Of a DNA stretch of 64,000 nucleotides, positions 1 to 64,000 are shown in pieces. The position numbers and the translations under genes were made by a program. The notes beneath the pieces are model-generated. The model was given only the letters and a program-made list of their open reading frames with translations, had not been told where the DNA came from and ran no database searches. How positions within the stretch are numbered: position 1 is the stretch's first letter; the number at the start of each line of letters is the position of its first letter. The DNA is from Halodesulfovibrio sp. MK-HDV (GTDB taxonomy: Bacteria > Desulfobacterota > Desulfovibrionia > Desulfovibrionales > Desulfovibrionaceae), in the NCBI RefSeq assembly GCF_009914765.1, contig NZ_WYDS01000006.1, positions 1-64,000 on the forward strand, written 5' to 3'.

Positions 1-126
1 AAAGGTTAGAATGGAAAGCATTTTAACGTAAGAATAATTGGTTACCACATGGAATAACAACGAGTAACCGCGAATTTTGACTACGCAAATATGTCACCAT
101 GAATCCTCCCAAAGCACATACCCATA
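1..126. other. Gene-free left edge with one tiny ORF
   Basis: No gene is recognisable. On the minus strand a 25-codon ORF (ATG at 100, stop at 23) follows a good ribosome binding site (GGGAGGATTC), beginning MVTYLRSQNSRLL. It matches nothing I know and may be chance. The stretch continues rightwards into a palindromic repeat and the marC terminator. Confidence 0.3.
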
Positions 127-238
127 AAAGGGGTTAAGGGGCGAGCCCCTTGCGGGTGCAGGGCAGAGCCCTTGCCCGTCGGAGACCCGCCAGAGGCGTA
201 TTCGCCTACCCGTCGGAGATAAAAAAGCGCCGCAGGCC
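127..238 (-). repeat. Dispersed palindromic repeat, double-hairpin subfamily
   Basis: Two GC-rich hairpins (AAGGGGC..GCCCCTT and AGGGC..GCCCT) are followed by the boxes CGTCGGAGAC, CGCCAGAGGC and AGCGCCGCAGGC. The same order of boxes recurs at 51098-51200, and the GTCGGAGAC and CCAGAGGC boxes are shared with the main repeat family of this window. Orientation is given by analogy with the other copies. It lies just downstream of the marC 3' end, beyond that gene's terminator. Confidence 0.65.
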
Positions 239-250
239 TAAGCAAACAAA

Positions 251-281
251 AAAAGCCAGAACAAGTGTTCTGGCTTTTTGA
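251..281 (-). terminator. Terminator of the MarC-family gene
   Basis: AAAGCCAGAAC and GTTCTGGCTTT form a perfect stem with a 4-base loop, with T-rich flanks on both strands. It sits 23 bases past the stop of the minus-strand MarC-family gene. Confidence 0.85.
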
Positions 282-303
282 TTATTTTGTGATATGGAAC
301 AGG

Positions 304-924
304 CTAGAATAAGAAATTTTTAATACCTGTGAACATAATCTGTGCAGAGAGCGCGGAGAGGATGAGCCCGCTGATTTTACTCATGATTGAGAGCCCGATG
401 GTTCCGATAAGACGCTGAATCTGCGGAGCCACATAGAGCAGGCAACCTACGGAAAGGATAGCAGCGAGGAGCCCACAGCTACTTGCAATGCGCGTTGTGG
501 TATCTGTGATCTGTGCACCCATAATGAGCAGGGTACCGATGGTTGCTGGGCCGATAACAACAGGGATAGCGAGCGGAACAACGCTGATGTCGCCGTCTTC
601 GTCGATATCGTCAGGGTTTTTAATAGGCTTTTTGGTGCCTTGAATGAGGTGTACGGCAGAGATGAACAGGAGTGCGCCTGCACCAATTCGGAATGCGTCG
701 AGCGTAATACCGAAGATCGCAAACAGGGTGTTCCCAAAATAGAACAGCGTGAACGCTGCGACGATAACAGCAAAAGTTGTGCGTATTGCTGTGTGGCGTT
801 GTTTTTCTTTTGGCATATCAACAGTGAGTGCCAAGAACATACTGATCACGAAGAACGGGGTCAAAATGAAGAAAAAGCGTATGTAGGTTTCAGTAAAGGT
901 ATTGAAGATCATGGAAGTTGACAT
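304..924 (-). CDS. MarC family integral membrane protein
   Basis: A 206-residue inner-membrane protein of the MarC/UPF0056 family, whose role is unknown (the early link to multiple antibiotic resistance was not upheld for E. coli MarC). About six hydrophobic segments are visible, and the family's half-helix signature appears as PLAIPVVIGPATIGTLL near residues 118-134. I chose the ATG at 924 (MSTSMIFNTF): it has a GCAGGG ribosome site and matches the family's usual length of about 200, whereas the open frame runs 59 codons further upstream through basic, non-membrane sequence. An acidic stretch DDIDEDGD lies in the central loop. It is divergent from the lut operon, with 175 bases between the two starts. 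Confidence 0.85.
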   Translation of the reverse strand: MSTSMIFNTFTETYIRFFFILTPFFVISMFLALTVDMPKEKQRHTAIRTTFAVIVAAFTLFYFGNTLFAIFGITLDAFRIGAGALLFISAVHLIQGTKKPIKNPDDIDEDGDISVVPLAIPVVIGPATIGTLLIMGAQITDTTTRIASSCGLLAAILSVGCLLYVAPQIQRLIGTIGLSIMSKISGLILSALSAQIMFTGIKNFLF

Positions 925-1099
925 GGTTTTCCCTGCTATAAAAGACAATATCGTTGCTGGATGGTACGTTAAAAAATGTTTTGAAGTGCAAAGTGTGAGG
1001 ACGCTTTTATGCCTGTTCGTGCAACTAATCAAGCGTTTTTTTTTAAGTGAAAAAATATAGCGTTTACAGTCAATTAAGCTCGTGAGCAAAGGGTGGAAC

Positions 1100-1852
1100 A
1101 TGAAGAAAGTTAACGCGGCGAAGACTCCGGTATATTTCTTTGGAACTTGTCTTGCGGATATGATGTACGCAGACTCTGCAATGGCAGCAATCCGGCTTAT
1201 AGAACGGGAAGGCTATGAGGTTGTGTACCCCATGGAACAGAGTTGCTGTGGGCAGCCTGCATATAACTCGGGATTCCCGGAAGAAGCGAAAGATGTTGCG
1301 TGGAAGCAGGTGCAGATTTTTGCGAAACATGACTATCCGATTGTTGTGCCGTCCGGTTCCTGTGCGGGCATGATGAAGGTGCATTACCCGAAACTATTCA
1401 AAGATTCGCCCGATCTTTTCATAGTGAAGCGCTTTAGTGAAAGAGTGGTTGAGTTGACCACATTCTTACACCAGCACGCGAATGCACAATATGAGGACAA
1501 GGGCGCGCCGATTAAGGCAACGTGGCATTCTTCATGTCATGCAATGCGGGAAGCAAACTGTGTAGCCGATTCCAAGGCATTGCTGATGCAGCTGGGCAAT
1601 GTTGAGCTGATTGAACTGGAACGCGAACGGGAATGTTGCGGCTTTGGCGGCACGTTCTCGATTAAACAACCGGAGATCTCCGGTGCCATGGTTTCGGACA
1701 AGGTTGCGGATGTTGTTGCAACTGGTGCTTCTGTGGTGCTGAGTGGTGACTGTGGATGTTTGCTGAATATTACAGGGCATATGGAAAAAGAAAAAATCGA
1801 TGTAAAAGGCCAGCATATAGCGGAATTTATCTGGGAGCGTATCAATGGCTAG
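1100..1852 (+). CDS. lutA: Lactate utilization protein LutA (LldE), Fe-S oxidoreductase subunit
   Basis: First subunit of the LutABC (LldEFG) iron-sulfur lactate oxidation complex, which feeds lactate electrons into the cell and yields pyruvate; lactate is a main growth substrate of sulfate reducers. Two cysteine-rich CCG domains are seen: an N-terminal one with SCCGQP and PSGSCAGM, and a C-terminal one with SSCH, ECCGFGG and SGDCGC. The frame opens with GTG at 1082, but AAAGGGTGG five bases before the ATG at 1100 makes the latter the likely start, giving 250 residues, normal for the family. It overlaps lutB by 8 bases, so the operon is translationally coupled. Confidence 0.93.
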   Translation: MKKVNAAKTPVYFFGTCLADMMYADSAMAAIRLIEREGYEVVYPMEQSCCGQPAYNSGFPEEAKDVAWKQVQIFAKHDYPIVVPSGSCAGMMKVHYPKLFKDSPDLFIVKRFSERVVELTTFLHQHANAQYEDKGAPIKATWHSSCHAMREANCVADSKALLMQLGNVELIELERERECCGFGGTFSIKQPEISGAMVSDKVADVVATGASVVLSGDCGCLLNITGHMEKEKIDVKGQHIAEFIWERING

Positions 1853-3275
1853 TAACGAGAAGTTCAATTTTGCGCAAAACGTGGCAGAGGCACTGGCGGA
1901 CAGCCAGCTACGAGCGAACTTCCGTTTCGCTACGGATACACTTATCCAGCGGCGCGGCACTGTCTTCGCAACGCCGGAAGAGACGGAGTACTTGCGCGAC
2001 GTAGGTAGCGCTATGAAAAAAGATGTGCTGGCGAACCTGCCGGATCTGCTGGAACGGTTCGAAGCACAGTGTATTAAGAACGGTATAATCGTGCATTGGG
2101 CAGAGACTGCTAAAGACGCCAACGAGCTTATTCTTTCTATTCTTGATGACCATTCGGCACAGAAGATCGTTAAGGGTAAATCCATGGCGTCGGAAGAAAT
2201 TCACCTCAACTCTTATCTGGAAAAGCACGATAAGGAAGTTGTTGAAACAGATTTTGGTGAATTTATTATCCAGCTGTGCAACGAGCCTCCGTCACATATT
2301 ATTGTGCCTGCTGTGCATAAGAACAGAAAGCAGATTGCAGAGGTGCTGGCTGAGCACGTGGAAGGCATGGAGTACACGGAAGACGTGGACGTGATGCTGG
2401 AAAATGTGCGCAGTACGTTGCGTGAGCATTTTAAAACAGCGGACGCTGGTATTTCCGGCGTTAACTTTGGCATTGTAGAGACAGGAACCCTGTGCCTTGT
2501 AGAAAACGAAGGCAACGGGCGTATGTGTACAACCGTACCGCCCCTGCATATTGCATTAATGGGTATTGAAAAGCTTATTGAGAACGTGGAAGATATTCCT
2601 GCAATCTACAGGCTGCTGTGTGGCTCCGCTACAGGGCAGCGCGTTACTACCTATTTTAATATGATCTCAGGTCCCCGTATGGAAGGTGAACGTGATGGTC
2701 CGAAGGAAGTGCATCTTGTATTGCTAGATAACGGTCGCTCAAGGATTATGAACGATCCGCAGCTTGGCGATGTGCTTAAATGCATCCGTTGCGGAACCTG
2801 TTTGAATCACTGTCCTGTGTTTACCCGTATTGGCGGCCATGCCTATGGTTCTACATATCCGGGGCCTATTGGTGAGATTCTTGTGCCGCAGCTTGAAGGA
2901 TTGAATCCTAAAGGCGCTATTGCAACGGCATCCTCTCTTTGTGACGCTTGTTCCGAGGCGTGTCCGGTACGTATTCCGATTCCTGAAATTATCCGCCGTA
3001 TGCGTGACGAAAGTTACGGTAACGGCGAACATGCAAGTGTTGCAGGGAACGGCTACAAAAAGAGTTGTATCGAAAGTATGGTTTGGCGCAGTTGGCGTAT
3101 GTCGCAGACCTGCCCGACAATGAATAAAGTTATGCTGAAAGGGCTTGCGCTGTTCGGCAAGTGGATTCCGGCTGTTGGGCCGTTGAAGTCATGGATGAGT
3201 GTGCGCAGTAAGCCTACGTTCGGGAAGAATAGTCTGAAAGACTTAGTGAAGAAAGAGGGGGTGCGTCATGAGTAG
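1845..3275 (+). CDS. lutB: Lactate utilization iron-sulfur protein LutB (LldF)
   Basis: Second subunit of the LutABC complex, 476 residues, a normal length. The N-terminal two thirds is a LUD (lactate utilization) domain; then come two 4Fe-4S ferredoxin-type motifs, CIRCGTCLNHCPVF at about residues 313-326 and CDACSEACPVRIP at about 366-378, followed by a C-terminal tail with another conserved Cys region. It should carry electrons between the LutA CCG domains and an acceptor; the acceptor is not encoded nearby. The ATG lies inside the end of lutA (8-base overlap) with GGGAGCG upstream as ribosome site, and the gene overlaps lutC by 8 bases. No lactate permease or regulator is adjacent. Confidence 0.95.
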   Translation: MASNEKFNFAQNVAEALADSQLRANFRFATDTLIQRRGTVFATPEETEYLRDVGSAMKKDVLANLPDLLERFEAQCIKNGIIVHWAETAKDANELILSILDDHSAQKIVKGKSMASEEIHLNSYLEKHDKEVVETDFGEFIIQLCNEPPSHIIVPAVHKNRKQIAEVLAEHVEGMEYTEDVDVMLENVRSTLREHFKTADAGISGVNFGIVETGTLCLVENEGNGRMCTTVPPLHIALMGIEKLIENVEDIPAIYRLLCGSATGQRVTTYFNMISGPRMEGERDGPKEVHLVLLDNGRSRIMNDPQLGDVLKCIRCGTCLNHCPVFTRIGGHAYGSTYPGPIGEILVPQLEGLNPKGAIATASSLCDACSEACPVRIPIPEIIRRMRDESYGNGEHASVAGNGYKKSCIESMVWRSWRMSQTCPTMNKVMLKGLALFGKWIPAVGPLKSWMSVRSKPTFGKNSLKDLVKKEGVRHE

Positions 3276-3933
3276 TAGTACAGAAAGCAGAGAACGCATC
3301 TTGGGTCGCTTATACAACGCGCAGCAGTATGGACGCGATGCCTATATTCCGCAAAAAAAAGTGTGGAACATTAAGAATCGTTCCAAAGAAGAAAATATTG
3401 CAGAATTCACAGAACGCATGAGCGCTGTCCGGACAGAAGTTTTTCGCGCCAAAGGAGCAGCTTGGGTGGCTGAGCTGCAAAAGCTGGTGGAAGAACGCGG
3501 GCAAAAGACTTTGCTATATGCTCCGGCTACTCCTACAGGGAAGGCTTTGGCAGAGAACTGGAAAAAGAAGAGTTCTTGCAAGCTGGTAACGTGGGAAGGC
3601 TCTATTGAAGAGTACAAGGATGAGCTGTTTGCCTGTGATGGAGCTGTCACCGGATGCCTTGGCGGCATTGCGGAATCCGCAGCTGTTATCCTGTGGCCTA
3701 CAATCGACGAACCGCGTCTTATGTCTATTGTTCCTCCGCTGCATGTTGTGGTGGTGGAAGCAAGCAAGATATATACGTCGTTTCAGGATGCCATTAAAAA
3801 ATTAAAATGGAATGCGGCAATTCCTACGAACGCCTTACTTATTTCAGGTCCTTCCAAGACCGCAGATATTGAGTTGATTCTCCAGTTCGGTGTGCACGGG
3901 CCTACCGACTTGATGGTATTCATCACAGAATAG
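3268..3933 (+). CDS. lutC: Lactate utilization protein LutC (LldG)
   Basis: Third subunit of the lactate oxidation complex, 221 residues, a single LUD domain related to the N-terminal part of LutB. Family features seen: acidic GAVTGCLGGIAESA region in the centre, then PPLHVVVV and a C-terminal GPSKTADIELILQFGVHGP, close to the signature that ends LUD proteins. Start ATG at 3268 overlaps the lutB stop by 8 bases and is preceded by GAGGGGG. It ends the operon; a strong terminator follows about 100 bases downstream. Confidence 0.93.
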   Translation: MSSSTESRERILGRLYNAQQYGRDAYIPQKKVWNIKNRSKEENIAEFTERMSAVRTEVFRAKGAAWVAELQKLVEERGQKTLLYAPATPTGKALAENWKKKSSCKLVTWEGSIEEYKDELFACDGAVTGCLGGIAESAAVILWPTIDEPRLMSIVPPLHVVVVEASKIYTSFQDAIKKLKWNAAIPTNALLISGPSKTADIELILQFGVHGPTDLMVFITE

Positions 3934-4030
3934 CAATACAGGTAATGGTTGCACTGAACAGTGCTACCTAATCTGGTAGAAAAACTTTGTAAGCAATCGT
4001 AAGTAATCAACACATTCCAGAATGAACCAA

Positions 4031-4079
4031 AAGCCAAACCCTCACAGCAAGTTACATTGCACAGGGTTTGGCTTTTTTT
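4031..4079 (+). terminator. Terminator of the lutABC operon
   Basis: AAGCCAAACCCT and AGGGTTTGGCTT pair perfectly over 12 bases with a 20-base loop, followed by a run of seven T. The rest of the gap from 3934 to 4374 holds no convincing gene; a 77-codon frame starting at 4022 runs through this hairpin and is probably chance. Confidence 0.9.
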
Positions 4080-4374
4080 GTGTCATATTGGAGCAACCAC
4101 ACATGGAATTCTCGATAAAGGTACTGATCATCGTGTGTTGCAGGCGTCAGGAGGGTGTAAAGGGTATGTCAGTTAAGTTTCACTTGCAGGCTTTACAAGA
4201 AGTAGACTGCAAGGGTATTCTAACTCCACGGTTTGGTGTGATAGGGAAAAATTAACCGTCCCTGAACATCAACCGTGTTCTTTTTTTTCTCGTCAAAATT
4301 ATGACAGTCTTATTAGATACTCAGTAATATCATTTTGTTAGAACTTTTTCGATATCGAACAGAGAGGGGAACCA

Positions 4375-4638
4375 GTGTACTACCGGCATTTCAAAGGAAA
4401 GTTCTATCAGACTGTTTCAGAAGCGCTCGATACCACAACAGAGGAAGTAGTTGTTATCTATCGAACGCTCTACGCAAGTGATTATGCATGGTTTACGCGA
4501 CCAGCAGCGGAATTTTTTGGGGAAAAAGAGTTGGCAGACGGAACACGTGTGAAGCGGTTTGCACCAATAGAGAAAGATCAGTTGCCGAACGATGTGCAGG
4601 AATATTTGATGACACACCCTGTACAGAGCTTTCAATAA
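4375..4638 (+). CDS. DUF1653 domain protein
   Basis: A complete 87-residue DUF1653 protein. The family signature is clear: YYRHFKGKFYQTVSEAL, then TTEEVVVIYRTLYASDY and WFTRP, ending in a segment of the FAPIEKDQ type. The domain is small, beta-rich and of unknown function, found alone or fused to other domains in many bacteria. The start is GTG at 4375, nine bases after AGAGAGGGGA; no ATG fits the domain start better. It stands alone, between the lut operon and a membrane protein gene. Confidence 0.88.
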   Translation: MYYRHFKGKFYQTVSEALDTTTEEVVVIYRTLYASDYAWFTRPAAEFFGEKELADGTRVKRFAPIEKDQLPNDVQEYLMTHPVQSFQ

Positions 4639-4797
4639 CGCGTTGTAATCTTTGTTTCACCTATAAAAATCAGGGCATTGAACTGCGCAGAAAGTTTTTT
4701 TTTCTTTTTACATGCTTGAAAAAAACAGTTCAGTCCTGTAGCAAGTCCTAGACTGTATAGAAATCAGCACTTGTTGCTGCAGGAGGAAGATAGGATA

Positions 4798-5604
4798 ATG
4801 AGCGAAACCGAAAACGATACCCAAAAAAAGAGCACGCCTTCTTTTGCGGCCGGCAGTTTGGGAGCCGTCCTCAATGAGAAAGAAAAAAAGTCTCTTCTTA
4901 CATACATTGCACTCGGTATCATTATTGTTGAATGCGTAGTGACAGTAGTTGCTATTCTTCATGGTGTTACTAATCTGCACCCGACAGCTGAAGGGAATAT
5001 GGAGTACCTTTTCCCTTGGAAAGCGTACCTTGTAGCTGTATTGCTCGCTCCAATTGCAGTTATGTTCATCATCCAGATTATCGGAATGGGATTCAACCGC
5101 TTTATCAACGGTGATCCTGTTATGAACGAAATCGACAATGAACATATTCCTGAAAAAATGCGAAACTGGATCCATCTTGTCAATGGCATGCCCACAACAA
5201 TCCTCCTCGCAGGGTTCTTGTTCGTGGGTATGATCCTGTTTAATATGGATATTATTATCGATTTTGTTTTAAAGCTTGGACAAGCTGCGGCGGAACTCGC
5301 CATATGGATCAGTGTAGGGCTAGTCGTTGCATGGATCACAAGCTATGTCTGTAAAATGTACTTTATGTACCGCACCCGCCGAGTCGCTGAAGAATACGCG
5401 TTTAGACGCGAAGTTCTTGAACGTACCGGCATCGCAATCATTGATCAAAAAACTGCAATCACATCCGATGGCAGAATGCTGATCGCTGATGCAACTCTTG
5501 ATGGTAAACGTCCTATCGATATCAGCCCCGAAAATGCTATCGAAGGTGGAACTGTCGTTGAGCCAAAATCTCTCCCGCCATCTCAGGCGGACAAGTTGTT
5601 ATAG
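4798..5604 (+). CDS. Membrane protein of unknown function (four TM segments)
   Basis: Not recognised. A 268-residue protein with a soluble, charged N-terminus (about 40 residues), four hydrophobic segments at roughly residues 40-63, 80-104, 137-160 and 167-188, and a soluble C-terminal domain of about 75 residues that includes AITSDGRMLIADATLDGKRP and ends in a proline-rich tail. The ATG at 4798 is preceded by AGGAGGAAGA and gives the best start; the open frame begins nine codons upstream. It is followed by a terminator and is monocistronic. The C-terminal domain is probably cytoplasmic, but topology is inference. Confidence 0.75.
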   Translation: MSETENDTQKKSTPSFAAGSLGAVLNEKEKKSLLTYIALGIIIVECVVTVVAILHGVTNLHPTAEGNMEYLFPWKAYLVAVLLAPIAVMFIIQIIGMGFNRFINGDPVMNEIDNEHIPEKMRNWIHLVNGMPTTILLAGFLFVGMILFNMDIIIDFVLKLGQAAAELAIWISVGLVVAWITSYVCKMYFMYRTRRVAEEYAFRREVLERTGIAIIDQKTAITSDGRMLIADATLDGKRPIDISPENAIEGGTVVEPKSLPPSQADKLL

Positions 5605-5621
5605 CAACACGAATGCAAAAA

Positions 5622-5656
5622 AAAGCCCCCGCATGCAGCGGGGGCTTTTTTTTTTG
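5622..5656 (+). terminator. Strong Rho-independent terminator
   Basis: AAGCCCCCGC and GCGGGGGCTT with a 4-base loop, then a run of nine T. It ends the preceding membrane protein gene. Confidence 0.93.
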
Positions 5657-5675
5657 CTTTTTATTTTTTTGTTTT

Positions 5676-5796
5676 GCCTCCGGCGGCTTAAGAACCCTGT
5701 TACACTGTCGCTTTCTGTAATCTCTCGTACCTCGAGAACAGCTACCGCTTTGGAAAAGGGCTTCTTAAGAATCTCCTAAAACTTTTAGTTGCGAGG
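5676..5796 (+). repeat. Dispersed composite repeat, copy with loop insert
   Basis: Order of boxes: GCCTCCGGCGG, then the stem CTTAAGAACCC / GGGCTTCTTAAG, then TCTCCTAAAACTTTTA and GCGAGG. In this copy about 50 extra bases (from TGTTACACTGTCGC to AGCTACCGCTTTGG) sit in the hairpin loop. The copy at 37265-37396 carries the same insert with two or three differences, while the copy at 8118-8186 lacks it. It follows the terminator of the preceding gene. Confidence 0.85.
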
Positions 5797-5902
5797 TAAG
5801 CACGTTTTTAATGTTGTTTTGCGGCTGAGGCTTTGGTTGTTGGAAAGATATATATTGTAATAAGAGCCTATTACAAATTGCTATGGACGAATGTAATGCC
5901 AA

Positions 5903-6298
5903 CTAGCGCTTCCGATACTTTCTATACGCTTGCAGCGCTGCGGCGAGAGAGCCTACAAGCGCGCTGGAGCCTTGAATCAGGTCATTTCCTGTAAGTCCGC
6001 CTTGGCTTGGTGAGATTTCGATAACAGAGAGAAGGCCAAGCCCCACGAGCGGTATCCAAAAGCAACAAAGAACGAAAGCTGTAATGAGCTTTGCTCTGGG
6101 TATGAGCCGTGTAGCCACATATACGAGCACAAAGCCCCCGACGAGCGGGGCGAAGATTCTGTCATAGTAGAATGTTCCGGCTAGATGCACACTCATCATT
6201 CGGAAAATGAAGCCGAATGAGATCATGATTGCGAAGAAAAGGGGTACAAGTAGCAGCCAGCGAACCCATTCTGGAATTTTTTGATACGATTCAAACAT
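5903..6298 (-). CDS. Small membrane protein of unknown function
   Basis: Not recognised. 131 residues with four hydrophobic stretches (about residues 13-33, 46-62, 69-90 and 105-120) and a basic C-terminus, AYRKYRKR. A ribosome site, CCGAGAGAAAT, directly precedes the ATG at 6298. It is convergent with nothing and divergent from katA, with 294 bases between the starts. Composition and hydrophobic pattern support a real inner-membrane protein; no function can be assigned. Confidence 0.7.
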   Translation of the reverse strand: MFESYQKIPEWVRWLLLVPLFFAIMISFGFIFRMMSVHLAGTFYYDRIFAPLVGGFVLVYVATRLIPRAKLITAFVLCCFWIPLVGLGLLSVIEISPSQGGLTGNDLIQGSSALVGSLAAALQAYRKYRKR

Positions 6299-6333
6299 AT
6301 TTCTCTCGGCATTGCAGATGACTACAACGAAAG

Positions 6334-6348
6334 TTATAATAATAAAAT
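6334..6348. promoter_or_regulatory. Weak PerR-box-like site
   Basis: TTATAATAATAAAAT matches the Fur-family PerR box (TTATAATnATTATAA) at 11 of 14 informative positions. It lies between the divergent membrane protein gene and katA, about 245 bases before katA. AT-rich gaps produce such matches by chance, so this is only a candidate. Confidence 0.22.
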
Positions 6349-6592
6349 CGAAATGTTGTGGCTGGTGTGAAGTGTATATGTTTTAAAAAAGTCCAGAGGC
6401 AGTGCGGAGAAAATACGCCACTCTAGGTAGAGAATATGCCTGTGGCAGCAGTTTCAGCAATTCTTATTTCCTTGCTCTTGTCGGTTTATCAATGGTGTCA
6501 CAAAGTAGATGTAGTAGATTTATCTCAATCCGTGCGTAGGGCTTTTATGTAATCAAATAAAATAGCACAATAAGATAGAGAGGAATCTTGGT

Positions 6593-8158
6593 ATGGCCAA
6601 AAAAGATACAATGAAAACAGCCTTTGGACGTCCTGTCGGGAACGATTTGAATTCATTGACTGCTGGCGAACGCGGGCCTGTATTGATGCAGGATGTGCAT
6701 CTTTTGGAAAAACTTGGACATTTTGACCGTGAACGCATTCCAGAAAGGGTTGTGCACGCTAAAGGCGCTGGCGCGTATGGCTATTTTGAAGTGACAGCAG
6801 ACGTTACCAAGTACACAAAGGCAGCTTTTTTGTCCTCTGTGGGTAAAAAGACAGATGTCTTTGCCCGTTTCTCCACCGTTGGTGGCGAGAAGGGTAGTGC
6901 TGATGCAGAACGCGATCCACGCGGTTTTGCGTTAAAATTCTACACGGAAGAAGGCAACTACGACATGACAGGCAACAACACGCCTGTGTTTTTTATCCGT
7001 GATCCACTAAAATTTCCTGACTTCATTCATACCCAAAAGCGCGATCCTGCAACAAACCTGAAAAGCGCAACCATGGCGTGGGATTTCTGGTCACTTACGC
7101 CGGAATCTATCCATCAGGTAACGATTCTGTTCTCAGACAGGGGAACACCAGCCACCTTCCGTAACATGAACGGTTACTCCAGCCACACATTCAAGTGGTA
7201 CAACGATAAGGATGAATATTTCTGGGTGCAATACCATTTCAAAACTGACCAAGGCATTAAAAACTTTACCGGTGCCGAGGCTAAGGAAATGTGCGGGAAA
7301 GACCCCGACCATGCAACCCGTGATCTTTATGAATCTATCGCAAATGGCGATTTCCCGTCATGGACGCTAGAAATGCAGATTCTTACTCCTGAGCAAGCAG
7401 AGGTGTTTGAGTGGGATATTTTTGATATCACAAAAATTTGGCCGCACAGCCAAGTGCCGCCGATTACCGTCGGCAAGCTTGTGCTTAATCGCAATCCTGA
7501 GAACTATTTTGCAGAAGTTGAGCAGGCAGCCTTCAACCCAAGCAGTCTTGTGCCCGGAATCGGCGTATCTCCGGACAAAATGCTTCAAGGGCGTCTCTTC
7601 TCCTACCACGACACGCATCTGCATCGTCTAGGCACAAACTATCATCTTATCCCTGTGAACCAGCCTAAGCATTCACCGCAGTTGAATCAGCAGCGTGACG
7701 GTGCCATGCGGGTAGACGATAACGGACTGGGCAGACCGAATTATTGGCCGAATAGTTTTAGCCCAATCGCACCTGAAGGAAAAAATGAAGAGCCGGATAT
7801 TCCATTGGAAGGTGCCGGTTCCCGATACGAATTTGCACACAAGAATGATGACTTCGTACAAGCCGGAAATCTCTATCGTGAAGTTATGACAGATGCAGAC
7901 CGCAACAGTCTCATAACCAACCTAGTAGGGCATATGGCAGACGTACCGCTTCGCATTAAGCTACGCCAGTGTGCCATCTTCTATCTGGCAGACAAGGATT
8001 ACGGCGAACGTGTCGCGAAAGGGCTTAAGCTTGATCTAGAGCATGTTCGCAAGCTCGCAGGCATGACGCAAGAACAGCGCGTGGCTGAGACTGCAACTTG
8101 TAGCAAACTTGTTTTTTGCCTCCGGCGGCTTAAGAACCCTTTAAAAAGGGCTTCTTAA
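6593..8158 (+). CDS. katA: Catalase KatA (monofunctional haem catalase)
   Basis: Small-subunit clade haem catalase, dismuting hydrogen peroxide to water and oxygen; in an anaerobe it protects against air exposure. Catalytic distal His is in VVHAKGAGAYG, the distal Asn in the GNNTPVFFIRD region, and the proximal haem-ligand Tyr in RLFSYHDTHLHRLGTNY. Start ATG at 6593 has GAGAGGA upstream. Length is 521 residues. The last 14 residues or so (from VFCLRRLKNP to the stop) are encoded by the 5' half of a dispersed palindromic repeat at 8118-8186, which also provides the stop codon. The enzyme core is complete before that point, so activity is expected. No regulator gene is adjacent. Confidence 0.96.
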   Translation: MAKKDTMKTAFGRPVGNDLNSLTAGERGPVLMQDVHLLEKLGHFDRERIPERVVHAKGAGAYGYFEVTADVTKYTKAAFLSSVGKKTDVFARFSTVGGEKGSADAERDPRGFALKFYTEEGNYDMTGNNTPVFFIRDPLKFPDFIHTQKRDPATNLKSATMAWDFWSLTPESIHQVTILFSDRGTPATFRNMNGYSSHTFKWYNDKDEYFWVQYHFKTDQGIKNFTGAEAKEMCGKDPDHATRDLYESIANGDFPSWTLEMQILTPEQAEVFEWDIFDITKIWPHSQVPPITVGKLVLNRNPENYFAEVEQAAFNPSSLVPGIGVSPDKMLQGRLFSYHDTHLHRLGTNYHLIPVNQPKHSPQLNQQRDGAMRVDDNGLGRPNYWPNSFSPIAPEGKNEEPDIPLEGAGSRYEFAHKNDDFVQAGNLYREVMTDADRNSLITNLVGHMADVPLRIKLRQCAIFYLADKDYGERVAKGLKLDLEHVRKLAGMTQEQRVAETATCSKLVFCLRRLKNPLKRAS

Positions 8159-8186
8159 GAATCTCCTAAACTTTTCATTTGCGAGG
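8118..8186 (+). repeat. Dispersed composite repeat overlapping the katA 3' end
   Basis: Shortest copy of the family: GCCTCCGGCGG, stem CTTAAGAACCC / GGGCTTCTTAAG with almost no loop, ATCTCCTAAACTTTT, then GCGAGG. The katA stop (TAA at 8156-8158) lies in the right arm of the hairpin. After it come the CTCGCGGCTT box and the terminator at 8242, the same order as at 16 kb and 30 kb. Confidence 0.88.
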
Positions 8187-8241
8187 TCTTTCTTTATTTA
8201 AGCTTGCCTCGCGGCTTTCCACCCCATTACCTTTCCATTAA

Positions 8242-8275
8242 AAGGGCTGTCCTGACTATAGGGGCAGCCTTTTTT
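8242..8275 (+). terminator. Terminator of katA, part of the composite repeat
   Basis: AAGGGCTGTCC and GGGGCAGCCTT pair with one mismatch, followed by six T. The same GGCTGTCC-type terminator follows repeat copies at 16209 and 29929. Confidence 0.85.
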
Positions 8276-8362
8276 GATATCCTGACTCTACGGAGTAACA
8301 TTTCTTTATTGTTCTTTAGAGTTAGTGATCGCATGACGGGGTTTTCTATCTGTTTGGTATAG

Positions 8363-8529
8363 TTGACATAGATTTAGTCGAGGTGTAGCACCTTTAATCT
8401 TACCAATAATAAGAGAGGTTTTTTTGAATAGAAGAATGGATCTTGTGAAACTGGTTGTTAGCGCGAGCCGCAATCAGTAATGTTTTTTAGGATGTGGTTC
8501 ACATGATGTGAATTACGCGTCCTGTTTTT
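8363..8529 (+). other. Promoter-like and terminator-like signals in a gene-free gap
   Basis: Between the katA terminator and the next gene (8276-8716) no protein gene is evident. TTGACA at 8363-8368 with a poor -10 (TAGCAC, spacing 17) is followed at 8489-8523 by an imperfect hairpin whose core is the 15-base palindrome TTCACATGATGTGAA, then GTTTTTG. This could be a small transcript of about 130 bases, or a terminator alone. A second weak hairpin (ACTGTCC / GGACAGT) lies at 8566-8583. Confidence 0.3.
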
Positions 8530-8716
8530 GATAGCGATTTGTTTCGCTCATTACTGACACTGTCCTTGTTTGGACAGTTTTGTCGTTCTCGTCTGGCAAC
8601 CACTATTTTGCGTATAATATCGGGATAATATAGCAACCATGTTGCGCGTATTGTCTATTCATATTTGTAAGTCGTCGTACCGGCTATACAATGTTATTGC
8701 ACACAGGAGTGGACCA

Positions 8717-9304
8717 ATGCTGATTAGAAACGAACATAAAAACGACGTTGATCGTATTTCCGAGATACAATTTGCCGCATTCGACGGGCATCCTATTCAT
8801 GCCGGAGCTGCGCCCACAGAGCATCTTATAGTTGAGCGGTTACGTGCCGCAGACGCGTTAACGCTTTCGCTTCTGGCGGAAGAAAACGGAGAAGTTCTTG
8901 GGCATATTGCCATATCGCTCGCAATCGTAGGTGAATGCAATCAGGGCTGGTATCTTCTTGGTCCTGTTGGGATTGTACCCAATAAACAGCGCCAAGGAAT
9001 AGGGTCTGCATTGATCCGTGAAGTTTTAATGCAGCTACAGGGAAGCCGTGCAGAAGGTATTGTTCTGGTAGGTGATCCAGAATACTACAACCGTTTTGGT
9101 TTCAAGAGCTTTTCAGGGCTTTCATACTCAGGAGTCCCCGAACAGTTTATTCTGGGTTTTTCTTTTTCAAACAAAGATCCGGAAGGCGAAATCATAGCGC
9201 ATGAGGCTTTTCGTACTCCCAAATTAGAGGTGAAAAGTCCCCCGAAGGAGAGTGAAACTCCACGTCGTTCACGTCATTACCTTTCCGTATCTCACCGTAA
9301 ATAG
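8717..9304 (+). CDS. GNAT family N-acetyltransferase (YhbS-like)
   Basis: Predicted acetyl-CoA dependent N-acetyltransferase, 195 residues. The acetyl-CoA binding motif is in the segment LGPVGIVPNKQRQGIGSALI (the R/Q-x-x-G-x-G/A loop as QRQGIG), followed by GIVLVGDPEYYNRFGF, typical of the YhbS subgroup. The substrate is unknown. The ATG at 8717 follows CAGGAG by seven bases and matches the domain start; the open frame extends 26 codons upstream without a ribosome site. The C-terminal tail (about 25 residues) is basic and proline/serine rich, outside the domain. A second YhbS-type enzyme is at 29093-29629. Confidence 0.85.
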   Translation: MLIRNEHKNDVDRISEIQFAAFDGHPIHAGAAPTEHLIVERLRAADALTLSLLAEENGEVLGHIAISLAIVGECNQGWYLLGPVGIVPNKQRQGIGSALIREVLMQLQGSRAEGIVLVGDPEYYNRFGFKSFSGLSYSGVPEQFILGFSFSNKDPEGEIIAHEAFRTPKLEVKSPPKESETPRRSRHYLSVSHRK

Positions 9305-9539
9305 CGCATTTGCCACGGGGCTAGGTATTTACCAACTCTTGTAGCAAGCACGTGTTGTTTCAATAAAGAAATACGAGTTGTGAGAAGCAATTTGTGTTCT
9401 CACCAAAGTCTAAAAATGCTGTGTAATCTGCATTTGCAGAGCTTGCCCATTGTTGATTGCAGTTACCGTGATTGCAGTTGTCAGGAAGTGTAGGCACACA
9501 GTGCATCGAAACATCAAAATAGTGTTTCAACATAAAATA

Positions 9540-9578
9540 AAAAGGCTGTCCTTCATTTGGAAGGACAGCCTTTTTTTG
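9540..9578. terminator. Bidirectional terminator between convergent genes
   Basis: AAAGGCTGTCCTT and AAGGACAGCCTTT form a near-perfect stem with T runs on the plus strand and T-rich sequence on the minus strand. It separates the plus-strand acetyltransferase from the minus-strand DUF1835 gene. The rest of the gap 9305-9726 shows nothing I recognise. Confidence 0.88.
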
Positions 9579-9726
9579 TAATTATCGGCAAGGAAACGTT
9601 GTTTTGAAACAAGAATTGTAGAGCTACTACGAGTTTTTTAACGCAGTCTGGCTGTTTCCGTTACTTGAAGACGTAATGGAGCGAGGTACTGCGGTAAAGA
9701 GGACAAAACAATGTGTCTCGTATTGC

Positions 9727-10488
9727 TTATTGAATTAAGCTGACCTCAAAACTTCTCAGCTGTTTCAAATTTCCTCTGGCTTGGATCTTCTGCATTTCTA
9801 CCAACTGTAGAAGGCGGTAGTTTAGCCATGTGTCTGAAAGTAATTGATCGGTAATGCCAAGAGTTTCACCAACAATTCGGGCGGCATTTACGAATTCGTT
9901 TTTGCAGTTATGAAGGAGCAGAGCGTCGTAATATCTTTCATCAACGGTCACAACTGCTTCATTTTTCCAAATACGCAATGTGCCGTTTTGCTGAACAGTT
10001 TGATTCCAGTTTCTAATAAGCTCATGTTTTCTTTCGGGTGAAATCTTTGTTTCAGTTCCAATGAATGAGCCTAATTTTTCTGGAGTATACTCGCCTGTTC
10101 CTCTGGCTAATGAAATTTTATTATCTAAAGCAACTTCATAGAGTTCTTCAAAATCCTGAAGTTGCTTCACGACCATTTGAAGCATGAGTTGTTCTGGCGC
10201 ATTTTCACAATGCCAAAGAATAACTTTGCAATCTGTAAAATTTTCAGGAGAAGGCCACGATTTTATTGCCAGCTCAACGTATTTTGCAAATTCTTCATCA
10301 TCTGGATCAATGCTGTTAATCAGCTTTTTTCCGAATTCGATTCTGTCTTCTATAGTCTGCAAAGGGCCATTTGAAAGATCGTCATTGATTGAGATTACGT
10401 CTTGATTCAAGCGATACTCGTTTATGATGTATCGCAGGCTCCCCGCAGCTGACGGGCCAAAAATTATATGCTTTGTTTGCTTCATCAT
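9727..10488 (-). CDS. DUF1835/DUF3658 domain protein
   Basis: 253 residues. The N-terminal DUF1835 domain starts with HIIFGPSAAGSLRYI and has NDDLSNGPL and a central ILWHCENAPEQLML; the C-terminal third (from about residue 150) fits DUF3658, with the pattern ERYYDALLLHNCKNEFVNAARIVG cut here into VDERYYDALL and AARIVGETLG. Such proteins are widespread and uncharacterised; they occur near AraC-type regulators or alone. Two adjacent ATG codons (10488 and 10485) can serve as start; no strong ribosome site is visible. It is convergent with the preceding acetyltransferase gene. No partner gene is evident. Confidence 0.8.
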   Translation of the reverse strand: MMKQTKHIIFGPSAAGSLRYIINEYRLNQDVISINDDLSNGPLQTIEDRIEFGKKLINSIDPDDEEFAKYVELAIKSWPSPENFTDCKVILWHCENAPEQLMLQMVVKQLQDFEELYEVALDNKISLARGTGEYTPEKLGSFIGTETKISPERKHELIRNWNQTVQQNGTLRIWKNEAVVTVDERYYDALLLHNCKNEFVNAARIVGETLGITDQLLSDTWLNYRLLQLVEMQKIQARGNLKQLRSFEVSLIQ

Positions 10489-10668
10489 AATTCACCATAA
10501 GTAAGTTACAGCAGGAAACAATGTATAACATTGGGAACAGACCTTTCTTCATGAGGTCTCATAATTTCATATGATCCATATTGCACTCGTCTAACCTTCC
10601 TTTTTACGAAAGATTCAGTTGGCAAGAGAAGCACTGTGAAGCCGCTAGAGCTTTTTAATCCCTTTTCG

Positions 10669-12000
10669 TTACGCTTTGGTCAACTGCCAGCAACGGTAGC
10701 AGCCGAGGGCGGAGCGGATAAGCGTCATGGCGCCGGTTGCGAGCCAAATCCACATAACTGGCTGTGGTGGCTGAAACATTGTGATGAGCATAATGAATCC
10801 GATACCGATGATGCAGGAGATGCACATGGCGTTTCGGGTAAATGCAAAATCACCGATACCCCATAGAATACCGTCTGTTGCGTAGGATAGCGAGTTTGTT
10901 GGCTGAAAAAGAGCTACAATCGTCCATGCGGAATAGAACACAGCATATGATGCTGGCGGGATAAGCAATTCTGCAAAAAGGTCGGCTCCTGCGATCATAA
11001 GACCGCCGATTATGATGCCGGTTATGAAGCTGTATCCGAATGTTTGACGGATAACTTGCTTGATCATGAGGGTGTCGTTTTTGCCTTTGAAAAATCCTGT
11101 GAGACTTTGTCCTGTGATGGCGAATGTATCGAGCAGCATGGTGCTGAACATAACAAATTGGCGAATACCTTGATGCGCTGCACCTTCGATTGCGCCAGCT
11201 TGTGTGGCGGTGCGTGTGCAGTAGAGCAGGAAGGCAATGACAAGCCCTGTACGGACAGTCATGTCCCAGCCGATGGAGAGTAGACGTCTGCAACGTGGAG
11301 CATCAAATATTGGTTTGATGCCGAGCTTTTTGTGTAATGCGTAGAGCGTGATTGCCATGCCGACATACTGACTGAAGGTTGTAGCCAGTGCTGCGCCTGT
11401 GACGCCAAGCTCTGGAAACGGGCCGATACCGAAAATGAGTACCCAGTCGAGCACTACGTTGAGTGCGTTCACAACGGTGGTGACGATGAGCGGCGTACGC
11501 ATGTCTTGTAATCCACGAAAAATACCGAAGGAAGCCATGGTAAAGAGCACGGCGGGGCCACCTGCGAGTCTGCATGTCATGTAGTCGATGGATAGATTTT
11601 GCATGACGCCTTCAGCGCCCATGAATTTTGAAATTTGTGGCAGGAAGAATATGGGTAACAGGGCTGCTATAAAACCGATGGCGAGCGAAAGAATGAGTGC
11701 TGTGCTGGCGGTGGTTGCAGTTTCTTTTTTGTTTTGTGCTCCGACACAGTGCGCGATTTCTGTCTGTGTTCCGATACCGAGGAAGTTGAAAATCCAGAAC
11801 GCGGAAGAAAGCACCATGGTGCCGATACCGAGAGCTGCTAACGGCTCTGTACCAAGCTTGGCAACGAATGCGGTGTCTACCAGACCGGTAAGCGGCTCCG
11901 CGATGAGGGATAAGAGCACTGGAACAGACATGCTTGCAAAGGTTTTTGCAGGCGATTTTCTGTATGCATGTTCGTTCAAGGACTCTGTAGAGGTACTCAT
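10669..12000 (-). CDS. MATE family efflux transporter (DinF/NorM-like)
   Basis: 443 residues with about twelve hydrophobic segments and the internal two-fold pattern of MATE exporters, which expel drugs or metabolites using a sodium or proton gradient. Family marks: PVLLSLIAEPLTGLVDTAFV near residue 27-46, LGTEPLAALGIG, FRGLQDMRTPL, and the second-half LDTFAITGQSLTGFFKG. The last pattern (LD..A.TGQ) is typical of the DinF-like branch. ATG at 12000 follows GGAGTAACGATTA. The gene ends without a clear hairpin. The substrate cannot be told from the sequence. Confidence 0.92.
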   Translation of the reverse strand: MSTSTESLNEHAYRKSPAKTFASMSVPVLLSLIAEPLTGLVDTAFVAKLGTEPLAALGIGTMVLSSAFWIFNFLGIGTQTEIAHCVGAQNKKETATTASTALILSLAIGFIAALLPIFFLPQISKFMGAEGVMQNLSIDYMTCRLAGGPAVLFTMASFGIFRGLQDMRTPLIVTTVVNALNVVLDWVLIFGIGPFPELGVTGAALATTFSQYVGMAITLYALHKKLGIKPIFDAPRCRRLLSIGWDMTVRTGLVIAFLLYCTRTATQAGAIEGAAHQGIRQFVMFSTMLLDTFAITGQSLTGFFKGKNDTLMIKQVIRQTFGYSFITGIIIGGLMIAGADLFAELLIPPASYAVFYSAWTIVALFQPTNSLSYATDGILWGIGDFAFTRNAMCISCIIGIGFIMLITMFQPPQPVMWIWLATGAMTLIRSALGCYRCWQLTKA

Positions 12001-12079
12001 TAATCGTTACTCCAAAAAAAATTGATCAACACAGAAAGATAATTCCTTGCGGCTTCCAACGACGTAATTAACGGATGGC

Positions 12080-12240
12080 TCTCGCATAATAAAAGTTTTA
12101 GGAGAGTCCAGAGAAGCCCTTTTCCAAAAGGGTTCTCTGGCCGCCGGAGGCTCGTCGAAGACCCGCCAGAGGCAAAGATCTCGTCGAAGACCTACCAGAG
12201 GCACAAGTATTATCGAAGATCCACCAGAGGCAAAAAAGCC
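12080..12240 (-). repeat. Dispersed composite repeat with triplicated end module
   Basis: Minus-oriented copy: CTCGCATAATAAAAGTTTTA, then hairpin CCAGAGAAGCCC / GGGTTCTCTGG, then GCCGCCGGAGGCTCGTCGAA. The terminal module TCGTCGAAGAC-cGCCAGAGGC is repeated about three times with period near 30 bases (12152, 12181 and 12212), with decreasing fidelity. It lies between the MATE gene start and the 3' end of the radical SAM gene. Confidence 0.82.
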
Positions 12241-12297
12241 ATCAGAGACACAGGCTCGCTAACCACATAGCCGCCTCACGGATACCCGCAACCAGAG

Positions 12298-12336
12298 GCA
12301 AAAAAAATCTGCACCCAATAACTTGGATGCAGATTT
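12298..12336 (-). terminator. Terminator of the radical SAM gene
   Basis: AAATCTGCA and TGCAGATTT enclose a second pairing (CCA/TGG); on the minus strand the stem is followed by a run of eight T. Confidence 0.85.
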
Positions 12337-12358
12337 GTTGATAGCTGTCGTAGCGATG

Positions 12359-13633
12359 CTACTCTTCGTCAACAAACGGGTTGAAGTACCCGAAGTTAAT
12401 CCAAGGACATGCCTTTTTGAGTCTTTTTCTAAAGAAGGTAAAGCCCATACTTGCACCAAAGTCGATACCGTCCAGTAACTCCAAGTACATTTCCGGATCA
12501 ATATTAAGGTTACGAAGCTGAACGAAATCGAGCTTTGTATCCGTAATAAGGTTCACTAACGCTTCAAATTCCGGTTCGGAATCTGTTACGCCAGGGAAGT
12601 AGAGCAAGTTGAGTGAAACCCACTTGTTGCGTGCTTTTGCTTCCAAGATGGACTGTTTTACATCCGCAAAACAGTAGCCGTTTGGACGATAGTAGCGGGT
12701 GTAGACTTCTTCTCGGGCAGAGTTAAGGCTTACACGGATGGATGACAAGCCTGCGTCTGCAAGTTCTGCCACTTTGTCCGGTAAGGAAGCGTTTGTGTTC
12801 ATGTTGATGGTACCGCGTCCGCCTTCTGCACGGAACATGGTAATCGCTTCGGTGATCATTTTTGCTTCAGTCAGCGGTTCGCCTTCGCAGCCCTGACCGA
12901 ATGAGAAAATTGGTTTTTCTTTTTCGTTCGTTGCATGGTGACGCATTACGCCGCAAACTTCTTCCGCTGTCGGGGTAAAGTCCAGACGATCCTGCGGGGA
13001 GGCACAAATTTGGGAAGTGTTTTCCTGAAAAGAAATACAGCCGATACAGCGGGCGTTGCAGGTACGGGACGTAGGCAGTGGTGCCTCGTAACGACCGATT
13101 GCAAGGTTTTTTGCTGCCGGACAGGAGTACTTGAGCACACATTTGTTCATAATGTGCTGCATGAGACGGTTTTCTTTGTATTTCTCTAAAATTACGTTGG
13201 CAAAACGGTTAATTTTTTTACCGGAGAAGCCTTTGAAAACCTGACGTACGTCCTGATCTACTCTTTTTGCTGCTACATAAAATTTGCCGTTGGCAAAGCC
13301 TACAGCGCCGTATGCAAACAGCGGCAGGGTAGGTGCGTCATCATCGCTTTTGTAGGCGGCGTGGGCAGTAAGAGTATGTGCAGGCGCAACAAATGCTGCC
13401 ACTGCAAATTCTTCCATCTGCTCAACTTCGCCGTCTTCTCCGTCCAGACCAAGTGCACGGCGACCCGGCAGCATGAAAATGTCACTGCCTTCAGGAAGCG
13501 GCATGAGCTCATCCGGACGCGGCTGAGCGAGGTCGTTACCACGGCGGCACAGCATAAGCAGTTCTGGATGATCGTAAATGTTACCGTCTTTGTCTGCCAC
13601 AAGAAGCTTTGGGCGAATATTTGAAGAAGCCAT
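12359..13633 (-). CDS. Radical SAM protein of unknown specificity
   Basis: 424 residues. The radical SAM cluster motif is CNARCIGC (CxxxCxxC) at about residue 190, unusually far in; about 185 N-terminal residues precede it and include a Cys pair around NKCVLKYSCP just before the core. Downstream elements of the TIM barrel are visible: SFGQGCEGEPL (the GGEP-like SAM contact), INMNTNASLP and SSIRVSLNSAREEVY. This resembles a group of anaerobe radical SAM enzymes with SPASM-less C-termini; the reaction is unknown. ATG at 13633 is preceded by GAGAGAGATA. It is monocistronic with its own terminator. The gap 13634-14047 upstream shows no gene. Confidence 0.88.
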   Translation of the reverse strand: MASSNIRPKLLVADKDGNIYDHPELLMLCRRGNDLAQPRPDELMPLPEGSDIFMLPGRRALGLDGEDGEVEQMEEFAVAAFVAPAHTLTAHAAYKSDDDAPTLPLFAYGAVGFANGKFYVAAKRVDQDVRQVFKGFSGKKINRFANVILEKYKENRLMQHIMNKCVLKYSCPAAKNLAIGRYEAPLPTSRTCNARCIGCISFQENTSQICASPQDRLDFTPTAEEVCGVMRHHATNEKEKPIFSFGQGCEGEPLTEAKMITEAITMFRAEGGRGTINMNTNASLPDKVAELADAGLSSIRVSLNSAREEVYTRYYRPNGYCFADVKQSILEAKARNKWVSLNLLYFPGVTDSEPEFEALVNLITDTKLDFVQLRNLNIDPEMYLELLDGIDFGASMGFTFFRKRLKKACPWINFGYFNPFVDEE

Positions 13634-14047
13634 TATCTCTCTCTATAAAATAACAGGCGTAGCCGCCTGTGTAGTGAATTTGTTTGAGTTGGTTGTGTCA
13701 TACATAAAAGTGTACATGCTGGCAAAAAGTACTTTTCTGGTCGGGTTCCATTTTTCGCAGAGAAAATAAAAAATATATATGGCCTTAAGATAGTTGAAAA
13801 AGATCCGATAGGTGTTTCAGGTAGATTTTGTCTGTTACAAATGATGCACATAAAAACATTAATATCTATTGATGGTTACAGTTCTTTTTTTACCGGAAAA
13901 CCCCTGAAGGTCATTGCCGGAGAACATAAGCCAACATATAAATCGGTTCGCTGCATCTTCGTACACATTTGCGGAAGTTCATGGCTCTATTCGAGTCGTG
14001 TTGCGTTAAGCATATAAGATTTGTTTTTTTGAATGGAGCCACTTGGT

Positions 14048-14518
14048 ATGGAATCTATGTTTTTTATTGTTCTCGCGTGCGGTGTCACCCTGATTCTTAT
14101 TCTTTTGTCATTGCTGAAGAAGTATAATGATCTGCGCGATACGCTTGCAACGCTTGAGACAGAAAACAATAGTATGGAAATGAAAAAGGACGCTTACGAA
14201 GCTGAAATTGGCTCGTTAAGTGAGCGTATAGCAGAATATACAAAAGAATACATGCTGCTGGAACGGTCTCTTGCGGAGTCCCGACAGGCAGAAAATGAGC
14301 GTGTTTTAGAAAAAGAACGCTACAAATATATGTCGTTTGTTGAATACCTGCTGTCTAAAGGACATATCGATAATGAAGATGTCGCAAAGGCTGAAGCGTA
14401 TAAAAAGAGAAATATCAGTTCGATGGGAGTGGCAGAAGTGCTTGTGCTCTTTAACCGCATCTCCGGCGAGAGTATGAAGCAATATCGCGAAGAATTTCGC
14501 ACTGCTACCGGACAGTAG
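14048..14518 (+). CDS. Membrane-anchored coiled-coil protein
   Basis: Not recognised by family. 156 residues: one N-terminal hydrophobic segment (FFIVLACGVTLILILLSLL, about residues 4-22) followed by a long charged helix, residues 30-95, with heptad-like spacing of Leu and many Glu/Lys, predicted coiled coil. A C-terminal region contains SFVEYLLSKGHIDNEDVAKA, which resembles the lead helix of the type II secretion GspE/PilB N-domain style modules seen in two-component adaptor proteins, but the match is too weak to name. The ATG at 14048 follows ATGGAGCC; the ATG five codons earlier has no ribosome site. Gene order (before thiC) gives no clue. Confidence 0.7.
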   Translation: MESMFFIVLACGVTLILILLSLLKKYNDLRDTLATLETENNSMEMKKDAYEAEIGSLSERIAEYTKEYMLLERSLAESRQAENERVLEKERYKYMSFVEYLLSKGHIDNEDVAKAEAYKKRNISSMGVAEVLVLFNRISGESMKQYREEFRTATGQ

Positions 14519-14542
14519 TACTATCATTCCATAGAATATTCT

Positions 14543-14583
14543 GCGGCGCAGACGATTTTTTACATAAAAATTGTCTGCGCCGC
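14543..14583. repeat. Strong inverted repeat between genes
   Basis: GCGGCGCAGAC pairs with GTCTGCGCCGC, extended by T-rich and A-rich arms (ATTTTT / AAAAAT). No T run follows on either strand, so it is not a classical terminator, though it may block read-through or stabilise the upstream mRNA. It lies 87 bases before the thiC start. Confidence 0.75.
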
Positions 14584-14669
14584 TTGCATATTATACAACA
14601 TTCGTTTGTAATGCCGCCGTTGTTGTTTGTTCCATAGCTCTTTCTACGCACACAATAGGAAGTGATAAC

Positions 14670-15959
14670 ATGTCTATTTTGACAAAAAACGCGGCACTTG
14701 CCGGTTTGTTAGAAACACATATTGATGAGTTAGTAAAAAAAGAGCGTTTGGAAGCTGATGTTATCAGACAGGCTATCGAAAAAGGTACCATGGTACTGCT
14801 CGGTAACCCTGAACACCCCGATGTAATTCCGACGCTGGTTGGTCAACCGGCGTCTGTTAAAGTTAACGCCAACATCGGTACCTCACCGTTGAAAAACGAT
14901 GTACGCTGTGAAATGGTTAAGCTGCAAACTGCCATTAACGCAGGTGCTGATACCGTGATGGATTTATCCATCGGTGGTGATCTCGATAAAATCAGAAGGG
15001 AAATGGTTTCTTCAACCAAGCTTCCATTGGGCACCGTTCCAATGTACGCAGTTGCTCAGGTTTACCTTGATAGCGACCGCGATCCTGCTGATATTCAGCC
15101 GGATGAGCTTTTTGCAGAAATCGAAAAGCAAGCAAAGCAGGGCGTAGACTACATGACCGTTCATTGCGGTCTTACTATGCGCGGTGCTAAGTTTGCTACA
15201 GACGGTAGCCGTACCATGGGTATTGTTTCCCGTGGCGGTTCCATCCTCGCTCGTTGGATGTTGAAAAACGACAAGGAAAACCCGCTTCTCACCGGATACG
15301 ATCGTATTCTTGAGATTGCACGCAAGTACAACGTTACTCTTTCCCTCGGCGATGGTCTTCGCCCTGGTGCTGGCACCGATGCCGGTGACGCAGCACAGTG
15401 GGAAGAAGTTATGGTACTCGGTCAGCTGGCTAAACGTGGCCTCGAAGCTGGCGTTCAGTGCATGATCGAAGGACCGGGACACGTTCCTTTGAGTGAAGTA
15501 GAAGCTCAGATTATCAGCATTAAAAAGCTTACCAACGGCGCACCTCTGTACGTACTCGGACCGCTCGTTATCGACAGCAGCCCGGGCTACGACCACATTG
15601 CAGGCGCAATCGGTGGAGCAATCGCTGTTAAAGCTGGCGTTGACTTCCTCTGCTACCTGACTCCGGCGGAACACCTTACACTGCCAAGCATCGAAGATGT
15701 TCACGCAGGCGTAATCGCGTCCCGTATTGCTGCGCAAGCCGCTGAAGCCTGCATGGGCAGACCAGCAGCTGTAGAACGCGAAATCGGCATCTCCCGTGCG
15801 CGTAAAGCTCTCGATTGGGAAGGCATGAAAACCCTCGCTCTCGATCCGGAAATGGTTGATAAGCGTAGAGAAGAACACAAAGACCATCGCGAATGCGCCA
15901 TGTGTGGCAAATTCTGCGCTTACAAGATGATCGAAGAAGATCCTCAGTGTTCTAACTAA
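14670..15959 (+). CDS. thiC: Phosphomethylpyrimidine synthase ThiC
   Basis: Radical SAM enzyme converting aminoimidazole ribotide to hydroxymethylpyrimidine phosphate for thiamine. 429 residues, the short form without the extra N-terminal domain of enterobacterial ThiC. Core motifs: NANIGTSP, DTVMDLSIGGD, GDGLRPG, GPGHVPL and YDHIAGAIGGA. The C-terminal cluster motif is CAMCGKFC, that is CX2CX3C rather than the CX2CX4C of E. coli. ATG at 14670 follows AGGAAGTG; the frame extends 33 codons upstream through a hairpin. The related benzimidazole synthase BzaF has the same fold, so that role is not excluded, though no cobalamin genes are near. No THI-box (CTGAGA...ACCTGAT) is present upstream. Confidence 0.92.
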   Translation: MSILTKNAALAGLLETHIDELVKKERLEADVIRQAIEKGTMVLLGNPEHPDVIPTLVGQPASVKVNANIGTSPLKNDVRCEMVKLQTAINAGADTVMDLSIGGDLDKIRREMVSSTKLPLGTVPMYAVAQVYLDSDRDPADIQPDELFAEIEKQAKQGVDYMTVHCGLTMRGAKFATDGSRTMGIVSRGGSILARWMLKNDKENPLLTGYDRILEIARKYNVTLSLGDGLRPGAGTDAGDAAQWEEVMVLGQLAKRGLEAGVQCMIEGPGHVPLSEVEAQIISIKKLTNGAPLYVLGPLVIDSSPGYDHIAGAIGGAIAVKAGVDFLCYLTPAEHLTLPSIEDVHAGVIASRIAAQAAEACMGRPAAVEREIGISRARKALDWEGMKTLALDPEMVDKRREEHKDHRECAMCGKFCAYKMIEEDPQCSN

Positions 15960-15970
15960 TCTCGCACTCT

Positions 15971-16009
15971 AAAAGACCTGATACATTTTATGTATCAGGT
16001 CTTTTTTTG
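15971..16009 (+). terminator. Terminator of thiC
   Basis: AAAAGACCTGATACAT and ATGTATCAGGTCTTTT form a near-perfect stem with a short loop, then a T run. Confidence 0.93.
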
Positions 16010-16039
16010 CGTCTTCTATTCTATTTTTTTTATGTTGTT

Positions 16040-16150
16040 GCCTCTGGCGGGTCTTCGACGAGCCATCGGCAACGCTTGCCAGCGGGGCTTTAAGAACCTT
16101 TCTAAGGAGAAAGGTTCTTAAAAATCTCCAAAGACTTTTATTATGCGAGG
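16040..16150 (+). repeat. Dispersed composite repeat, plus copy of a head-on pair
   Basis: GCCTCTGGCGG, GTCTTCGACGAGCC, CGCTTGCCAGCGGGG, then stem TTTAAGAACCTTTCT / AGAAAGGTTCTTAAA, ATCTCCAAAGACTTTTA and ATGCGAGG. It is followed by the CGCGGCTTAA box and a terminator, then by a minus copy at 16298-16427, so the whole 400-base block is a large inverted repeat between the convergent thiC and dehydrogenase genes. Confidence 0.88.
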
Positions 16151-16208
16151 GCAGCACGTTTTTTGCCTACTCTCGCGGCTTAACTCTCACTACCTTTCCA
16201 AAAAGAAA

Positions 16209-16245
16209 AAGGCTGCCCCTATTATCTTGGGACAGCCTTTTTTAT
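16209..16245. terminator. Terminator at the centre of the head-on repeat pair
   Basis: AAAGGCTGCCCC and GGGACAGCCTTT pair with one mismatch, with six T following on the plus strand and A-rich sequence on the other side, giving T-rich sequence on the minus strand. It separates the two facing repeat copies. Confidence 0.85.
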
Positions 16246-16297
16246 TAATTCAGTCAGTGGGATTAAGCCGCGTGAAATATCAAGTGACGGGCTTTTT

Positions 16298-16427
16298 TCG
16301 CATAATAAAAGTCTTTGGAAAGGGGTCTGGGGAAGAACCTTTCTACAGAAAGGTTTTCCCCAGCCGTCGGAGACAAAAAAAGCGTCGCAGACTCACCGGA
16401 GGCTCGTCGAAGACCCCCCAGAGGCAA
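16298..16427 (-). repeat. Dispersed composite repeat, minus copy of a head-on pair
   Basis: CGCATAATAAAAGTCTTTGG, then stem CTGGGGAAGAACCTTTCT / AGAAAGGTTTTCCCCAG, then CCGTCGGAGAC, AGCGTCGCAGAC, CCGGAGGCTCGTCGAAGAC and CCAGAGGC. It combines boxes of the main family with the GTCGGAGAC and GCGTCGCAG boxes of the double-hairpin subfamily, linking the two. Confidence 0.87.
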
Positions 16428-16449
16428 ACGTTAGGCAAAAATAAAATTG

Positions 16450-17421
16450 TTATTTGGCTGTTACCCCGTTCACAACGTTTTGAGGTGTACCGTTGATGAA
16501 CGCTGCTATGTTGTCGGCAGCGATTTGCATAAGCGCCATGCGTGCTTCGATGGTTGCCCATGCGAGGTGTGGGGTAACGAAGGTGTTGGGCGTAGAAAGG
16601 AACGGATGATTCTTTGCGATTGGCTCTTCGCTTACAACGTCTACGGCTAGTCCGCCGAGGGTGCCTGCGTTGAGCGCGTTTGCCACTGCTGGCTCGTCAA
16701 TAAGTGGCCCACGGGCTGTGTTGATGAGGATGGCATCGTTTTTCATGAGCTTGAGAGACTGCTCGTTAATTATGTGCTTTGTGTCTGGAGTAAGCGGGCA
16801 GTGCAGAGTTATTATGTCTGATTTTGTGAGCACTTCGTTCAGTTCTGCGTAGGCAAAATTGTCGTAATTTGGCAGCGGCTTGGGGCGCGGTGCGTAGGCA
16901 AGGATGTTCATACCGAAACCGTTGGCGATGCGCGCTACGTTGTTGCCGGTGTTGCCAAATCCAATAATACCGAGAGTTTTACCACCAATTTCGCGTTGAG
17001 GCGTGTTCCAGAAACAGAACTGACCGTTTTGTCCCCATTCTCCTTGCTTTACTTGCTGGGAATGTAAGCTTATTTGTCTGTAACATTCGAAGATAAGCGC
17101 AAAGACGTGTTCTGGTACTGCGTTGTTAGCATAGCCGGGGGTATTGGTTACCGGAATCCCGAGATCGGCAGCGGCTTTGATGTCTACGACATCGTAGCCT
17201 GTGGCTAGCACCCCAATATATTTAAGATTCGGCAGCTGCTGGAGCGTTTCTTTTGTGAGCGGTGTTTTGTTGGTAAGCAAAATTTCTGCATCTTTACTGC
17301 GCTGAATAATGTCTTCTTCTTGAGTTTTTTCGTAAAGGGTAACGGGATGGATGTTTTCTATAGGAGTCCACGGGTTATCGCCGGGATTAAGCGTTTGGCC
17401 ATCAAGAATTACCGTCTTCAT
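16450..17421 (-). CDS. D-2-hydroxyacid dehydrogenase (hydroxypyruvate reductase-like)
   Basis: NAD(P)-dependent D-2-hydroxyacid dehydrogenase, 323 residues. N-terminal substrate domain with LATGYDVVDI; Rossmann motif GIIGFGNTG near residue 153-161; catalytic Arg in NTARGPLID, Glu in VVSEEP and His in TPHLAW. The closest relatives I recall are glycerate dehydrogenases/hydroxypyruvate reductases of the HprA type, which interconvert hydroxypyruvate and D-glycerate. ATG at 17421 follows GGAGTAACGAACA, a leader close to that of the MATE gene. It is convergent with thiC. The exact substrate is inference. Confidence 0.9.
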   Translation of the reverse strand: MKTVILDGQTLNPGDNPWTPIENIHPVTLYEKTQEEDIIQRSKDAEILLTNKTPLTKETLQQLPNLKYIGVLATGYDVVDIKAAADLGIPVTNTPGYANNAVPEHVFALIFECYRQISLHSQQVKQGEWGQNGQFCFWNTPQREIGGKTLGIIGFGNTGNNVARIANGFGMNILAYAPRPKPLPNYDNFAYAELNEVLTKSDIITLHCPLTPDTKHIINEQSLKLMKNDAILINTARGPLIDEPAVANALNAGTLGGLAVDVVSEEPIAKNHPFLSTPNTFVTPHLAWATIEARMALMQIAADNIAAFINGTPQNVVNGVTAK

Positions 17422-17682
17422 TGTTCGTTACTCCAGTATTGTTAGTATCCCTTGCTTTTGCAGAGATATTTGTATTTTAGGCAGTTTGTTAAGAAGTGTT
17501 TTTCTGCGTTCAATTTTGTTAATGCAACAGCAAAGTTAGCCGTTTTACTGTATGCAAGCCTTAGAGTTCGGTAAAGTGTATTTCTTTTACCATTCGTTCG
17601 GCACTTATTTGCTTTATGCCCTGTGTATAGTACAGTGTCACAGTCAAAAGCGTTAAAACATATTTTTTGTATGAGGTTAGTA

Positions 17683-20600
17683 GTGCGTGTAGCAATACGT
17701 ATAGTTTTTTATTTCTTCCTTACGGTAGCCGTTTGTCTCGGTGGTCTTTTGGCGTATGCGGGATGGTATATCCAATCTTCCAATTTTCCAGAACTGATTG
17801 AACGTAACCTCACAGAGGCGACGGGGTATCAGTGGAATATTAATGGTGAGTTGGATCTTTCTATTGTCCCGTTGGCCATTGAAGCCTCGGACGTGAAGGT
17901 TGTTGATCCTGACACAGGCACAGCTATTGTGAGCGTAGGCGGCGTACAATCCAGCGTAGACATTCCAACACTCCTTGAGGGCAAGATCTTCATTGATCAT
18001 TTGAGCTTGCAGGACTTGGAAGTTGTTCTTTCTGATGAACTGCTGACGAGAGATAAAGACGACATGGCCGATGTTGATGTGAAGTTCTCCATGGGTGATA
18101 TCGCCGGTGGTTTTGACTTGCAGGGCATCGATATTCAACGTGGCCGTGTGGTATGGGAACGCAAAACTGACAACGGAAAAGATTTTGTTGCTGCAACAGA
18201 TATGAACTTGCAGGTTAATTTTAGTACAAAAACATTATTCGATATATCGTGCGCCATTGAAAGCAATATTGTGCCTACACAGGGGCAGTTGCAGCTGGTT
18301 GGCGAGACTGACTTTACGTCCAAAACCCTTACTATCGAAAACGTTATCGGTACGCTGGACTGGACTGGCAGTGTAGAACTGGAAGGGCGTGTTGTTCCTA
18401 CAGCTATTAACGTCGTGTATGATGTAAACTGGCCTTCGGGTGAAGTTAAACTTACTGATGTTAAGGCAGAAGTTGCCAAGGGCAGACTGGCCTTTAATGG
18501 TAAGCTTACAGATAGTACCAACGAGAACTGGAAGCTTGCCGGTGATGCTGTTGTGCAGGACTTGAGCTTGTCATATTGGTTTGGTTTTACTGAGAACTTG
18601 CCGACTAGCTTGAATCACGCACTTGATAGCATTGACGGTACACTTACTGTTGTGATGACAAAGGATCGCGTGTGGTCTGACAACTTGAAAGCTGATGTGC
18701 TGGGCATGAAGCTTACTGGTGTCGGCGGCGTTAAAGATTTTTCTGCCCCGGTGATCTATATTGATGCTAAGGGCAATGACATTGATGTAAACAAAATTTT
18801 TCCAGAAATAGGCCTGAACCCGCCGAAGGTGTTACCTAAGCCGACGGATGATTCTCCGCCAATTTTCCGCTACACGCCTGATGAGCCAGCAGATGCTAAA
18901 CCGGCTGCAAAGAAAGTTGCTAAATCTGCATCAAAGACTGATCCGAAAGCAGTATCAAAGGCGTCGCCTAAAAAGGGTACTGAAAAAGCGGCTGCGGATA
19001 AGAAGTCAAAAGCCAAAGCTAAAACCAATGCCAAGGCTAAAGCTAAAGACGACCCGCTTGACGATTTTTCTGTGGGCTACGATATCCGCGTAGGTGCAAA
19101 ACGCGCCACGGCGTATGGCTTTGTTGTGAACGATCTTGCGTTCCGTTGCTGGCCAGCGCCGAACAATGACACGCTCACTTCCTATAAGATTGGTAACGCA
19201 TACGGCGGCAGTCTGGATTCCGTGCTGACTATTACCGATGATCTTCATTTGAAAGCCACATTCAAAAAAGTGAAAACAGCAGAAATTGCCCGTATCCTTA
19301 CAGGCGATGCACTTATTGCAGGTGTTGCGGGCGGCACAATCGATGTGCGTGCAAAAGCACGTACCGTGTTTGGTCTGGTCGCAGGGCTTGGCGGCAAGAT
19401 TAATGCTGTTTTTAGAGATGGGTATGTGAAGTCTCTGGGTAAACAGCGGGCTGACGGTAAAATCGCATCCAGCAAAAACTTTTTTAAAGAACTGAAAATT
19501 GATTTGTCCGGTAAAAGCCTGACAAAAGTGCCTGATAAAGCTGGTAATGACCTTCCATATTTTTGGGATCTGTCTGTGTTTTTCGACAGAAAAGATTCCG
19601 CTGTTTCGTACCTTACCAAAGTTAAAGGTCCGATCACTATGAGCGCAAAACGGGTGTTGCCTGTGCGCGGTGATAATGTCGATCTGGATATGACCTGGAA
19701 CGGAACTATGGCTGTAAACGAAACACGGGTTCCGCTCACAGCACGTCTGGTAAGCAAGTGCACATACAATATGGAGACAGAAGATCTGTCTATCCGTGAC
19801 GGTATGTTTACCTTTGACAACCAGAGCTTCAGAGTTGAGGGCAACGGTAAGCAGTTTATTACTGCGCCTGAAATTAAGGGTACTTTTGCGGGACAGGAAT
19901 TTGATCTGCGACCGCTTTTAACTACGCTTGACCTGTTGCGCTGGCAGCCGCGTGATGCAGCTGCATTCAGACGTGCAAGTCTGCGTGGTGAATTTGATAT
20001 ACGTAAAGGACGCTACGCTCTCTATAATGTAGTAGGTTACGTGGATGATTCCGCATTGAAAGGTTCTGTGCTGGTTAACCTTAACGGTACAATTCCAACC
20101 ATACGTGCAGACGCAGCTCTTGGTGATATTATGCTGACGCGCTATTTCCCACCGGAAGATGTGGATGTGCGTGCTGAAGTTTTCAATGAAAAACCGTGGG
20201 ATCTGGATTGGTTGAACAAAATTGATATGAAGGGCAGTTTGAAAGTAAGTTCCCTGCGCTTTGATCCTATTGATGCACAAGATTTGGTAACGCCTATTAG
20301 CATAGGTGATGGCAAGGTGCAGATAGGGCCGTTGGAAGCAACCATGTATAATGGTACGTTCTCCGGTGAATTCGGGGGTGTTCTCAACGGCAAGCTGGAT
20401 AGTAAAATTGTGGCTAATGCCAACAGCGTAGACTTGGCGCTGGCATCAAAGGGTGCTGCGGGCGAAGATTACCTTGGTGGAATGGGCACAGGCTATGTGG
20501 AAGCCCATGGGCAACTAGGTTCCAGCTACGACATACTTGCAAACCTTGATGGCATCTGGGGTATTTCAGTAAAAGACGGCTTCTTCGGATTCAGCAAAGA

Positions 20601-20961
20601 TAAAAAAGGCAAGATCCAAAAAACAACATTCACCTCCGCGGTGAGTGATGGTGATATTAAACAGGGCGTTTTGAGTAGTAACAATACAGCTGTTGTTTCA
20701 CCTTTTGTTGATATGCGCGGTGGCGGTAAAATCGACCTGCCGAAGAGGCATATTGATTACAAGGTAAACGTAACATACGCCCGTATCCCAACGGTTCCTG
20801 TAACCATTGTGGGCGACTGGAATGATCCTAAAGTTACGGTGGACGGCTTAAGCGTTGTTCCGCGTACTGTCGGTAAAATTGGCGGTGGTGTTTTCTCCAT
20901 TCTTAAGGATGCCGTACTCATTCCATTTAGAGCCTTGGATTTACTCCCGTCCAGTAAATAA
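17683..20961 (+). CDS. AsmA family envelope protein
   Basis: About 1,092 residues. An N-terminal membrane anchor (AIRIVFYFFLTVAVCLGGLLAY cut to its core FYFFLTVAVCLGGLL) leads into an AsmA/YhjG-type domain that begins NLTEATGYQWNINGELDLSI; AsmA-like proteins span the periplasm and are linked to outer-membrane lipid transport. The C-terminus shows the usual AsmA end: GKIDLPKRHIDYKVNV and PVTIVGDWNDPKVTVDG. In the middle (about residues 410-470) lies a Lys/Ala/Ser-rich low-complexity linker, unusual for the family. I chose GTG at 17683 because GAGGT precedes it; ATG codons at 17671 and 17623 have no ribosome site. It is followed by a terminator and is transcribed alone. Confidence 0.85.
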   Translation: MRVAIRIVFYFFLTVAVCLGGLLAYAGWYIQSSNFPELIERNLTEATGYQWNINGELDLSIVPLAIEASDVKVVDPDTGTAIVSVGGVQSSVDIPTLLEGKIFIDHLSLQDLEVVLSDELLTRDKDDMADVDVKFSMGDIAGGFDLQGIDIQRGRVVWERKTDNGKDFVAATDMNLQVNFSTKTLFDISCAIESNIVPTQGQLQLVGETDFTSKTLTIENVIGTLDWTGSVELEGRVVPTAINVVYDVNWPSGEVKLTDVKAEVAKGRLAFNGKLTDSTNENWKLAGDAVVQDLSLSYWFGFTENLPTSLNHALDSIDGTLTVVMTKDRVWSDNLKADVLGMKLTGVGGVKDFSAPVIYIDAKGNDIDVNKIFPEIGLNPPKVLPKPTDDSPPIFRYTPDEPADAKPAAKKVAKSASKTDPKAVSKASPKKGTEKAAADKKSKAKAKTNAKAKAKDDPLDDFSVGYDIRVGAKRATAYGFVVNDLAFRCWPAPNNDTLTSYKIGNAYGGSLDSVLTITDDLHLKATFKKVKTAEIARILTGDALIAGVAGGTIDVRAKARTVFGLVAGLGGKINAVFRDGYVKSLGKQRADGKIASSKNFFKELKIDLSGKSLTKVPDKAGNDLPYFWDLSVFFDRKDSAVSYLTKVKGPITMSAKRVLPVRGDNVDLDMTWNGTMAVNETRVPLTARLVSKCTYNMETEDLSIRDGMFTFDNQSFRVEGNGKQFITAPEIKGTFAGQEFDLRPLLTTLDLLRWQPRDAAAFRRASLRGEFDIRKGRYALYNVVGYVDDSALKGSVLVNLNGTIPTIRADAALGDIMLTRYFPPEDVDVRAEVFNEKPWDLDWLNKIDMKGSLKVSSLRFDPIDAQDLVTPISIGDGKVQIGPLEATMYNGTFSGEFGGVLNGKLDSKIVANANSVDLALASKGAAGEDYLGGMGTGYVEAHGQLGSSYDILANLDGIWGISVKDGFFGFSKDKKGKIQKTTFTSAVSDGDIKQGVLSSNNTAVVSPFVDMRGGGKIDLPKRHIDYKVNVTYARIPTVPVTIVGDWNDPKVTVDGLSVVPRTVGKIGGGVFSILKDAVLIPFRALDLLPSSK

Positions 20962-20968
20962 GTGCAAC

Positions 20969-21107
20969 TTGTGCAGTGCAATTTGTTGCACAAACGACTT
21001 GTGCAAATGTGAAAAAAAATGCACCTTGGTCTTCAATCCTTGTGATTGGAGACCTTTTTTTATGCGCAGTATGTGTAACAACTTGCAGTAATGACTACGG
21101 TTGTGCA
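20969..21107 (+). promoter_or_regulatory. Cluster of TTGTGCA sites, candidate activator binding sites
   Basis: TTGTGCA occurs at 20969-20975, 20999-21005 and 21101-21107, with the inverse TGCACAA at 20987-20993. The first two form a perfect 7-base inverted pair separated by 11 bases. They lie 14 to 150 bases upstream of a sigma-54-like promoter that drives a sensor kinase and sigma-54 activator, the expected position for upstream activator sites. Confidence 0.5.
21028..21061 (+). terminator. Terminator of the AsmA-like gene
   Basis: GGTCTTCAATC and GATTGGAGACC pair with one G:T or mismatch and are followed by seven T. Confidence 0.9.
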
Positions 21108-21120
21108 GAAAAGTTCACTT

Positions 21121-21136
21121 TGGCACGACTTTTTCA
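21121..21136 (+). promoter_or_regulatory. Sigma-54-like promoter of the two-component operon
   Basis: TGGCACGACTTTTTCA matches the -24/-12 consensus TGGCACG-N4-TTGCA with one mismatch (T for G in the -12 element). It is 76 bases before the kinase ATG. Because the second gene of the operon is a sigma-54 activator, autoregulation is the natural inference. Confidence 0.55.
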
Positions 21137-21211
21137 TATATCGGCATAGAAAACGTCTACATATAAATAGATTACACTACGTCCCATCAATTTGATGAGA
21201 TTAGGATATAC

Positions 21212-22912
21212 ATGGAAATTGCAGATTTAAGTAAAGAGCGAAGTACGATCATCATCGCAATTGTAACACTGATTACAATTGGGCTTTCGCTTATTGTTTC
21301 GACAGGACAAACCTTACGTCAGCAGGAAGAAGCGCGCTTGCAGCATCTCAAATTAACTGCACGCTCTGTACTTCAGTCTGTTGATATTTCTTTGCGCACC
21401 GGTATTCTTACTCAGAATGATAAGGTGGCGGGACTACCGAGTACCGCAAAATTTTTCCGCGAGCTACAGCGAAGCGGCGAAGTAATGTTTGTTGGTCTGC
21501 TTGATGAAAAGGGCGGCCAAATTCTTTCTTCCCTCGAGGGTGGCGCTTCTAATACCATTCTGTTCCCGCAGCAGGCTATTCCTACAATGGTGCAGACTGG
21601 CACATGGGACGGCATCGCCAAGTTCGGTGACCGTCGTGTATACGTGTATGCCAAGCATAGTCAGGGGCTGGAGACACAGTCGCTGGAACCGGATGCACCG
21701 AAGAGAAACACCTTCCTTGTTGTTGGTCTGGACATGACCAAGCACTTTGCCATCTACAAAGGGTTCAAACAGAACGCACTGTTTCAGGCTGCATATATTC
21801 TCATAGCCGCAATTTTTACATGGGCGCTTGCTATGGCGTTACTCAAACGACGAGAGCTTGCAGGCAAAGCCTTACAGCTTGAACGTTTTCAGGCGCGTTT
21901 GCTTGATAACCTGCCGGATGGGCTTCTTATTGTAAGTCCGGATAATGTGATCCGAGCCGCAAACCCCGCCGCGCATGATGTCTTTCAAGCAAAGGGCAGT
22001 GGGCTTGCCGGACTCTCGGTATCAGATCTTCCTGAAGATCTAGCAAATTGCCTTAAAAATTTACCGCTGGATTCCAACGCAAACTGGGAACAGGTAACGG
22101 TTCAGGGTTCGCATCTGGAAATTCTTTCCGTGCCGCTTAAAGAGCACAAAGAAGCCGGTTCCCGACTCGTTTTGATTCGTGACAGAACGCGTTTCCGTGA
22201 GCTGGAAAAAAGTTTGCAGGATGCTGAAAAGATGGCTGCCCTCGGCACAATTGCCGCAGGTATGGCGCACGAAATCAGAAACCCGCTCAGCGCATTACGT
22301 GGTTTTGCACAATATTTCGCCAAAAAATTTAAAGGCAAAGAACCGGACGAAACATACGCTCAAACTATGATTACCGAAGCCGACAGGCTGAACCGCGTAA
22401 TTACAGACTTGCTGTATCTTTCCCGTCCGCGTGCTGTTCAAAAAGAAAAAGTAGATCTTCTGGAGCTTTCAGAGGGCATCAGCAACTTGCTGCGTCTTGA
22501 TCTGGAAGGAAAAGATGTTCAGTTGGAAGTCAGCCTCGAGTCATCATACGTGCAGGCAGATGCTGATTTATTGAAGCAGACAGTTATTAACCTGATGCTC
22601 AACAGCCTTGATGCGATGGAAGCAGCCGGAACCGAGAAAAAGCAGATTCATATTGCGTCTGCTCACGGTGAAGATGGTGTTTGGATTTTTGTTCGGGATA
22701 ACGGCCCCGGCATGGACAAGCAGCAGATAGATCAAGCATTCGAACCATTTTATACTACAAAATCAAAAGGCACTGGCCTCGGGCTTGCCTTAATCAACAA
22801 AACCATGATGGAACACGAAGGAAAGGCATTGATTGAATCCAGTGCCGGACGCGGATGCACCATCGCACTCTTTTTCCCCGACGTGGAAGATGAGGAAAAT
22901 TATGTCTTATAA
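21212..22912 (+). CDS. Two-component sensor histidine kinase (ZraS/AtoS-like)
   Basis: 566 residues. TM1 about 12-32, a periplasmic sensor region about 33-188, TM2 about 189-211, a PAS domain about 225-325, then HisKA with the phosphorylated His353 in MAHEIRNPLSALRG, and an HATPase domain with QTVINLMLNSLDAM (N box), VRDNGPGM (G1) and TTKSKGTGLGLAL (F/G2). The layout matches the ZraS/HydH/AtoS group that pairs with sigma-54 activators. Start ATG at 21212 follows TTAGGATATAC. It overlaps its response regulator gene by 11 bases. The signal is unknown; the periplasmic domain carries no recognisable ligand motif or metal-binding His cluster. Confidence 0.93.
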   Translation: MEIADLSKERSTIIIAIVTLITIGLSLIVSTGQTLRQQEEARLQHLKLTARSVLQSVDISLRTGILTQNDKVAGLPSTAKFFRELQRSGEVMFVGLLDEKGGQILSSLEGGASNTILFPQQAIPTMVQTGTWDGIAKFGDRRVYVYAKHSQGLETQSLEPDAPKRNTFLVVGLDMTKHFAIYKGFKQNALFQAAYILIAAIFTWALAMALLKRRELAGKALQLERFQARLLDNLPDGLLIVSPDNVIRAANPAAHDVFQAKGSGLAGLSVSDLPEDLANCLKNLPLDSNANWEQVTVQGSHLEILSVPLKEHKEAGSRLVLIRDRTRFRELEKSLQDAEKMAALGTIAAGMAHEIRNPLSALRGFAQYFAKKFKGKEPDETYAQTMITEADRLNRVITDLLYLSRPRAVQKEKVDLLELSEGISNLLRLDLEGKDVQLEVSLESSYVQADADLLKQTVINLMLNSLDAMEAAGTEKKQIHIASAHGEDGVWIFVRDNGPGMDKQQIDQAFEPFYTTKSKGTGLGLALINKTMMEHEGKALIESSAGRGCTIALFFPDVEDEENYVL

Positions 22913-24533
22913 TAAACAGCTGTTAGTTATAGATGATGAACCGGCACTGCGCATGATGGTGCGTGCGGTTGTAGAAGATGCAGGCTGGAGTGTTGCCGAG
23001 GCAAGTTCTGGTGAAGCCGGTATCGACCATCTTGCATCGCACAATGTGAACGTAGTTCTCCTTGATATGCGGATGACAGGCATAGACGGCAGTGAAACGC
23101 TTGCCATTATTCAGGAAAAATATCCAAACTTACCTGTAATTATGCTTACAGCGTTCGGTACAGTCGGCTCAGCCGTTGAAGCAATGAAACGCGGTGCCTT
23201 TGATTATCTAAGCAAGCCCGCAGACAACGATGAGCTTATAGCCGTGCTTGAAAAAGCGTACACCCACGGCAGGCTGCTGGCGGAAAACGATAATCTGCGC
23301 AAAAAATTTATTGGCAACGATCCGTCCGAAAAAATCATCGGTGGATGTGCAGCCATGCAGGATATGCTTGAGCTTATCCGCCAAGTCGGGCCAACCGAGG
23401 CAACCGTACTTGTCATGGGTGAATCCGGTACCGGTAAAGAGCTTATTGCAGAAGCACTGCATGAGCGCAGCAACCGTGCCGCTTTTCCGATGGTTAAAAT
23501 TAACTGCGCAGCCTTACCGGGTAACTTGCTCGAAAGTGAGCTGTTCGGTTACGTCCGCGGTGCCTTTACCGGTGCAGTTAAAGACAAGCCCGGTCGGTTC
23601 CAGCTCGCAAAGGGTGGAACAATCTTTCTTGATGAGATCGGTGAAATGCCGATTGAGCTGCAAGCCAAACTTCTCCGTGCCCTGCAAGAGCGCGTGGTAG
23701 AGCCGCTTGGGGCAGTCAAACCAGTTGAGATTGACGTGCGAATTATCGCGGCAACAAACCGTAACCTCCGAGAAGCCGTTGCAAAAGGCGAGTTCCGCGA
23801 AGACCTCTATTTCCGACTCAACGTATTGGAGCTTATTTCTCCGCCGCTTCGTGATCGTCTTGATGACTTGCCGTTGCTCGTCAGCCGTCTACTCGACAAG
23901 CTCGGGCGCAAAAACCGTAAAAGTGTACGTGGTGTCAGTCCTGATTTTATGCAGAAGCTTACCACCCACGCATGGCCCGGTAACGTCCGTGAGCTTGAGA
24001 ATGTGCTCGAACGAGCGCTCATTCTTTCGCGTTCAGAGCTTCTCAACGTTGAGTCTTTGCCGCCAGTGTTTATCGATCCGCCAAAGGTTGCACCGACTAT
24101 GCAGACACAGTTTGTACAGCAGGATGGTATGGCTTCAGGGCAGCAGAATTATGGTCAGCCGAATCTCAATGCGCCATCCGGTGCAGAGTTTTCCGGTCAA
24201 GGAGCGGCACAAAACGGGTTCGGGCAGCCAGAGTTTACCCCTACAGATTTCCATCGTACCGACTTCAGCAGTCAAGGTGGCTACAATAATCAAGCAGCTT
24301 ATAACGGGCAGCAGGGGTACAACGGGCAAGCAGAGCAAATGCCGCCTCAAAATGGCAACGGTTCACGGACTATTTCTAGACCCAAGACACTTGATGATGC
24401 AGAGCGGCAAGCGCTCATAGAGGCGCTCAACGCTAACGGTGGGCACCGTGAACGCACTGCAGATGCGCTTGGCATTAGCAGGCGTACGCTCCAGTACAAG
24501 TTACGCAAATATGGTTTGACCAAGAGAAGTTAG
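22902..24533 (+). CDS. Sigma-54 dependent response regulator (NtrC family)
   Basis: 543 residues, partner of the preceding kinase. Receiver domain 1-120 with acidic pair D11/D12, phosphoacceptor D55 (VLLDMRMTG) and Lys in LSKPADN. AAA+ domain about 145-385 with Walker A GESGTGKE, the sigma-54 contact loop GAFTGA and Walker B FLDEIGEM. C-terminal Fis-type helix-turn-helix ends ADALGISRRTLQYKLRKYGL. Between the AAA+ and DNA-binding domains lies an unusual linker of about 95 residues rich in Gln, Asn, Gly and Tyr with repeats such as YNGQQGYNGQ. The ATG at 22902 is inside the kinase gene end (GAGGAAA upstream). It should activate sigma-54 promoters, probably including its own. Confidence 0.94.
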   Translation: MSYNKQLLVIDDEPALRMMVRAVVEDAGWSVAEASSGEAGIDHLASHNVNVVLLDMRMTGIDGSETLAIIQEKYPNLPVIMLTAFGTVGSAVEAMKRGAFDYLSKPADNDELIAVLEKAYTHGRLLAENDNLRKKFIGNDPSEKIIGGCAAMQDMLELIRQVGPTEATVLVMGESGTGKELIAEALHERSNRAAFPMVKINCAALPGNLLESELFGYVRGAFTGAVKDKPGRFQLAKGGTIFLDEIGEMPIELQAKLLRALQERVVEPLGAVKPVEIDVRIIAATNRNLREAVAKGEFREDLYFRLNVLELISPPLRDRLDDLPLLVSRLLDKLGRKNRKSVRGVSPDFMQKLTTHAWPGNVRELENVLERALILSRSELLNVESLPPVFIDPPKVAPTMQTQFVQQDGMASGQQNYGQPNLNAPSGAEFSGQGAAQNGFGQPEFTPTDFHRTDFSSQGGYNNQAAYNGQQGYNGQAEQMPPQNGNGSRTISRPKTLDDAERQALIEALNANGGHRERTADALGISRRTLQYKLRKYGLTKRS

Positions 24534-24580
24534 GTTGGCTTTAGGGGCTTGCCTCTAGTGCGCTTGCCAGCTGGCCTTTT

Positions 24581-24657
24581 GCCTCCGGCGGCTGGGCTGA
24601 AACTTTTTAGGAAAAGTTTCCCCCAGACCCCCATCAAAAACTTTTTATTTGCGATGG
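24581..24657 (+). repeat. Dispersed composite repeat
   Basis: GCCTCCGGCGG, stem CTGGG..GAAACTTTT / AAAAGTTTC.CCCAG, ACCCCCATCAAAAACTTTTT and TTTGCGATGG, followed by GGCTGCGGCTTATGC and CCACTACC. It lies downstream of the response regulator gene. The hairpin may act as its terminator, as no other is visible. Left of it, GCTTGCCAGCTGG is a decayed copy of the CGCTTGCCAGCGG box. Confidence 0.85.
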
Positions 24658-24827
24658 CAGCTTGTTTCTTGAGTTGGGCTGCGGCTTATGCGCCACTACC
24701 TTGTGTGTTGAGACATATTTGATGGTGTTATTTATGGGTACTGTGCTGTTTAGCCTTGCTGCATTTAGTTACTGAGGTTTTGTTTGTAACTGATTGGTAT
24801 TTTTATTTATCGTTTCTTCACATCAAC

Positions 24828-25481
24828 ATGTTATCAAAGAGAAATACCTTGTTTGGTCCAAATCCCAATGACAAAGAGCCTATGAAAGGATTTCCGCAAG
24901 TCGGATATCTTAAAAATTTCATCACATCTGAAAATATTATCGTTGGTGACTACACCTATTATGATGATCCAGATGGTGTAGAGAACTTTGAAAAGAATGT
25001 TCTCTATCACTTTCCCTTCATCGGGGACAAATTAATCATCGGTAAATTTTGCGCAATTGCCCGCGCGACAACATTTATCATGAATGGGGCAAACCATAAG
25101 GTCTCTGGATTCTCGACATATCCTTTTCAGATTTTTGGTAACGGCTGGGAAAAAGTAATGCCCGAAAGCGGTGATCTGCCATTTAAGGGAGACACTGTCA
25201 TAGGCAATGATGTGTGGATAGGATACGACGCAACCATCATGCCCGGTGTTACCATCGGAAACGGTGCTATTATTGCCAGCAAGGCTGTTGTAACAAAAGA
25301 TGTTCCGCCATACGCAGTTGTGGGCGGGAATCCAGCAACAGTGCTTAAATATCGTTTTGATGAAACCACCATTAGTGAGCTTACCAAAATTGCATGGTGG
25401 GATTGGTCAAAAGAAAAAATCACCCGAAATCTTGAAGCTGTTGTAGGAAATAACATAGAAGCACTACGTAGCGCTCAATAA
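24828..25481 (+). CDS. Vat-like xenobiotic O-acetyltransferase
   Basis: 217 residues of left-handed beta-helix (hexapeptide repeat) acetyltransferase, closest in pattern to the Vat streptogramin A acetyltransferases and CatB chloramphenicol acetyltransferases: GPNPND at the start, [19 protein letters not shown], catalytic His in [25 protein letters not shown], then [20 protein letters not shown] and [14 protein letters not shown]. Whether it modifies an antibiotic or a natural metabolite cannot be told; such genes are common on chromosomes of environmental bacteria. The ATG at 24828 matches the start of family members although the ribosome site is poor; the frame extends 24 codons upstream. 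It follows a repeat element and ends at a terminator. Confidence 0.88.
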
Positions 25482-25504
25482 ATTTCTGGAATAGACTGTA
25501 AATA

Positions 25505-25541
25505 GAAAAGACCTGTGTTCACGACATCAGGTCTTTTTTTG
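25505..25541 (+). terminator. Terminator of the Vat-like gene
   Basis: AAAAGACCTG and CAGGTCTTTT with an 11-13 base loop, followed by seven T. Confidence 0.88.
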
Positions 25542-25570
25542 TGTCATATGAGGGACTAGGTAAAATAAAA

Positions 25571-25607
25571 GAAGAGACCTGACGTGTAATGCGTCAGGTC
25601 TCTTTTA
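25571..25607 (-). terminator. Terminator of the minus-strand secreted protein gene
   Basis: AAGAGACCTGACG and CGTCAGGTCTCTT form a perfect 13-base stem; the minus strand continues with CTTTTATTTT. It shares the GACCTG stem with its neighbour at 25505. Confidence 0.8.
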
Positions 25608-25713
25608 AATCTTATCGTGGTGTTTAGTTAAGTGCATCAACAGGCGGTGGTGCTGGTTACGGATGAGCGGAGGGCTAGTTCTGTGTAGATTGCGCCTGGA
25701 TGCGTGTTTCAAA

Positions 25714-26124
25714 CTATTGCCAGTGGCCGTTTTTATATTGGCGGATTTTAGTAACGCGGTTCTTTTCAGCAACACGGAATTGCTGCTGCATAACCTCTTG
25801 CTTTGAGCGTCCCATCGCTTCGTACGTTACTTTTACATATTTGATGGTGCCAACATAAGCTCCTGAGTTTTTAACCTCATGGACGGCTACTTTAATACTG
25901 TCTTTCTTTAACTCGCAATAGGAACGAGTCCATGTACCGTCTGGGCGTTTTTCAGTTTTCACTTTTCCGCCGCAATCAGGCATCTGTCTGCACATCAAGT
26001 CAAGATGTTCTGTTGCATGTAGGCGCAGAGAATTTTGTAGTTCCTGTTGAGTAATAGCACTAGAAGGTGTGGTGAGCAGGCAAGTCGCGCAAGCCATAAT
26101 GAACAGAACCAAAACCTTTTTCAT
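25714..26124 (-). CDS. Small secreted protein of unknown function
   Basis: 136 residues with a clear Sec signal peptide (MKKVLVLFIMACATCLLTTP, cleavage likely after SSA). The mature part of about 113 residues holds four Cys (two around CRQMPDCGG and one in SYCELKK, with others), so a disulfide-bonded periplasmic protein is plausible. Start ATG at 26124 follows AGGAGATTCTC; the frame extends nine codons upstream. No family recognised. It is followed by its own terminator and is convergent with the Vat-like gene. Confidence 0.7.
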   Translation of the reverse strand: MKKVLVLFIMACATCLLTTPSSAITQQELQNSLRLHATEHLDLMCRQMPDCGGKVKTEKRPDGTWTRSYCELKKDSIKVAVHEVKNSGAYVGTIKYVKVTYEAMGRSKQEVMQQQFRVAEKNRVTKIRQYKNGHWQ

Positions 26125-26393
26125 GAGAATCTCCTGAAGATTGGATGACAATACCAGAGGTCGCTGCTGCGAAAATACCTGCAGGGGCTAACTGCTAAGG
26201 GTGTTGCCATGGTCAGTTGTAATTTCTCTTGTTAGGATAATGTGGTGCAGTGCCATTGATTGTGAGCAGAAAGTATGGCTGAATAAGAATAGGAGTGCGA
26301 GATTTCAAGAAGAGGGCAAGATGAGAAGTATGAGCTTAGTATGTGTCGTATGTTCGTTTTAGTAAGGCACAATGCGAATTTTAACAATCAGAA

Positions 26394-26422
26394 ATGCCCG
26401 ACAGGGGCTTCCTGCCGGGCAC
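26394..26422 (-). terminator. Hairpin after the VWA-OmpA gene
   Basis: TGCCCGACAGG and CCTGCCGGGCA pair with one mismatch. The minus-strand T run is short (ATTTCTG), so this is a likely but weak terminator. The gap 26125-26434 shows nothing else. Confidence 0.6.
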
Positions 26423-26434
26423 TTGTTGTATGGA

Positions 26435-27445
26435 CTATTGAAGCACGATGTTTACTCGACGGTTAAGTCGACGACCATCAGCTGTTTCGTTTGTGAACTC
26501 AGGTTCGAATTCACCTTTGCCAACTACTTCGATTGAGTCGCCCGGTACGCCTTTTTTCATAAGGTAGTTACGGACAGACATTGCACGACGAAGTGACAGT
26601 CCCATGTTGTATTTGGCTGTACCGATGGAATCGGTGTGACCAATAACAGTTGTGCAATTTCCGCTAGCTAAGATCATAGCTGCTGCTTCATCTAAGATGC
26701 AACGAACTTCAGGGCGGAGTGCAGATGAATCAAACTTGAAGAGTACGTTATCAATTACGATAACTTCGTCAGCAACTTCGATTGGTGTGTAGAATACGTC
26801 AACCATAAACTCGTTGAATGCAATCGGATCATTAAGCAAAGTTTTTCCGTCTGCCATTACTGAACAAGAATTAAGGTTAAACATTTCCATCAAGGTTTCG
26901 CTGCCTTCTGCTGTGTCTGCAAAAGAGATGAAGTGTACACAAGTCTGTGGGTTAGCATTGTAGAAGCCCATAAGGGAATCTACTGGGTCTGGACCCATAT
27001 TGCTTACGCCATCAGTAACAAGGATCACTGCATTACTACATGCCATTTTGGTTGCCATTGGTGTAAGCAGATCAAATGCTTCACCAATTTTGGTCCAACG
27101 TGCACGGATTTCTTTGTCTGTAGTGATGGAGTTAACAGCTCTTGCCATTACACCAACATCATGCGGTCCGTAGCCAACGATAGGTTGGAAAGGTGTGAAG
27201 GTCTGAGCTGCTGCCATGTAAGGTAGCGGCGGCATCGCTTCGTTGATCATCAGAACAATGTTCTTTGCAAGGACGATCTTTTTCTTTCCTGTTTGCGCTT
27301 CGTGCATCATCATGGAGCCAGAGTCATCAATAAGGAAGTTGAAACTGGCAACTTTAGGTTGAAGGATGTACTCTTGCGCCTGGACTACGGATGTAGCAAA
27401 CAACACAAGAGAAAGCGCGATAAGCAATGTTCTCTTAATCGTCAT
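26435..27445 (-). CDS. Secreted VWA domain protein with C-terminal OmpA domain
   Basis: 336 residues. Signal peptide (MTIKRTLLIALSLVLFATSV, cleavage near AQA), then a von Willebrand A domain with an intact metal-ion-dependent adhesion site, D40-x-S42-x-S44 in FLIDDSGSM, followed by ILVTDGVSNMG as a second site element. From about residue 225 an OmpA-type peptidoglycan-binding domain: FKFDSSALRPE, VIGHTDSIGTAKYNMGLSLR and the closing GRRLNRRVNIVL. It should sit in the periplasm, tethered to peptidoglycan, presenting a protein-binding VWA head. ATG at 27445 follows GGAGGGGACCAGT. Upstream gap 27446-27781 shows nothing recognisable. Confidence 0.9.
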   Translation of the reverse strand: MTIKRTLLIALSLVLFATSVVQAQEYILQPKVASFNFLIDDSGSMMMHEAQTGKKKIVLAKNIVLMINEAMPPLPYMAAAQTFTPFQPIVGYGPHDVGVMARAVNSITTDKEIRARWTKIGEAFDLLTPMATKMACSNAVILVTDGVSNMGPDPVDSLMGFYNANPQTCVHFISFADTAEGSETLMEMFNLNSCSVMADGKTLLNDPIAFNEFMVDVFYTPIEVADEVIVIDNVLFKFDSSALRPEVRCILDEAAAMILASGNCTTVIGHTDSIGTAKYNMGLSLRRAMSVRNYLMKKGVPGDSIEVVGKGEFEPEFTNETADGRRLNRRVNIVLQ

Positions 27446-27781
27446 ACTGGTCCCCTCCGGCTAGTATTGTTTTTCTGGTTTAGGTCAAATTATGCGTGGT
27501 CAAGATGTAATATATGGCAACCAGAGGAGTGCGACAAGGATGTTTATGAAACTATGTGCTTATTTTCAAAAGAATAATTAGAGTAATGAAATTAAAGCCT
27601 TACGAAAAACGATGATTCCGTGCAGATTTTTTCCTGTAGGCACAGTATAAGGCTACAAATATTACTAGGTTGGAGGATGTTAGATTTACGTAAGTTTTTT
27701 TTCTGTTTTTCAGCTCCGTTAGAATGGGTAGTAGAGGTAGCCTTGTGGGCGCGAATGCGGCGCATTGAACTACGTGTGCTA

Positions 27782-29074
27782 TTAGGTCGTTTGTATCACA
27801 TAGAATTCGTACCCATAGTGTCCTCTGAACCGCCTGTAGAGCCGGATTTCTCGGTTTATGAGCGCCAAAATGTCCTCTGCGTATGGCTCGTTGGACAATG
27901 CAAGGGGTAAATTTTGTATATGCAACTCAAGTGCATCGTAGAAGATGTCCCAGTCTGACTCGGGTATGACGAAATTACCCACTACCGTGTAACCCTCTTC
28001 TTTTATTGCGTTAATGTTCTTTTCAGAATTACGCATTGCAGGGTACGCTTCTTTCCAAAAACTCTGCAATTCTTCAGGGTTATCGTCACGCAACCATACT
28101 GCTTCACTTATTACAAGGTATCCCTGCGGGTTGATAAATTGCTTCCAATATGCAAGTGCAGCGTCAAACCCCATTATGTATGAAGCACCTTCCGACCAGA
28201 TAATATCGAACTCTCCAGCTTTGAATGGCAGTTTTGCCATATCTTCTTTCTGCGTGACAATTCGGTCGCCCACACCGGCAGCACGCGCGTTATCCCGTGC
28301 TTCTTTCAAAAATGGCTCATAAATGTCTATTGCCGTAATGGTGCCAGCGGACATTTTTGCAAGGTCAACAGCATTGTTTCCGCTGCCGCAACCAATATCT
28401 AAAATATTTGGTTCTTTTGGACTATCGGTACAAAGTTGCAGCGCTCGGTACGTTTCCGCGTAGTTGCCCGGCCCTTTTCTATCAAGCCCTTCATAGAAAC
28501 GAAAAAAAGTTGTCATAAATTCTTCTGACTCTTGCTGTAACTTTAAGATGGACTGTGGTGCGCCCGCCCATGAGCGGATCATAGAAATTTCTTTTTCCGG
28601 CATATGCAGTCCTTTCAAAAATTGAACATGCTCGTCAGGGCTCATACGTTCAAAGTCTGCATGCCAGCGGCGCATGTCTTCTGTGCTTAAGCCTGCATCT
28701 TTAAACATGGTTGTCCATGTGTCTGTGTTTATAGAGGCAGCCGGCAGGGCAGATTTTTGGAGTAAATCTGCCACAATCCTTTGCTGATTCTGTAGCATTG
28801 CCATTTCTTTACTCAGCGCTTGCAACCGCTCTTCGAGTACAGCGGCTGTTTCAGATGTTGTTTCTGAAGCGAGAATCTGAGTAATGTTTTTGAGGCTTAC
28901 ACCTGTCTCCCGATACATACAGATACGACGTAATCTTTCTGCATCATCTTCTGAGTACTGGCGATAAGCGCCTTTTGTATGATGAATAGGGGAAAGCAAT
29001 CCTATGGAATCGTAATAGAGGAGAGTGCTTCTGGATAAGCCAAACTTTTTGGCAAGCCTGCCGACTGTATACAT
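27782..29074 (-). CDS. MerR-type regulator fused to a SAM-dependent methyltransferase
   Basis: 430 residues. Residues 1-70 are a MerR DNA-binding domain (MYTVGRLAKKFGLSRSTLLY, then YRQYSEDDAERL), followed by a predicted coiled coil (about 75-105) and a TipAS-like region with DMRRWHADFERMSPDEHVQF. Residues 215-350 form a class I methyltransferase, motif I ILDIGCGSGNN at 224-234, then ITAIDIYEPFL and EFDIIWSEGASY. The fusion suggests a regulator that senses or modifies its own ligand. The frame opens at GTG 29083 but AAGGTG before the ATG at 29074 favours that start. The next gene upstream, a GNAT enzyme, is 18 bases away on the same strand and probably cotranscribed. Confidence 0.88.
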   Translation of the reverse strand: MYTVGRLAKKFGLSRSTLLYYDSIGLLSPIHHTKGAYRQYSEDDAERLRRICMYRETGVSLKNITQILASETTSETAAVLEERLQALSKEMAMLQNQQRIVADLLQKSALPAASINTDTWTTMFKDAGLSTEDMRRWHADFERMSPDEHVQFLKGLHMPEKEISMIRSWAGAPQSILKLQQESEEFMTTFFRFYEGLDRKGPGNYAETYRALQLCTDSPKEPNILDIGCGSGNNAVDLAKMSAGTITAIDIYEPFLKEARDNARAAGVGDRIVTQKEDMAKLPFKAGEFDIIWSEGASYIMGFDAALAYWKQFINPQGYLVISEAVWLRDDNPEELQSFWKEAYPAMRNSEKNINAIKEEGYTVVGNFVIPESDWDIFYDALELHIQNLPLALSNEPYAEDILALINREIRLYRRFRGHYGYEFYVIQTT

Positions 29075-29092
29075 GAACTTCACCTTGTCTAA

Positions 29093-29629
29093 TTATTCTC
29101 GCCAGTGCTCCGGCTTGCCCAGCTGGTCAGAAACAACAACTGTTCCGCTAATGGTCTCCGGCGCGGTATCATCCAGAATCTGCATCATCCAGGCATCGCG
29201 ACACTCTTCTGGAATTGGGTATGGAGCATTAATAGCATGAGGATGAACAGGAGCAAAACCGTACTTAGGATAATATGTAGGGTGCCCAAGCACGAACACG
29301 ATGCTGACTCCTGCCTCGCGCAATAAATCCAATCCTGCATTAATAAGCTTGCCGCCTACGCCCTTTTTTTGAGATTTAGGAACAACCGCAAGGGGTGCTA
29401 AAATAGAGGCCACAATATCATTACCCCCAATTTTGACAGCCGTGAACATAATATGCCCAATGGCTTCATCGCCATCAAAAGCCAGTAACGATAATCCCGG
29501 TTCCGCAGTCTGATCATTTAGTAGAGCGCGTACCAGATTCGCCTCTTTTGGGTATCCGAATGCCTCTTCTTCAACACGCATGATTTCCGAAAGGTCGCTG
29601 GCGCTTGTTTTTCTAATACTGATATTCAT
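29093..29629 (-). CDS. GNAT family N-acetyltransferase (YhbS-like)
   Basis: 178 residues, whole-length YhbS-type acetyltransferase: IRKTSASDLSEIMRVEEEAF at the start, APLAVVPKSQKKGVGGKLI as acetyl-CoA loop (QKKGVG) and VFVLGHPTYYPKYGFAP. Substrate unknown. ATG at 29629 is preceded by AAAGAGGATACAACG. It lies 18 bases before the MerR-methyltransferase gene and reads in the same direction, so the pair probably forms an operon (acetyltransferase first). It shares the fold with the gene at 8717 but the two are distant in sequence. Confidence 0.9.
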   Translation of the reverse strand: MNISIRKTSASDLSEIMRVEEEAFGYPKEANLVRALLNDQTAEPGLSLLAFDGDEAIGHIMFTAVKIGGNDIVASILAPLAVVPKSQKKGVGGKLINAGLDLLREAGVSIVFVLGHPTYYPKYGFAPVHPHAINAPYPIPEECRDAWMMQILDDTAPETISGTVVVSDQLGKPEHWRE

Positions 29630-29794
29630 CGTTGTATCCTCTTTACATATTATATGAATGTTTCAGCCCAATGGGATGGATTCAGCACACATATACAGTA
29701 TGAAGCTATAGACAGGTCAACGGCTGAATTTTTTAGGTGGCTATGGTGTGCCTTCGGCGACGCTTGCCAGCGGAAAGTGTGCCACGCTTTTTTT

Positions 29795-29873
29795 GTCTCC
29801 GACGGCTGGGGGAAACCTTTCTGTAGAAAGGTTCTCCCCCAGACCCCCTTCCAAAGACTTTTTATTTGCAAGG
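29795..29873 (+). repeat. Dispersed composite repeat, plus copy of a head-on pair
   Basis: GTCTCCGACGG, stem CTGGGGGAAACCTTTCT / AGAAAGGTTCTCCCCCAG, ACCCCCTTCCAAAGACTTTT, then TTTGCAAGG. Upstream are CGCTTGCCAGCGG boxes (from 29760) and downstream the CACGCGGCTTATG box and a terminator. It faces the minus copy at 30019-30100. Confidence 0.87.
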
Positions 29874-29928
29874 TAAGCCCGTAAGAAACCTTCTCACGCG
29901 GCTTATGCCCCACCGACTTAAATAGCGA

Positions 29929-29966
29929 AAAGGCTGTTCCAGATACATGGGGACAGCCCTTTTTAT
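29929..29966. terminator. Terminator at the centre of the second head-on repeat pair
   Basis: AAAAGGCTGTTCC and GGGGACAGCCCTTTT pair with mismatches, followed by T. Same module as at 8242 and 16209. Confidence 0.8.
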
Positions 29967-30018
29967 TTCACGAAAGGCAGTGATGATAAGCCGCGAGACT
30001 ACGCAAAAAACGTGATAA

Positions 30019-30100
30019 CCTCGCAAATAAAAGTTTTAGGAGAGTCCAGAGAAGCCCTTTTACAAAAGGGTTCTCTGGCCGCCGGAGGCTCGTCGAAGAC
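30019..30100 (-). repeat. Dispersed composite repeat, minus copy of a head-on pair
   Basis: CCTCGCAAATAAAAGTTTTA, stem CCAGAGAAGCCCTTTT / AAAAGGGTTCTCTGG, then CCGCCGGAGGCTCGTCGAAG. From 30019 to 30100 it is nearly identical to the copy starting at 12080 (about 80 bases, very few differences), so the two copies diverged recently or are kept alike. Confidence 0.88.
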
Positions 30101-30153
30101 AACAAAAAAGAAAAACAAAAAAGAAGAAAAGAAAAGAAAAATGAATAGGCATA

Positions 30154-30187
30154 AAAAAAAGACCGCCTCAACGAGACGGTCTTTTTT
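30154..30187 (-). terminator. Terminator of the glycine cleavage operon
   Basis: AAAAGACCGCCTC and GAGACGGTCTTTT pair around AAC with one mismatch; the minus strand continues with eight T. It lies 13 bases past the lpd stop. Confidence 0.88.
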
Positions 30188-30199
30188 GTATGTAGTAGC

Positions 30200-31561
30200 T
30201 TATGCAGGCTTACGCGGAGCGAGCAGCGCCATTTCCAGCGCTTCATCGAGCGTTGGGTGTGCCCAGATGATGGAGTGTACATCTTCTGGAGCCCATTGTT
30301 GTTTAACAATGATGGTTGCTGCGGCGACGAGGTGAGATACCCCGTGGCCTACTGCTACGATGCCGTGCACTTTGTTATCTACCCAGAGAGCTTTTACGAA
30401 CCCTTGCGTTGACCCGTAGGACTGCGCGATTGGGTTTGCTACGAGCATTGAGGTAGATGTTTCCACGGTGTGGCCTGCCTTCTGCAGTTCAGCAGTGTTA
30501 GGGCCGACGCGCATAACTTCAGTATGCCCGTAGATACATGCTGGCATTGGGCCGGAGTCGTACGCTGCGGTAGTGCTACCGGCGGCGTGGGCTACGGCGT
30601 AGCAAGCCTGATGATCAGCTGCGTGTGCAAGCAGGGTGCGACCATTTACGTCACCAATGGCGTAAATGTTCTCTGCTGCAAGCAAGTGGTCGTCTGTGAC
30701 AATCCATCCTGCGCCGATACAATCAATTCCTGCCGCGGCAGGGGTGAGTGATTCGGATGCAGGTTTTCTGCCGGCGGCCATGAGTGCTTTGTCCGCAGTG
30801 AGTGTTTCGCCGGATTCGAATGTGAGAACCGCTTTACCGTCAACGGTTTTGAGGCTCTGCACTTTTTCACCGGTACGAATTCCCCATTTCTCACGCTTGA
30901 GGATCTTACGGAAGGTTTCCCCAACGTCTGGATCTTCTGTAGGAGCAAGCCCTGGCAGAGCTTCGACGATGGTGATCTTTGTGCCGAGTCGGCTAAAGAA
31001 GTCACCCATTTCGAGCCCGATAGCGCCAGCACCTACGATGATGAGAGACTCTGGAGTCTCTGTAAGCGTAAGTACATGGGAAGAGTTGAGGACACAATCC
31101 CCGTCTGGTTCCAGCCCCGGAAATGCGGTTGGCATGGAACCTGTGGCAATGATCAACTTATCGAATGCAACGTCGCTTGAACCTTCATCGTTAGTAACGG
31201 TGAGGGTAGTCGGGTTGCTGAAAGAAGCAGTGCCTTTGAGTATGTCTACACCGAGGCTTGCCAGTTGCTTTTCTGTTGCATTGCGAGTGCCTTTAATGAA
31301 GCGGTCTTTTTTCTGCACGAGAGTCGGCAGATCAAAACCAAGGCTTCCTGTGGCAGTTTTCGCTTTTGCTTGTGTATGCAGGAGCGGGCTGGCAGCCGTT
31401 GCACCAAGGAACATCTTGGTAGGAATACAACCCCAGTTGAGGCAGGTTCCACCAATGTCGGCTTTTTCAACAAGCGCGGTTTTCAGTCCAGAGGACGCAG
31501 CACGTGTGGCTGCTTTAAGTCCGCCGGGACCGGAACCCACTACAACAATATTATACTTCAT
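30200..31561 (-). CDS. lpdA: Dihydrolipoyl dehydrogenase (L protein)
   Basis: 453 residues, flavoprotein that reoxidises dihydrolipoyl groups with NAD+. FAD motif VVVGSGPGGLKAATRAA, redox-active Cys40/Cys45 in GGTCLNWGCIPTK, NAD motif IIVGAGAIGLEMG, second FAD motif ENIYAIGDVNG, and the C-terminal catalytic base His in IIWAHPTLDEAL. Here it is the last gene of the gcvH-gcvPA-gcvPB-lpd operon and its ATG overlaps gcvPB by 11 bases, so it should serve the glycine cleavage system by reoxidising GcvH. Some loops differ from the pyruvate dehydrogenase enzymes (about 20 residues shorter), common in such operons. Confidence 0.93.
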   Translation of the reverse strand: MKYNIVVVGSGPGGLKAATRAASSGLKTALVEKADIGGTCLNWGCIPTKMFLGATAASPLLHTQAKAKTATGSLGFDLPTLVQKKDRFIKGTRNATEKQLASLGVDILKGTASFSNPTTLTVTNDEGSSDVAFDKLIIATGSMPTAFPGLEPDGDCVLNSSHVLTLTETPESLIIVGAGAIGLEMGDFFSRLGTKITIVEALPGLAPTEDPDVGETFRKILKREKWGIRTGEKVQSLKTVDGKAVLTFESGETLTADKALMAAGRKPASESLTPAAAGIDCIGAGWIVTDDHLLAAENIYAIGDVNGRTLLAHAADHQACYAVAHAAGSTTAAYDSGPMPACIYGHTEVMRVGPNTAELQKAGHTVETSTSMLVANPIAQSYGSTQGFVKALWVDNKVHGIVAVGHGVSHLVAAATIIVKQQWAPEDVHSIIWAHPTLDEALEMALLAPRKPA

Positions 31562-32999
31562 CGACTAACACCATTTCACGTGCTGCCTTAGTTTCGTCGA
31601 GACGGCGAACAGGAGTATTGTGAGGTGCAGAGAAAAGAGCTTCAGGATCTTTTTTAGCTGTCTCGATGAGGTCAATAAGGTCGTCGAGGAAACCGTCGAG
31701 GGTTTCTTTGCTTTCTGTTTCAGTAGGCTCAAACATGAGGCATTCTTTTACGATGAGCGGGAAGTAGATAGTTGGAGCATGGTGCCCTTTTTCTAACAGA
31801 CCCTTCGCAAGATCGAGTGCACGCACGCCACATTCATCCTGCAACTTGCTGGCTGATGCAACGAATTCGTGCATGCAGATGCGGTTGTAAGGAATGTGGA
31901 GATGGTTTTCTAAACGCTTACGCATGTAGTTAGCGTTAAGAACTGCACGTTCTGTTGCCTGAGTAAGACCTTCACCACCGAGGCGAACCATGTAGGCAAA
32001 CGCTTTGAGCATTACTGCAAAGCTGCCGTAGAATGGAGAGATGTGCCCGATGGATTCAGGAATATCGGTATCAAGGTAGTAGGTGCCATCGGCAGCTTTC
32101 GCAGGACGATGTGTCGGGAGGAACGGCACAAGGCGTTCACTTACACCAACCGGACCGGCACCAGGGCCACCGCCGCCGTGCGGGGTAGCAAGAGTTTTGT
32201 GCACGTTCAGGTGAACTACATCAAAACCAACGTCGCCGATACGCATTTTACCCATAATAGCGTTAAAGTTAGCACCATCGTAGTAGAGGAGTGCATCAAC
32301 TTTACGCAGTTTTTCTACAATAACAGGGAGGTGACTTTCAAAAAGACCAAGAGTGTTCGGGCAAGTCATCATAACTGCTGCAACACTGTCATCGAGAACG
32401 GCTTCGAGAGCTTCAGGGTCTACGATGCCGTCTTTGGATTCGATGTTAACAACTTCGTATCCTGCAAGTACAGCAGAGGCAGGGTTGGTGCCGTGTGCTG
32501 CATCCGGACAAATGATCTTGGTTTTTTTGTTACCCTTGTGCTTGTGGTACGCAGCAATAAGCAGCGCGCCGGTAAGTTCGCCGTTAGCACCTGCCATAGG
32601 CTGGGAGGTGAAAGCTTCCATACCGGTAAGTTCGCACAGCATCTCTTCTGCTTCGTACATTGTCTGCAAAGAGCCCTGAGTATACTGGGCGCCTTTAGGC
32701 AACTGTGCGAGAGCTGGATGCGGGGTAGTGTAACCTGGTAATGCAGCAATGAATTCCGTAAATTTCGGATTGTATTTCATTGTGCAAGAGCCAAGCGGGT
32801 AGAAGTTGGAATCTACACCGTAGTTGAAAGTGCTTAATTTGGTGAAGTGACGTACAACATCAAGTTCGCTAACTTCTGGCAGTGCAGGACGTTTTGCACG
32901 CATGAGCTCTTTAGGAAGAAAACGCTCTGCGCGTTCTTCCGGCATTGGAGGCAGGCAAGCGGTACGACCCGGAACGGATTGGGAAAAAATGGTTTTCAT
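31551..32999 (-). CDS. gcvPB: Glycine dehydrogenase (decarboxylating) subunit 2
   Basis: 482 residues, C-terminal half of the P protein of glycine cleavage, carrying the PLP. The Schiff-base Lys is in HLNVHKTLATPHGGGGPG at about residue 268. Other marks: PLGSCTMKYNPK, AHGTNPASA and MMTCPNTLGLFE. With GcvPA it decarboxylates glycine and loads aminomethyl onto GcvH, or runs in reverse in the reductive glycine pathway known from Desulfovibrio desulfuricans. Its ATG shares one base with the gcvPA stop (TAATG type junction), a strong sign of coupled, equimolar synthesis. It overlaps lpd by 11 bases. Confidence 0.96.
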   Translation of the reverse strand: MKTIFSQSVPGRTACLPPMPEERAERFLPKELMRAKRPALPEVSELDVVRHFTKLSTFNYGVDSNFYPLGSCTMKYNPKFTEFIAALPGYTTPHPALAQLPKGAQYTQGSLQTMYEAEEMLCELTGMEAFTSQPMAGANGELTGALLIAAYHKHKGNKKTKIICPDAAHGTNPASAVLAGYEVVNIESKDGIVDPEALEAVLDDSVAAVMMTCPNTLGLFESHLPVIVEKLRKVDALLYYDGANFNAIMGKMRIGDVGFDVVHLNVHKTLATPHGGGGPGAGPVGVSERLVPFLPTHRPAKAADGTYYLDTDIPESIGHISPFYGSFAVMLKAFAYMVRLGGEGLTQATERAVLNANYMRKRLENHLHIPYNRICMHEFVASASKLQDECGVRALDLAKGLLEKGHHAPTIYFPLIVKECLMFEPTETESKETLDGFLDDLIDLIETAKKDPEALFSAPHNTPVRRLDETKAAREMVLVDEV

Positions 33000-34333
33000 T
33001 AGAGAATACCTCCCAACAGTTCGGTGAATACACCAATCTGTTCAAATGATTGCAGCTCAGTACAAGCAACGAGGAGAACATCGTCCATGCCCTCGTAGAA
33101 ACGGCCAACAGGGAAGCCGGTAACAAAACCTTTGTCCATAAGTGCTTCAATAGCTTCTTCAGCATTGATAGGCAGGCGGATGGCAAATTCGTTACCGAAC
33201 GGTGCGTCGTTAATAAGCTCAACGCCTTCGATCATAGAGAGGCGGTCTGCAAGGTAGTGAGCGCGTTCCATGCTTAATTCAGCGGTGCGGATAAGACCTT
33301 CAGGTCCGAGCAGGGACATGTGGATAAGAGCGCGCAGCGCACACAATGCCTGGTTGGAACAAATGTTGGAGGTAGCTTTTGCACGGCGAATATGCTGTTC
33401 ACGAGCCTGCAAGGTAAGTACGTACCCTGTTTTGCCGTCAATATCTTCTGTACGGCCAACGATACGACCAGGAATCTGGCGGATCATTTTTTTAGTACAG
33501 GACATAACGCCAAGGTATGGTCCACCGAATGAGAGAGGCTGACCAAGGCTCTGAGCTTCAGCAACTGCGATGTCTGCTCCCATTTCACCAGGAGTTTTCA
33601 TAACAGCCTGCATAACAGGATATACGGAGATAATACCCGCAGCTTTGTTAGCGTGAGCGTGTTCGAACAGTTCGGTAAAGTCTTGAACGTTACCGAAGAA
33701 GTTAGGGTTCTGAACCACAACGGCGGCGCAATCTGAATCAATAGCAGCTTTAAGAGCTTCTAAATTAGATAAGCCTTCGGTGTGCGGCACTACAACGATA
33801 TCGATATCAATATTATCGGTGTAGGTGTCGACCATTTCGCGGTAGAACGGGTTAACGCTTTCATCGATAACGATTTTTTTGCGTTTGCGTCCTGCGCGTA
33901 CTGCCATCATGATCGCTTCAAAGATAGCGGTTCCACCATCGTAAACAGAAGCGTTTGCAGCGTCCATTTCGAGGAGGTTACAGACAGCAGTCTGGAATTC
34001 AAAAATAGCCTGAAGAGTACCCTGAGAGGATTCAGGCTGGTACGGAGTGTACGCAGTGTAAAATTCACCACGGCCAACGAGGTTGTCGATGGCTTTAGGA
34101 ATATAGTGGTTATAGAAACCAGCACCAAGGAAGCTTACGAGGTCGGTATTGTTTTTACCGGCAAGCTTTTCAAAGTAGGCACAGGATTCCATTTCGCTAA
34201 GACCCTGAGGCAGGTCAAAGCTTTTAGGACGCATCTCTGCAGGGATATCTGCAAAGAGGTCGTCAATGGTTCTAACACCGATAACATCAAGCATTGCTTG
34301 AGTTTCTTCAGCAGTATGCGGAGTAAACGGCAT
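32999..34333 (-). CDS. gcvPA: Glycine dehydrogenase (decarboxylating) subunit 1
   Basis: 444 residues, N-terminal half of the split P protein. Marks: RTIDDLFADIPAEMR, FLGAGFYNHYIPKAID, AYTPYQPESSQGTLQ, SVYDGGTA and GKTGYVLTLQAREQHIRR. The split two-subunit P protein is the form found in many anaerobes and Gram-positives. ATG at 34333 follows AAAAGGAGACGTT; gcvH ends 18 bases upstream. It forms a heterotetramer with GcvPB. In this operon no gcvT is present, so the T protein must be encoded elsewhere. Confidence 0.96.
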   Translation of the reverse strand: MPFTPHTAEETQAMLDVIGVRTIDDLFADIPAEMRPKSFDLPQGLSEMESCAYFEKLAGKNNTDLVSFLGAGFYNHYIPKAIDNLVGRGEFYTAYTPYQPESSQGTLQAIFEFQTAVCNLLEMDAANASVYDGGTAIFEAIMMAVRAGRKRKKIVIDESVNPFYREMVDTYTDNIDIDIVVVPHTEGLSNLEALKAAIDSDCAAVVVQNPNFFGNVQDFTELFEHAHANKAAGIISVYPVMQAVMKTPGEMGADIAVAEAQSLGQPLSFGGPYLGVMSCTKKMIRQIPGRIVGRTEDIDGKTGYVLTLQAREQHIRRAKATSNICSNQALCALRALIHMSLLGPEGLIRTAELSMERAHYLADRLSMIEGVELINDAPFGNEFAIRLPINAEEAIEALMDKGFVTGFPVGRFYEGMDDVLLVACTELQSFEQIGVFTELLGGIL

Positions 34334-34351
34334 AACGTCTCCTTTTTTGGA

Positions 34352-34735
34352 CTAGTGTGCTTCGTTAGCTACCAGTTCTGCATATTCAGTGGCAGAAAGG
34401 AGACCTTTAGGCTCTTCAGTAAGCTTAATCTTAACAAGCCAGCCACCTTCAAAAGGAGCTTCGTTTACTTTTTCCGGGGTATCTTCGAGCTCTTCGTTAA
34501 TAGCAATTACTTCGCCGCCTGCTGGCATGTAAAGTTCGCTTGCAGCTTTAACGGATTCGATGGAACCCAACTCGTCACCGATGGCGAGGTTATCGCCAAC
34601 TTCAGGGAGTTCAACAAAAGTGATGTCGCCAAGCTGCTCCTGAGCAAAGCTTGTAATACCGATGGTAGCTTCGTCACCTTCAATTTTTGTCCACTCGTGG
34701 CTTTTGCTGTAGAGAAGATTATCTGGGTAGGCCAT
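34352..34735 (-). CDS. gcvH: Glycine cleavage system H protein
   Basis: 127 residues, the lipoyl carrier of glycine cleavage. Lipoylated Lys63 is in [15 protein letters not shown], the standard site. Start ATG at 34735 follows CAGGAGGACTCC, a very strong ribosome site. First gene of the operon gcvH-gcvPA-gcvPB-lpd. No glycine riboswitch is visible in the 120-base leader. Lipoate ligase or synthase genes are not in this window. Confidence 0.97.
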
Positions 34736-34853
34736 GGAGTCCTCCTGAAAAGGTTTGTGTTGTTGTGTAGATATGGTTTGTTTTATCGTTATGACATAAA
34801 TATATTTCGTCTAACAGATACTTGGGTCATAAGTCTAATTTGAAGGAAAAACA

Positions 34854-34893
34854 ATGGCCAGATCACATAAAATGTAGGATCTGGCCATTTTTT
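34854..34893. terminator. Bidirectional terminator upstream of gcvH
   Basis: ATGGCCAGATC and GATCTGGCCAT form a perfect stem; seven T follow on the plus strand and TTGTTTTTCC on the minus strand. For the minus-strand receiver gene that ends at 34923 this is the terminator. Confidence 0.88.
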
Positions 34894-34922
34894 TATCAAA
34901 AATTGATGGATTGTGCGCTCTA

Positions 34923-35327
34923 TCAGGACTCCAAACATACCCCGAGGTTTTGGATTTCTTCGAGTAGCGCTCGTTTTCTGATTGGTTTAACTATGAAACT
35001 CGTTGCATTGCCTAAGAAAAATGCGTCGTGCACTTCCTGGCTGTCATCGAGTCCGGATATCATGATCACTTTTGCACCTTGCTCCGGAAGAATCCCATGT
35101 TCCTTCTCTAGATCACGGATTTCGCGCAGGGCTTCTTGCCCGTCGACGTTCGGCATCATAATATCGAGTGTAACAACATCATATGGTTCACCTGCTTTCA
35201 GTGCTTGCTGGAACGCTTCAACGCCCTCTTCGCCGTCTGCAGCTAGGTCGGAATAACCATATGGATGAAGGATTTTTTGCACGAGTCGACGACTGTCGAA
35301 ATCGTCATCAACAATTAGAAACTTCAT
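34923..35327 (-). CDS. Single-domain response regulator (CheY-like)
   Basis: 134 residues, a receiver domain only. Acidic pocket in FLIVDDDFDS (D7-D9), phosphoacceptor D55 in VTLDIMMPNVDG, the Ser/Thr switch in VIMISGLDD and Lys in FIVKPIRKR. It lacks an output domain, so it acts by protein contact or in a phosphorelay; Desulfovibrio genomes have many such proteins. ATG at 35327 has GGAGGT eight bases upstream; the frame extends five codons further. It stands alone between gcvH and pgm and its kinase is not identifiable; the hybrid kinase at 37680 has its own Hpt and could in principle feed it. Confidence 0.9.
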   Translation of the reverse strand: MKFLIVDDDFDSRRLVQKILHPYGYSDLAADGEEGVEAFQQALKAGEPYDVVTLDIMMPNVDGQEALREIRDLEKEHGILPEQGAKVIMISGLDDSQEVHDAFFLGNATSFIVKPIRKRALLEEIQNLGVCLES

Positions 35328-35475
35328 TTGGGAGACCTCCATATAGGACTATCGCTATACCATCACACCCTCTTTTTGCATAGAGCCAGCGGGTTATAAC
35401 CTGAGGCAAACGACATAGTTACAGTTCAGGCTCGATAACGCAAGACGCCCAAAAGGGGGTAATGGAGTGAAGTGA

Positions 35476-37122
35476 CTATACACCAGCTGCCTTAAATGCT
35501 TCAGAAACCATGTTCTGCGCTTCTTTTTGTAGGAGTGCTAAGTGATCCTTGCCCTTAAAACTTTCTGTATAAATTTTATAAATATCTTCAGTTCCAGAAG
35601 GGCGGGCGGCAAACCAGCCTGATTTTGTCACGACTTTCAAGCCTTCGATGGACGCGCCATTCGCCGGTGCCTGTGTCAGCTTTATAAGGATAGGCTCACC
35701 CGCAAGTGTGTCAGATTTTACCATATCAGGGGAAAGCTTTTTGAGTGCGGCTTTCTGCTCCGGTGAAGCTGGAGCCTGCAAGCGTTCGTAAATTGGAGTA
35801 CCGAATTTTTCAGTCATGGCATCGTAATGCTGCTGCGGATCTTTGCCGGTTACAGCCAGAATTTCCGCTGCAAGCAGGTTCATGATGATCCCGTCTTTGT
35901 CCGTAGTCCACACGGAACCGTCTTTACGCAGGAAGCTCGCGCCAGCGCTTTCTTCGCCGCCAAAGCCGTAGCTGCCGTCAATAAGACCCGGCACAAACCA
36001 CTTAAAGCCCACAGGTACTTCTGCAACCTTTCTGCCCAGCGATTCAACCACCAGATCAATCATCTGGCTGGAAACCAGCGTCTTACCCACAACTGCATCT
36101 TTTTTCCACTGAGGGCGGTGTGTAAACAAGTATTCAATGGAAGCAGCAAGGTAGTGGTTCGGGTTCATAAGTCCCTTACTGCATACAATGCCGTGCCTGT
36201 CAGTATCGGGATCGTTTCCGCACGCAATATCAAAATGCGGCTGTAATTTGATCATATCCGTCATTGCCCACGGTGAAGAACAGTCCATGCGAATTACGCC
36301 GTCTCTGTCCATAGGCATGAAGCTGAATGTAGGATCAATTGTCTTGTTCACCACTTCAATATTCAGCCCGTACCGTTTTGCAATCGGTTCCCAATACGCT
36401 TCACCAGCGCCGCCAAGAGGGTCTACGCCAATATGAACGCCAGCCTTCTTGATTGCTTCTACGTCGATAATATTTTCAAGATCGTTAACATACGGAGTAA
36501 GGTAATCGTAGCGTTGTGTGGTCGGGGCAGCTAAAGCATCAGCCCGCAGCACACGCTTAACATCAACGTTGCCCTGACGGATAAGTTCATTAGCGCGGTC
36601 TTCAACCCACTTGGTAGTGCCCGTATCAGCAGGCCCTCCGTTAGGTGGGTTGTATTTAAAGCCGCCATCCTGCGGTGGGTTATGCGAAGGGGTGACAACG
36701 ATGCCGTCAGCAATATCATCATGGTCACGGTTGTACGTAAGGATAGCATGGGAGATAACAGGCGTCGGAACATACGCGTCGTCTTTTTCAATCTTCACAG
36801 TCACGCCATTCGCTGCAAGCACCTCAAGTGCTGTCTGGTGCGCCGGTTCTGAAAGTGCATGGGTGTCTTTACCCATAAACAACGGGCCGGTGTAGCCTTG
36901 CATTTTACGGTATTCGCAAATTGCCTGCGTAACCGCAGCGATGTGCGGCTCGTTGAAACTGCCGCCAAAAGCTGAACCACGATGACCGGATGTGCCGAAA
37001 GCAACACGCTGCTGTGGGTCATCAATATTTGGGATAACAGTGTAGTACGCTGTTATCAGCTTCTGTATATTTACCAAGTCGGATGGAAGTGCCTTTTTAC
37101 CGGCCTTTGGACTGATCGCCAT
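35476..37122 (-). CDS. pgm: Phosphoglucomutase (alpha-D-glucose specific)
   Basis: 548 residues. Interconverts glucose 1- and 6-phosphate for glycogen, trehalose or envelope sugar synthesis. Phosphoserine S146 in [13 protein letters not shown], metal-binding DPDTDRHG, sugar-binding GEESAGASF and phosphate-binding [12 protein letters not shown]. The start ([19 protein letters not shown]) matches the bacterial Pgm branch used by E. coli and cyanobacteria. ATG at 37122 follows AAGGAAGCATATA. It is monocistronic; no clear hairpin follows in the 150 bases downstream. Confidence 0.96.
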
Positions 37123-37264
37123 TATATGCTTCCTTATGTTTTGTTCTTTGTATTCAAAAATCTGCTAGGTGAGGTTCTCTTTGGGCGGAATTCTACCACG
37201 GCTAGTGCCGCACCTGAAGGATAACTGATGTGCTGGTAGCTTCTTTTAGCTGGTAGTGCTCTTG

Positions 37265-37396
37265 TGTCTTCGACGAGCCTCCGGCGGCTTAAGAACCCTG
37301 TTACACTGTCGCTATCTGTAATCTCTCGTGCCTCGAGAACAGCTACCGCTTTGGAGAAAGGGCTTCTTAAGAATCTCCTAAAACTTTTATTAGCGT
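37265..37396 (+). repeat. Dispersed composite repeat, copy with loop insert
   Basis: CTTCGACGAGCCTCCGGCGG, stem CTTAAGAACCC / GGGCTTCTTAAG with the same insert of about 50 bases in the loop as the copy at 5676-5796 (TGTTACACTGTCGCT..), then TCTCCTAAAACTTTTATT. The final GCGAGG box is decayed to GCGTGTG. It lies upstream of pgm. Confidence 0.86.
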
Positions 37397-37539
37397 GTGA
37401 TATCCGTTTATTATTTTGTTGGAGAGCTTAACGGTAACTACCAGTTTGAAACGGGTGAAAAAGATGATGCTGTTAGTTTTCTTGAACTACAGAAAGGTAG
37501 TCCCCTCGCGGCTACCAACGTCATAACTTACGGGCGTAA

Positions 37540-37622
37540 CTCGCCCCTAAAAGTTTCTGGAGATTTTTAAGAACCTCTTGCAAGAGGTTCTTAAAGTCCC
37601 GCTGACAAGCGCCGTCGGAGAC
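37540..37622 (-). repeat. Dispersed composite repeat
   Basis: CTCGCCCCTAAAAGTTTCTGG, stem TTTAAGAACCTCTTG / CAAGAGGTTCTTAAA (nearly perfect, 15 bases), then CCCGCTGACAAGCGCCGTCG and GAGACC. Its stem can end the hybrid kinase transcript (gene stop at 37680). With the copy at 37265 it again gives a facing pair, 140 bases apart, but here without a central terminator. Confidence 0.86.
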
Positions 37623-37679
37623 CCTCCCAAAAGCAGAGACCTTTCCCAAAACCTAGCTTATCTCAAAACGATGAAAGCG

Positions 37680-40600
37680 TTACGACACGCGTTGTTCAGC
37701 CTGCTGCTGAGCAAGGTATTCGGTAACTTCTTCAAGCGACTGTTCTGCTTTGGTGACAAACTGTTGTAGCAGCGGTAGCGCGTCGAAGAGCTGCTGATCA
37801 CGGGCGTGGCGTTCTATTTGTTGCGCTGTTTCCGCAAGTGGCATTGCGCCTACGGAACCCATAGTTGCTTTGAGCGTGTGGGTAAGGCGCGCTACTTCGT
37901 TCGCGTCGTTTTCATCAAATGCATTTTTCAGTAGCTCTAGAGACGCTGGCAACGACGTTAAGTAAGTGCTTAGAACCGTCTGAATTATGTTCTGTCTGCC
38001 ATTCACCATTTCAGAAATAGTCTCAAAATTTATGACCCTTGGAGTAGAGTAATCTGGAATGTTTGGCAATGCACAATTGTTTTTAACGTGTACTTTGCGG
38101 GTGCTTGAACCGTTGCTAAATATAGAACGCAGTACTCGTTGCAGCGCATAAAGAGTGATTGGTTTTTGCAGCCATTCGGTGACTTCACCATCGTGGAAGT
38201 TGTCTTTTGATGTAATAGAATCGTGAGCGCTGATGGTCACGATCGGGATGGTGATATCGAGGTTGGGCACATTGCCCGCACGGATGCGTCTAATGGTCTC
38301 TAAGCCGTCGAGAACAGGCATCTGAACATCCATAAGAATGATATCGACGGTGATGCGTGAGAGCATGTCGAGTACTTGCTCGCCGTTTTCAGCTAGGTAT
38401 ACGGTGTGCCCGTCTTCTTTGAGCATCTGGGTCAGAACTTCCTGACTAAACTCGTTGTCTTCTGCTACGAGCACGTTGAGAGGTGACATTGGCGCAACAT
38501 CTTGTTGTGATTCAGAAAAGAGCTGGTGCGCTAGTTCGGCATTTATTGCAGAGATGTGACACGGAATCTGCACGGTGAATGTGGAGCCTTCGTTGATATT
38601 GCTTTCTACGGTGATGCTGCCGCCCATGCGCACTGCAAGCCGTTGAGAGATGGCAAGTCCGAGTCCAACGCCACCATGTGGTGCGACGTTGAATGCTTGC
38701 AACTGTGCGAAGCTTTCAAAAATTTCTTCAAGATTGGCGGAAGGAATGCCAATACCTGTGTCCGACACGGCGCAGGTGAGCATTATCTTTTCTTGCGGTT
38801 TGTGGCGGCTTGCTGGCTGACTGTCTTTTGGCAGAGTACTTCCGTTAGTCGGTACCATTGCACCTGGTTTCTGAGGGCTTGAAGCAATACTTGTATCACT
38901 ATGTATGGGTTGTGCGGTGCAGGTCACACAAACGTTGCCGTTGTTGGTGAATTTGAGTGCGTTCCAGATAAGGTTGACGAGAATTTGTTTAACTCGCTCT
39001 TTATCGCCGGTGAGCAGCGGTGGAATCGCTTTATCTGTCGTTACAGTAAAATCGAGTTTTCTTTTTGATGCTTCTCCGCGCATGAGATCGCGGATATTTC
39101 GCATCATGTCTATTACGGAAAACGGCGCGAGTTTGAGTGAAAGAGCGTTGGATTCAATGGCGGAAAAATCGAGCAAATCATTCAGCAGTGTGAGCAGCGA
39201 ACTTGATGCCTTGTAGAGTACTTCCATATTGCGCTTTCGCTCGGGATCATGTTCGGACCGGAGGCTGAGTTCGGAAATGCCGATGATGGCATTCATAGGC
39301 GTCCGTAGCTCGTGGCTGATATTAGCGAGGAAGTTGTTTTTTGCTACGTTTGCGGCTTCTGCTGCCTCTTTGGCGGCGATGAGGTTGTGCTCTGCTTCTT
39401 TTTGCAGAGTGATGTCTCGCACAAACCCTTCAAAACGAATGGAGCCGTCCGGCGCTGTGCGAAGGCGGGCGCTTTCCATTACCCATAAATGCCGTCCGCG
39501 GTTGGTGCGTATTTGTGATTCAAAGTTGGATACAAACCGCTTTTTGAGCATGGTGTTGACGAACTCAGCACGTCGCGTTTTGTTTATATAAAAATGGTTT
39601 TCAAAACCGCGGAACGTGCTGCGCATTTCTTCTACAGACGAGAATTCAAAAATATTGAGGAATGCAGGATTGGCGTTGAGGATTTCGCCTGAAAGTGTGC
39701 TCTGGAAAATTCCGTCCTGTGCGTTCTGGATAATGTCGCGGTAGTTTGCTTCGGTCTTAGCAAGTGCAGCGAGTGTTTTCTGCTGGTCTGTGATGTCTTC
39801 GAAACATTCAATCAGGCCGATAAGCTGCCCGAAACCGTCCAGCATGGGTTCTGTATTTTTGATAATGGTGCGTAGCTCACCGTTTTTCTGGCGTAGAGAG
39901 TGCTGATTACCGCATGTGGCGTGCTGCGAGTGCGGATACAGTGCGCATTCGTCTTTACAGGTATCCAGAAAAATAGCGGAGCAGGTTCGGCCTACCATTT
40001 CTATCGCGTTGTAGCCTGTAAGTTCTTCCGCGCGCTTATTCCAGCTGTCTATCTTTCTATCCATAGTGATGGTGAATACAGCACTCGGCACCACGTGCGT
40101 GAGCTGCTCTGCCTTTTGTCGTGCTGTCAGTGCGCGAATTTCTGCATTACGTCGAACCACAATCTCTGATTGCAGTTTGCTCAAGTGTTTGGCCGTAGCT
40201 TTTTTGCTGTCTGCTGCTTCCTTGAGGCTTTTTGCAAGCGAGGTGTTTTTTATGATCACATGCGCAGCAACGGCGATACTGGAAGCAGCCGAGAGAAATA
40301 CGACGTAGAAAATGAGAAGAATACTATCGGAGAACTGTCCGCGCTTGAGCTTGGCGACTTCAATAAATGAGACCGCCGTAATTTTTCTGTTCAGCACTGG
40401 CATAAGCCGGACTTTCATGGGGACAGGGAGATCGTTAAGATAAGCGGCCTCATTTAGTTGAAACGAGGTGTTTGTTGGAACTGACGCGAGTTTCTGTACG
40501 TCATACGTAAGGTTTGGTGTTGTGACGATGCGTGTAAACGGAGTGTTATTGTATAGCAGGATGATGTTGAATTTTTCAGAATTTTGAAGCAGGAGCAAAT

Positions 40601-41219
40601 ATTTTTTAATGGCAGAGGACGAGATTGTTGCCGTGAGTTCGCCAACATGTTTACCCATGATGAAATAAGGAATGGCAACTTGCAGCTCGCGGCGATCTTC
40701 ATTCTGTTGCAGATCGAGCGGGGCACTTGGAACAACGGAAAAATCCTCCGTTGTCGTTGTAATGGAAATAGCTTCACCGGGGTTAGGGTTTGCGGTTGCC
40801 CGAATACGCATTTTGTATTTGTAATCTGTGAAAGCTACTTCGGAAAAAATATATTCGCCCTGAACTCTATATTCCAATATGGATCGTTGCAGCACCTGCT
40901 TGATGTCGGAGATGATGCCAAGCATACCGTAGTCGAGCGATATCCCCAGTGCTTTGTTGTGGAAGTAGCTGGAAAATGCTTGAGCTGAGGCGAGGGTGCG
41001 TAAATCTCTATTACGTTCAGCAAAATAACCTTTGAATGCGCTGGAAACTTTTTGCGAGTCATTAATAAATTGTTCTTGTTTAATCTGTTGCAGCGAATAT
41101 TGGGAACGGTGCAACAGAATGCCCAGCACTAAAAATGCACATACAATGATGGCACAGAGCATCAATATTAAATTGAACGATTTTTTACCCGAAAAAAGTT
41201 GTTCAAGCGGCTTGTTCAT
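37680..41219 (-). CDS. Hybrid sensor histidine kinase with receiver and Hpt domains
   Basis: 1,179 residues. TM1 about 15-37, a periplasmic region to about 300, TM2 about 300-322, coiled coil, two PAS domains (about 370-490 and 495-615), HisKA with H636 in NISHELRTPMNAIIG, HATPase, receiver with D964 in ILMDVQMPVLDG, and Hpt with H1114 in LTHTLKATMGSVGA. The whole phosphorelay is in one chain; the final regulator is not adjacent. Two oddities: the first PAS carries Cys413, 421, 425 and 436, and the HATPase domain has a Ser/Pro-rich insert of about 40 residues before its MLTCAVSDTGIGIP box. The ATG shares a base with the stop of the upstream solute-binding protein gene. Confidence 0.93.
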   Translation of the reverse strand: MNKPLEQLFSGKKSFNLILMLCAIIVCAFLVLGILLHRSQYSLQQIKQEQFINDSQKVSSAFKGYFAERNRDLRTLASAQAFSSYFHNKALGISLDYGMLGIISDIKQVLQRSILEYRVQGEYIFSEVAFTDYKYKMRIRATANPNPGEAISITTTTEDFSVVPSAPLDLQQNEDRRELQVAIPYFIMGKHVGELTATISSSAIKKYLLLLQNSEKFNIILLYNNTPFTRIVTTPNLTYDVQKLASVPTNTSFQLNEAAYLNDLPVPMKVRLMPVLNRKITAVSFIEVAKLKRGQFSDSILLIFYVVFLSAASSIAVAAHVIIKNTSLAKSLKEAADSKKATAKHLSKLQSEIVVRRNAEIRALTARQKAEQLTHVVPSAVFTITMDRKIDSWNKRAEELTGYNAIEMVGRTCSAIFLDTCKDECALYPHSQHATCGNQHSLRQKNGELRTIIKNTEPMLDGFGQLIGLIECFEDITDQQKTLAALAKTEANYRDIIQNAQDGIFQSTLSGEILNANPAFLNIFEFSSVEEMRSTFRGFENHFYINKTRRAEFVNTMLKKRFVSNFESQIRTNRGRHLWVMESARLRTAPDGSIRFEGFVRDITLQKEAEHNLIAAKEAAEAANVAKNNFLANISHELRTPMNAIIGISELSLRSEHDPERKRNMEVLYKASSSLLTLLNDLLDFSAIESNALSLKLAPFSVIDMMRNIRDLMRGEASKRKLDFTVTTDKAIPPLLTGDKERVKQILVNLIWNALKFTNNGNVCVTCTAQPIHSDTSIASSPQKPGAMVPTNGSTLPKDSQPASRHKPQEKIMLTCAVSDTGIGIPSANLEEIFESFAQLQAFNVAPHGGVGLGLAISQRLAVRMGGSITVESNINEGSTFTVQIPCHISAINAELAHQLFSESQQDVAPMSPLNVLVAEDNEFSQEVLTQMLKEDGHTVYLAENGEQVLDMLSRITVDIILMDVQMPVLDGLETIRRIRAGNVPNLDITIPIVTISAHDSITSKDNFHDGEVTEWLQKPITLYALQRVLRSIFSNGSSTRKVHVKNNCALPNIPDYSTPRVINFETISEMVNGRQNIIQTVLSTYLTSLPASLELLKNAFDENDANEVARLTHTLKATMGSVGAMPLAETAQQIERHARDQQLFDALPLLQQFVTKAEQSLEEVTEYLAQQQAEQRVS

Positions 41220-42109
41220 TATGGTGAACTCTTCGTAAAGAATTTTTTAAAGTACTGGAATGAATTAGGGTAATAGCTATTTACCAGCTTTTGATATTCA
41301 CCGCTTTTCCATAACGCAGTGAAAAAGCGGTTAAACTCATCTCTTAGCTCCAAGGAATCCGGAGCAAAAGCAACACCCATATTTTTTTGCTTTGCTACTG
41401 GGCCGATTATCTTAAAAGAATAAGGCCACATCCCTAATGCCATTAAAGCACTGGGAGATTCCATGAGAAATATGTCATATGATGATTTTAAAAAAGAAAC
41501 TGGCTGCGGAATCGTCTGGAGCGGGACATTTATAGCCATATGTGCCGTATCAAGTAGCTTTGGAAAAAGTTTTACGTCGATACAAAGGTCTTCGATGCCA
41601 AAGACTGTTTTTCCCACAGTCTTTTCAATCGTCATCTCAATATCTTTTTCCACGGTTCCGGTCGGTTGAATAGGTACTATTTCAGCGTCGGGTTTCGCCA
41701 GCAACCATACCTGCGCGGTGAACGTAGGCTTGGAAAAGAGTACATACTCTGTGCGTTCCGGAATCATGCTGAGACCGTTCGCGAGTATGTCACCACGGAT
41801 TGTTGTGACAGGCTGACCAATGCCGGACGGAGTGGGACGCATTCCTATAAGATCAGGAATGGCGTTTCTCCAAGTCGTGGGGATGAATTTGTATCGGACA
41901 CCAAGATATTCAGCAAAACGACGTACTAGACTGCAATCGAGGCCGGCAGCGTCGTTGTTTGCAAAGCGGGCGTAGGGAACGCCTAGATGGTGTAGCTCTC
42001 CGCGGGCGCGGATCTCTGTAAGAGATATGCTGTAGCTTGTTGAGTAGAAAAGAAAAATCGATAAAAAACAGAAAACTGTAGCAATGGTTTTTGCGTATAG
42101 TTTGTTCAC
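41219..42109 (-). CDS. Periplasmic solute-binding protein (SBP family 3)
   Basis: 296 residues with a signal peptide (ATVFCFLSIFLFYS core, cleavage near SYS) and the pattern of amino-acid type binding proteins: TEIRARGELHHLGVPYARFA, GLDCSLVRRFAEYLGV and LFSKPTFTAQVWLLAKP. There is no permease or ATPase gene nearby; instead its stop codon shares one base with the start of the hybrid kinase (TAATG), so the two are coupled. The simple reading is that this protein delivers a ligand signal to the periplasmic region of the kinase. The ligand is unknown. ATG at 42109 follows GGGAGGAACTTGTG. Confidence 0.88.
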   Translation of the reverse strand: MNKLYAKTIATVFCFLSIFLFYSTSYSISLTEIRARGELHHLGVPYARFANNDAAGLDCSLVRRFAEYLGVRYKFIPTTWRNAIPDLIGMRPTPSGIGQPVTTIRGDILANGLSMIPERTEYVLFSKPTFTAQVWLLAKPDAEIVPIQPTGTVEKDIEMTIEKTVGKTVFGIEDLCIDVKLFPKLLDTAHMAINVPLQTIPQPVSFLKSSYDIFLMESPSALMALGMWPYSFKIIGPVAKQKNMGVAFAPDSLELRDEFNRFFTALWKSGEYQKLVNSYYPNSFQYFKKFFTKSSP

Positions 42110-42124
42110 AAGTTCCTCCCAAAC

Positions 42125-42152
42125 AGGTTACCCTGCTTGCACAGGGTAACCA
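42125..42152 (-). terminator. Hairpin between ychF and the solute-binding protein gene
   Basis: GGTTACCCTG and CAGGGTAACC form a perfect 10-base stem with a 6-base loop, 22 bases past the ychF stop. The minus-strand T run is short (TGTTTGG), so it may only partly end transcription. Confidence 0.65.
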
Positions 42153-42173
42153 TATCAGCTTGGAAACTTTGTA

Positions 42174-43274
42174 CTATACATTAAAGAGGAAGTGAACAAC
42201 ATCCCCGTCTTTAACAATATATTCTTTACCTTCAGAGCGCAGAGCACCAATGGCGCGACAGGCTGCTTCGGTTTTGTTTGTTACAAAAGCATCATATGCG
42301 ATAACTTCTGCACGAATGAATCCGCGTTCGAAATCGGTATGAATAACACCCGCTGACTGCGGTGCGGTGAAGCCGTCTTCGATAGTCCATGCGCGAACTT
42401 CTTTAACGCCTACGGTGAAGTAACAGATAAGACCAAGAGTGTTAAAGCTGGTCTGAATTACCTGTACAAGTCCGCTTTCGCTGATGCCGTAAGATTCAAG
42501 GAGTTCCAGTGCTTCGTCATCTTCCAGACCCTGCAACTCTTCTTCAACCTTGGCGCAGATTTTTACCAACTGGCAGTTACGACTCGTTGCGAATTCACGC
42601 AGAGTGTTCACATGCTCATTGTCTTCTGCAAGGCCGTCTTCATCAACGTTTGCGCAGTAAATAATCGTTTTGTCTGTAAGCAGGGAAAGCTCGTTGAGCT
42701 GTTCTGCCAAAACATCGCTGTCGCGTTTTGCAAAAGTAGATGCAGGGTTACCTTCGTTAAGGTGATCCAGCAGCTCTTTAATACCGTTTACAACAGGGAT
42801 CATTGCTTTGTTACCACGAGTGGAACGAACCAATTTGTCGTGACGTTTTTCTACAGACTGTACGTCTGCAAGCAGCAATTCAGTTTCAATGGTCTCAACG
42901 TCGCGAATCGGGTTAATAGTACCGTCAACGTGTGTGATGTTTTCGTCTTCAAAACAACGGACAACCTGCAAAATTGCCGCTGCTTCACGAATGTTACCAA
43001 GGAACTGGTTACCAAGGCCTTCGCCCTGGCTTGCGCCGCGTACAAGACCGGCAATATCAATAAAATCTACAGTCGCGTGCAGTGTGCGCTGCGGATTTGC
43101 AATTTCTGTAAGGATGTCAATGCGCTTGTCCGGCACAGGAACAGTCGCTTTGTTGGGTTCAATTGTGCAGAAAGGATAGTTCGCAGACTCTGCGTTCTGT
43201 GCCTTTGTGAGGGCGTTGAAAAGGGTAGACTTACCCACGTTGGGAAGCCCAACGATACCGATGCTCAGTGCCAT
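42174..43274 (-). CDS. ychF: Redox-responsive ATPase YchF
   Basis: 366 residues, OBG-family P-loop protein that binds ATP rather than GTP and acts in translation and oxidative-stress responses in other bacteria. G1 [10 protein letters not shown]3 [10 protein letters not shown], and the G4 position is NVDE instead of NKxD, the mark of ATP specificity. Then the coiled-coil arm and C-terminal TGS domain ([10 protein letters not shown]). Length is normal. ATG at 43274 with CTGGAGAAAAAAGTT upstream. It is the first of a minus-strand run, divergent from the rhodanese gene. Confidence 0.96.
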
Positions 43275-43412
43275 AACTTTTTTCTCCAGAATAATTTCTA
43301 ATTCTTTGGCTCCGCGCGGCTATAATTCTTTTTAGCCCGAAACACAAATTCTTTCTCTCTTCAGCCATTATTTTAAACGGCGTTTTTGAGGCAATTCTTC
43401 ATGGAATGTGAG

Positions 43413-43449
43413 TTGACAAAAGTAGCTTATTAGGTATTATTCCTAATAA
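43413..43449 (+). promoter_or_regulatory. Promoter with overlapping palindromic operator
   Basis: TTGACA (43413-43418) and TATTAT (43435-43440, spacing 16) form a good sigma-70 promoter. A perfect 8-base inverted repeat, TTATTAGG-(7)-CCTAATAA at 43427-43449, is centred on the -10 element, a position for a repressor. ArsR/BigR-type repressors of sulfur-stress rhodaneses bind such AT-rich palindromes in other bacteria; here the repressor gene is not adjacent. Confidence 0.65.
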
Positions 43450-43481
43450 TAGAACTTGTTATACGAACAAGGAGTTTTTAT

Positions 43482-44042
43482 ATGACCACAGTACAAAAAA
43501 TGGATGCAACATCAGTAGCGAAGTTGCTCCAAGAAGATAAAGCGGTGTTGCTGGATGTGCGAACCCCTACAGAAATTTTGGAACAGGAGATTCCTGACTC
43601 CATTGTGATGCCGTTCGATTTGGTATCTGCGGAGCGCATAAAAGAGACTATCGGTACAGACAAAAAAGTTGTTTTTGTTTGTCGCTCCGGCGGTAGGGCA
43701 AAGCAGGCCGCGGAAGCGGTGGCTGGATCTATAGATACTGCCGTTCTGGATGGCGGGATAGTGGCATGGAACAGTATAGGGCTGCCGGTAAAAGATGGTG
43801 TAAAGCGCATTCCGCTGGATCGTCAGGTTTTAATCGCGGTTGGTACTTTGTTGCTTATTACATTGTTACTCGTGCTGACTGTTTCCACAAAATTTGTCGC
43901 ACTTGTCGGATTTTTCGGTGCAGCAATGATCTATGCTGGAGTCAGCGGTAACTGCGGCATGGCGCGTGTTCTTTTATTGATGCCGTGGAATAAATCTCCG
44001 CTCTGTAGCAAAGCAGCGTGCGGCGCTGTTTATAAAAAATAG
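43482..44042 (+). CDS. Rhodanese domain protein with membrane tail (DUF2892)
   Basis: 186 residues. Residues 5-105 are a rhodanese domain with the persulfide-forming Cys67 in VFVCRSGGRAKQAA (loop CRSGGR), after LLDVRTPTEI. The C-terminal 75 residues form two hydrophobic segments of DUF2892 type (YAGVSGNCGMARVLLLMPWN at the end). The protein probably handles sulfane sulfur at the inner face of the membrane. ATG at 43482 follows AAGGAGTTTTTAT. Its promoter has an operator-like palindrome. It is divergent from ychF and followed by no partner gene. After the stop, a gap to 44568 shows nothing firm, only a 15-codon ORF at 44354 with a weak ribosome site. Confidence 0.9.
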   Translation: MTTVQKMDATSVAKLLQEDKAVLLDVRTPTEILEQEIPDSIVMPFDLVSAERIKETIGTDKKVVFVCRSGGRAKQAAEAVAGSIDTAVLDGGIVAWNSIGLPVKDGVKRIPLDRQVLIAVGTLLLITLLLVLTVSTKFVALVGFFGAAMIYAGVSGNCGMARVLLLMPWNKSPLCSKAACGAVYKK

Positions 44043-44568
44043 CGAGATAACTTTTTAGGTAGTTCCTTTTTGTTGATCTGGTGAGAAATGCTCATCAAGA
44101 GGGCGGATAGTACTAGACCCTACTCGAAATCCTTGCATTGAATCGCCACAAAAGTACTAGGCTCCCCGGCATTACTAACAAATATGCTCTCTTACTCTGT
44201 GTTATGTCTGCCCATTGTGTAAGTAACGGGGAAATAGGCAAGTAGTCAGAAAACGTCACAAAAAAGTGTTTTAACTACAACACATTTCTGGGTGCATATT
44301 TTGCGTCATCTCTCTGTTACTTTTGCATATCTTTTTATTTAGAAAGGTATAGCCATGAGGTACAGAGTCTACTCTTGCAAATTGTTTTATACATGTGGAT
44401 AGTCTTTTACCTGTAAAATAAGATAAATTTTCAATACTGTATGCTTTTTGTATAACTCTTTCATGTCTCTACAGTGTCAATATATAAAAACAATAACCCT
44501 ATATTGTTGAAAATTGTGATATATACATTGCGGAAGACACACGATTCAATGAAAGGGAGTTATTTATT

Positions 44569-44898
44569 ATGAAGAAAGAAATTATCGCACTTACTACAGC
44601 AGTGCTTTTGGTACTTACTGGATCTATTGCTTTTGCTACTAATAGTATACAGAAAGGAGATGGCTACACGGTTGCTTCTTCTCATGATCAGATGAAGCAA
44701 AAAGGTGATGACATGATGAAAGATCATGACCAGATGAAGCAAAAGGGTGATGATATGAAGAAAGATCATGACCAGATGAAGCAGAAAGGTGATGATATGA
44801 TGAAAAAGGGTGATGACCAGATGAAGCAGAAAGGTGATGACATGATGAAAAAGGGTGATGATATGATGCATGACCATAGTACCCCAGGTAAGTCATGA
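44569..44898 (+). CDS. Secreted MXKDX-type repeat protein
   Basis: 109 residues. Signal peptide (LTTAVLLVLTGSIAFA core, cleavage after AFA) followed by a mature part made almost entirely of short repeats on the theme DQMKQKGDDMMK and KDH/KGD: Met, Lys, Asp and Gln dominate. It matches the pentapeptide MXKDX repeat family of small exported proteins, of unknown function. The high Met, Asp and His content could bind metal ions or resist oxidation; this is inference. ATG at 44569 follows AAAGGGAGTTATTTATT. The repeats are nearly identical at DNA level, so the number of units may vary between strains. Confidence 0.85.
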   Translation: MKKEIIALTTAVLLVLTGSIAFATNSIQKGDGYTVASSHDQMKQKGDDMMKDHDQMKQKGDDMKKDHDQMKQKGDDMMKKGDDQMKQKGDDMMKKGDDMMHDHSTPGKS

Positions 44899-44986
44899 CA
44901 GAGAGGCAAGGTCGAAGGACACTTCGCCCCACCAGATAAGAAGTTGAAATAAAATATAGCCTATTGAGGCACGAACTATATAGGAT

Positions 44987-45024
44987 GGCCGGATTTGCAG
45001 TTAAGCAAATCCGGCCTTTTTTTA
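44987..45024 (+). terminator. Terminator of the MXKDX repeat gene
   Basis: GGCCGGATTTGC and GCAAATCCGGCC form a perfect 12-base stem with a 6-base loop, followed by seven T. The remaining gap to 45566 has no recognisable gene. Confidence 0.93.
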
Positions 45025-45566
45025 TATGTTGTGGTGCAGACTTGAGTTGAAAGATTTAATTGCTGCAAGTTTGTAGGTGCTTTTGAGTTAAAAAAAAATC
45101 GTAACTTCTGAAGGATACGATGAGTGATAAGCGCGATGCAAAATAATTCAAAATTGAGGCGTGAAACGAATCTCTGATCTGTAGTTTTTTCCATTTTTTC
45201 TGAACCTGAGGATTAGGTATTTGTCTGGTGTGCGGGCACTTGGTGCAGATTTTCGTGTTTTGTATTCTCGATAGTAACCTCCTGAAAAACCAAAGAAATA
45301 TCTTTTAAGCATGTGAGCTTTTATCCCTTCATTTATCCCTAAACAGGCTTATGTTATCCGTTCTGACTGTAAAGATCTTTTAGGATAAAATGCTGTTTTA
45401 TAAGGAGAATGATGTGAAGGTGACAGAGCTCATGTCTACAATTTTTTATTTGTAAAAAGATTCTGTATAAGTTTTACGTAAAGAAATCTTCAGGGTGTTC
45501 GATAAATATATAGACAGTATAAAACAAGTTAAATTTCGATGTTACGATATATGGTTAGGAGAATGT

Positions 45567-46097
45567 ATGTCTATATCTGTGAACTCTATGAGGCGTGATG
45601 AACTGGAGCCTCTTGCTAAACAACTCCTCACAAAAGAAATTGAAAATAAAATTTCTGAAAATACAGCAAGTGTAAAAGCTGATGTGAAGGGAGATACAGT
45701 TACTATTTCTGAAGAAGGCCGTGCGCTTTCTCAGGATAAAGAGAAATCTGGTGCGGGGTTCAAACAGGGTTCTGAAAAAGCAGAAGAATCAAAGACAACC
45801 GACCAGACCGACCAGACCGATAAAACTGGCAAAGCAGACAAATCTGAAAAGGGTGGCAAAGCAGAGGGCGGAGCTGGGGCTGAAGAGACAGCAGGCAGCC
45901 AAAGTGAAGTTGATAAGCTGATTGAAAAGTTGAAAAAGAAAATCAAAATAGTTGAGCAGAGTATCCAAGAACTTAGCAGCTCAAACATGCCGGATGATGT
46001 TAAGCAAGCTTTGCTTGGTGCAAAAAATGAGCAGCTTTCGCTTTTGAACAATCAATTGCAGCAAATGATGGAACAAAAGACAAAAGCAACGAAGTAA
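45567..46097 (+). CDS. Charged, coiled-coil protein of unknown function
   Basis: 176 residues. Three parts: an N-terminal segment (about 1-50) with a helical LEPLAKQLLTKEIENKI; a disordered middle (about 60-110) rich in Lys, Glu, Gly, Thr and Asp with the short repeats TDQTDQTDKTGKADKSEK; and a C-terminal predicted coiled coil from DKLIEKLKKKIKIVEQSIQE to the end. No signal peptide, no known domain. ATG at 45567 is preceded by TAGGAGAATGT; the frame extends 24 codons upstream without a ribosome site. The shape resembles flagellar hook-length or FlxA-like cytoplasmic proteins, but I would not name it. Confidence 0.65.
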   Translation: MSISVNSMRRDELEPLAKQLLTKEIENKISENTASVKADVKGDTVTISEEGRALSQDKEKSGAGFKQGSEKAEESKTTDQTDQTDKTGKADKSEKGGKAEGGAGAEETAGSQSEVDKLIEKLKKKIKIVEQSIQELSSSNMPDDVKQALLGAKNEQLSLLNNQLQQMMEQKTKATK

Positions 46098-46283
46098 AGT
46101 CAGTGGCTAATTCTGGGTCAAACTTTTTTGTGAAAGTTAAATTGTATGTAATGTTAGCTTTTTTCAGTCGTTTTTAACTGATTTAATAAATACTTTTTGC
46201 CGAAATAATATGACATTACGTACTCACAATATTTTTTCCGAAACGCCCGCAAGTCTCGTAGATCTGGCAACTCCCGCTGGTTT

Positions 46284-46332
46284 ACGAGATTTGTGTGATT
46301 TATAAGACTTGTACGATTTGCAAGGGTTGTGT
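46284..46332 (+). repeat. Degenerate 9-base tandem repeat
   Basis: In the gene-free stretch 46098-46700, consecutive 9-base units read GTGATTTAT, AAGACTTGT, ACGATTTGC, AAGGGTTGT, on a theme AAGANTTGT, framed by ACGAGATTTGT and GTGGTC. It is short and imperfect but regular. Confidence 0.45.
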
Positions 46333-46421
46333 GGTCTTAAGTTTTTTTTGGTATACAAATCCGCGGAGTTTCTAAAAAACTGCTGGTTTTTAGGCGGTAC
46401 GAATCTGTGGGGACTATCTAG

Positions 46422-46501
46422 TTTACAGGGATTTGCAGGAACTTGCAGGAAATTCGAGGAAATTACAGAAATCTACAGAGAACTATAAAGATCGAAGAGC
46501 A
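46422..46501 (+). repeat. Degenerate 10-base tandem repeat
   Basis: About eight consecutive 10-base units on the theme NTTRCAGGAA: TTTACAGGGA, TTTGCAGGAA, CTTGCAGGAA, ATTCGAGGAA, ATTACAGAAA, TCTACAGAGA, ACTATAAAGA, TCGAAGAGCA, fading to the right. A 10-base period is close to one DNA helical turn. No gene lies in the stretch. Confidence 0.55.
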
Positions 46502-46619
46502 ACTAGATCGACGACGTGTACGGCTCGCGACTTCTGTATGGTTTGCCAAATTTACGACGTATACGGCGTCTACGAACATTTTTTATTACTCTGTTGTGTA
46601 GTTTTTCATACACCAAAGT

Positions 46620-46653
46620 AAAAGCCCCTGACGTTTTGCATCAGGGGCTTTTG
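46620..46653. terminator. Terminator hairpin
   Basis: AAAAGCCCCTGA and TCAGGGGCTTTT form a perfect 12-base stem with a 9-base loop. On the minus strand it follows the hypothetical gene at 46701-46994. Confidence 0.85.
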
Positions 46654-46700
46654 CGCTCATAACAACACTACACAGCGTAGTGCAGTTAAGAAGAAAATTG

Positions 46701-46994
46701 TTAAGCTTTGTGGCGTTTCCACAGATCCAATTCAATTGGGATCAGTGCAAGAACCTCGGAATCAACACCGCTGGCGGTCATAATTTCGTTGCCAACGAGT
46801 TCTTCTAAACAAGATTCTGCTTTTTTAAATTTAGCATCAGATGTGATGTCGTTAATAGTCATGCGCCATCTTCTTCTTTCGTCAAAAAAGAGTACGCAAT
46901 CAATGCCTTCGCGAGAGTATGTGTATTTACCAAACGGCGGTTTTTTAGCCGTTTTTTGCTGATGAACTTGTTCCATGCGGGGTATATACGCCAT
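46701..46994 (-). CDS. Hypothetical protein
   Basis: Not recognised. 97 residues, soluble, with an Arg-rich stretch (FFDERRRWRMTINDITSDAK) and an acidic C-terminal half ending LIPIELDLWKRHKA. No signal peptide, membrane segment or Cys motif. Two ATG codons (46994 and 46976) can start it and neither has a strong ribosome site. The following terminator, compact length and even composition favour a real gene. Confidence 0.55.
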   Translation of the reverse strand: MAYIPRMEQVHQQKTAKKPPFGKYTYSREGIDCVLFFDERRRWRMTINDITSDAKFKKAESCLEELVGNEIMTASGVDSEVLALIPIELDLWKRHKA

Positions 46995-47221
46995 AAAAAC
47001 ATTGGAGTCTACGGTTGGATAGCTCTGATGAAATGTTAACTTATGTTGTTCGAGGAAAAAAACTTTTTTGCTATAAAAAATAGGAGTGTCGATGCTATGC
47101 GCAGTTTGGCTCCGTACTCCCGTGAAGAAACGTTAAAATCTAATAAGATAGTTGATGTGCCACTTTGCAACTTGCATATGATGTGATAGGTTGGCGCATC
47201 TTTTTTACTGATGGAGGGAGT

Positions 47222-47611
47222 ATGCTTCGAGTTCAATACATACTAATGAGCTTTCTTTGTTGTTTTTTAATTGTAGGATGTGGACCCGCTGCACCGGAAG
47301 GTAACTATAGTAAACTTGTTTACTCTGCTTTGTTGCCGACTGAAAAAGATACAATAGACGTATGGTCTGAAGATGTTTTGGCCAACGGTGTACTTGTAAA
47401 GGCTGATAAGGCCATTTTTTGGGTTGATACTAGCAGCCGTGTTTTCGCGCTCAATAAGCAAGGGATTGCAATTACAGATTCCCAGAGCGGAGTAACAGGT
47501 GCAACTCCACAGCTACTGAAAAACATTAACCGTGCTCTTGCCGCCGCAGGTAAAAGCAGACTTAATGCACAGGGTGGCTGGAAGTTGTTTAAGTGGAATG
47601 ACAAGAAATAA
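47222..47611 (+). CDS. Small lipoprotein of unknown function
   Basis: 129 residues with a lipoprotein signal peptide: hydrophobic FLCCFLIVGC, where the lipobox IVGC puts the lipid on Cys20, followed by GPAAPEGNYSK. The mature part is a compact domain with VKADKAIFWVDTSSRVFALN and a C-terminal LFKWNDKK; no family recognised. ATG at 47222 follows GGAGGGAG. The frame extends 19 codons upstream. A terminator lies about 215 bases downstream, at 47827. Confidence 0.75.
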   Translation: MLRVQYILMSFLCCFLIVGCGPAAPEGNYSKLVYSALLPTEKDTIDVWSEDVLANGVLVKADKAIFWVDTSSRVFALNKQGIAITDSQSGVTGATPQLLKNINRALAAAGKSRLNAQGGWKLFKWNDKK

Positions 47612-47826
47612 AGACTGCTTGTTTGCTGGAGATACAGAAGCTTCGGCGTGTTGATTGAAAAAATATTGTGCCTCAAACGCGTTAGCTGCCAAGTTGCCCA
47701 CGGTTTCGCTATGGTCTTATTGTTGTAGCTTATCTACTGCGTGCATACTTACTGTGCAGACTGGTCATCAGCTTGTTACTGCAATGTGATGATGTTTGTT
47801 ACTGTCGTTTGAGGATCTCATAATTT

Positions 47827-47858
47827 AGGGTGGAGTTTTAACTCCACCCTTTTTTTGT
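47827..47858. terminator. Terminator between convergent genes
   Basis: AGGGTGGAGTT and AACTCCACCCT form a perfect stem, then a T run of eight. It separates the plus-strand lipoprotein gene from the minus-strand DUF438 gene. Confidence 0.9.
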
Positions 47859-47939
47859 CTAAATTTTATTAATCAGAAGATACGTTTTTGAATTTCAATG
47901 AACGCATCGTCATTTCTAGTTCATAGTTACGCCGTAAAC

Positions 47940-49391
47940 TTATTCCCAGTTAAGCAGACGTTGTTCGCCCGTGAGAGCACGAATGCCGGTTACATCCTGT
48001 GAGGCTTCCAGACAACCGAGGTAGGTACCATCTTTGTCGCGTACTGCGTAGTAGCGGATATGGATGAATACGCCGCTGAGCTCCAACCAGAACTCGGCAA
48101 CATCGCGTTCTCCTGCCTTGAATGCTTTGAGGATATTTTCCACCATGTAGACACTTTTCGGCGGGTGGCATTTGGATACGTCACGCCCGATGATTCCGGC
48201 GCTGCGCGGGAAGACTCGCTCTTCTGTCTGGGAGAAGTATGCGACTTTATTGTTGGCATTTACGAATGACAAATCAACCGGGAGCGATTTGAGAATTGCG
48301 TTAATGACGTGCGGCTCCAGCTCGCCTCTGTCCAAAGATATTTCGCCGAGTTGCGGTGTCTGGATGGCGGCACCTTCCACTGGCTTCCAGTCTGTGCCGG
48401 GGGTAATCCATGCGTAGCCTATCTCTATTTCCCCTTCATATACCTGAGCCCAATCTTCATCAGAGAATATTTCGAAGACCATCGGGAAGAGAATATTTTC
48501 TTCTTTATGAATCATGTCACAAATAGCAACTGCGAGATTGTGCACTGTGTCGAGCGTACTGTTTAAATCATCCTGAGCAAGTTCTGTACGTGCTTTTTTG
48601 AATAGGGCGCGTATGTCGTCATGTAGTTCCCACATAACCTGTGGAGGCGCTGTGAGGCCGTGGTTTTCCATGATCGGGAATAGCTGATTTTCCTTGCGTT
48701 CGTAATGTCTGATGATTTCTGCAAGGCTTTCAATTTCTGCAATTATGCCGCTTTTGGCTGCAAAAAATTCCAGCGGGTCTTTTGCGCCTTTGATTGCTTC
48801 AAGGAGCGCCTTGCCTTTTTCATCTGCAACCTTGTTTTCTTCTTGGAAACTATGCAGTGGGTGTCCTGCTGGAAGCTCCGGCAATGCGCTTTGCGCTACC
48901 GAGTTTTCAAATAATTCTACATGCAGATCGCATAATTTTTTGATTTCCGTTTCCGGTATGCCTTCAGCTACGAGCTTTTGTTCCATCTGCCCGATTTCAG
49001 CAGGGGAAACATTGTGCAGGAGCGTGAGAAATTCTTTACGAACTTCGTCAATAGAGGCTCCGTTATGCAGACGCATAACGATATTTTTGAGTACCTCCAC
49101 ACGGTCTTCACCGGAAGAGGATGCAACCTGCGGACTTTCGTTGGGGTTGATTATGGTGATGTCGTCGCTTGTGTGGTGATAAATTTGCGTGGCGACTTCT
49201 AATAACAGCTCGCCAAGATCAACGTTGCCCATGCCTGATGCTTGTTCCAACGTGGCAATGCTGCCGATGGTTTTACGCATGATCGGATTTTTGAGCTTAG
49301 AAAATTTTGGGGATTTATCTACAAAGTAATCTAGTAGGAATGGGTATTCTTTAATCAAACCACCGATTTTAGTCTTTTTCGAAAGTTCCAT
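47940..49391 (-). CDS. DUF438/hemerythrin/PAS sensor protein
   Basis: 483 residues. The N-terminal segment (MELSKKTKIGGLIKEYPFLL) fits the DUF1858-type lead, then a DUF438 domain, then a hemerythrin HHE region with EIIRHYERKENQLFPIMENHG, MWELHDDIRALF and ICDMIHKEENILFPM (His and Glu ligands for a di-iron site), then a C-terminal PAS fold with SFVNANNKVAYFSQTEERVF and FIHIRYYAVRDKDGTYLG. Such proteins are thought to sense oxygen or nitric oxide through iron; they are typical of anaerobes. No output domain is attached. ATG at 49391 follows ATGGAGCAGCGTT. It is convergent with the lipoprotein gene. Confidence 0.9.
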   Translation of the reverse strand: MELSKKTKIGGLIKEYPFLLDYFVDKSPKFSKLKNPIMRKTIGSIATLEQASGMGNVDLGELLLEVATQIYHHTSDDITIINPNESPQVASSSGEDRVEVLKNIVMRLHNGASIDEVRKEFLTLLHNVSPAEIGQMEQKLVAEGIPETEIKKLCDLHVELFENSVAQSALPELPAGHPLHSFQEENKVADEKGKALLEAIKGAKDPLEFFAAKSGIIAEIESLAEIIRHYERKENQLFPIMENHGLTAPPQVMWELHDDIRALFKKARTELAQDDLNSTLDTVHNLAVAICDMIHKEENILFPMVFEIFSDEDWAQVYEGEIEIGYAWITPGTDWKPVEGAAIQTPQLGEISLDRGELEPHVINAILKSLPVDLSFVNANNKVAYFSQTEERVFPRSAGIIGRDVSKCHPPKSVYMVENILKAFKAGERDVAEFWLELSGVFIHIRYYAVRDKDGTYLGCLEASQDVTGIRALTGEQRLLNWE

Positions 49392-49445
49392 AACGCTGCT
49401 CCATGAATAACAGTTGCAAGGCGAAATCATCGTATCACAGAGCAG

Positions 49446-49748
49446 TCAGGTTTGGGTGGAAATACTTTGAGTTTTTTGAAAAAGGAGTTGATGAACAAAG
49501 AAAATAGCTAGCGTGTCCTTTCGAGATAGTTCGTTGATATGGTAATCAAAAATAATAAGATTGAAAGAGTATTGAGCGTCCTTCTGCAACCATGCATAGC
49601 AGCTTGAAAACATGATGTACTCTTGAACTAAACCTACTGATAGTTGCCTGAATGAGGCTCCCAAAATTTCGAAGGGGATGGGTATCCATACTCTTGATCT
49701 CGATTTAATAGCTAATAAATAATCAATCTGTCCGCGTATATTACTCAT
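49446..49748 (-). CDS. Doubtful small ORF
   Basis: 100 codons, MSNIRGQIDYLLAIKSRSRV at the start and a hydrophobic, aromatic middle. No ribosome site before the ATG, no known domain and no clear terminator. The gap 49392-49970 has no other candidate gene. It may be chance or a decayed gene. Confidence 0.25.
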   Translation of the reverse strand: MSNIRGQIDYLLAIKSRSRVWIPIPFEILGASFRQLSVGLVQEYIMFSSCYAWLQKDAQYSFNLIIFDYHINELSRKDTLAIFFVHQLLFQKTQSISTQT

Positions 49749-49970
49749 GCTTAATTAATTGTGTTCGCGTGCAGAAGTTGGTTGTTGAGAGTGGAGCAAC
49801 GCGTTTTGGATTGTAGATATCCTATGAGAGACGGCGTTATGAGGAGTACCCTAAAGTTAGTCTTTATAGGTAGCATGAACGATACGGTGTCACCATATTA
49901 ACGGGGCGAGCCGTACTATCGAGTCAGCGTTTGTCTGTAGCAGAGAGAAATAGGGAATGGAGGAGAGGTC

Positions 49971-50618
49971 ATGGAGATGAGCAATATGCCTTTGGGAGGA
50001 CATTGGGTGCTGGTGATCATTATGATCATCTTAGCAACATGGGTTATCTATAGATATCTTGCTCCACAAAACGCTAAGGAGTGGCGAAACGCTGGTTTAA
50101 TCCAAGGCTTTATTATTGCTTTATATGCAGAGATGTACGGGTTTCCATTAACCATTTATTTGCTAACTGGCTTTTTTGGGTTGGAAATTCCGTGGCTGCA
50201 TATGCGCGGGCACCTTTGGTCTACTCTTTTAGGGCTGGGTGATGTGGGTGCGATGATTGAAATGATCATTGGCCTCGGGTTGGTAATACTCGGGCTGCTT
50301 CTTCTGGCGAGGGGGTGGTCACAAGTCTATAAGGCGCAAAAAGAAAATCGACTTGTAACCGACGGTCTTTATACATACGTACGACATCCGCAATATACTG
50401 GTATATTTTTGATCCTTTTCGGTCAGCTGGTCCATTGGCCGACGATTCTGACGTTACTTCTTTTCCCTGTAATCGTTGTTGCTTATATATATCTTGCCCG
50501 TCAGGAAGAAAGCGCTATGCGCAAAGCTTTTGGACAGAAATATGTTGAGTATATGAAGCGCACTAGAATGTTTTTTCCTGAGATTAAAAACTGGAAATTG
50601 CTATTTAAAAAGGGCTGA
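49971..50618 (+). CDS. Isoprenylcysteine carboxyl methyltransferase family protein
   Basis: 215 residues, an integral membrane methyltransferase of the ICMT/PEMT type. Hydrophobic segments at about 12-30, 45-70, 90-115 and 140-175; the SAM-binding signature is in RLVTDGLYTYVRHPQYTG near residues 125-142 and RQEESAMRKAFGQKYVEY near the end. The bacterial substrate is unknown (phospholipid, or a small thiol). ATG at 49971 follows GGAGGAGAGGTC. It converges on the small [2Fe-2S] protein gene and its last bases overlap the restored reading frame of that gene. A second member is at 59925-60416. Confidence 0.88.
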   Translation: MEMSNMPLGGHWVLVIIMIILATWVIYRYLAPQNAKEWRNAGLIQGFIIALYAEMYGFPLTIYLLTGFFGLEIPWLHMRGHLWSTLLGLGDVGAMIEMIIGLGLVILGLLLLARGWSQVYKAQKENRLVTDGLYTYVRHPQYTGIFLILFGQLVHWPTILTLLLFPVIVVAYIYLARQEESAMRKAFGQKYVEYMKRTRMFFPEIKNWKLLFKKG

Positions 50619-50851
50619 TATTACCTTTTGATTCTTGTTTAATGTTGTTCTCACGCATCACTTTGTCCACCAACTGGCGAACATCGGAGAGGCATCAGCG
50701 ACCCTTTTGGGTTTTTAACTGCGCATTGACAGTTACCGTCCTTTTTCTCGTTCATGATACGCATGAAAATAGTGGATTTTTTGTTAGTAAGAATATCCTT
50801 TTCTATGTCTTCGGCAGTGTACCCAAAGCAGTAACAAATAAGCTCTGACAT
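50605..50851 (-). CDS. BFD/CopZ-like [2Fe-2S] protein, probable selenoprotein with a frame shift
   Basis: Small redox protein of the BFD-like [2Fe-2S] family: CYCFGYTAEDIEKDIL at the start, then MRIMNEKKDGNCQCAVKNPK. In the plain frame the protein leaves the family pattern after NPKG and stops at residue 66 (50651). If one G of the run at 50702-50704 is skipped, the frame reads NPKGR, then UGA (50697-50695), then CLSDVRQLVDKVM, stopping at TAA 50605. Related proteins have a Cys pair at this place, so UGA as selenocysteine is the natural reading. After the UGA there is an 8-base stem (TGTTCGCC / GGTGGACA) with an AGTT loop, 19 bases on, as in bacterial SECIS elements. The shift may be a sequence error, a real lesion or programmed. 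Confidence 0.6.
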
Positions 50852-50978
50852 TATTTAGCTCCCCAAAAAATATTTACTTTTAAAACCTTATTCTTAAATT
50901 GATCTATTGCCTAAATATCCAACCGCTACGTTGCACATAAAGTATCTGCAAATGTCCCACAATGTTTTTCCCTTATAT

Positions 50979-51012
50979 AGAAAAAGGGCGGAGCTAAAAA
51001 ACTCCACCCTTA
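50979..51012 (-). terminator. Terminator of the four-gene envelope operon
   Basis: AAGGGCGGAG and CTCCACCCTT pair with one mismatch around TAAAAAAA; the minus strand continues with five T. It lies about 205 bases past the stop of the last operon gene, beyond a repeat element. Confidence 0.8.
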
Positions 51013-51097
51013 TATTGTCTGCTTGCCTTGTCTGAACCTTCCAGCAAATAAGCCGTGAACAATTTTTTATAAAAAGGTGTTCTCGCTAATTCGCAGT

Positions 51098-51200
51098 CAA
51101 GAGGGCGTCCCTCTTGCGGGGATGCAAGGGGCTGGCCCCTTGCCTCTCAGGGAGCCGTCGGAGACTCGCCGAAGGCATACCCACAAAAAGCGCCGCAGGC
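51098..51200 (-). repeat. Dispersed palindromic repeat, double-hairpin subfamily
   Basis: Two hairpins (AGAGGGC.CCCTCTT and AAGGGGC..GCCCCTT), then GCCGTCGGAGAC, CGCCGAAGGC and AGCGCCGCAGGC. Same order as at 127-238. It lies between the operon's last stop codon (51219) and its terminator. Confidence 0.7.
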
Positions 51201-51218
51201 TAAAAGGCAAAAGAAGTG

Positions 51219-52496
51219 CTAATCAAATGGCAACTTCACACCGCCCCCGTCTATGTATTTGAAGGAGGATTTTTTTTGCGGCGCTGGCTGCTTTTTCTTG
51301 CTGCTGTATACGCGCTTTGCAGGACGACAGATGTTGCCCTTGATGATGGCGGCTGATCTTTGCAGCACGGTTGCAACGGCATACTTCGTTTTGACTTCAG
51401 TAACCTTGATGGTCGCGATCTTTGATTCCGCACGTCCGAGGGATTCTTTTGTGTAAGGATCAATGAGTCGCTCGCCAAGGTGGTATACATTGTAACGTTG
51501 GCCTTCTTTGAGGTTTCCGCCACCCATGTTCAAGTAAATCTGCTTGCCTGTAACCTTGATCACCTTGAGGGGATATATGGCCTGCAACAACTGTGTGCTG
51601 ATCTTTTGTGAGACCATTTTGGACAGGCGCGCGGAAAGCGTAGCGATGGAGGTTGGAATCTCCCCTTCGTAGGTTTTGTCTACGGTGACAGTGGATGACC
51701 ATTTAACCTGCATGGTGGCGGGCACGATTACTTTGTAGGAAACTTGCGCCGCGATACGCTCTCTGTAGTAGTTTTCACCAGTGATTGTGATGCCCATGCG
51801 GGTGCTTTTTGTGACATAGGAGAGAATTCTGCCTGTCACAATGTAATCAGCACCAAGGCGCATTCCAAGCTTTGCTTTCTCTTCCACTGCAAAATCGTCA
51901 CTCTTCCACTTTTTCTTTTCACGCTGGTAGAGGGCTTCCTCTTCACGATCAAGAACGGTGAAACGCCTGCTCTGTACAATGCTGTCAGTAAGCTTTTGCT
52001 GGAAGATCTGCGGCACGCCGCGTTTGCGGTTTGTCGAGGATGCTTTAAATCCTACGATGGCAAGTTTGCGTCGAGTGGTCGGTGGCAAGCCGGGGGTCTC
52101 GTAGACGTTTACTTTCGCCTTTAAGGTTACGTTCCACAGACCGTTTGTCTTATTCTCGTTTATAATTTTGTAGCCTGCGATGACGCCGGAGCTTTTTGTG
52201 TCGTTTACGGAGGTGCTTTTTGCCGTGAAGTTGGTGTTCCGCTTGCCATTTACCGTTTTTGTCTTGCTGGAGCGCACAGCGGTTGTGGCTGATTTCAGAC
52301 TGACGCCTTTGATCTGGCGTACTGCCTGAATCAATGCATCTTCAATGGCTGCTTCGCGTGACGCTGCGGTGCCTGTGGCGGTAGCGCTTACGATGTCTGC
52401 ATGGCTTTCTACAGAAAAAATGAGAAGCATCATGCAGGCGATGGTAAGAACGCGCAGAATAGTTTTAGGTGGTGTTTTTTTAGAAATCGTCAACAT
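51219..52496 (-). CDS. CsgG/FlgT-like envelope protein
   Basis: 425 residues with a signal peptide (LRVLTIACMMLLIFSVESHA region). Then a module TATGTAASREAAIEDALIQAVRQIKG typical of the FlgT N-terminal / LPP20 type; a middle domain of CsgG/LpoB fold (RKLAIVGFKA, QQKLTDSIVQSRRFTVLDRE and RLGADYIVTGRI); and a C-terminal small beta domain (EGQRYNVYHLGERLIDPYT), like the C-domain of flagellar FlgT. No lipobox. This suggests assembly of a pore or ring at the outer membrane. ATG at 52496 follows AGGAGATGATGG inside the previous gene (overlap 17). It is the last gene of the operon, and the tail (SSKKKQPAPQKK) is basic. Confidence 0.78.
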   Translation of the reverse strand: MLTISKKTPPKTILRVLTIACMMLLIFSVESHADIVSATATGTAASREAAIEDALIQAVRQIKGVSLKSATTAVRSSKTKTVNGKRNTNFTAKSTSVNDTKSSGVIAGYKIINENKTNGLWNVTLKAKVNVYETPGLPPTTRRKLAIVGFKASSTNRKRGVPQIFQQKLTDSIVQSRRFTVLDREEEALYQREKKKWKSDDFAVEEKAKLGMRLGADYIVTGRILSYVTKSTRMGITITGENYYRERIAAQVSYKVIVPATMQVKWSSTVTVDKTYEGEIPTSIATLSARLSKMVSQKISTQLLQAIYPLKVIKVTGKQIYLNMGGGNLKEGQRYNVYHLGERLIDPYTKESLGRAESKIATIKVTEVKTKYAVATVLQRSAAIIKGNICRPAKRVYSSKKKQPAPQKKSSFKYIDGGGVKLPFD

Positions 52497-53916
52497 CCAT
52501 CATCTCCTGACCCATAACCGCGTTGGACGAAGTGTGCTTTTTCGCCTTGCGGGTTGTGGTTTTCTTTGTAGTAATAACAGCCTTCTTCAAGTCTTTTGCA
52601 AGCTTGTTTGACTGTGGTGACCATGTGTAAATTACGCCTACAATTTCCTGATTGTACTCAGGGTGCTTGTATATCCATGTGGTGAGCTTGCGCACACCCG
52701 GAAGATTATTGATGCGGCCTTTGGCGTTGATGGTCTGGTTGAGCGTGCTGATGAACTGCTTGGAGCGTTCTTTACTGCTGAAGGTGCTGCCATCCGCTTG
52801 CTGCTCTATGATTCCGATGGTTTTTTCAATCTCTTTACGTCCGGCTTCCTGACTGAACATGCCGTGGGATTTGAACAGGAACGCAAAGTTTGCGTACGCC
52901 TGTGCATCCGCATGACGCAGAGCCATTTCGCGGCCTTCTGCGCGTTCATCGTAGTCGGTGCCGGTGTAGGCATTGCCTGCCTGACCGTAGGATATGAGCA
53001 CAGGGTAGCCAGCTTCATTGTAGATACGGCGGATGCCGAATTGCTGGAAAAGGGCGGCAGGATTGCTGCCGATGATGTTACGAACGGACTCACCGCCAGC
53101 TTTGCGTGGATTAGGACGCAGTTCGCCTTTGTTTGCGATGAGGGCGTTTACCCAGCTTTTGAATTTTGGAGATGCAACAACAGCAACGGCAACTTCGTGT
53201 CTGCCCTCGGAATTGTTGGCTTCAAATGTCTGTACGGGAATCATACCGCTGAGCTCTGCACTGGCTGTTGTGATGGTGCGCTTTTCAATGGCACTGCGGA
53301 GAAGATCTTTCCTCTTTTCCATCGGTAGTGCTTTGAATTTTTCTGGATCAACACCATTTTCATTCAGCATGGTGTCGAGTTTGCCGCCCATAACGGCTAC
53401 AGCTTTGTCTAAAATTTCTTCAAACTTGTTAGTGCTGCCAAGTTCCTCGCGGGTGAACTCCGGCATTGTGGGGTCTTGTTTGATGCTTTGCAGGGCTTGT
53501 GCTCGTACAGTAACACCAAGGTATTTCATGTACTCGGCCTGCGCCTTTAAGTACGCTTCTTCAAACGCCATGGTGCGGAAGTTTGCCCAGTCCGGATGGT
53601 CTGCGGCAACTTTTACGCGCGCTGTGCTGACGGTGTAGAAGAGCTGGCCTTTGTTCTGTCTGCGCAGGAAGAGAGCACCTTTACCAGAGTCGTTGTACAT
53701 GGAGATGAGGTCATTAAGCTCTACCTTTGGGTCAAGAACCTGCGGTACTGCGGCTTCTGCAACTGCTTCTTCGATGGCAATGGCCTCTTGCAGTGTTGCC
53801 GGAGCAGGTGCTTCAAGGGTTGTTACGCCCTGTGCAAAGGATAGAGTCGGCAGAATGAGTAAAGCAACAAGTGCTGCAATGCAGCGCTGTGCGGAGCGTG
53901 AAAAAAGTATCTGCAT
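52480..53916 (-). CDS. Secreted DUF6844-like protein
   Basis: 478 residues with a signal peptide (CIAALVALLILPTLSFA). The mature protein begins with an Ala/Glu/Pro-rich stretch (TLEAPAPATLQEAIAIEEAV), then a conserved body with DHPDWANFRTMAFEEAYLKA, SGMIPVQTFE, GRHEVAVAVVASPKFK and AEGREMALRHADAQAYANFA, and ends in a basic Lys/Thr tail. From memory it fits the DUF6844 group; its function is unknown. It occurs with LpoB-like and COG3014 genes here. ATG at 53916 follows AGGAGAATCTAACT; an operon hairpin lies 23 bases upstream. Confidence 0.75.
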   Translation of the reverse strand: MQILFSRSAQRCIAALVALLILPTLSFAQGVTTLEAPAPATLQEAIAIEEAVAEAAVPQVLDPKVELNDLISMYNDSGKGALFLRRQNKGQLFYTVSTARVKVAADHPDWANFRTMAFEEAYLKAQAEYMKYLGVTVRAQALQSIKQDPTMPEFTREELGSTNKFEEILDKAVAVMGGKLDTMLNENGVDPEKFKALPMEKRKDLLRSAIEKRTITTASAELSGMIPVQTFEANNSEGRHEVAVAVVASPKFKSWVNALIANKGELRPNPRKAGGESVRNIIGSNPAALFQQFGIRRIYNEAGYPVLISYGQAGNAYTGTDYDERAEGREMALRHADAQAYANFAFLFKSHGMFSQEAGRKEIEKTIGIIEQQADGSTFSSKERSKQFISTLNQTINAKGRINNLPGVRKLTTWIYKHPEYNQEIVGVIYTWSPQSNKLAKDLKKAVITTKKTTTRKAKKHTSSNAVMGQEMMDVDDF

Positions 53917-53936
53917 AGTTAGATTCTCCTAATGAA

Positions 53937-53960
53937 AAGGGGCTGAACGACTTCAGCCCC
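53937..53960 (-). terminator. Attenuator-like hairpin inside the operon
   Basis: GGGGCTGAA and TTCAGCCCC form a perfect 9-base stem with a 4-base loop; the minus strand continues CCCCTTTTCATT. It lies between the lpoB-like stop (53975) and the ribosome site of the next gene, so it can lower expression of the two downstream genes. Confidence 0.6.
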
Positions 53961-53974
53961 AAGAAAGCAGTATG

Positions 53975-54589
53975 TTACCAGGACACTGTGCCGGAATCAC
54001 CGCGTTTGATGATCGGAGTTTCGCCTTCCCAGAAAGCAAGGCCGGTGTTGATGTCTGTAAGCGTGAGCATGAAGTAGTATTCAATCTGGTCTGTGCCAGA
54101 ATCAATACGGTGGTTACGCTGGATGATCTTGCCGGATAAGCTTAAGTCCGGAGCAACAATCTGGCCTTTGCGTGCCACATTTGTCTGGTTCACTTCCTGA
54201 GATTTTCTCAGCTTGCGAGCTTCTGCAACCATTGGATCTTCAGCGCCGTCGATGCCGATGGCGGTGGTTGTTACAACTTTGCCGCTGCGAAGCAGATCGA
54301 TGCGGATTTTTTTAATGAGCTGGTCAGTGTCAATGTTCTGCATTGTGTCGTTGATTACACGGGACACAACCATGACGTAACGACCGCCACCCGGTTTGGA
54401 TACTGCGCCGGAGGAGAGCATTTCGTTAACAGCAGTGGAAGCTGCCTGTTCGAAGTCTCTGTAACCGAGACCCATAATGCGTGCGTTGGTGTCGTTATTT
54501 GGATCAATCATGGTAGCAGCGTTGCGTTTACCACAACCGGTGGTAGCTGCCATAAGAGCAACCAGAAGGAGGAGTAAAAGTTTTTTCAT
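53975..54589 (-). CDS. LpoB-like lipoprotein (penicillin-binding protein activator family)
   Basis: 204 residues. Lipoprotein signal with lipobox TTGC (ALMAATTGCGKR). The body follows the LpoB/CsgG-like fold: GLGYRDFEQAASTAVNEML, GRYVMVVSRVINDTMQNIDTD, LIKKIRIDLLRSGKVV and DLSLSGKIIQRN, then LTLTDINTGLAFWEGETPI. In E. coli LpoB activates PBP1b at the septum; in this operon the partner is unknown. ATG at 54589 follows GGAGCTTATA. It sits 51 bases after the COG3014 gene stop. Confidence 0.88.
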   Translation of the reverse strand: MKKLLLLLLVALMAATTGCGKRNAATMIDPNNDTNARIMGLGYRDFEQAASTAVNEMLSSGAVSKPGGGRYVMVVSRVINDTMQNIDTDQLIKKIRIDLLRSGKVVTTTAIGIDGAEDPMVAEARKLRKSQEVNQTNVARKGQIVAPDLSLSGKIIQRNHRIDSGTDQIEYYFMLTLTDINTGLAFWEGETPIIKRGDSGTVSW

Positions 54590-54640
54590 TATAAGCTCCG
54601 TTGTAAGGAATGAATAAATATATACAGAGTTCTGTATGAG

Positions 54641-56068
54641 CTAATTTCCAAGAGGAATAGTCTGCACGTACGGTACGCTGCCAGTCTGCGGCATACGGAC
54701 GTACACAATAGAATATTTAGTGTCCGGCAATGTTGCTGATGCCAGCAAGCTGCCGTTTGGTGCCTGAATGCGTAGTGTTTTGTTTTTCGGTTTCGGTACG
54801 CGCATCAGCTGGACATTTTTAGGTAATGAAAGCCACGAGCGGGTGTCCGCCTGTGTCATTATTGATGTAAATATGCCGGTGGCAAGTCCCACAAGCTGTC
54901 CGCCTCTGCGTTGTGCCAGATACTGTCCGAAGGTTTTCGTCGCGGTGGAAGCCACAGCTTTTGTGATTGTTGACGTTAGATGCGCTTTATATTCTGCCTG
55001 CATTACCCTGTCAAAGTTGCACAGCATCTTCGAAGTGTATTGTGTAGAGCCAGATGTGGTCTGAATAAATGGCAGGGCTGCGTTGCGTGTTTGTAGTTTC
55101 GGCATGGCAAAAGAAACCATGGAGACTCCCGCACGTTCGCCAGCAATAAATAGCGGAATATCAACCCGTAACTCGTCTACTTCCGGCGCAAGGCCGTTTT
55201 CAAAAATAACCCAGACGGTGGGTTCGCGATATTTGCTGTTTTTTCTTCCGCGCGCAAAGTCGCTGGACATGGCGGTATCCAGCTCTACATACGAGTTATT
55301 TGGAACCATGCCCTTTACGCGCTTCAACATAGTATTACACTTGTTGTAGTCGCTTTTTACTTCGCCGTTTACACAAAAGAATAAACCGGAAAGATATGTT
55401 GCGTACGGGTTTACAAAATCACCGTAGCCTGTCCAGTGGTTAACTTCCGGCATGGATTGATCCACAGACTCTTTTGCAAAATCTTGAATGCGGAGCAAGT
55501 CGAGTACTGGATCATCACCTCTTCTTCGGGATGAAATTTGTCTGTTCTGCTTTGCACGCTGTTCTTTTGCGTCGTTCTGCAGCTCGTTAATTTCTTCCTT
55601 ATATTCTTCCACAGCTCGGCGCTGTCGATCCAGTGTGCGGTTAAATTCTACACGTGCTTTGCTGCCTTTATTAAGCGCAAGCAAAGAAACACCTTTGTAC
55701 ATGTTGATGAGAACTGTGTCGCTTGTCTTAGGCTCGTAGTCCATGAATTCCCTGTTAAAGAGAATTTCCCCCATAACTTTGGATGCCGCGTAAACATCGC
55801 TTTCAGTCTCATCACTTTTTACTTCGGCTTCAGACTCATTCAGGAGTGTGTATGCATCCTCAAAGCGTCCCTGATTGAAGCGAACCATACTTGCGTCGAG
55901 CAAGAAAGGCAGCGCCTTGTCGTATTCTGTATCAAGGATTGTGGAAGCAGTTGTGGTGTCGCCTAAATAGTACGGTTGAAGCAAAGCTTTTTGCTCTTCC
56001 TGCTGCATTGCAGCACAACCGCCTAATAGTGCTACTGATATCAGTAACACGCACAATAATCGTTTCAT
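54641..56068 (-). CDS. COG3014 family lipoprotein
   Basis: 475 residues. Signal with lipobox LGGC (VALLGGCAAMQQ), then helical repeats (FEDAYTLLNESEAEVKSD) and a predicted coiled coil near residues 165-200 (VEEYKEEINELQNDAKEQ). Later GYGDFVNPYATYLSGLFF and VWVIFENGLAPEVDELRV are typical of the COG3014 family, conserved and uncharacterised. The C-terminal domain includes TWSW-free segment SWLSLPKNVQLMRVPKP and IQAPNGSLLAS. First gene of the operon; ATG at 56068 follows GGGGTGGGAA. The protein likely docks at the outer membrane from the periplasm. Confidence 0.85.
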   Translation of the reverse strand: MKRLLCVLLISVALLGGCAAMQQEEQKALLQPYYLGDTTTASTILDTEYDKALPFLLDASMVRFNQGRFEDAYTLLNESEAEVKSDETESDVYAASKVMGEILFNREFMDYEPKTSDTVLINMYKGVSLLALNKGSKARVEFNRTLDRQRRAVEEYKEEINELQNDAKEQRAKQNRQISSRRRGDDPVLDLLRIQDFAKESVDQSMPEVNHWTGYGDFVNPYATYLSGLFFCVNGEVKSDYNKCNTMLKRVKGMVPNNSYVELDTAMSSDFARGRKNSKYREPTVWVIFENGLAPEVDELRVDIPLFIAGERAGVSMVSFAMPKLQTRNAALPFIQTTSGSTQYTSKMLCNFDRVMQAEYKAHLTSTITKAVASTATKTFGQYLAQRRGGQLVGLATGIFTSIMTQADTRSWLSLPKNVQLMRVPKPKNKTLRIQAPNGSLLASATLPDTKYSIVYVRMPQTGSVPYVQTIPLGN

Positions 56069-56395
56069 TTCCCACCCCGTTACCAGTTATAATAGGCTCT
56101 GTGTCTCTACAGGATAGGACGGATGAACTCAAGTTGACGGCATTTCTCTGGTTTATATCAATTTTTATATGCAATAATATCAAGTTATCTATGTTGTTGC
56201 GTACCAGTTGATCGCGTGTACCATAAGGAAGGTAAGGTTTGCACAGGGTTAAGGAGTCATCATAGATTGAGAATAAATACTGGAAGAGCGGCTCGAGAAT
56301 GCGATACAACGAGCAGTAGCCGCGAATACTTGTAACTGAAGTAGTTCGAACATCATTATATATGACAGACGTTATGGATACGTTTTGGAGGAATA

Positions 56396-56935
56396 ATGAA
56401 GAAGAATATGGTAATGTTTATTTTGACTATGTGTACTGTTTTTTGTTTCGCAGCCGGTGCCGCCATGGCAGACGCCGCACCGTGGGATTCGTATAAAAAG
56501 CCAAGTGACGCAGAAGTTAAAAAGCTTCTTACTCCGTTGCAGTATAAGATTACGCAGGAAGACGGTACGGAACGATCGTTTGAAAATCCGTATTACAAGT
56601 TCTACACAAAGCAGGGTATCTATGTGGATCTGTTATCCGGTGCGCCTTTGTTCAGCACAACCACACAGTTTGATTCCGGCTCCGGCTGGCCTGCATTCAC
56701 CGAGCCTATAGACCCTAAATATATTACGCTGCATAAAAAGTTCTCCTTCTTTGGAGAAGTGTTTGAAGTACGCAGCAAAACTTCTGATTCTCATTTGGGT
56801 GACAGATTTAAAGACGGCCCGCCGCCTACCCATTTGCGATACTGCATTAACTCTGCAGCACTTCGCTTTATCCCTAAAGACGATATGGAAAAAGAAGGGT
56901 ACGGCGAGTTTATGTATCTGTTTAAGGATAAATAA
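56396..56935 (+). CDS. msrB: Exported peptide-methionine (R)-S-oxide reductase MsrB
   Basis: 179 residues. Signal peptide (MVMFILTMCTVFCFAAGA, cleavage near AMA), so it acts in the periplasm on oxidised Met. MsrB core: DSGSGWPAFTEPI, GEVFEVRSKTSDSHLGD and RYCINSAALRF with the catalytic Cys150. The four zinc-binding Cys of the common form (two CxxC motifs) are absent: they are replaced by VDLLS and SKTSDS, so it is the zinc-free type. The mature part starts about residue 26. ATG at 56396 follows TTGGAGGAATA. It needs an outside electron donor; none is adjacent. It is followed by a tandem repeat. Confidence 0.92.
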   Translation: MKKNMVMFILTMCTVFCFAAGAAMADAAPWDSYKKPSDAEVKKLLTPLQYKITQEDGTERSFENPYYKFYTKQGIYVDLLSGAPLFSTTTQFDSGSGWPAFTEPIDPKYITLHKKFSFFGEVFEVRSKTSDSHLGDRFKDGPPPTHLRYCINSAALRFIPKDDMEKEGYGEFMYLFKDK

Positions 56936-57069
56936 CCTTACAAGAAATAGACGCCCGATAGAAATAGGCGGCTGACAAAACCAGATGACTTGTAAGAACC
57001 AGATGACTTGTAAGAAACAGATAATTTACAAGAAATAGATGACGGTACGAAACAGACGACTGGTACGAA
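56933..57069 (+). repeat. Degenerate 17-18 base tandem repeat downstream of msrB
   Basis: About seven units on the theme ACAGATGACTTGTAAGAA. Two perfect copies of CCAGATGACTTGTAAGAA are at 56981-56998 and 56999-57016, followed by ACAGATAATTTACAAGAA, ATAGATGACGGTACGAA and ACAGACGACTGGTACGAA, and preceded by ATAGACGCCCGATAGAA and ATAGGCGGCTGACAAAA. It lies directly between the msrB stop and its terminator and is presumably in the msrB 3' untranslated region. Confidence 0.75.
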
Positions 57070-57070
57070 A

Positions 57071-57098
57071 AAGGCTCCAAACTTGGAGCCTTTTTTTA
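57071..57098 (+). terminator. Terminator of msrB
   Basis: AAGGCTCCAA and TTGGAGCC.TT form a perfect stem with a 2-base loop region, followed by eight T. Confidence 0.9.
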
Positions 57099-57150
57099 TG
57101 CGCAGTAGAAACAATAAAGCCCCGACCACAGAAGTGACAGGGCGTAAAAA

Positions 57151-57179
57151 AAGGGAGTTGCTGTAACAGCAACTCCCTT
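57151..57179 (-). terminator. Terminator of the porin gene
   Basis: AAGGGAGTTGCTG and CAGCAACTCCCTT form a perfect 13-base stem; the minus strand continues with seven T. It lies 35 bases past the porin stop. Confidence 0.93.
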
Positions 57180-57213
57180 AATTAGGCTTTTCGTTTTTGA
57201 GATGGGGGTGATG

Positions 57214-58470
57214 CTAGAAGCTGTAAACGGCGAGGATACCAGCTTTGAATACGTTGTCTACGTTGCTTGCAGCGTTGTCGCTGTCAAAGTCGGTAGCTAC
57301 GTATGCGAGGTCAGCAACGAAGTCGAGGTTGTCGTACATGCTGTATGTAGTAACAAAGTCGATTTCGAGAGCGGAGTCGTCTTCGCCCCAGTTTTCGATG
57401 TCGAGGTTTGTGTTGGAATCATCGTTAGTGCCACGAATGTATGTAAGACGTGCAATGTGGGAAACTTTTTCGATGAAGGTAATTTCTTCAGCCTGAAGTG
57501 CGATACCCCATTTGCCGAGTGCGTTACCGAATACAGCATCAGATGTAGGACCAACAGCGCCTTCACCTACGAGAGTAGTAGCTGTAAAGTCGCCACCGTT
57601 ATCGAGGGTAGGCATGAGGCCTTCGCCGTCGCTGTCGTCGCCAGAACCGTACCATGCCATGAATGCAGGGATGCAGTAATTTGTTGTGTAAGCAGCTTTA
57701 CCAGCTACGAGGAAACCAGCGTCTTTGTCAGCTGCTTTACCGTATACACCGTCGAAGGAAAGAACGAGGTTCTGGATAGGGGTTGCTTCGAGAGCTACAC
57801 CGTACCACTGAGTGTCGTTGTTGTAAGCTGTGCCGTCTGTACGCTGAGCGTTTTTGCCTGCAGCAGCAAACATAGCGTAAGGGGAAACAGTGATTGTGTC
57901 GAAGTTGATGCCAGCTACGAGGCCGTAGATGTCAACAGAAGAATCGGACATGTCGTTACCATCAGCGTCTTTACGGTCGTAAGGACGGCCGTAGAAAGCG
58001 GTGAAGTCAACGTTGGAGTAGCTAGTAGAAGCTACGATTGCGCCGAGGTCGTCGTTAAGAACAACGTTGCCAGCTACTGCACCTGGAAGAGCGAAGCCCT
58101 GGATACCAGCGCGTACTTTAACAGCGGAGTTAGGAATGAGGAAATCGAGGTAAGCACGACGTGTCTGGATGTTAACGCCGTCAGCGCCAATAGCACCACC
58201 AGAACCGCCGCCAACGTTGCCTGCTTTGGTCTGACCCCATTTGTTGTTAATTTCGAAGAATACGGTACCGGAAAGAGATTCAGAAGCAACGATGTCGATC
58301 TGAGTACGGAAACGCTGAACAAAGTCGTTTGTTTTACCGTCGTTGTCTTTGTTGAGGTAGTCGTAACCAACCCACATGTTACCAGTAGCTTTGATTTCAG
58401 CTGCAGAAGCGTTGAGCGCTGCGCCGAATACCATGCACATTGCGAGTGCAAGAGTAATAATACGTTTCAT
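57214..58470 (-). CDS. Outer-membrane homotrimeric porin of Desulfovibrio type
   Basis: 418 residues. Signal peptide (LALAMCMVFGAALNASA, cleavage after ASA), then a beta-barrel with alternating polar and apolar residues: IKATGNMWVGYDYLNKDND at the N-terminus and a C-terminal strand ending AGILAVYSF (terminal Phe, as in porins). Acidic loops (KDADGNDMSD, NWGEDDS) fit a marine organism. This family is the main general porin of Desulfovibrionales. ATG at 58470 follows AAGGAATTATC. Codon use is biased as in highly expressed genes; a 464-codon open frame on the other strand results from it and is not a gene. Transcription starts in a long upstream gap. Confidence 0.92.
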   Translation of the reverse strand: MKRIITLALAMCMVFGAALNASAAEIKATGNMWVGYDYLNKDNDGKTNDFVQRFRTQIDIVASESLSGTVFFEINNKWGQTKAGNVGGGSGGAIGADGVNIQTRRAYLDFLIPNSAVKVRAGIQGFALPGAVAGNVVLNDDLGAIVASTSYSNVDFTAFYGRPYDRKDADGNDMSDSSVDIYGLVAGINFDTITVSPYAMFAAAGKNAQRTDGTAYNNDTQWYGVALEATPIQNLVLSFDGVYGKAADKDAGFLVAGKAAYTTNYCIPAFMAWYGSGDDSDGEGLMPTLDNGGDFTATTLVGEGAVGPTSDAVFGNALGKWGIALQAEEITFIEKVSHIARLTYIRGTNDDSNTNLDIENWGEDDSALEIDFVTTYSMYDNLDFVADLAYVATDFDSDNAASNVDNVFKAGILAVYSF

Positions 58471-58916
58471 GATAATTCCTTCTTAAATTCAAAAAAGACT
58501 CAAAAACAAAAGCCGTTCAAAATTTTATACCGAGATGCCCAAAAAATACTCACTGTACTAAAACAATCTGGTGGCTATCCAAATTGTGCTCTTTAGAACG
58601 TGAGCAATAGGACGTTTAACATTCATACATGTAAAAAATAGATACCTTTCTGATGTTGCATACAGTTGTACACAAAATAGAGGACTATTTTATACAGTGT
58701 TTATATAGTGATGTATGTCTCACTGCATGGACAGAATGTTGTCTCGTTGTTGAAGATGTTTTATAAAACAAGAGAAAAATGCACATCGTCTGAATTATGG
58801 AATTATCATCTGTTTAAAATCATGCAGGGGCAGCAAGCATAAAGTCGTATGTTTCTACCTAGAATTATGTATAGGCGTTTAGATGCATTTTATGGGCGTA
58901 TCCGTGTCGTGTGTCG

Positions 58917-59092
58917 TTAAGCTGCTGAATTATAAAGCGCAGTGAATACCGAAAAACATGTACTTCTCATACGCGTTTCTTTGAGAATTGCGAAATTGTG
59001 AAAGATATTAATGTTGAATAACTACGAATTGAGAACGTAATTTGCTAAATATAAAAAAGCCCCTGCATATCGGTTTGATAAGGGGCTTTTTC
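58917..59092 (+). ncRNA. Candidate small RNA unit, copy 1
   Basis: About 100 bases (58917-59017) are repeated at 60924-61025 with about 75 % identity and one indel: TTAA.CTGCTG..TTATAAAGC, then AAAAACATGTA, then TTTCTTTGA..TTGCGAAATTG and AATGTTGA. Each is followed by a terminator of the form AAAAAGCCCCTGC...AGGGGCTTTTT (here 59054-59092). TATAAA at 58932 could be a -10 box. No ORF is conserved between the copies. Direction is assumed from the hairpin position. The rest of the gap 58471-58916 shows nothing clear. Confidence 0.4.
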
Positions 59093-59289
59093 GTGTTTCT
59101 TCGCTCGAATCGTTCTTTGTTCTAACAATCCCCAGTGTTGAGCTGTCAGTTTGTCGTACCGTGCAAGCGGTCTGTTTATCGGTTAACTTCGCCTTTTTCA
59201 TGGCGAACTTCTTGATTCACAATAGGTAACTTTGCCAAGTTTCTCTATTTTTAACTGATTCAGTTTATTAGGAAGACGTTAGAAAAGGA

Positions 59290-59315
59290 AAGGCGGTCCA
59301 AACCGGACCGCCTTA
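59290..59315 (-). terminator. Terminator of the MarR-methyltransferase operon
   Basis: AAGGCGGTCC and GGACCGCCTT form a perfect 10-base stem; the minus strand continues TTTCCTTTTC. It lies 50 bases past the MarR gene stop. Confidence 0.85.
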
Positions 59316-59363
59316 CACTGTTGATACATAAATTTGCGCGGAGTGAAGCGTAAAATAAATTAC

Positions 59364-59921
59364 CTAAGAATTTTCTCTACCTTCAAAACGGGTCTCTTCC
59401 ATTCTCTCACGAAGCTCCCTAAGCAAAGCAGAGGCTTCGGTTACCTGCCGACTGCAAATGTCAGGAAGACTCTGCTGAATGAACGCCGCTTCATTTTCAC
59501 GGGTTTGGGCAAGCGCCTTTTGCCCCTTTTCTGTCAACGCCACCAACTTGGAACGCTTATGTCTGGGGTTTTCGACAAACTCCATCAAGCCTTGCTCCTG
59601 CAACTCATTGCAAACGGTCTGTACGTACTGTCGTGACACGGCGAGGTCTGTCGCAACATGAGGAACCGTTGCCGGACCGTCCGAAAGCCTGTTGGCTACC
59701 CGCACTTGGGGAGTGCGTAAGCCAGCGTGCTCGTGGACACTGTCCATAGCTGCGGACAGGCTTACATGCAGCGCAAACACATCTTGAAAAAGATCATGCA
59801 GGTCGTGACCGGTGGCATGTCCATTGGGGCGCGAAGGTGTGTCGGATTGCTCTTTAATCTTCATGTCAACGGAGCTTTCAGGTGCACCACTGGTACGCTT
59901 GCGTTGGTCGGATATGGGCAT
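59364..59921 (-). CDS. MarR family transcriptional regulator
   Basis: 185 residues. Winged-helix core with VRVANRLSDGPATVPHVATD (helices 2-3) and RQYVQTVCNELQEQGLMEFV (recognition helix), then the wing NPRHKRSKLVALTEKGQKAL. About 45 polar N-terminal residues precede the domain. It reads 3 bases after the methyltransferase gene (stop 59925) and is in the same operon, methyltransferase first. Two palindromes upstream of the operon (60456-60492) are likely its own sites, so it probably represses its operon. The inducing ligand is unknown. Confidence 0.88.
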   Translation of the reverse strand: MPISDQRKRTSGAPESSVDMKIKEQSDTPSRPNGHATGHDLHDLFQDVFALHVSLSAAMDSVHEHAGLRTPQVRVANRLSDGPATVPHVATDLAVSRQYVQTVCNELQEQGLMEFVENPRHKRSKLVALTEKGQKALAQTRENEAAFIQQSLPDICSRQVTEASALLRELRERMEETRFEGRENS

Positions 59922-59924
59922 TGG

Positions 59925-60416
59925 TTACAGCCACCTTCGTACTGTTAAACGGTATTGGCGATAGTCTTCCCCAAAGGCTTTCTCAAGGTATGCCTCTTCT
60001 TGTGGAATAACGTGAAGCCCTAGATACAACGCCATAGGCAGGGAAGTCAAAAGTATCCATATACTACCAACTGCAAGTCCAATTCCGATGAGAATAGAGA
60101 CAAACCCTACATACATTGGATTACGGCTGATTGTATACGCACCACCGGTAACCAGCATGGAGGAAGGCAAGTTCGTTGGGACCTTAACACCAAGGGCGGT
60201 AAAAAGATTATGACCCCACATCATAAACATAAAACCCCCAAGGGCGATGCCTCCCCCTAGTATCATCCGCAAAATGGTAGGAATAAAAGGCAGCGTGCTA
60301 GTCCAGCAGAATTCCATTACAATTCCGGAAATGAGGCAAATATTGAACATTTTCGGTGGCATAATATTTACATTTGGGGAATCAGGCTGCGGACTGAAGT
60401 TGGTGTCGACTCTCAT
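59925..60416 (-). CDS. Isoprenylcysteine carboxyl methyltransferase family protein
   Basis: 163 residues, membrane methyltransferase (ICMT/NnrU type). Hydrophobic segments at about 24-45, 50-72, 100-122 and 122-138; the SAM-binding pattern is VTGGAYTISRNPMYVGF near 88-104 and EEAYLEKAFGEDYRQYRLTV at the end. ATG at 60416 has a very strong site, AAAGGAGGACATT. Together with the MarR gene it forms an inducible pair. Substrate unknown. It is a distant relative of the protein at 49971. Confidence 0.86.
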   Translation of the reverse strand: MRVDTNFSPQPDSPNVNIMPPKMFNICLISGIVMEFCWTSTLPFIPTILRMILGGGIALGGFMFMMWGHNLFTALGVKVPTNLPSSMLVTGGAYTISRNPMYVGFVSILIGIGLAVGSIWILLTSLPMALYLGLHVIPQEEAYLEKAFGEDYRQYRLTVRRWL

Positions 60417-60455
60417 AATGTCCTCCTTTTTTTATTGATATGACTAAAATAAGTA

Positions 60456-60492
60456 TGACAACTAGATTGTCACTATAGCAACTTAGTTGTCA
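60456..60492 (-). promoter_or_regulatory. MarR-type operators upstream of the operon
   Basis: Two related palindromes: TGACAACTAGATTGTCA (60456-60472, perfect arms TGACAA/TTGTCA) and AGCAACTTAGTTGTCA (60477-60492, core CAACTTAGTTG). Centre spacing is about 21 bases, two helical turns. They lie 40-75 bases before the methyltransferase start on the minus strand, where the promoter is expected. Confidence 0.7.
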
Positions 60493-60499
60493 TCCAAAA

Positions 60500-60923
60500 A
60501 GCTATTTGTCAACTATTCCCTCTTTCCGCCTTAATTTCCGCTCAGTCTCTTTCTTCAAACCAAACTGAGTGCCCGAGTGGACTGAATGGACCGCTTTTTT
60601 ATTCTATGGTGGCGGTAGGTGAACCGGCAAATGGTATAGCGACAATCTTTGATGGAAGATTGAAATTATGGGGATTTTAGCAACTCAAGGGCTTCTCGCG
60701 GTGTAGATAGATACGACTTATGAACTGACGGAAGACAACGGGCTGTGTTGGGGTGGCTGACGAGCTTGAATTGCCTGCCTGGGTGATGGGGATGTCGAGA
60801 GCATTGCCGACGAGAGGGCGGATGCTCAGGTGACTCCCGACCAGCTGGAGCGGGGATTGTTGGTGAGCAAGTCGTATGATGAGCATGCAGAGGTTTTTTA
60901 AGGGTGTTCCTGTGTGGTCTTTC
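60500..60923. other. Gene-free gap with a possible gene remnant
   Basis: No intact gene. A 25-codon open piece at 60615-60690, with MVAVGEPANGIATIFDGRLK followed by LWGF and stop, reads like the C-terminus of a protein, and 60690-60900 is richer in G and C than its surroundings with several short open pieces. It could be a decayed gene or an old mobile element end; I cannot identify it. Confidence 0.3.
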
Positions 60924-61137
60924 TTAACTTGCTGGTTTATAAAGCAAGACAGACACCAAAAAACATGTATCCCCACATACCTCTTTCTTTGATATTTGCG
61001 AAATTGGGAAAGATGTTAATGTTGAGTACCACAGGTTATTATTCAAAATTACGGTCTAATCTTCATGATTATGAACGGATAAGAAAAGTTGCTTCAACAT
61101 AAAAAAGCCCCTGCAAGGAAATGCAGGGGCTTTTTTA
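60924..61137 (+). ncRNA. Candidate small RNA unit, copy 2
   Basis: Sibling of 58917-59092: the same conserved blocks (60924-61025) followed by a terminator, AAAAAGCCCCTGCA / TGCAGGGGCTTTTT at 61100-61137. The part between the conserved block and the hairpin differs in length (about 75 against 37 bases) and sequence. Function is unknown. Confidence 0.4.
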
Positions 61138-61196
61138 TGTTTTTAGTACCGGAGATCACATAGAAAAATAGTACGTTAGTTCGATGTGGAAAATAA

Positions 61197-61787
61197 TTAC
61201 GGAGCTATGGCAAGCCCAATAACCCATTCTTGCGAAGCACCTTCTGGTGTGATGCTTTGTTGTAACGTGATGGTTCGTCGTGCCGTGAATCCGGCGAGGG
61301 TTAAGTCTTTATTCAAAGCTTCACAGGTTCTATTTGTAAAGCTTCTGCCTACCGCGTCTATGGAATCCTGTTTCCCATATTTAAAGGAACAGTAGAGCGA
61401 TCCGCCCGGCTTGAGGGAGTTTCTGAACGAAGTCAGCACGTCGTGTAGTTCTTCGTGCGGAACATGTAGCAGAGAGGCGTTTGCCCAGATGCCATCATAA
61501 ATAGGCTTGGGCTCGAACTCTTGAAAGCGAAGGCATTTGATGTCCAGTCCGGTAAGGTCTTCTGCCAGTTTTCCCAGTTCAACAGAGGCATCAAACGCAT
61601 CAACCTTGTACCCGTTCTTGAGGAAGTGAAGAGCATCACGGCCGGAGCCGCAGCCTGCATCCAGAATAAATCCGTTTTCTGGAAGTACACGCAAAAACTT
61701 TTCGTACTGTTCAGTCATACTGATGGGCAAGGTCTTTTTTGAATACTCGAACGCATGGTCATTATAGTACTGCATGGCAACACTCAC
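61197..61787 (-). CDS. Class I SAM-dependent methyltransferase
   Basis: 196 residues. Motif I ILDAGCGSGRDALHFLKNGY is at about residues 41-60, followed by KVDAFDASVELGKLA (motif II) and YDGIWANASLLHVPHEEL (motif IV/post). The type is close to TehB-like and ubiquinone-style small-molecule methyltransferases. The substrate is not known. Start is GTG at 61787 or ATG at 61775; neither has a good ribosome site. It stands alone. Confidence 0.85.
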   Translation of the reverse strand: MSVAMQYYNDHAFEYSKKTLPISMTEQYEKFLRVLPENGFILDAGCGSGRDALHFLKNGYKVDAFDASVELGKLAEDLTGLDIKCLRFQEFEPKPIYDGIWANASLLHVPHEELHDVLTSFRNSLKPGGSLYCSFKYGKQDSIDAVGRSFTNRTCEALNKDLTLAGFTARRTITLQQSITPEGASQEWVIGLAIAP

Positions 61788-61889
61788 TTGACGTATGTTA
61801 CAAAAAAAAATCCTACTCTTATTATCTGAGTACCTTATACGAAAAGTTAAGTATATTGCTTTTTTAGGTTCTAATCAAGCAGCTAAAGG

Positions 61890-62330
61890 CTACGTCTGCG
61901 GCATGAGTTTTCCGTCAGTATTAATGACGATAAAGCTGTTGCACGTGGACGCACCTTTGGCGTCAATAGAGGCGTTACTGTTGCGGGTGGCGCATTTGGC
62001 GCAGGCGACTGTGTGCTCTATGCGGCTCTGAATTTTTGTGGGGCTGAATTGCACCTCAGCATTACATTCAGAGCACGCAAAGTTGTGCGCCATGGCATTG
62101 TTCACGTCTTCCACGGGTTCGTTGCGGATGAGAATGTGTATGTTCTCGTCTTCTGTGGACTTGCGTCGAAACCTGTTCCCCACCTGATTGGCGAGGTTGT
62201 CTATGTTTTCATTGCTGTTGGCTGCGTTGCAATGCGGACAGGTAACGCTGTGTACAGCATAGTTTTCAATATTCTTAACGGTGAATGAAACGGTAGAGTC
62301 ACAGTTGGAGCAGGGAAATGTCGTCAGCAT
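61890..62330 (-). CDS. Protein with two zinc-ribbon repeats
   Basis: 146 residues made of two similar halves. Each has CxxC and a second CxxC spaced by about 23 residues: first PCSNCDSTVSFTVKNIEN then VTCPHCNAANSNENID; second FACSECNAEVQFSPTKIQ then VACAKCATRNSNASID. The link between them is charged. This is an internal duplication of a small zinc-ribbon module, probably binding two zinc ions. No catalytic domain. Function unknown; nucleic-acid or protein binding is possible. ATG at 62330 is preceded by GGAGATAATACAT. The stretch 62331-62614 has no convincing gene. Confidence 0.7.
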   Translation of the reverse strand: MLTTFPCSNCDSTVSFTVKNIENYAVHSVTCPHCNAANSNENIDNLANQVGNRFRRKSTEDENIHILIRNEPVEDVNNAMAHNFACSECNAEVQFSPTKIQSRIEHTVACAKCATRNSNASIDAKGASTCNSFIVINTDGKLMPQT

Positions 62331-62614
62331 ATGTATTATCTCCGTGTGGTGATTACGTTCACTTGGGATTGCCTGAACAATAGGGCTTAGTTTGATAGTA
62401 CGTAAATAGGGTGGGAGTTGTACAGATGAAAGTGGGCTGATGCTGCTTTGAATTCTTTTTCGGTAGAAAAGTAAGGATTTTGTTGTGCTGGCACATCAAA
62501 ATGCTGTAAGTAAGGACATGCGCTGCATAACAGGGGATGGTTGTGCGTGTGGGTTGGTGTAAATAGGTAGAGATAGGTGTAGAGCACTCCGTTACCGGAG
62601 CACTCAATGGATTT

Positions 62615-63157
62615 TTACTCTATACTTAGGGGGGTGTTGTTTGCTTCTTTCGCAGCTCTTTTCAGTACGATAGAAGCGTTGATTTCTATGGCTGTACATA
62701 TGCCGTACAGCTGCTCAGGGGTCGCAGCAGTTTGACCGGAAAAGACAGCGTTGATCTCGTTGGCTGAGAGGTTGGCTGTGGTTGCGATGTCTGTAGCGGA
62801 CATGTCGCTGTCCTGTGCGAATTCTTGCAAGATATCGCCAACAGTGCGGTTGTACGCAGACACGCAGGCCGAGTTACAGGGGGTTCCAAGAAGCTCTTCA
62901 AAAGGTACTTCCAGTGCCTTTGCATATCGGAGCATATCTCCAAAAGTAGTTTTTTCACCGCCGAATTCTTTGCTTATCCAGCGGGAGACGGTATCGCGTC
63001 CAACGCCGAACAAGTTGCCTATTTGCTGCATCGTCTTGCCTTGCGCTCGTAGAGCCAAAATCTTTGCCATAATAACAGCCCATGCCTGAGCATTTTCAGG
63101 GTCATGTTTGGCGACGGTTTTGGAGGCTGTGCGCGTTTTGTCTTGTTGTCTTGGCAT
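62615..63157 (-). CDS. XRE/Cro-like helix-turn-helix regulator
   Basis: 180 residues. A helix-turn-helix lies at about residues 33-65: ALRAQGKTMQQIGNLFGVGR, then DTVSRWISKEFGG, followed by YAKALEVPFEELLG as in XRE family repressors. The C-terminal half (from about 105) holds a second possible helix-turn-helix, SATDIATTANLSANEINAVF, and an EQLYGICTAIEINASIVLKR tail; this resembles a phage-type repressor. ATG at 63157 has only a weak ribosome site. Upstream, the palindrome CATTAATG at 63190-63197 lies in its presumed promoter. Confidence 0.75.
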   Translation of the reverse strand: MPRQQDKTRTASKTVAKHDPENAQAWAVIMAKILALRAQGKTMQQIGNLFGVGRDTVSRWISKEFGGEKTTFGDMLRYAKALEVPFEELLGTPCNSACVSAYNRTVGDILQEFAQDSDMSATDIATTANLSANEINAVFSGQTAATPEQLYGICTAIEINASIVLKRAAKEANNTPLSIE

Positions 63158-63704
63158 AGGGCTTGACTTTTTTTGTTGTGTTGACGCATCATTAATGCAT
63201 GAACGATGTAGTTGATCGGTTATCCGAAGGACTTAGAGTAATAAACGTCAGAAAAAAATTGATACCACACTGCAAAGAGCAGTGTCAAAATGGCTTATGA
63301 AAATATATAAATGTATATGCTCAGTTAAGAATCAAAATAATAAAAAAAAGCACAGCAATAAATTATTAAATAGATAAAATGTTGAATAAAAAAGCATATC
63401 TTCACTATATCAAAATTGTGAATAAGTGTTATATATCAGTGAAAATATTTTATTAAATAAAATGTTGTAGTTCTAATGCATCGACAGTGCATAAAAAGAA
63501 CTCATAGCAGCCGTATCAGCATTCGTTCTGTTTATGTGTTGCATTTGGAATGAGTATTTTCTTAATGAAAAAATATATGTAAGAGGTGAATCCTGCATCT
63601 TTTTTGGAAACAACTCAGGATGTTGATACAAATATCTATGTAAGATGCGGATAGTGACGTGCTATAAGCACAGGCAGTACACTTTATAACATAGGAGATT
63701 TGGG
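63158..63704. other. AT-rich gene-free region
   Basis: No gene or RNA gene recognised. The region is strongly AT-rich, especially 63340-63480, and holds the near-duplicate AAATAGATAAAATGTTGAAT and TTAAATAAAATGTTGTAG (about 63373 and 63453). It separates the divergent regulator gene and the zinc-ribbon gene at 63705 and probably holds both promoters. Confidence 0.5.
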
Positions 63705-63899
63705 ATGTTGTTATGTCCTGTCTGCGGAGCAAAAACACATGTTCCGCGCTCAAACGTGTCAGACGACAATTGTATCGTGCGTCAACGTGTTTGCAAGCAA
63801 TGTGGACACAAGGAAATATCGGTTGAGGTATATTTATCTTCAATGCGAAAAGGGCTTAATTTTCTGGTGCAGAAAAAAGAAGAATCTTTACAACAGTGA
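63705..63899 (+). CDS. Small zinc-finger protein
   Basis: 64 residues. Four Cys in two CxxC pairs, CPVCG near residue 4-8 and CKQCG near 30-34, joined by a 20-residue basic stretch (AKTHVPRSNVSDDNCIVRQR, which has a fifth Cys), then a helical tail. It looks like an Ogr/Delta- or NrdR-N-terminal-like single zinc finger; such small proteins often are phage or plasmid transcription factors. ATG at 63705 follows TAGGAGATTTGGG. The last 100 bases of the window after it show nothing. Confidence 0.65.
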   Translation: MLLCPVCGAKTHVPRSNVSDDNCIVRQRVCKQCGHKEISVEVYLSSMRKGLNFLVQKKEESLQQ

Positions 63900-64000
63900 G
63901 ATAATTTTACGTTTATGCGGATACATATGTATGCACATAGCGCTCCCTACTGTGTTGTGATATTTGTATGTCCATAAAATAATAGTGCTGCTCGTATTAA

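Follow-up and report, generated by a model that had tools for sequence, protein, structure and literature searches.

A gene for a Bfd/CopZ-like [2Fe-2S] protein of the selenoprotein type GxUC is found in the window, i.e., the 64,000 nt of contig NZ_WYDS01000006.1 from Halodesulfovibrio sp. MK-HDV that were analysed, and it carries one extra base ahead of its UGA codon. The motif GRUC is present, but only in the frame that follows this break. The extra base is probably a genuine and recent mutation that inactivates the gene, which is an accessory one with a patchy distribution. Positions of the features are in Table 1.

Table 1. Features of the selenoprotein gene and its surroundings in the window
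Feature	Position	Strand	Basis or remark
Bfd/CopZ-like [2Fe-2S] GxUC selenoprotein gene with one extra base	50605..50851	minus	sequence, ORF, read-across
Frame-0 ORF, 66 aa; the motif's U-C pair and the conserved last helix are missing	50651..50851	minus	
Frame break GGGT	50701..50704	minus	inside AAAAGGGTCGC (50708-50698); relatives are one base shorter here
UGA codon, very probably for selenocysteine, followed by TGC	50695..50697	minus	TGA in 92 of 93 related loci (13 + best 80 of 137)
SECIS-type hairpin GTTCGCC-AGTT-GGTGGAC	50665..50682	minus	7/7 pairs
Stretch with methyltransferase gene, selenoprotein gene and repeat	49489..51219		246 bases instead in congener G005; another ORF in G009

The gene as written and its second frame

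The ATG at 50851, which is preceded by GGGGAG, opens MSELICYCFGYTAEDIEKDILTNKKSTIFMRIMNEKKDGNCQCAVKNPKG; frame 0 then continues as SLMPLRCSPVGGQSDA and stops at 50651. Around the break frame 0 has the codons AAA AAC CCA AAA GGG TCG CTG, and the other frame has GGT CGC TGA TGC CTC TCC GAT GTT ... VRQLVDKVMREN ... TTT TAA, where the TAA occupies 50607-50605. A move of one base at this place yields the peptide GRUCLSDVRQLVDKVMRENNIKQESKGNISPF. A preliminary description of this DNA had reported the change after NPKG to a frame with G-R-UGA-C-L-S-D-V that runs to a TAA at 50605, and this is borne out by the sequence, the ORFs and the read-across; its codons, its coordinates and the 19 bases it counted from the UGA to the loop (12 bases plus the 7-base stem arm) are exact. 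It had also placed a frame break two codons ahead of the UGA, in AAAAGGG. The shift exists, but it lies in GGGT, and a single codon, CGC, separates it from the UGA. The stem was given as 8 bases in that description; the stem arm is counted here as 7 bases, and the RNA fold has 8 pairs.

Apart from the break the gene is in good order. The start, the ligand cysteines, the UGA, the hairpin, the tail and the ribosome-binding site are all intact. The motif of the intact protein is C-x-C ... C-x8-U-C, and the cluster cysteines C6, C8, C43 and C53, invariant in alignments A1 and A3, are all found in the protein read across the break, which is 71% identical to its nearest relative. In the DNA alignment of the window gene with 13 relatives, the core around the motif has a single column that only the window fills. 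Thus, with the UGA set aside, one extra base in GGGT is what keeps the window gene from being a single open frame. At the break ACCC-AAAA-GGGT forms a perfect inverted repeat, which may be the trace that a templated insertion would leave.

Conservation of the UGA, the frame and the hairpin

Related loci were read in two sets, 13 from a search of 79 genomes and the best 80 of 137 relatives in named genome contigs, 93 in all; the 57 weaker relatives, left out of these readings, perhaps include Cys forms. In the 79-genome search 14 genomes match the selenoprotein gene, including the window's own, with two partial matches in two frames; each of the 13 others has exactly one TGA within its match. 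By their titles the best 80 of the 137 come mostly from sulfate-reducing and other deltaproteobacterial genomes or bins and some Nitrospirae, with single loci from Armatimonadetes, Synergistaceae and Anaerolineae. The locus sets of the three relative searches share genomes and some genomes occur twice, so that 91 parsed loci hold 87 distinct sequences.

In these 91 of the 93 loci (13 + best 80 of 137) a single frame is open all the way from the first Cys pair to the end of the motif, with TGA at the Sec place in 90 and TGC in one. The other two, L073 and L083, were missed by the pattern and are by eye single-frame with TGA, which brings the totals to 92 TGA and one TGC. None of the 93 is shifted. 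The statement of the preliminary description that relatives carry Cys at the UGA was mistaken. The sole Cys form among the 91 parsed loci, L046 from an Armatimonadetes bin, has a MerT/HMA-type gene nearby.

A search over genomes of the family gave 38 matches in 34 of 287 other genomes (35 of 288 with the window's own), and none of the 38 is split between frames. One TGA is present in 36 of them (G303 has a TAG as well). The two weak matches without TGA, in G154 and G276 (32 and 26% identity), were left out of the family count. From this search 31 further loci (L135-L165) were considered: 25 were parsed, all with TGA, L147, L151 and L157 have TGA by reading, and L160 and L161 are the two weak TGA-less matches. 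L159 (G303:C357:9500-10900) is a plainly decayed copy that has lost the first Cys pair and has a TAG ahead of the motif. No relative of the selenoprotein gene was found in the viral contigs searched.

It is hardly credible that the 66-aa frame-0 product is a real Sec-free protein of the species. It does have its own start and stop, and a fortuitous Cys in its new tail. However it loses C53, which is invariant in all rows of alignments A1 and A3, as well as the last helix, modelled in the nearest relative at residues 54-67, and no locus among the 93 (13 + best 80 of 137) ends in this way.

The hairpin begins 12 bases past the UGA and has up to 7 pairs and a four-base loop. It lies at the same distance in 82 relatives, which are the distinct TGA sequences from the 13 plus the best 80 of 137 loci. 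Seven pairs form in 48 of the 82 rows, six in 30 and five in 4. Standard pairs make up 93% of the hairpin cells, and with one arm slid by 1 to 3 bases this falls to 31 to 64%. The weakest positions are the outermost pair (69/82) and the innermost (60/82). Inner pairs vary on both sides yet stay paired (C-G/T-A, G-T/A-T/G-C). It should be noted that the same stretch also encodes conserved residues, and that RNAalifold, run on 85 rows, keeps only 5 central pairs. For the Cys form, L046, the count is 5 of 7, which is not below that of the weakest Sec rows.

In the window all 7 pairs are formed, and the RNA folds at -15.8 kcal/mol compared with a shuffle mean of -11.1 (z -2.05; 4 of 200 shuffles are as good). 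A scan of the window against Rfam at gathering scores found nothing. The window's loop, AGTT, differs from those of the 13 relatives, which would suggest decay. However it occurs in 3 of the 82 distinct rows, and GGTT in 2; since such loops are found in intact genes, the loop is not counted as damage. A Lys at the usual Gly24 is not counted as a decay sign either, because Lys is also found in L038 and L067 and other residues in L034 and L050.

The machinery for selenocysteine is complete in the genome. A tRNA-Sec scores 84.6 bits, in agreement with ARAGORN, and SelB (385.6 bits), SelA (630.3) and SelD (344.4, with one UGA) are all over their cut-offs; the check for selA-selD put forward in the preliminary description is thereby answered. 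Three formate dehydrogenase alpha (FdhA) genes are also over the cut-off, with one UGA each. These four UGA genes, the three FdhA and SelD, each align to almost the full profile in one frame and thus carry no shift.

From sequence comparison, then, the window UGA is very probably a selenocysteine codon, and the downstream frame is more than a chance one, since the frame with its UGA is conserved among relatives and the hairpin is paired. The selenoprotein gene first proposed in the preliminary description is supported on all three counts: UGA, hairpin and machinery. In an intact gene SelB would bring Sec-tRNA to the UGA, directed by the hairpin 12 bases downstream, and the Sec would be placed next to the last cluster cysteine. 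The UGA, the hairpin and the machinery are observed; Sec insertion and a [2Fe-2S] cluster in the protein are what we infer. With the extra base ahead of the UGA, translation would run out of frame, ribosomes would bypass the UGA, and the product would stop at 66 aa and lack the Sec-Cys pair.

Origin of the extra base

The extra base is private to the window genome among all loci read. Three origins were weighed. The first is a programmed +1 frameshift directly ahead of the Sec codon, a double recoding perhaps aided by the complex of SelB and the hairpin, which had been raised in the preliminary description. The break one codon ahead of the UGA and the conserved downstream frame are what such a shift would have. 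If it were real the case would be striking, as two recoding events would fall within three codons; the evidence is against it. None of the 93 related loci (13 + best 80 of 137) is shifted, none of the 38 family-search matches is split, and FdhA and SelD of the same genome need no shift. Programmed use would require that the shift be conserved or that the other UGA genes have a similar need, and neither is seen; with all 93 loci single-frame, a programmed shift is very unlikely. No +1 signal of the prfB type is apparent at the break. The specific version in which a +1 shift on GGG-T makes the full selenoprotein, with the SelB-bound hairpin acting on both recoding events, is more improbable still.

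The second is a sequencing or assembly error, in which case the organism would have an ordinary intact GxUC selenoprotein gene. Every other feature of the gene is intact and the read-across protein keeps its 71% identity to the nearest relative, both of which suit an error. However, the 83 ORFs that were matched on this contig showed no true frameshift, and a run of only three G is a poor candidate for a homopolymer error. The homopolymer error suggested in the preliminary description is thus a possible explanation and not the favoured one; an error of either kind is distinctly less probable than a mutation.

The sample behind this comparison is the window's own contig, C6 (204 kb), set against 220 kb of the congener G005. 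Of 173 non-overlapping G005 ORFs of at least 100 aa, 83 were matched at 60% identity or more (27,075 aligned aa), and 74 of these are at least 85% covered and open. Among the other nine, four have stops only within the first 14 residues, three have no stop but incomplete cover (one lies where the stretch compared ends), and two, with 3 and 5 stops, are assumed to be antisense ORFs; it is with this assumption that no true frameshift is counted among the 83. Matches split between frames number 8 in the direction from G005 to the own genome and 7 in the reverse direction. Four places in the own genome were inspected and the rest judged by coordinates; as frameshifts of the window genome they were rejected, being start-region or antisense matches. 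In one split row, at own 307-1212, it seems to be the G005 copy whose frame differs, and not that of the own genome. The window gene is outside the 83 because it is absent from G005. The bound on errors is loose, with an upper 95% limit of about 3 per 81 kb, or <1% for the 246-base gene.

The third origin, a genuine mutation, is not among the possibilities named in the preliminary description; it is favoured over a sequencing error by the lack of true frameshifts in the 83 ORFs. Fresh frameshifts in accessory genes are at least as common as such sequencing errors. Since the rest of the gene is intact the mutation must be young. Against it is the fact that all but one base looks selected, and a sequencing error would look identical. 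A real inactivating mutation fits best. The gene is dispensable, being present in only one of nine congeners (G009), and one relative, L159 in G303, is decayed.

In G005 the genes that flank the stretch in the last row of Table 1 lie side by side. In G009 the same flanks enclose about 1.1 kb, and the intact selenoprotein copy is elsewhere in the genome. G008 is without a larger piece here, where the matches listed jump from about 49480 to 53976. An interspersed palindromic-looking (REP-like) repeat at 51083-51180 has many copies in this genome and in several congeners. A four-gene set on the minus strand at 51219-56068 (CsgG-like, DUF6844, LpoB-like and one unnamed) has counterparts in the same order in G009 and a match at the DNA level in G005.

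The selenoprotein gene stands alone after a terminator-like hairpin (51011-50984), and a promoter scan of the minus strand found no promoter-like site. A PEMT/ICMT-type methyltransferase gene at 49971-50618 (plus strand) is convergent with it. A shared operon was rejected, as the two genes face each other and overlap by 14 bases. The only relatives of the methyltransferase among the loci read are a weak one in L096 and a weaker one in the window itself, at 59937-60185 (minus strand).

Gene neighbourhoods and known relatives

Neighbour clusters were compiled for the best 80 of the 137 loci, and 10 of the 25 clusters listed were named, with one representative scanned for each. Around these 80 loci are genes for a TauE-like exporter (22), an ArsP_1/SO_0444-like permease (14), an ArsR-type regulator (10), an ACR3 arsenite exporter (8), an MFS transporter (7), ArsC-like (6), MerA (5), ArsM-like (5), MerR-like (4) and MerT-like (3) proteins; the counts are raw, many loci are from related genomes, and one listed cluster is antisense to the selenoprotein gene itself. 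ACR3 and MerA are over the curated NCBIfam cut-offs, and TauE, ArsP_1 and LMWPc over those of Pfam. The names ArsC, MerR, ArsM and SO_0444 are below the NCBIfam cut-offs, and MerT is just below that of Pfam.

Such neighbourhoods suggest that the intact family deals with stress from metal(loid)s or oxyanions; it probably handles, or protects against, metal(loid)s that react with thiols, e.g., arsenic and mercury. No metal genes were seen around the window gene or around L009 and L011, the two relatives nearest to it, thus a role with metals rests on the other relatives. That GxUC genes, with Sec in 92 of the 93 loci (13 + best 80 of 137), are repeatedly placed among genes for arsenic, mercury and TauE-type export suggests a role that can be tested. 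It would fit what PMC13188914 says of several other selenoproteins.

At E 0.001 a Pfam search of the protein gave no family. The NCBIfam profile NF047645 (CopZ_Nterm_CC) is matched at 56.7 bits, below its cut-off of 100, and NF045877 (CopZ_Nterm_CU) at 27.5 bits (E 2.5e-6), below its cut-off of 190. The latter, the Csac_0668 family 2Fe-2S (seleno)protein (form 2), has a related domain, but its motif is listed as CU, whereas the window has U before C.

A profile of alignment A1 (14 sequences) matches PDB 2hu9 (E 0.0045), an entry titled mercuric transport protein periplasmic component, which we take to be the CopZ domain of Archaeoglobus fulgidus. Its C75, C77, C109, C118 and C119 are opposite C6, C8, C43, U52 and C53; it differs in having Cys at 118 instead of Sec and in its longer chain of 130 residues. 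The cluster ligands of A. fulgidus CopZ are presumably C75, C77, C109 and C119, in which case the Sec would sit beside a ligand and not at one. C41 is replaced by Ser in several intact relatives, e.g., L017 and L075, which is in line with C43 as the candidate ligand.

Modelled with Cys in place of Sec, the nearest relative gives a confident structure (pLDDT 91.2). Its top three Foldseek matches are Bfd chains, with TM-scores of 0.67-0.68 (target length) and weak E values of 0.57-0.93. A likeness in fold to Bfd, the bacterioferritin-associated ferredoxin (PDB 6e6r, 4e6k), is thus tentative; Bfd is without Sec and has a different role.

Among the titles listed in the literature searches, none is on a frameshifted copy of this gene. 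The intact family is in print: the 2026 review PMC13188914 has a "(2Fe-2S)-binding protein (copper chaperone CopZ family) form 1" with motif GxUC as a predicted selenoprotein, and the same CopZ form 1 GxUC family, cd10141, stands in the tables of PMC13188914 and PMC9312934. The family is therefore known and the window gene is one more, damaged copy of it. As a discovery this has small weight; it is useful as an example of a gene that annotation would miss twice, through the UGA and through the frameshift. With CopZ form 1, as described there, the window gene shares GRUC, the N-terminal CxC, a small [2Fe-2S]-type protein and Sec by UGA, and it is assigned to that form by motif and description. 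It differs in that the extra base ahead of the UGA puts the motif in another frame than the start codon.
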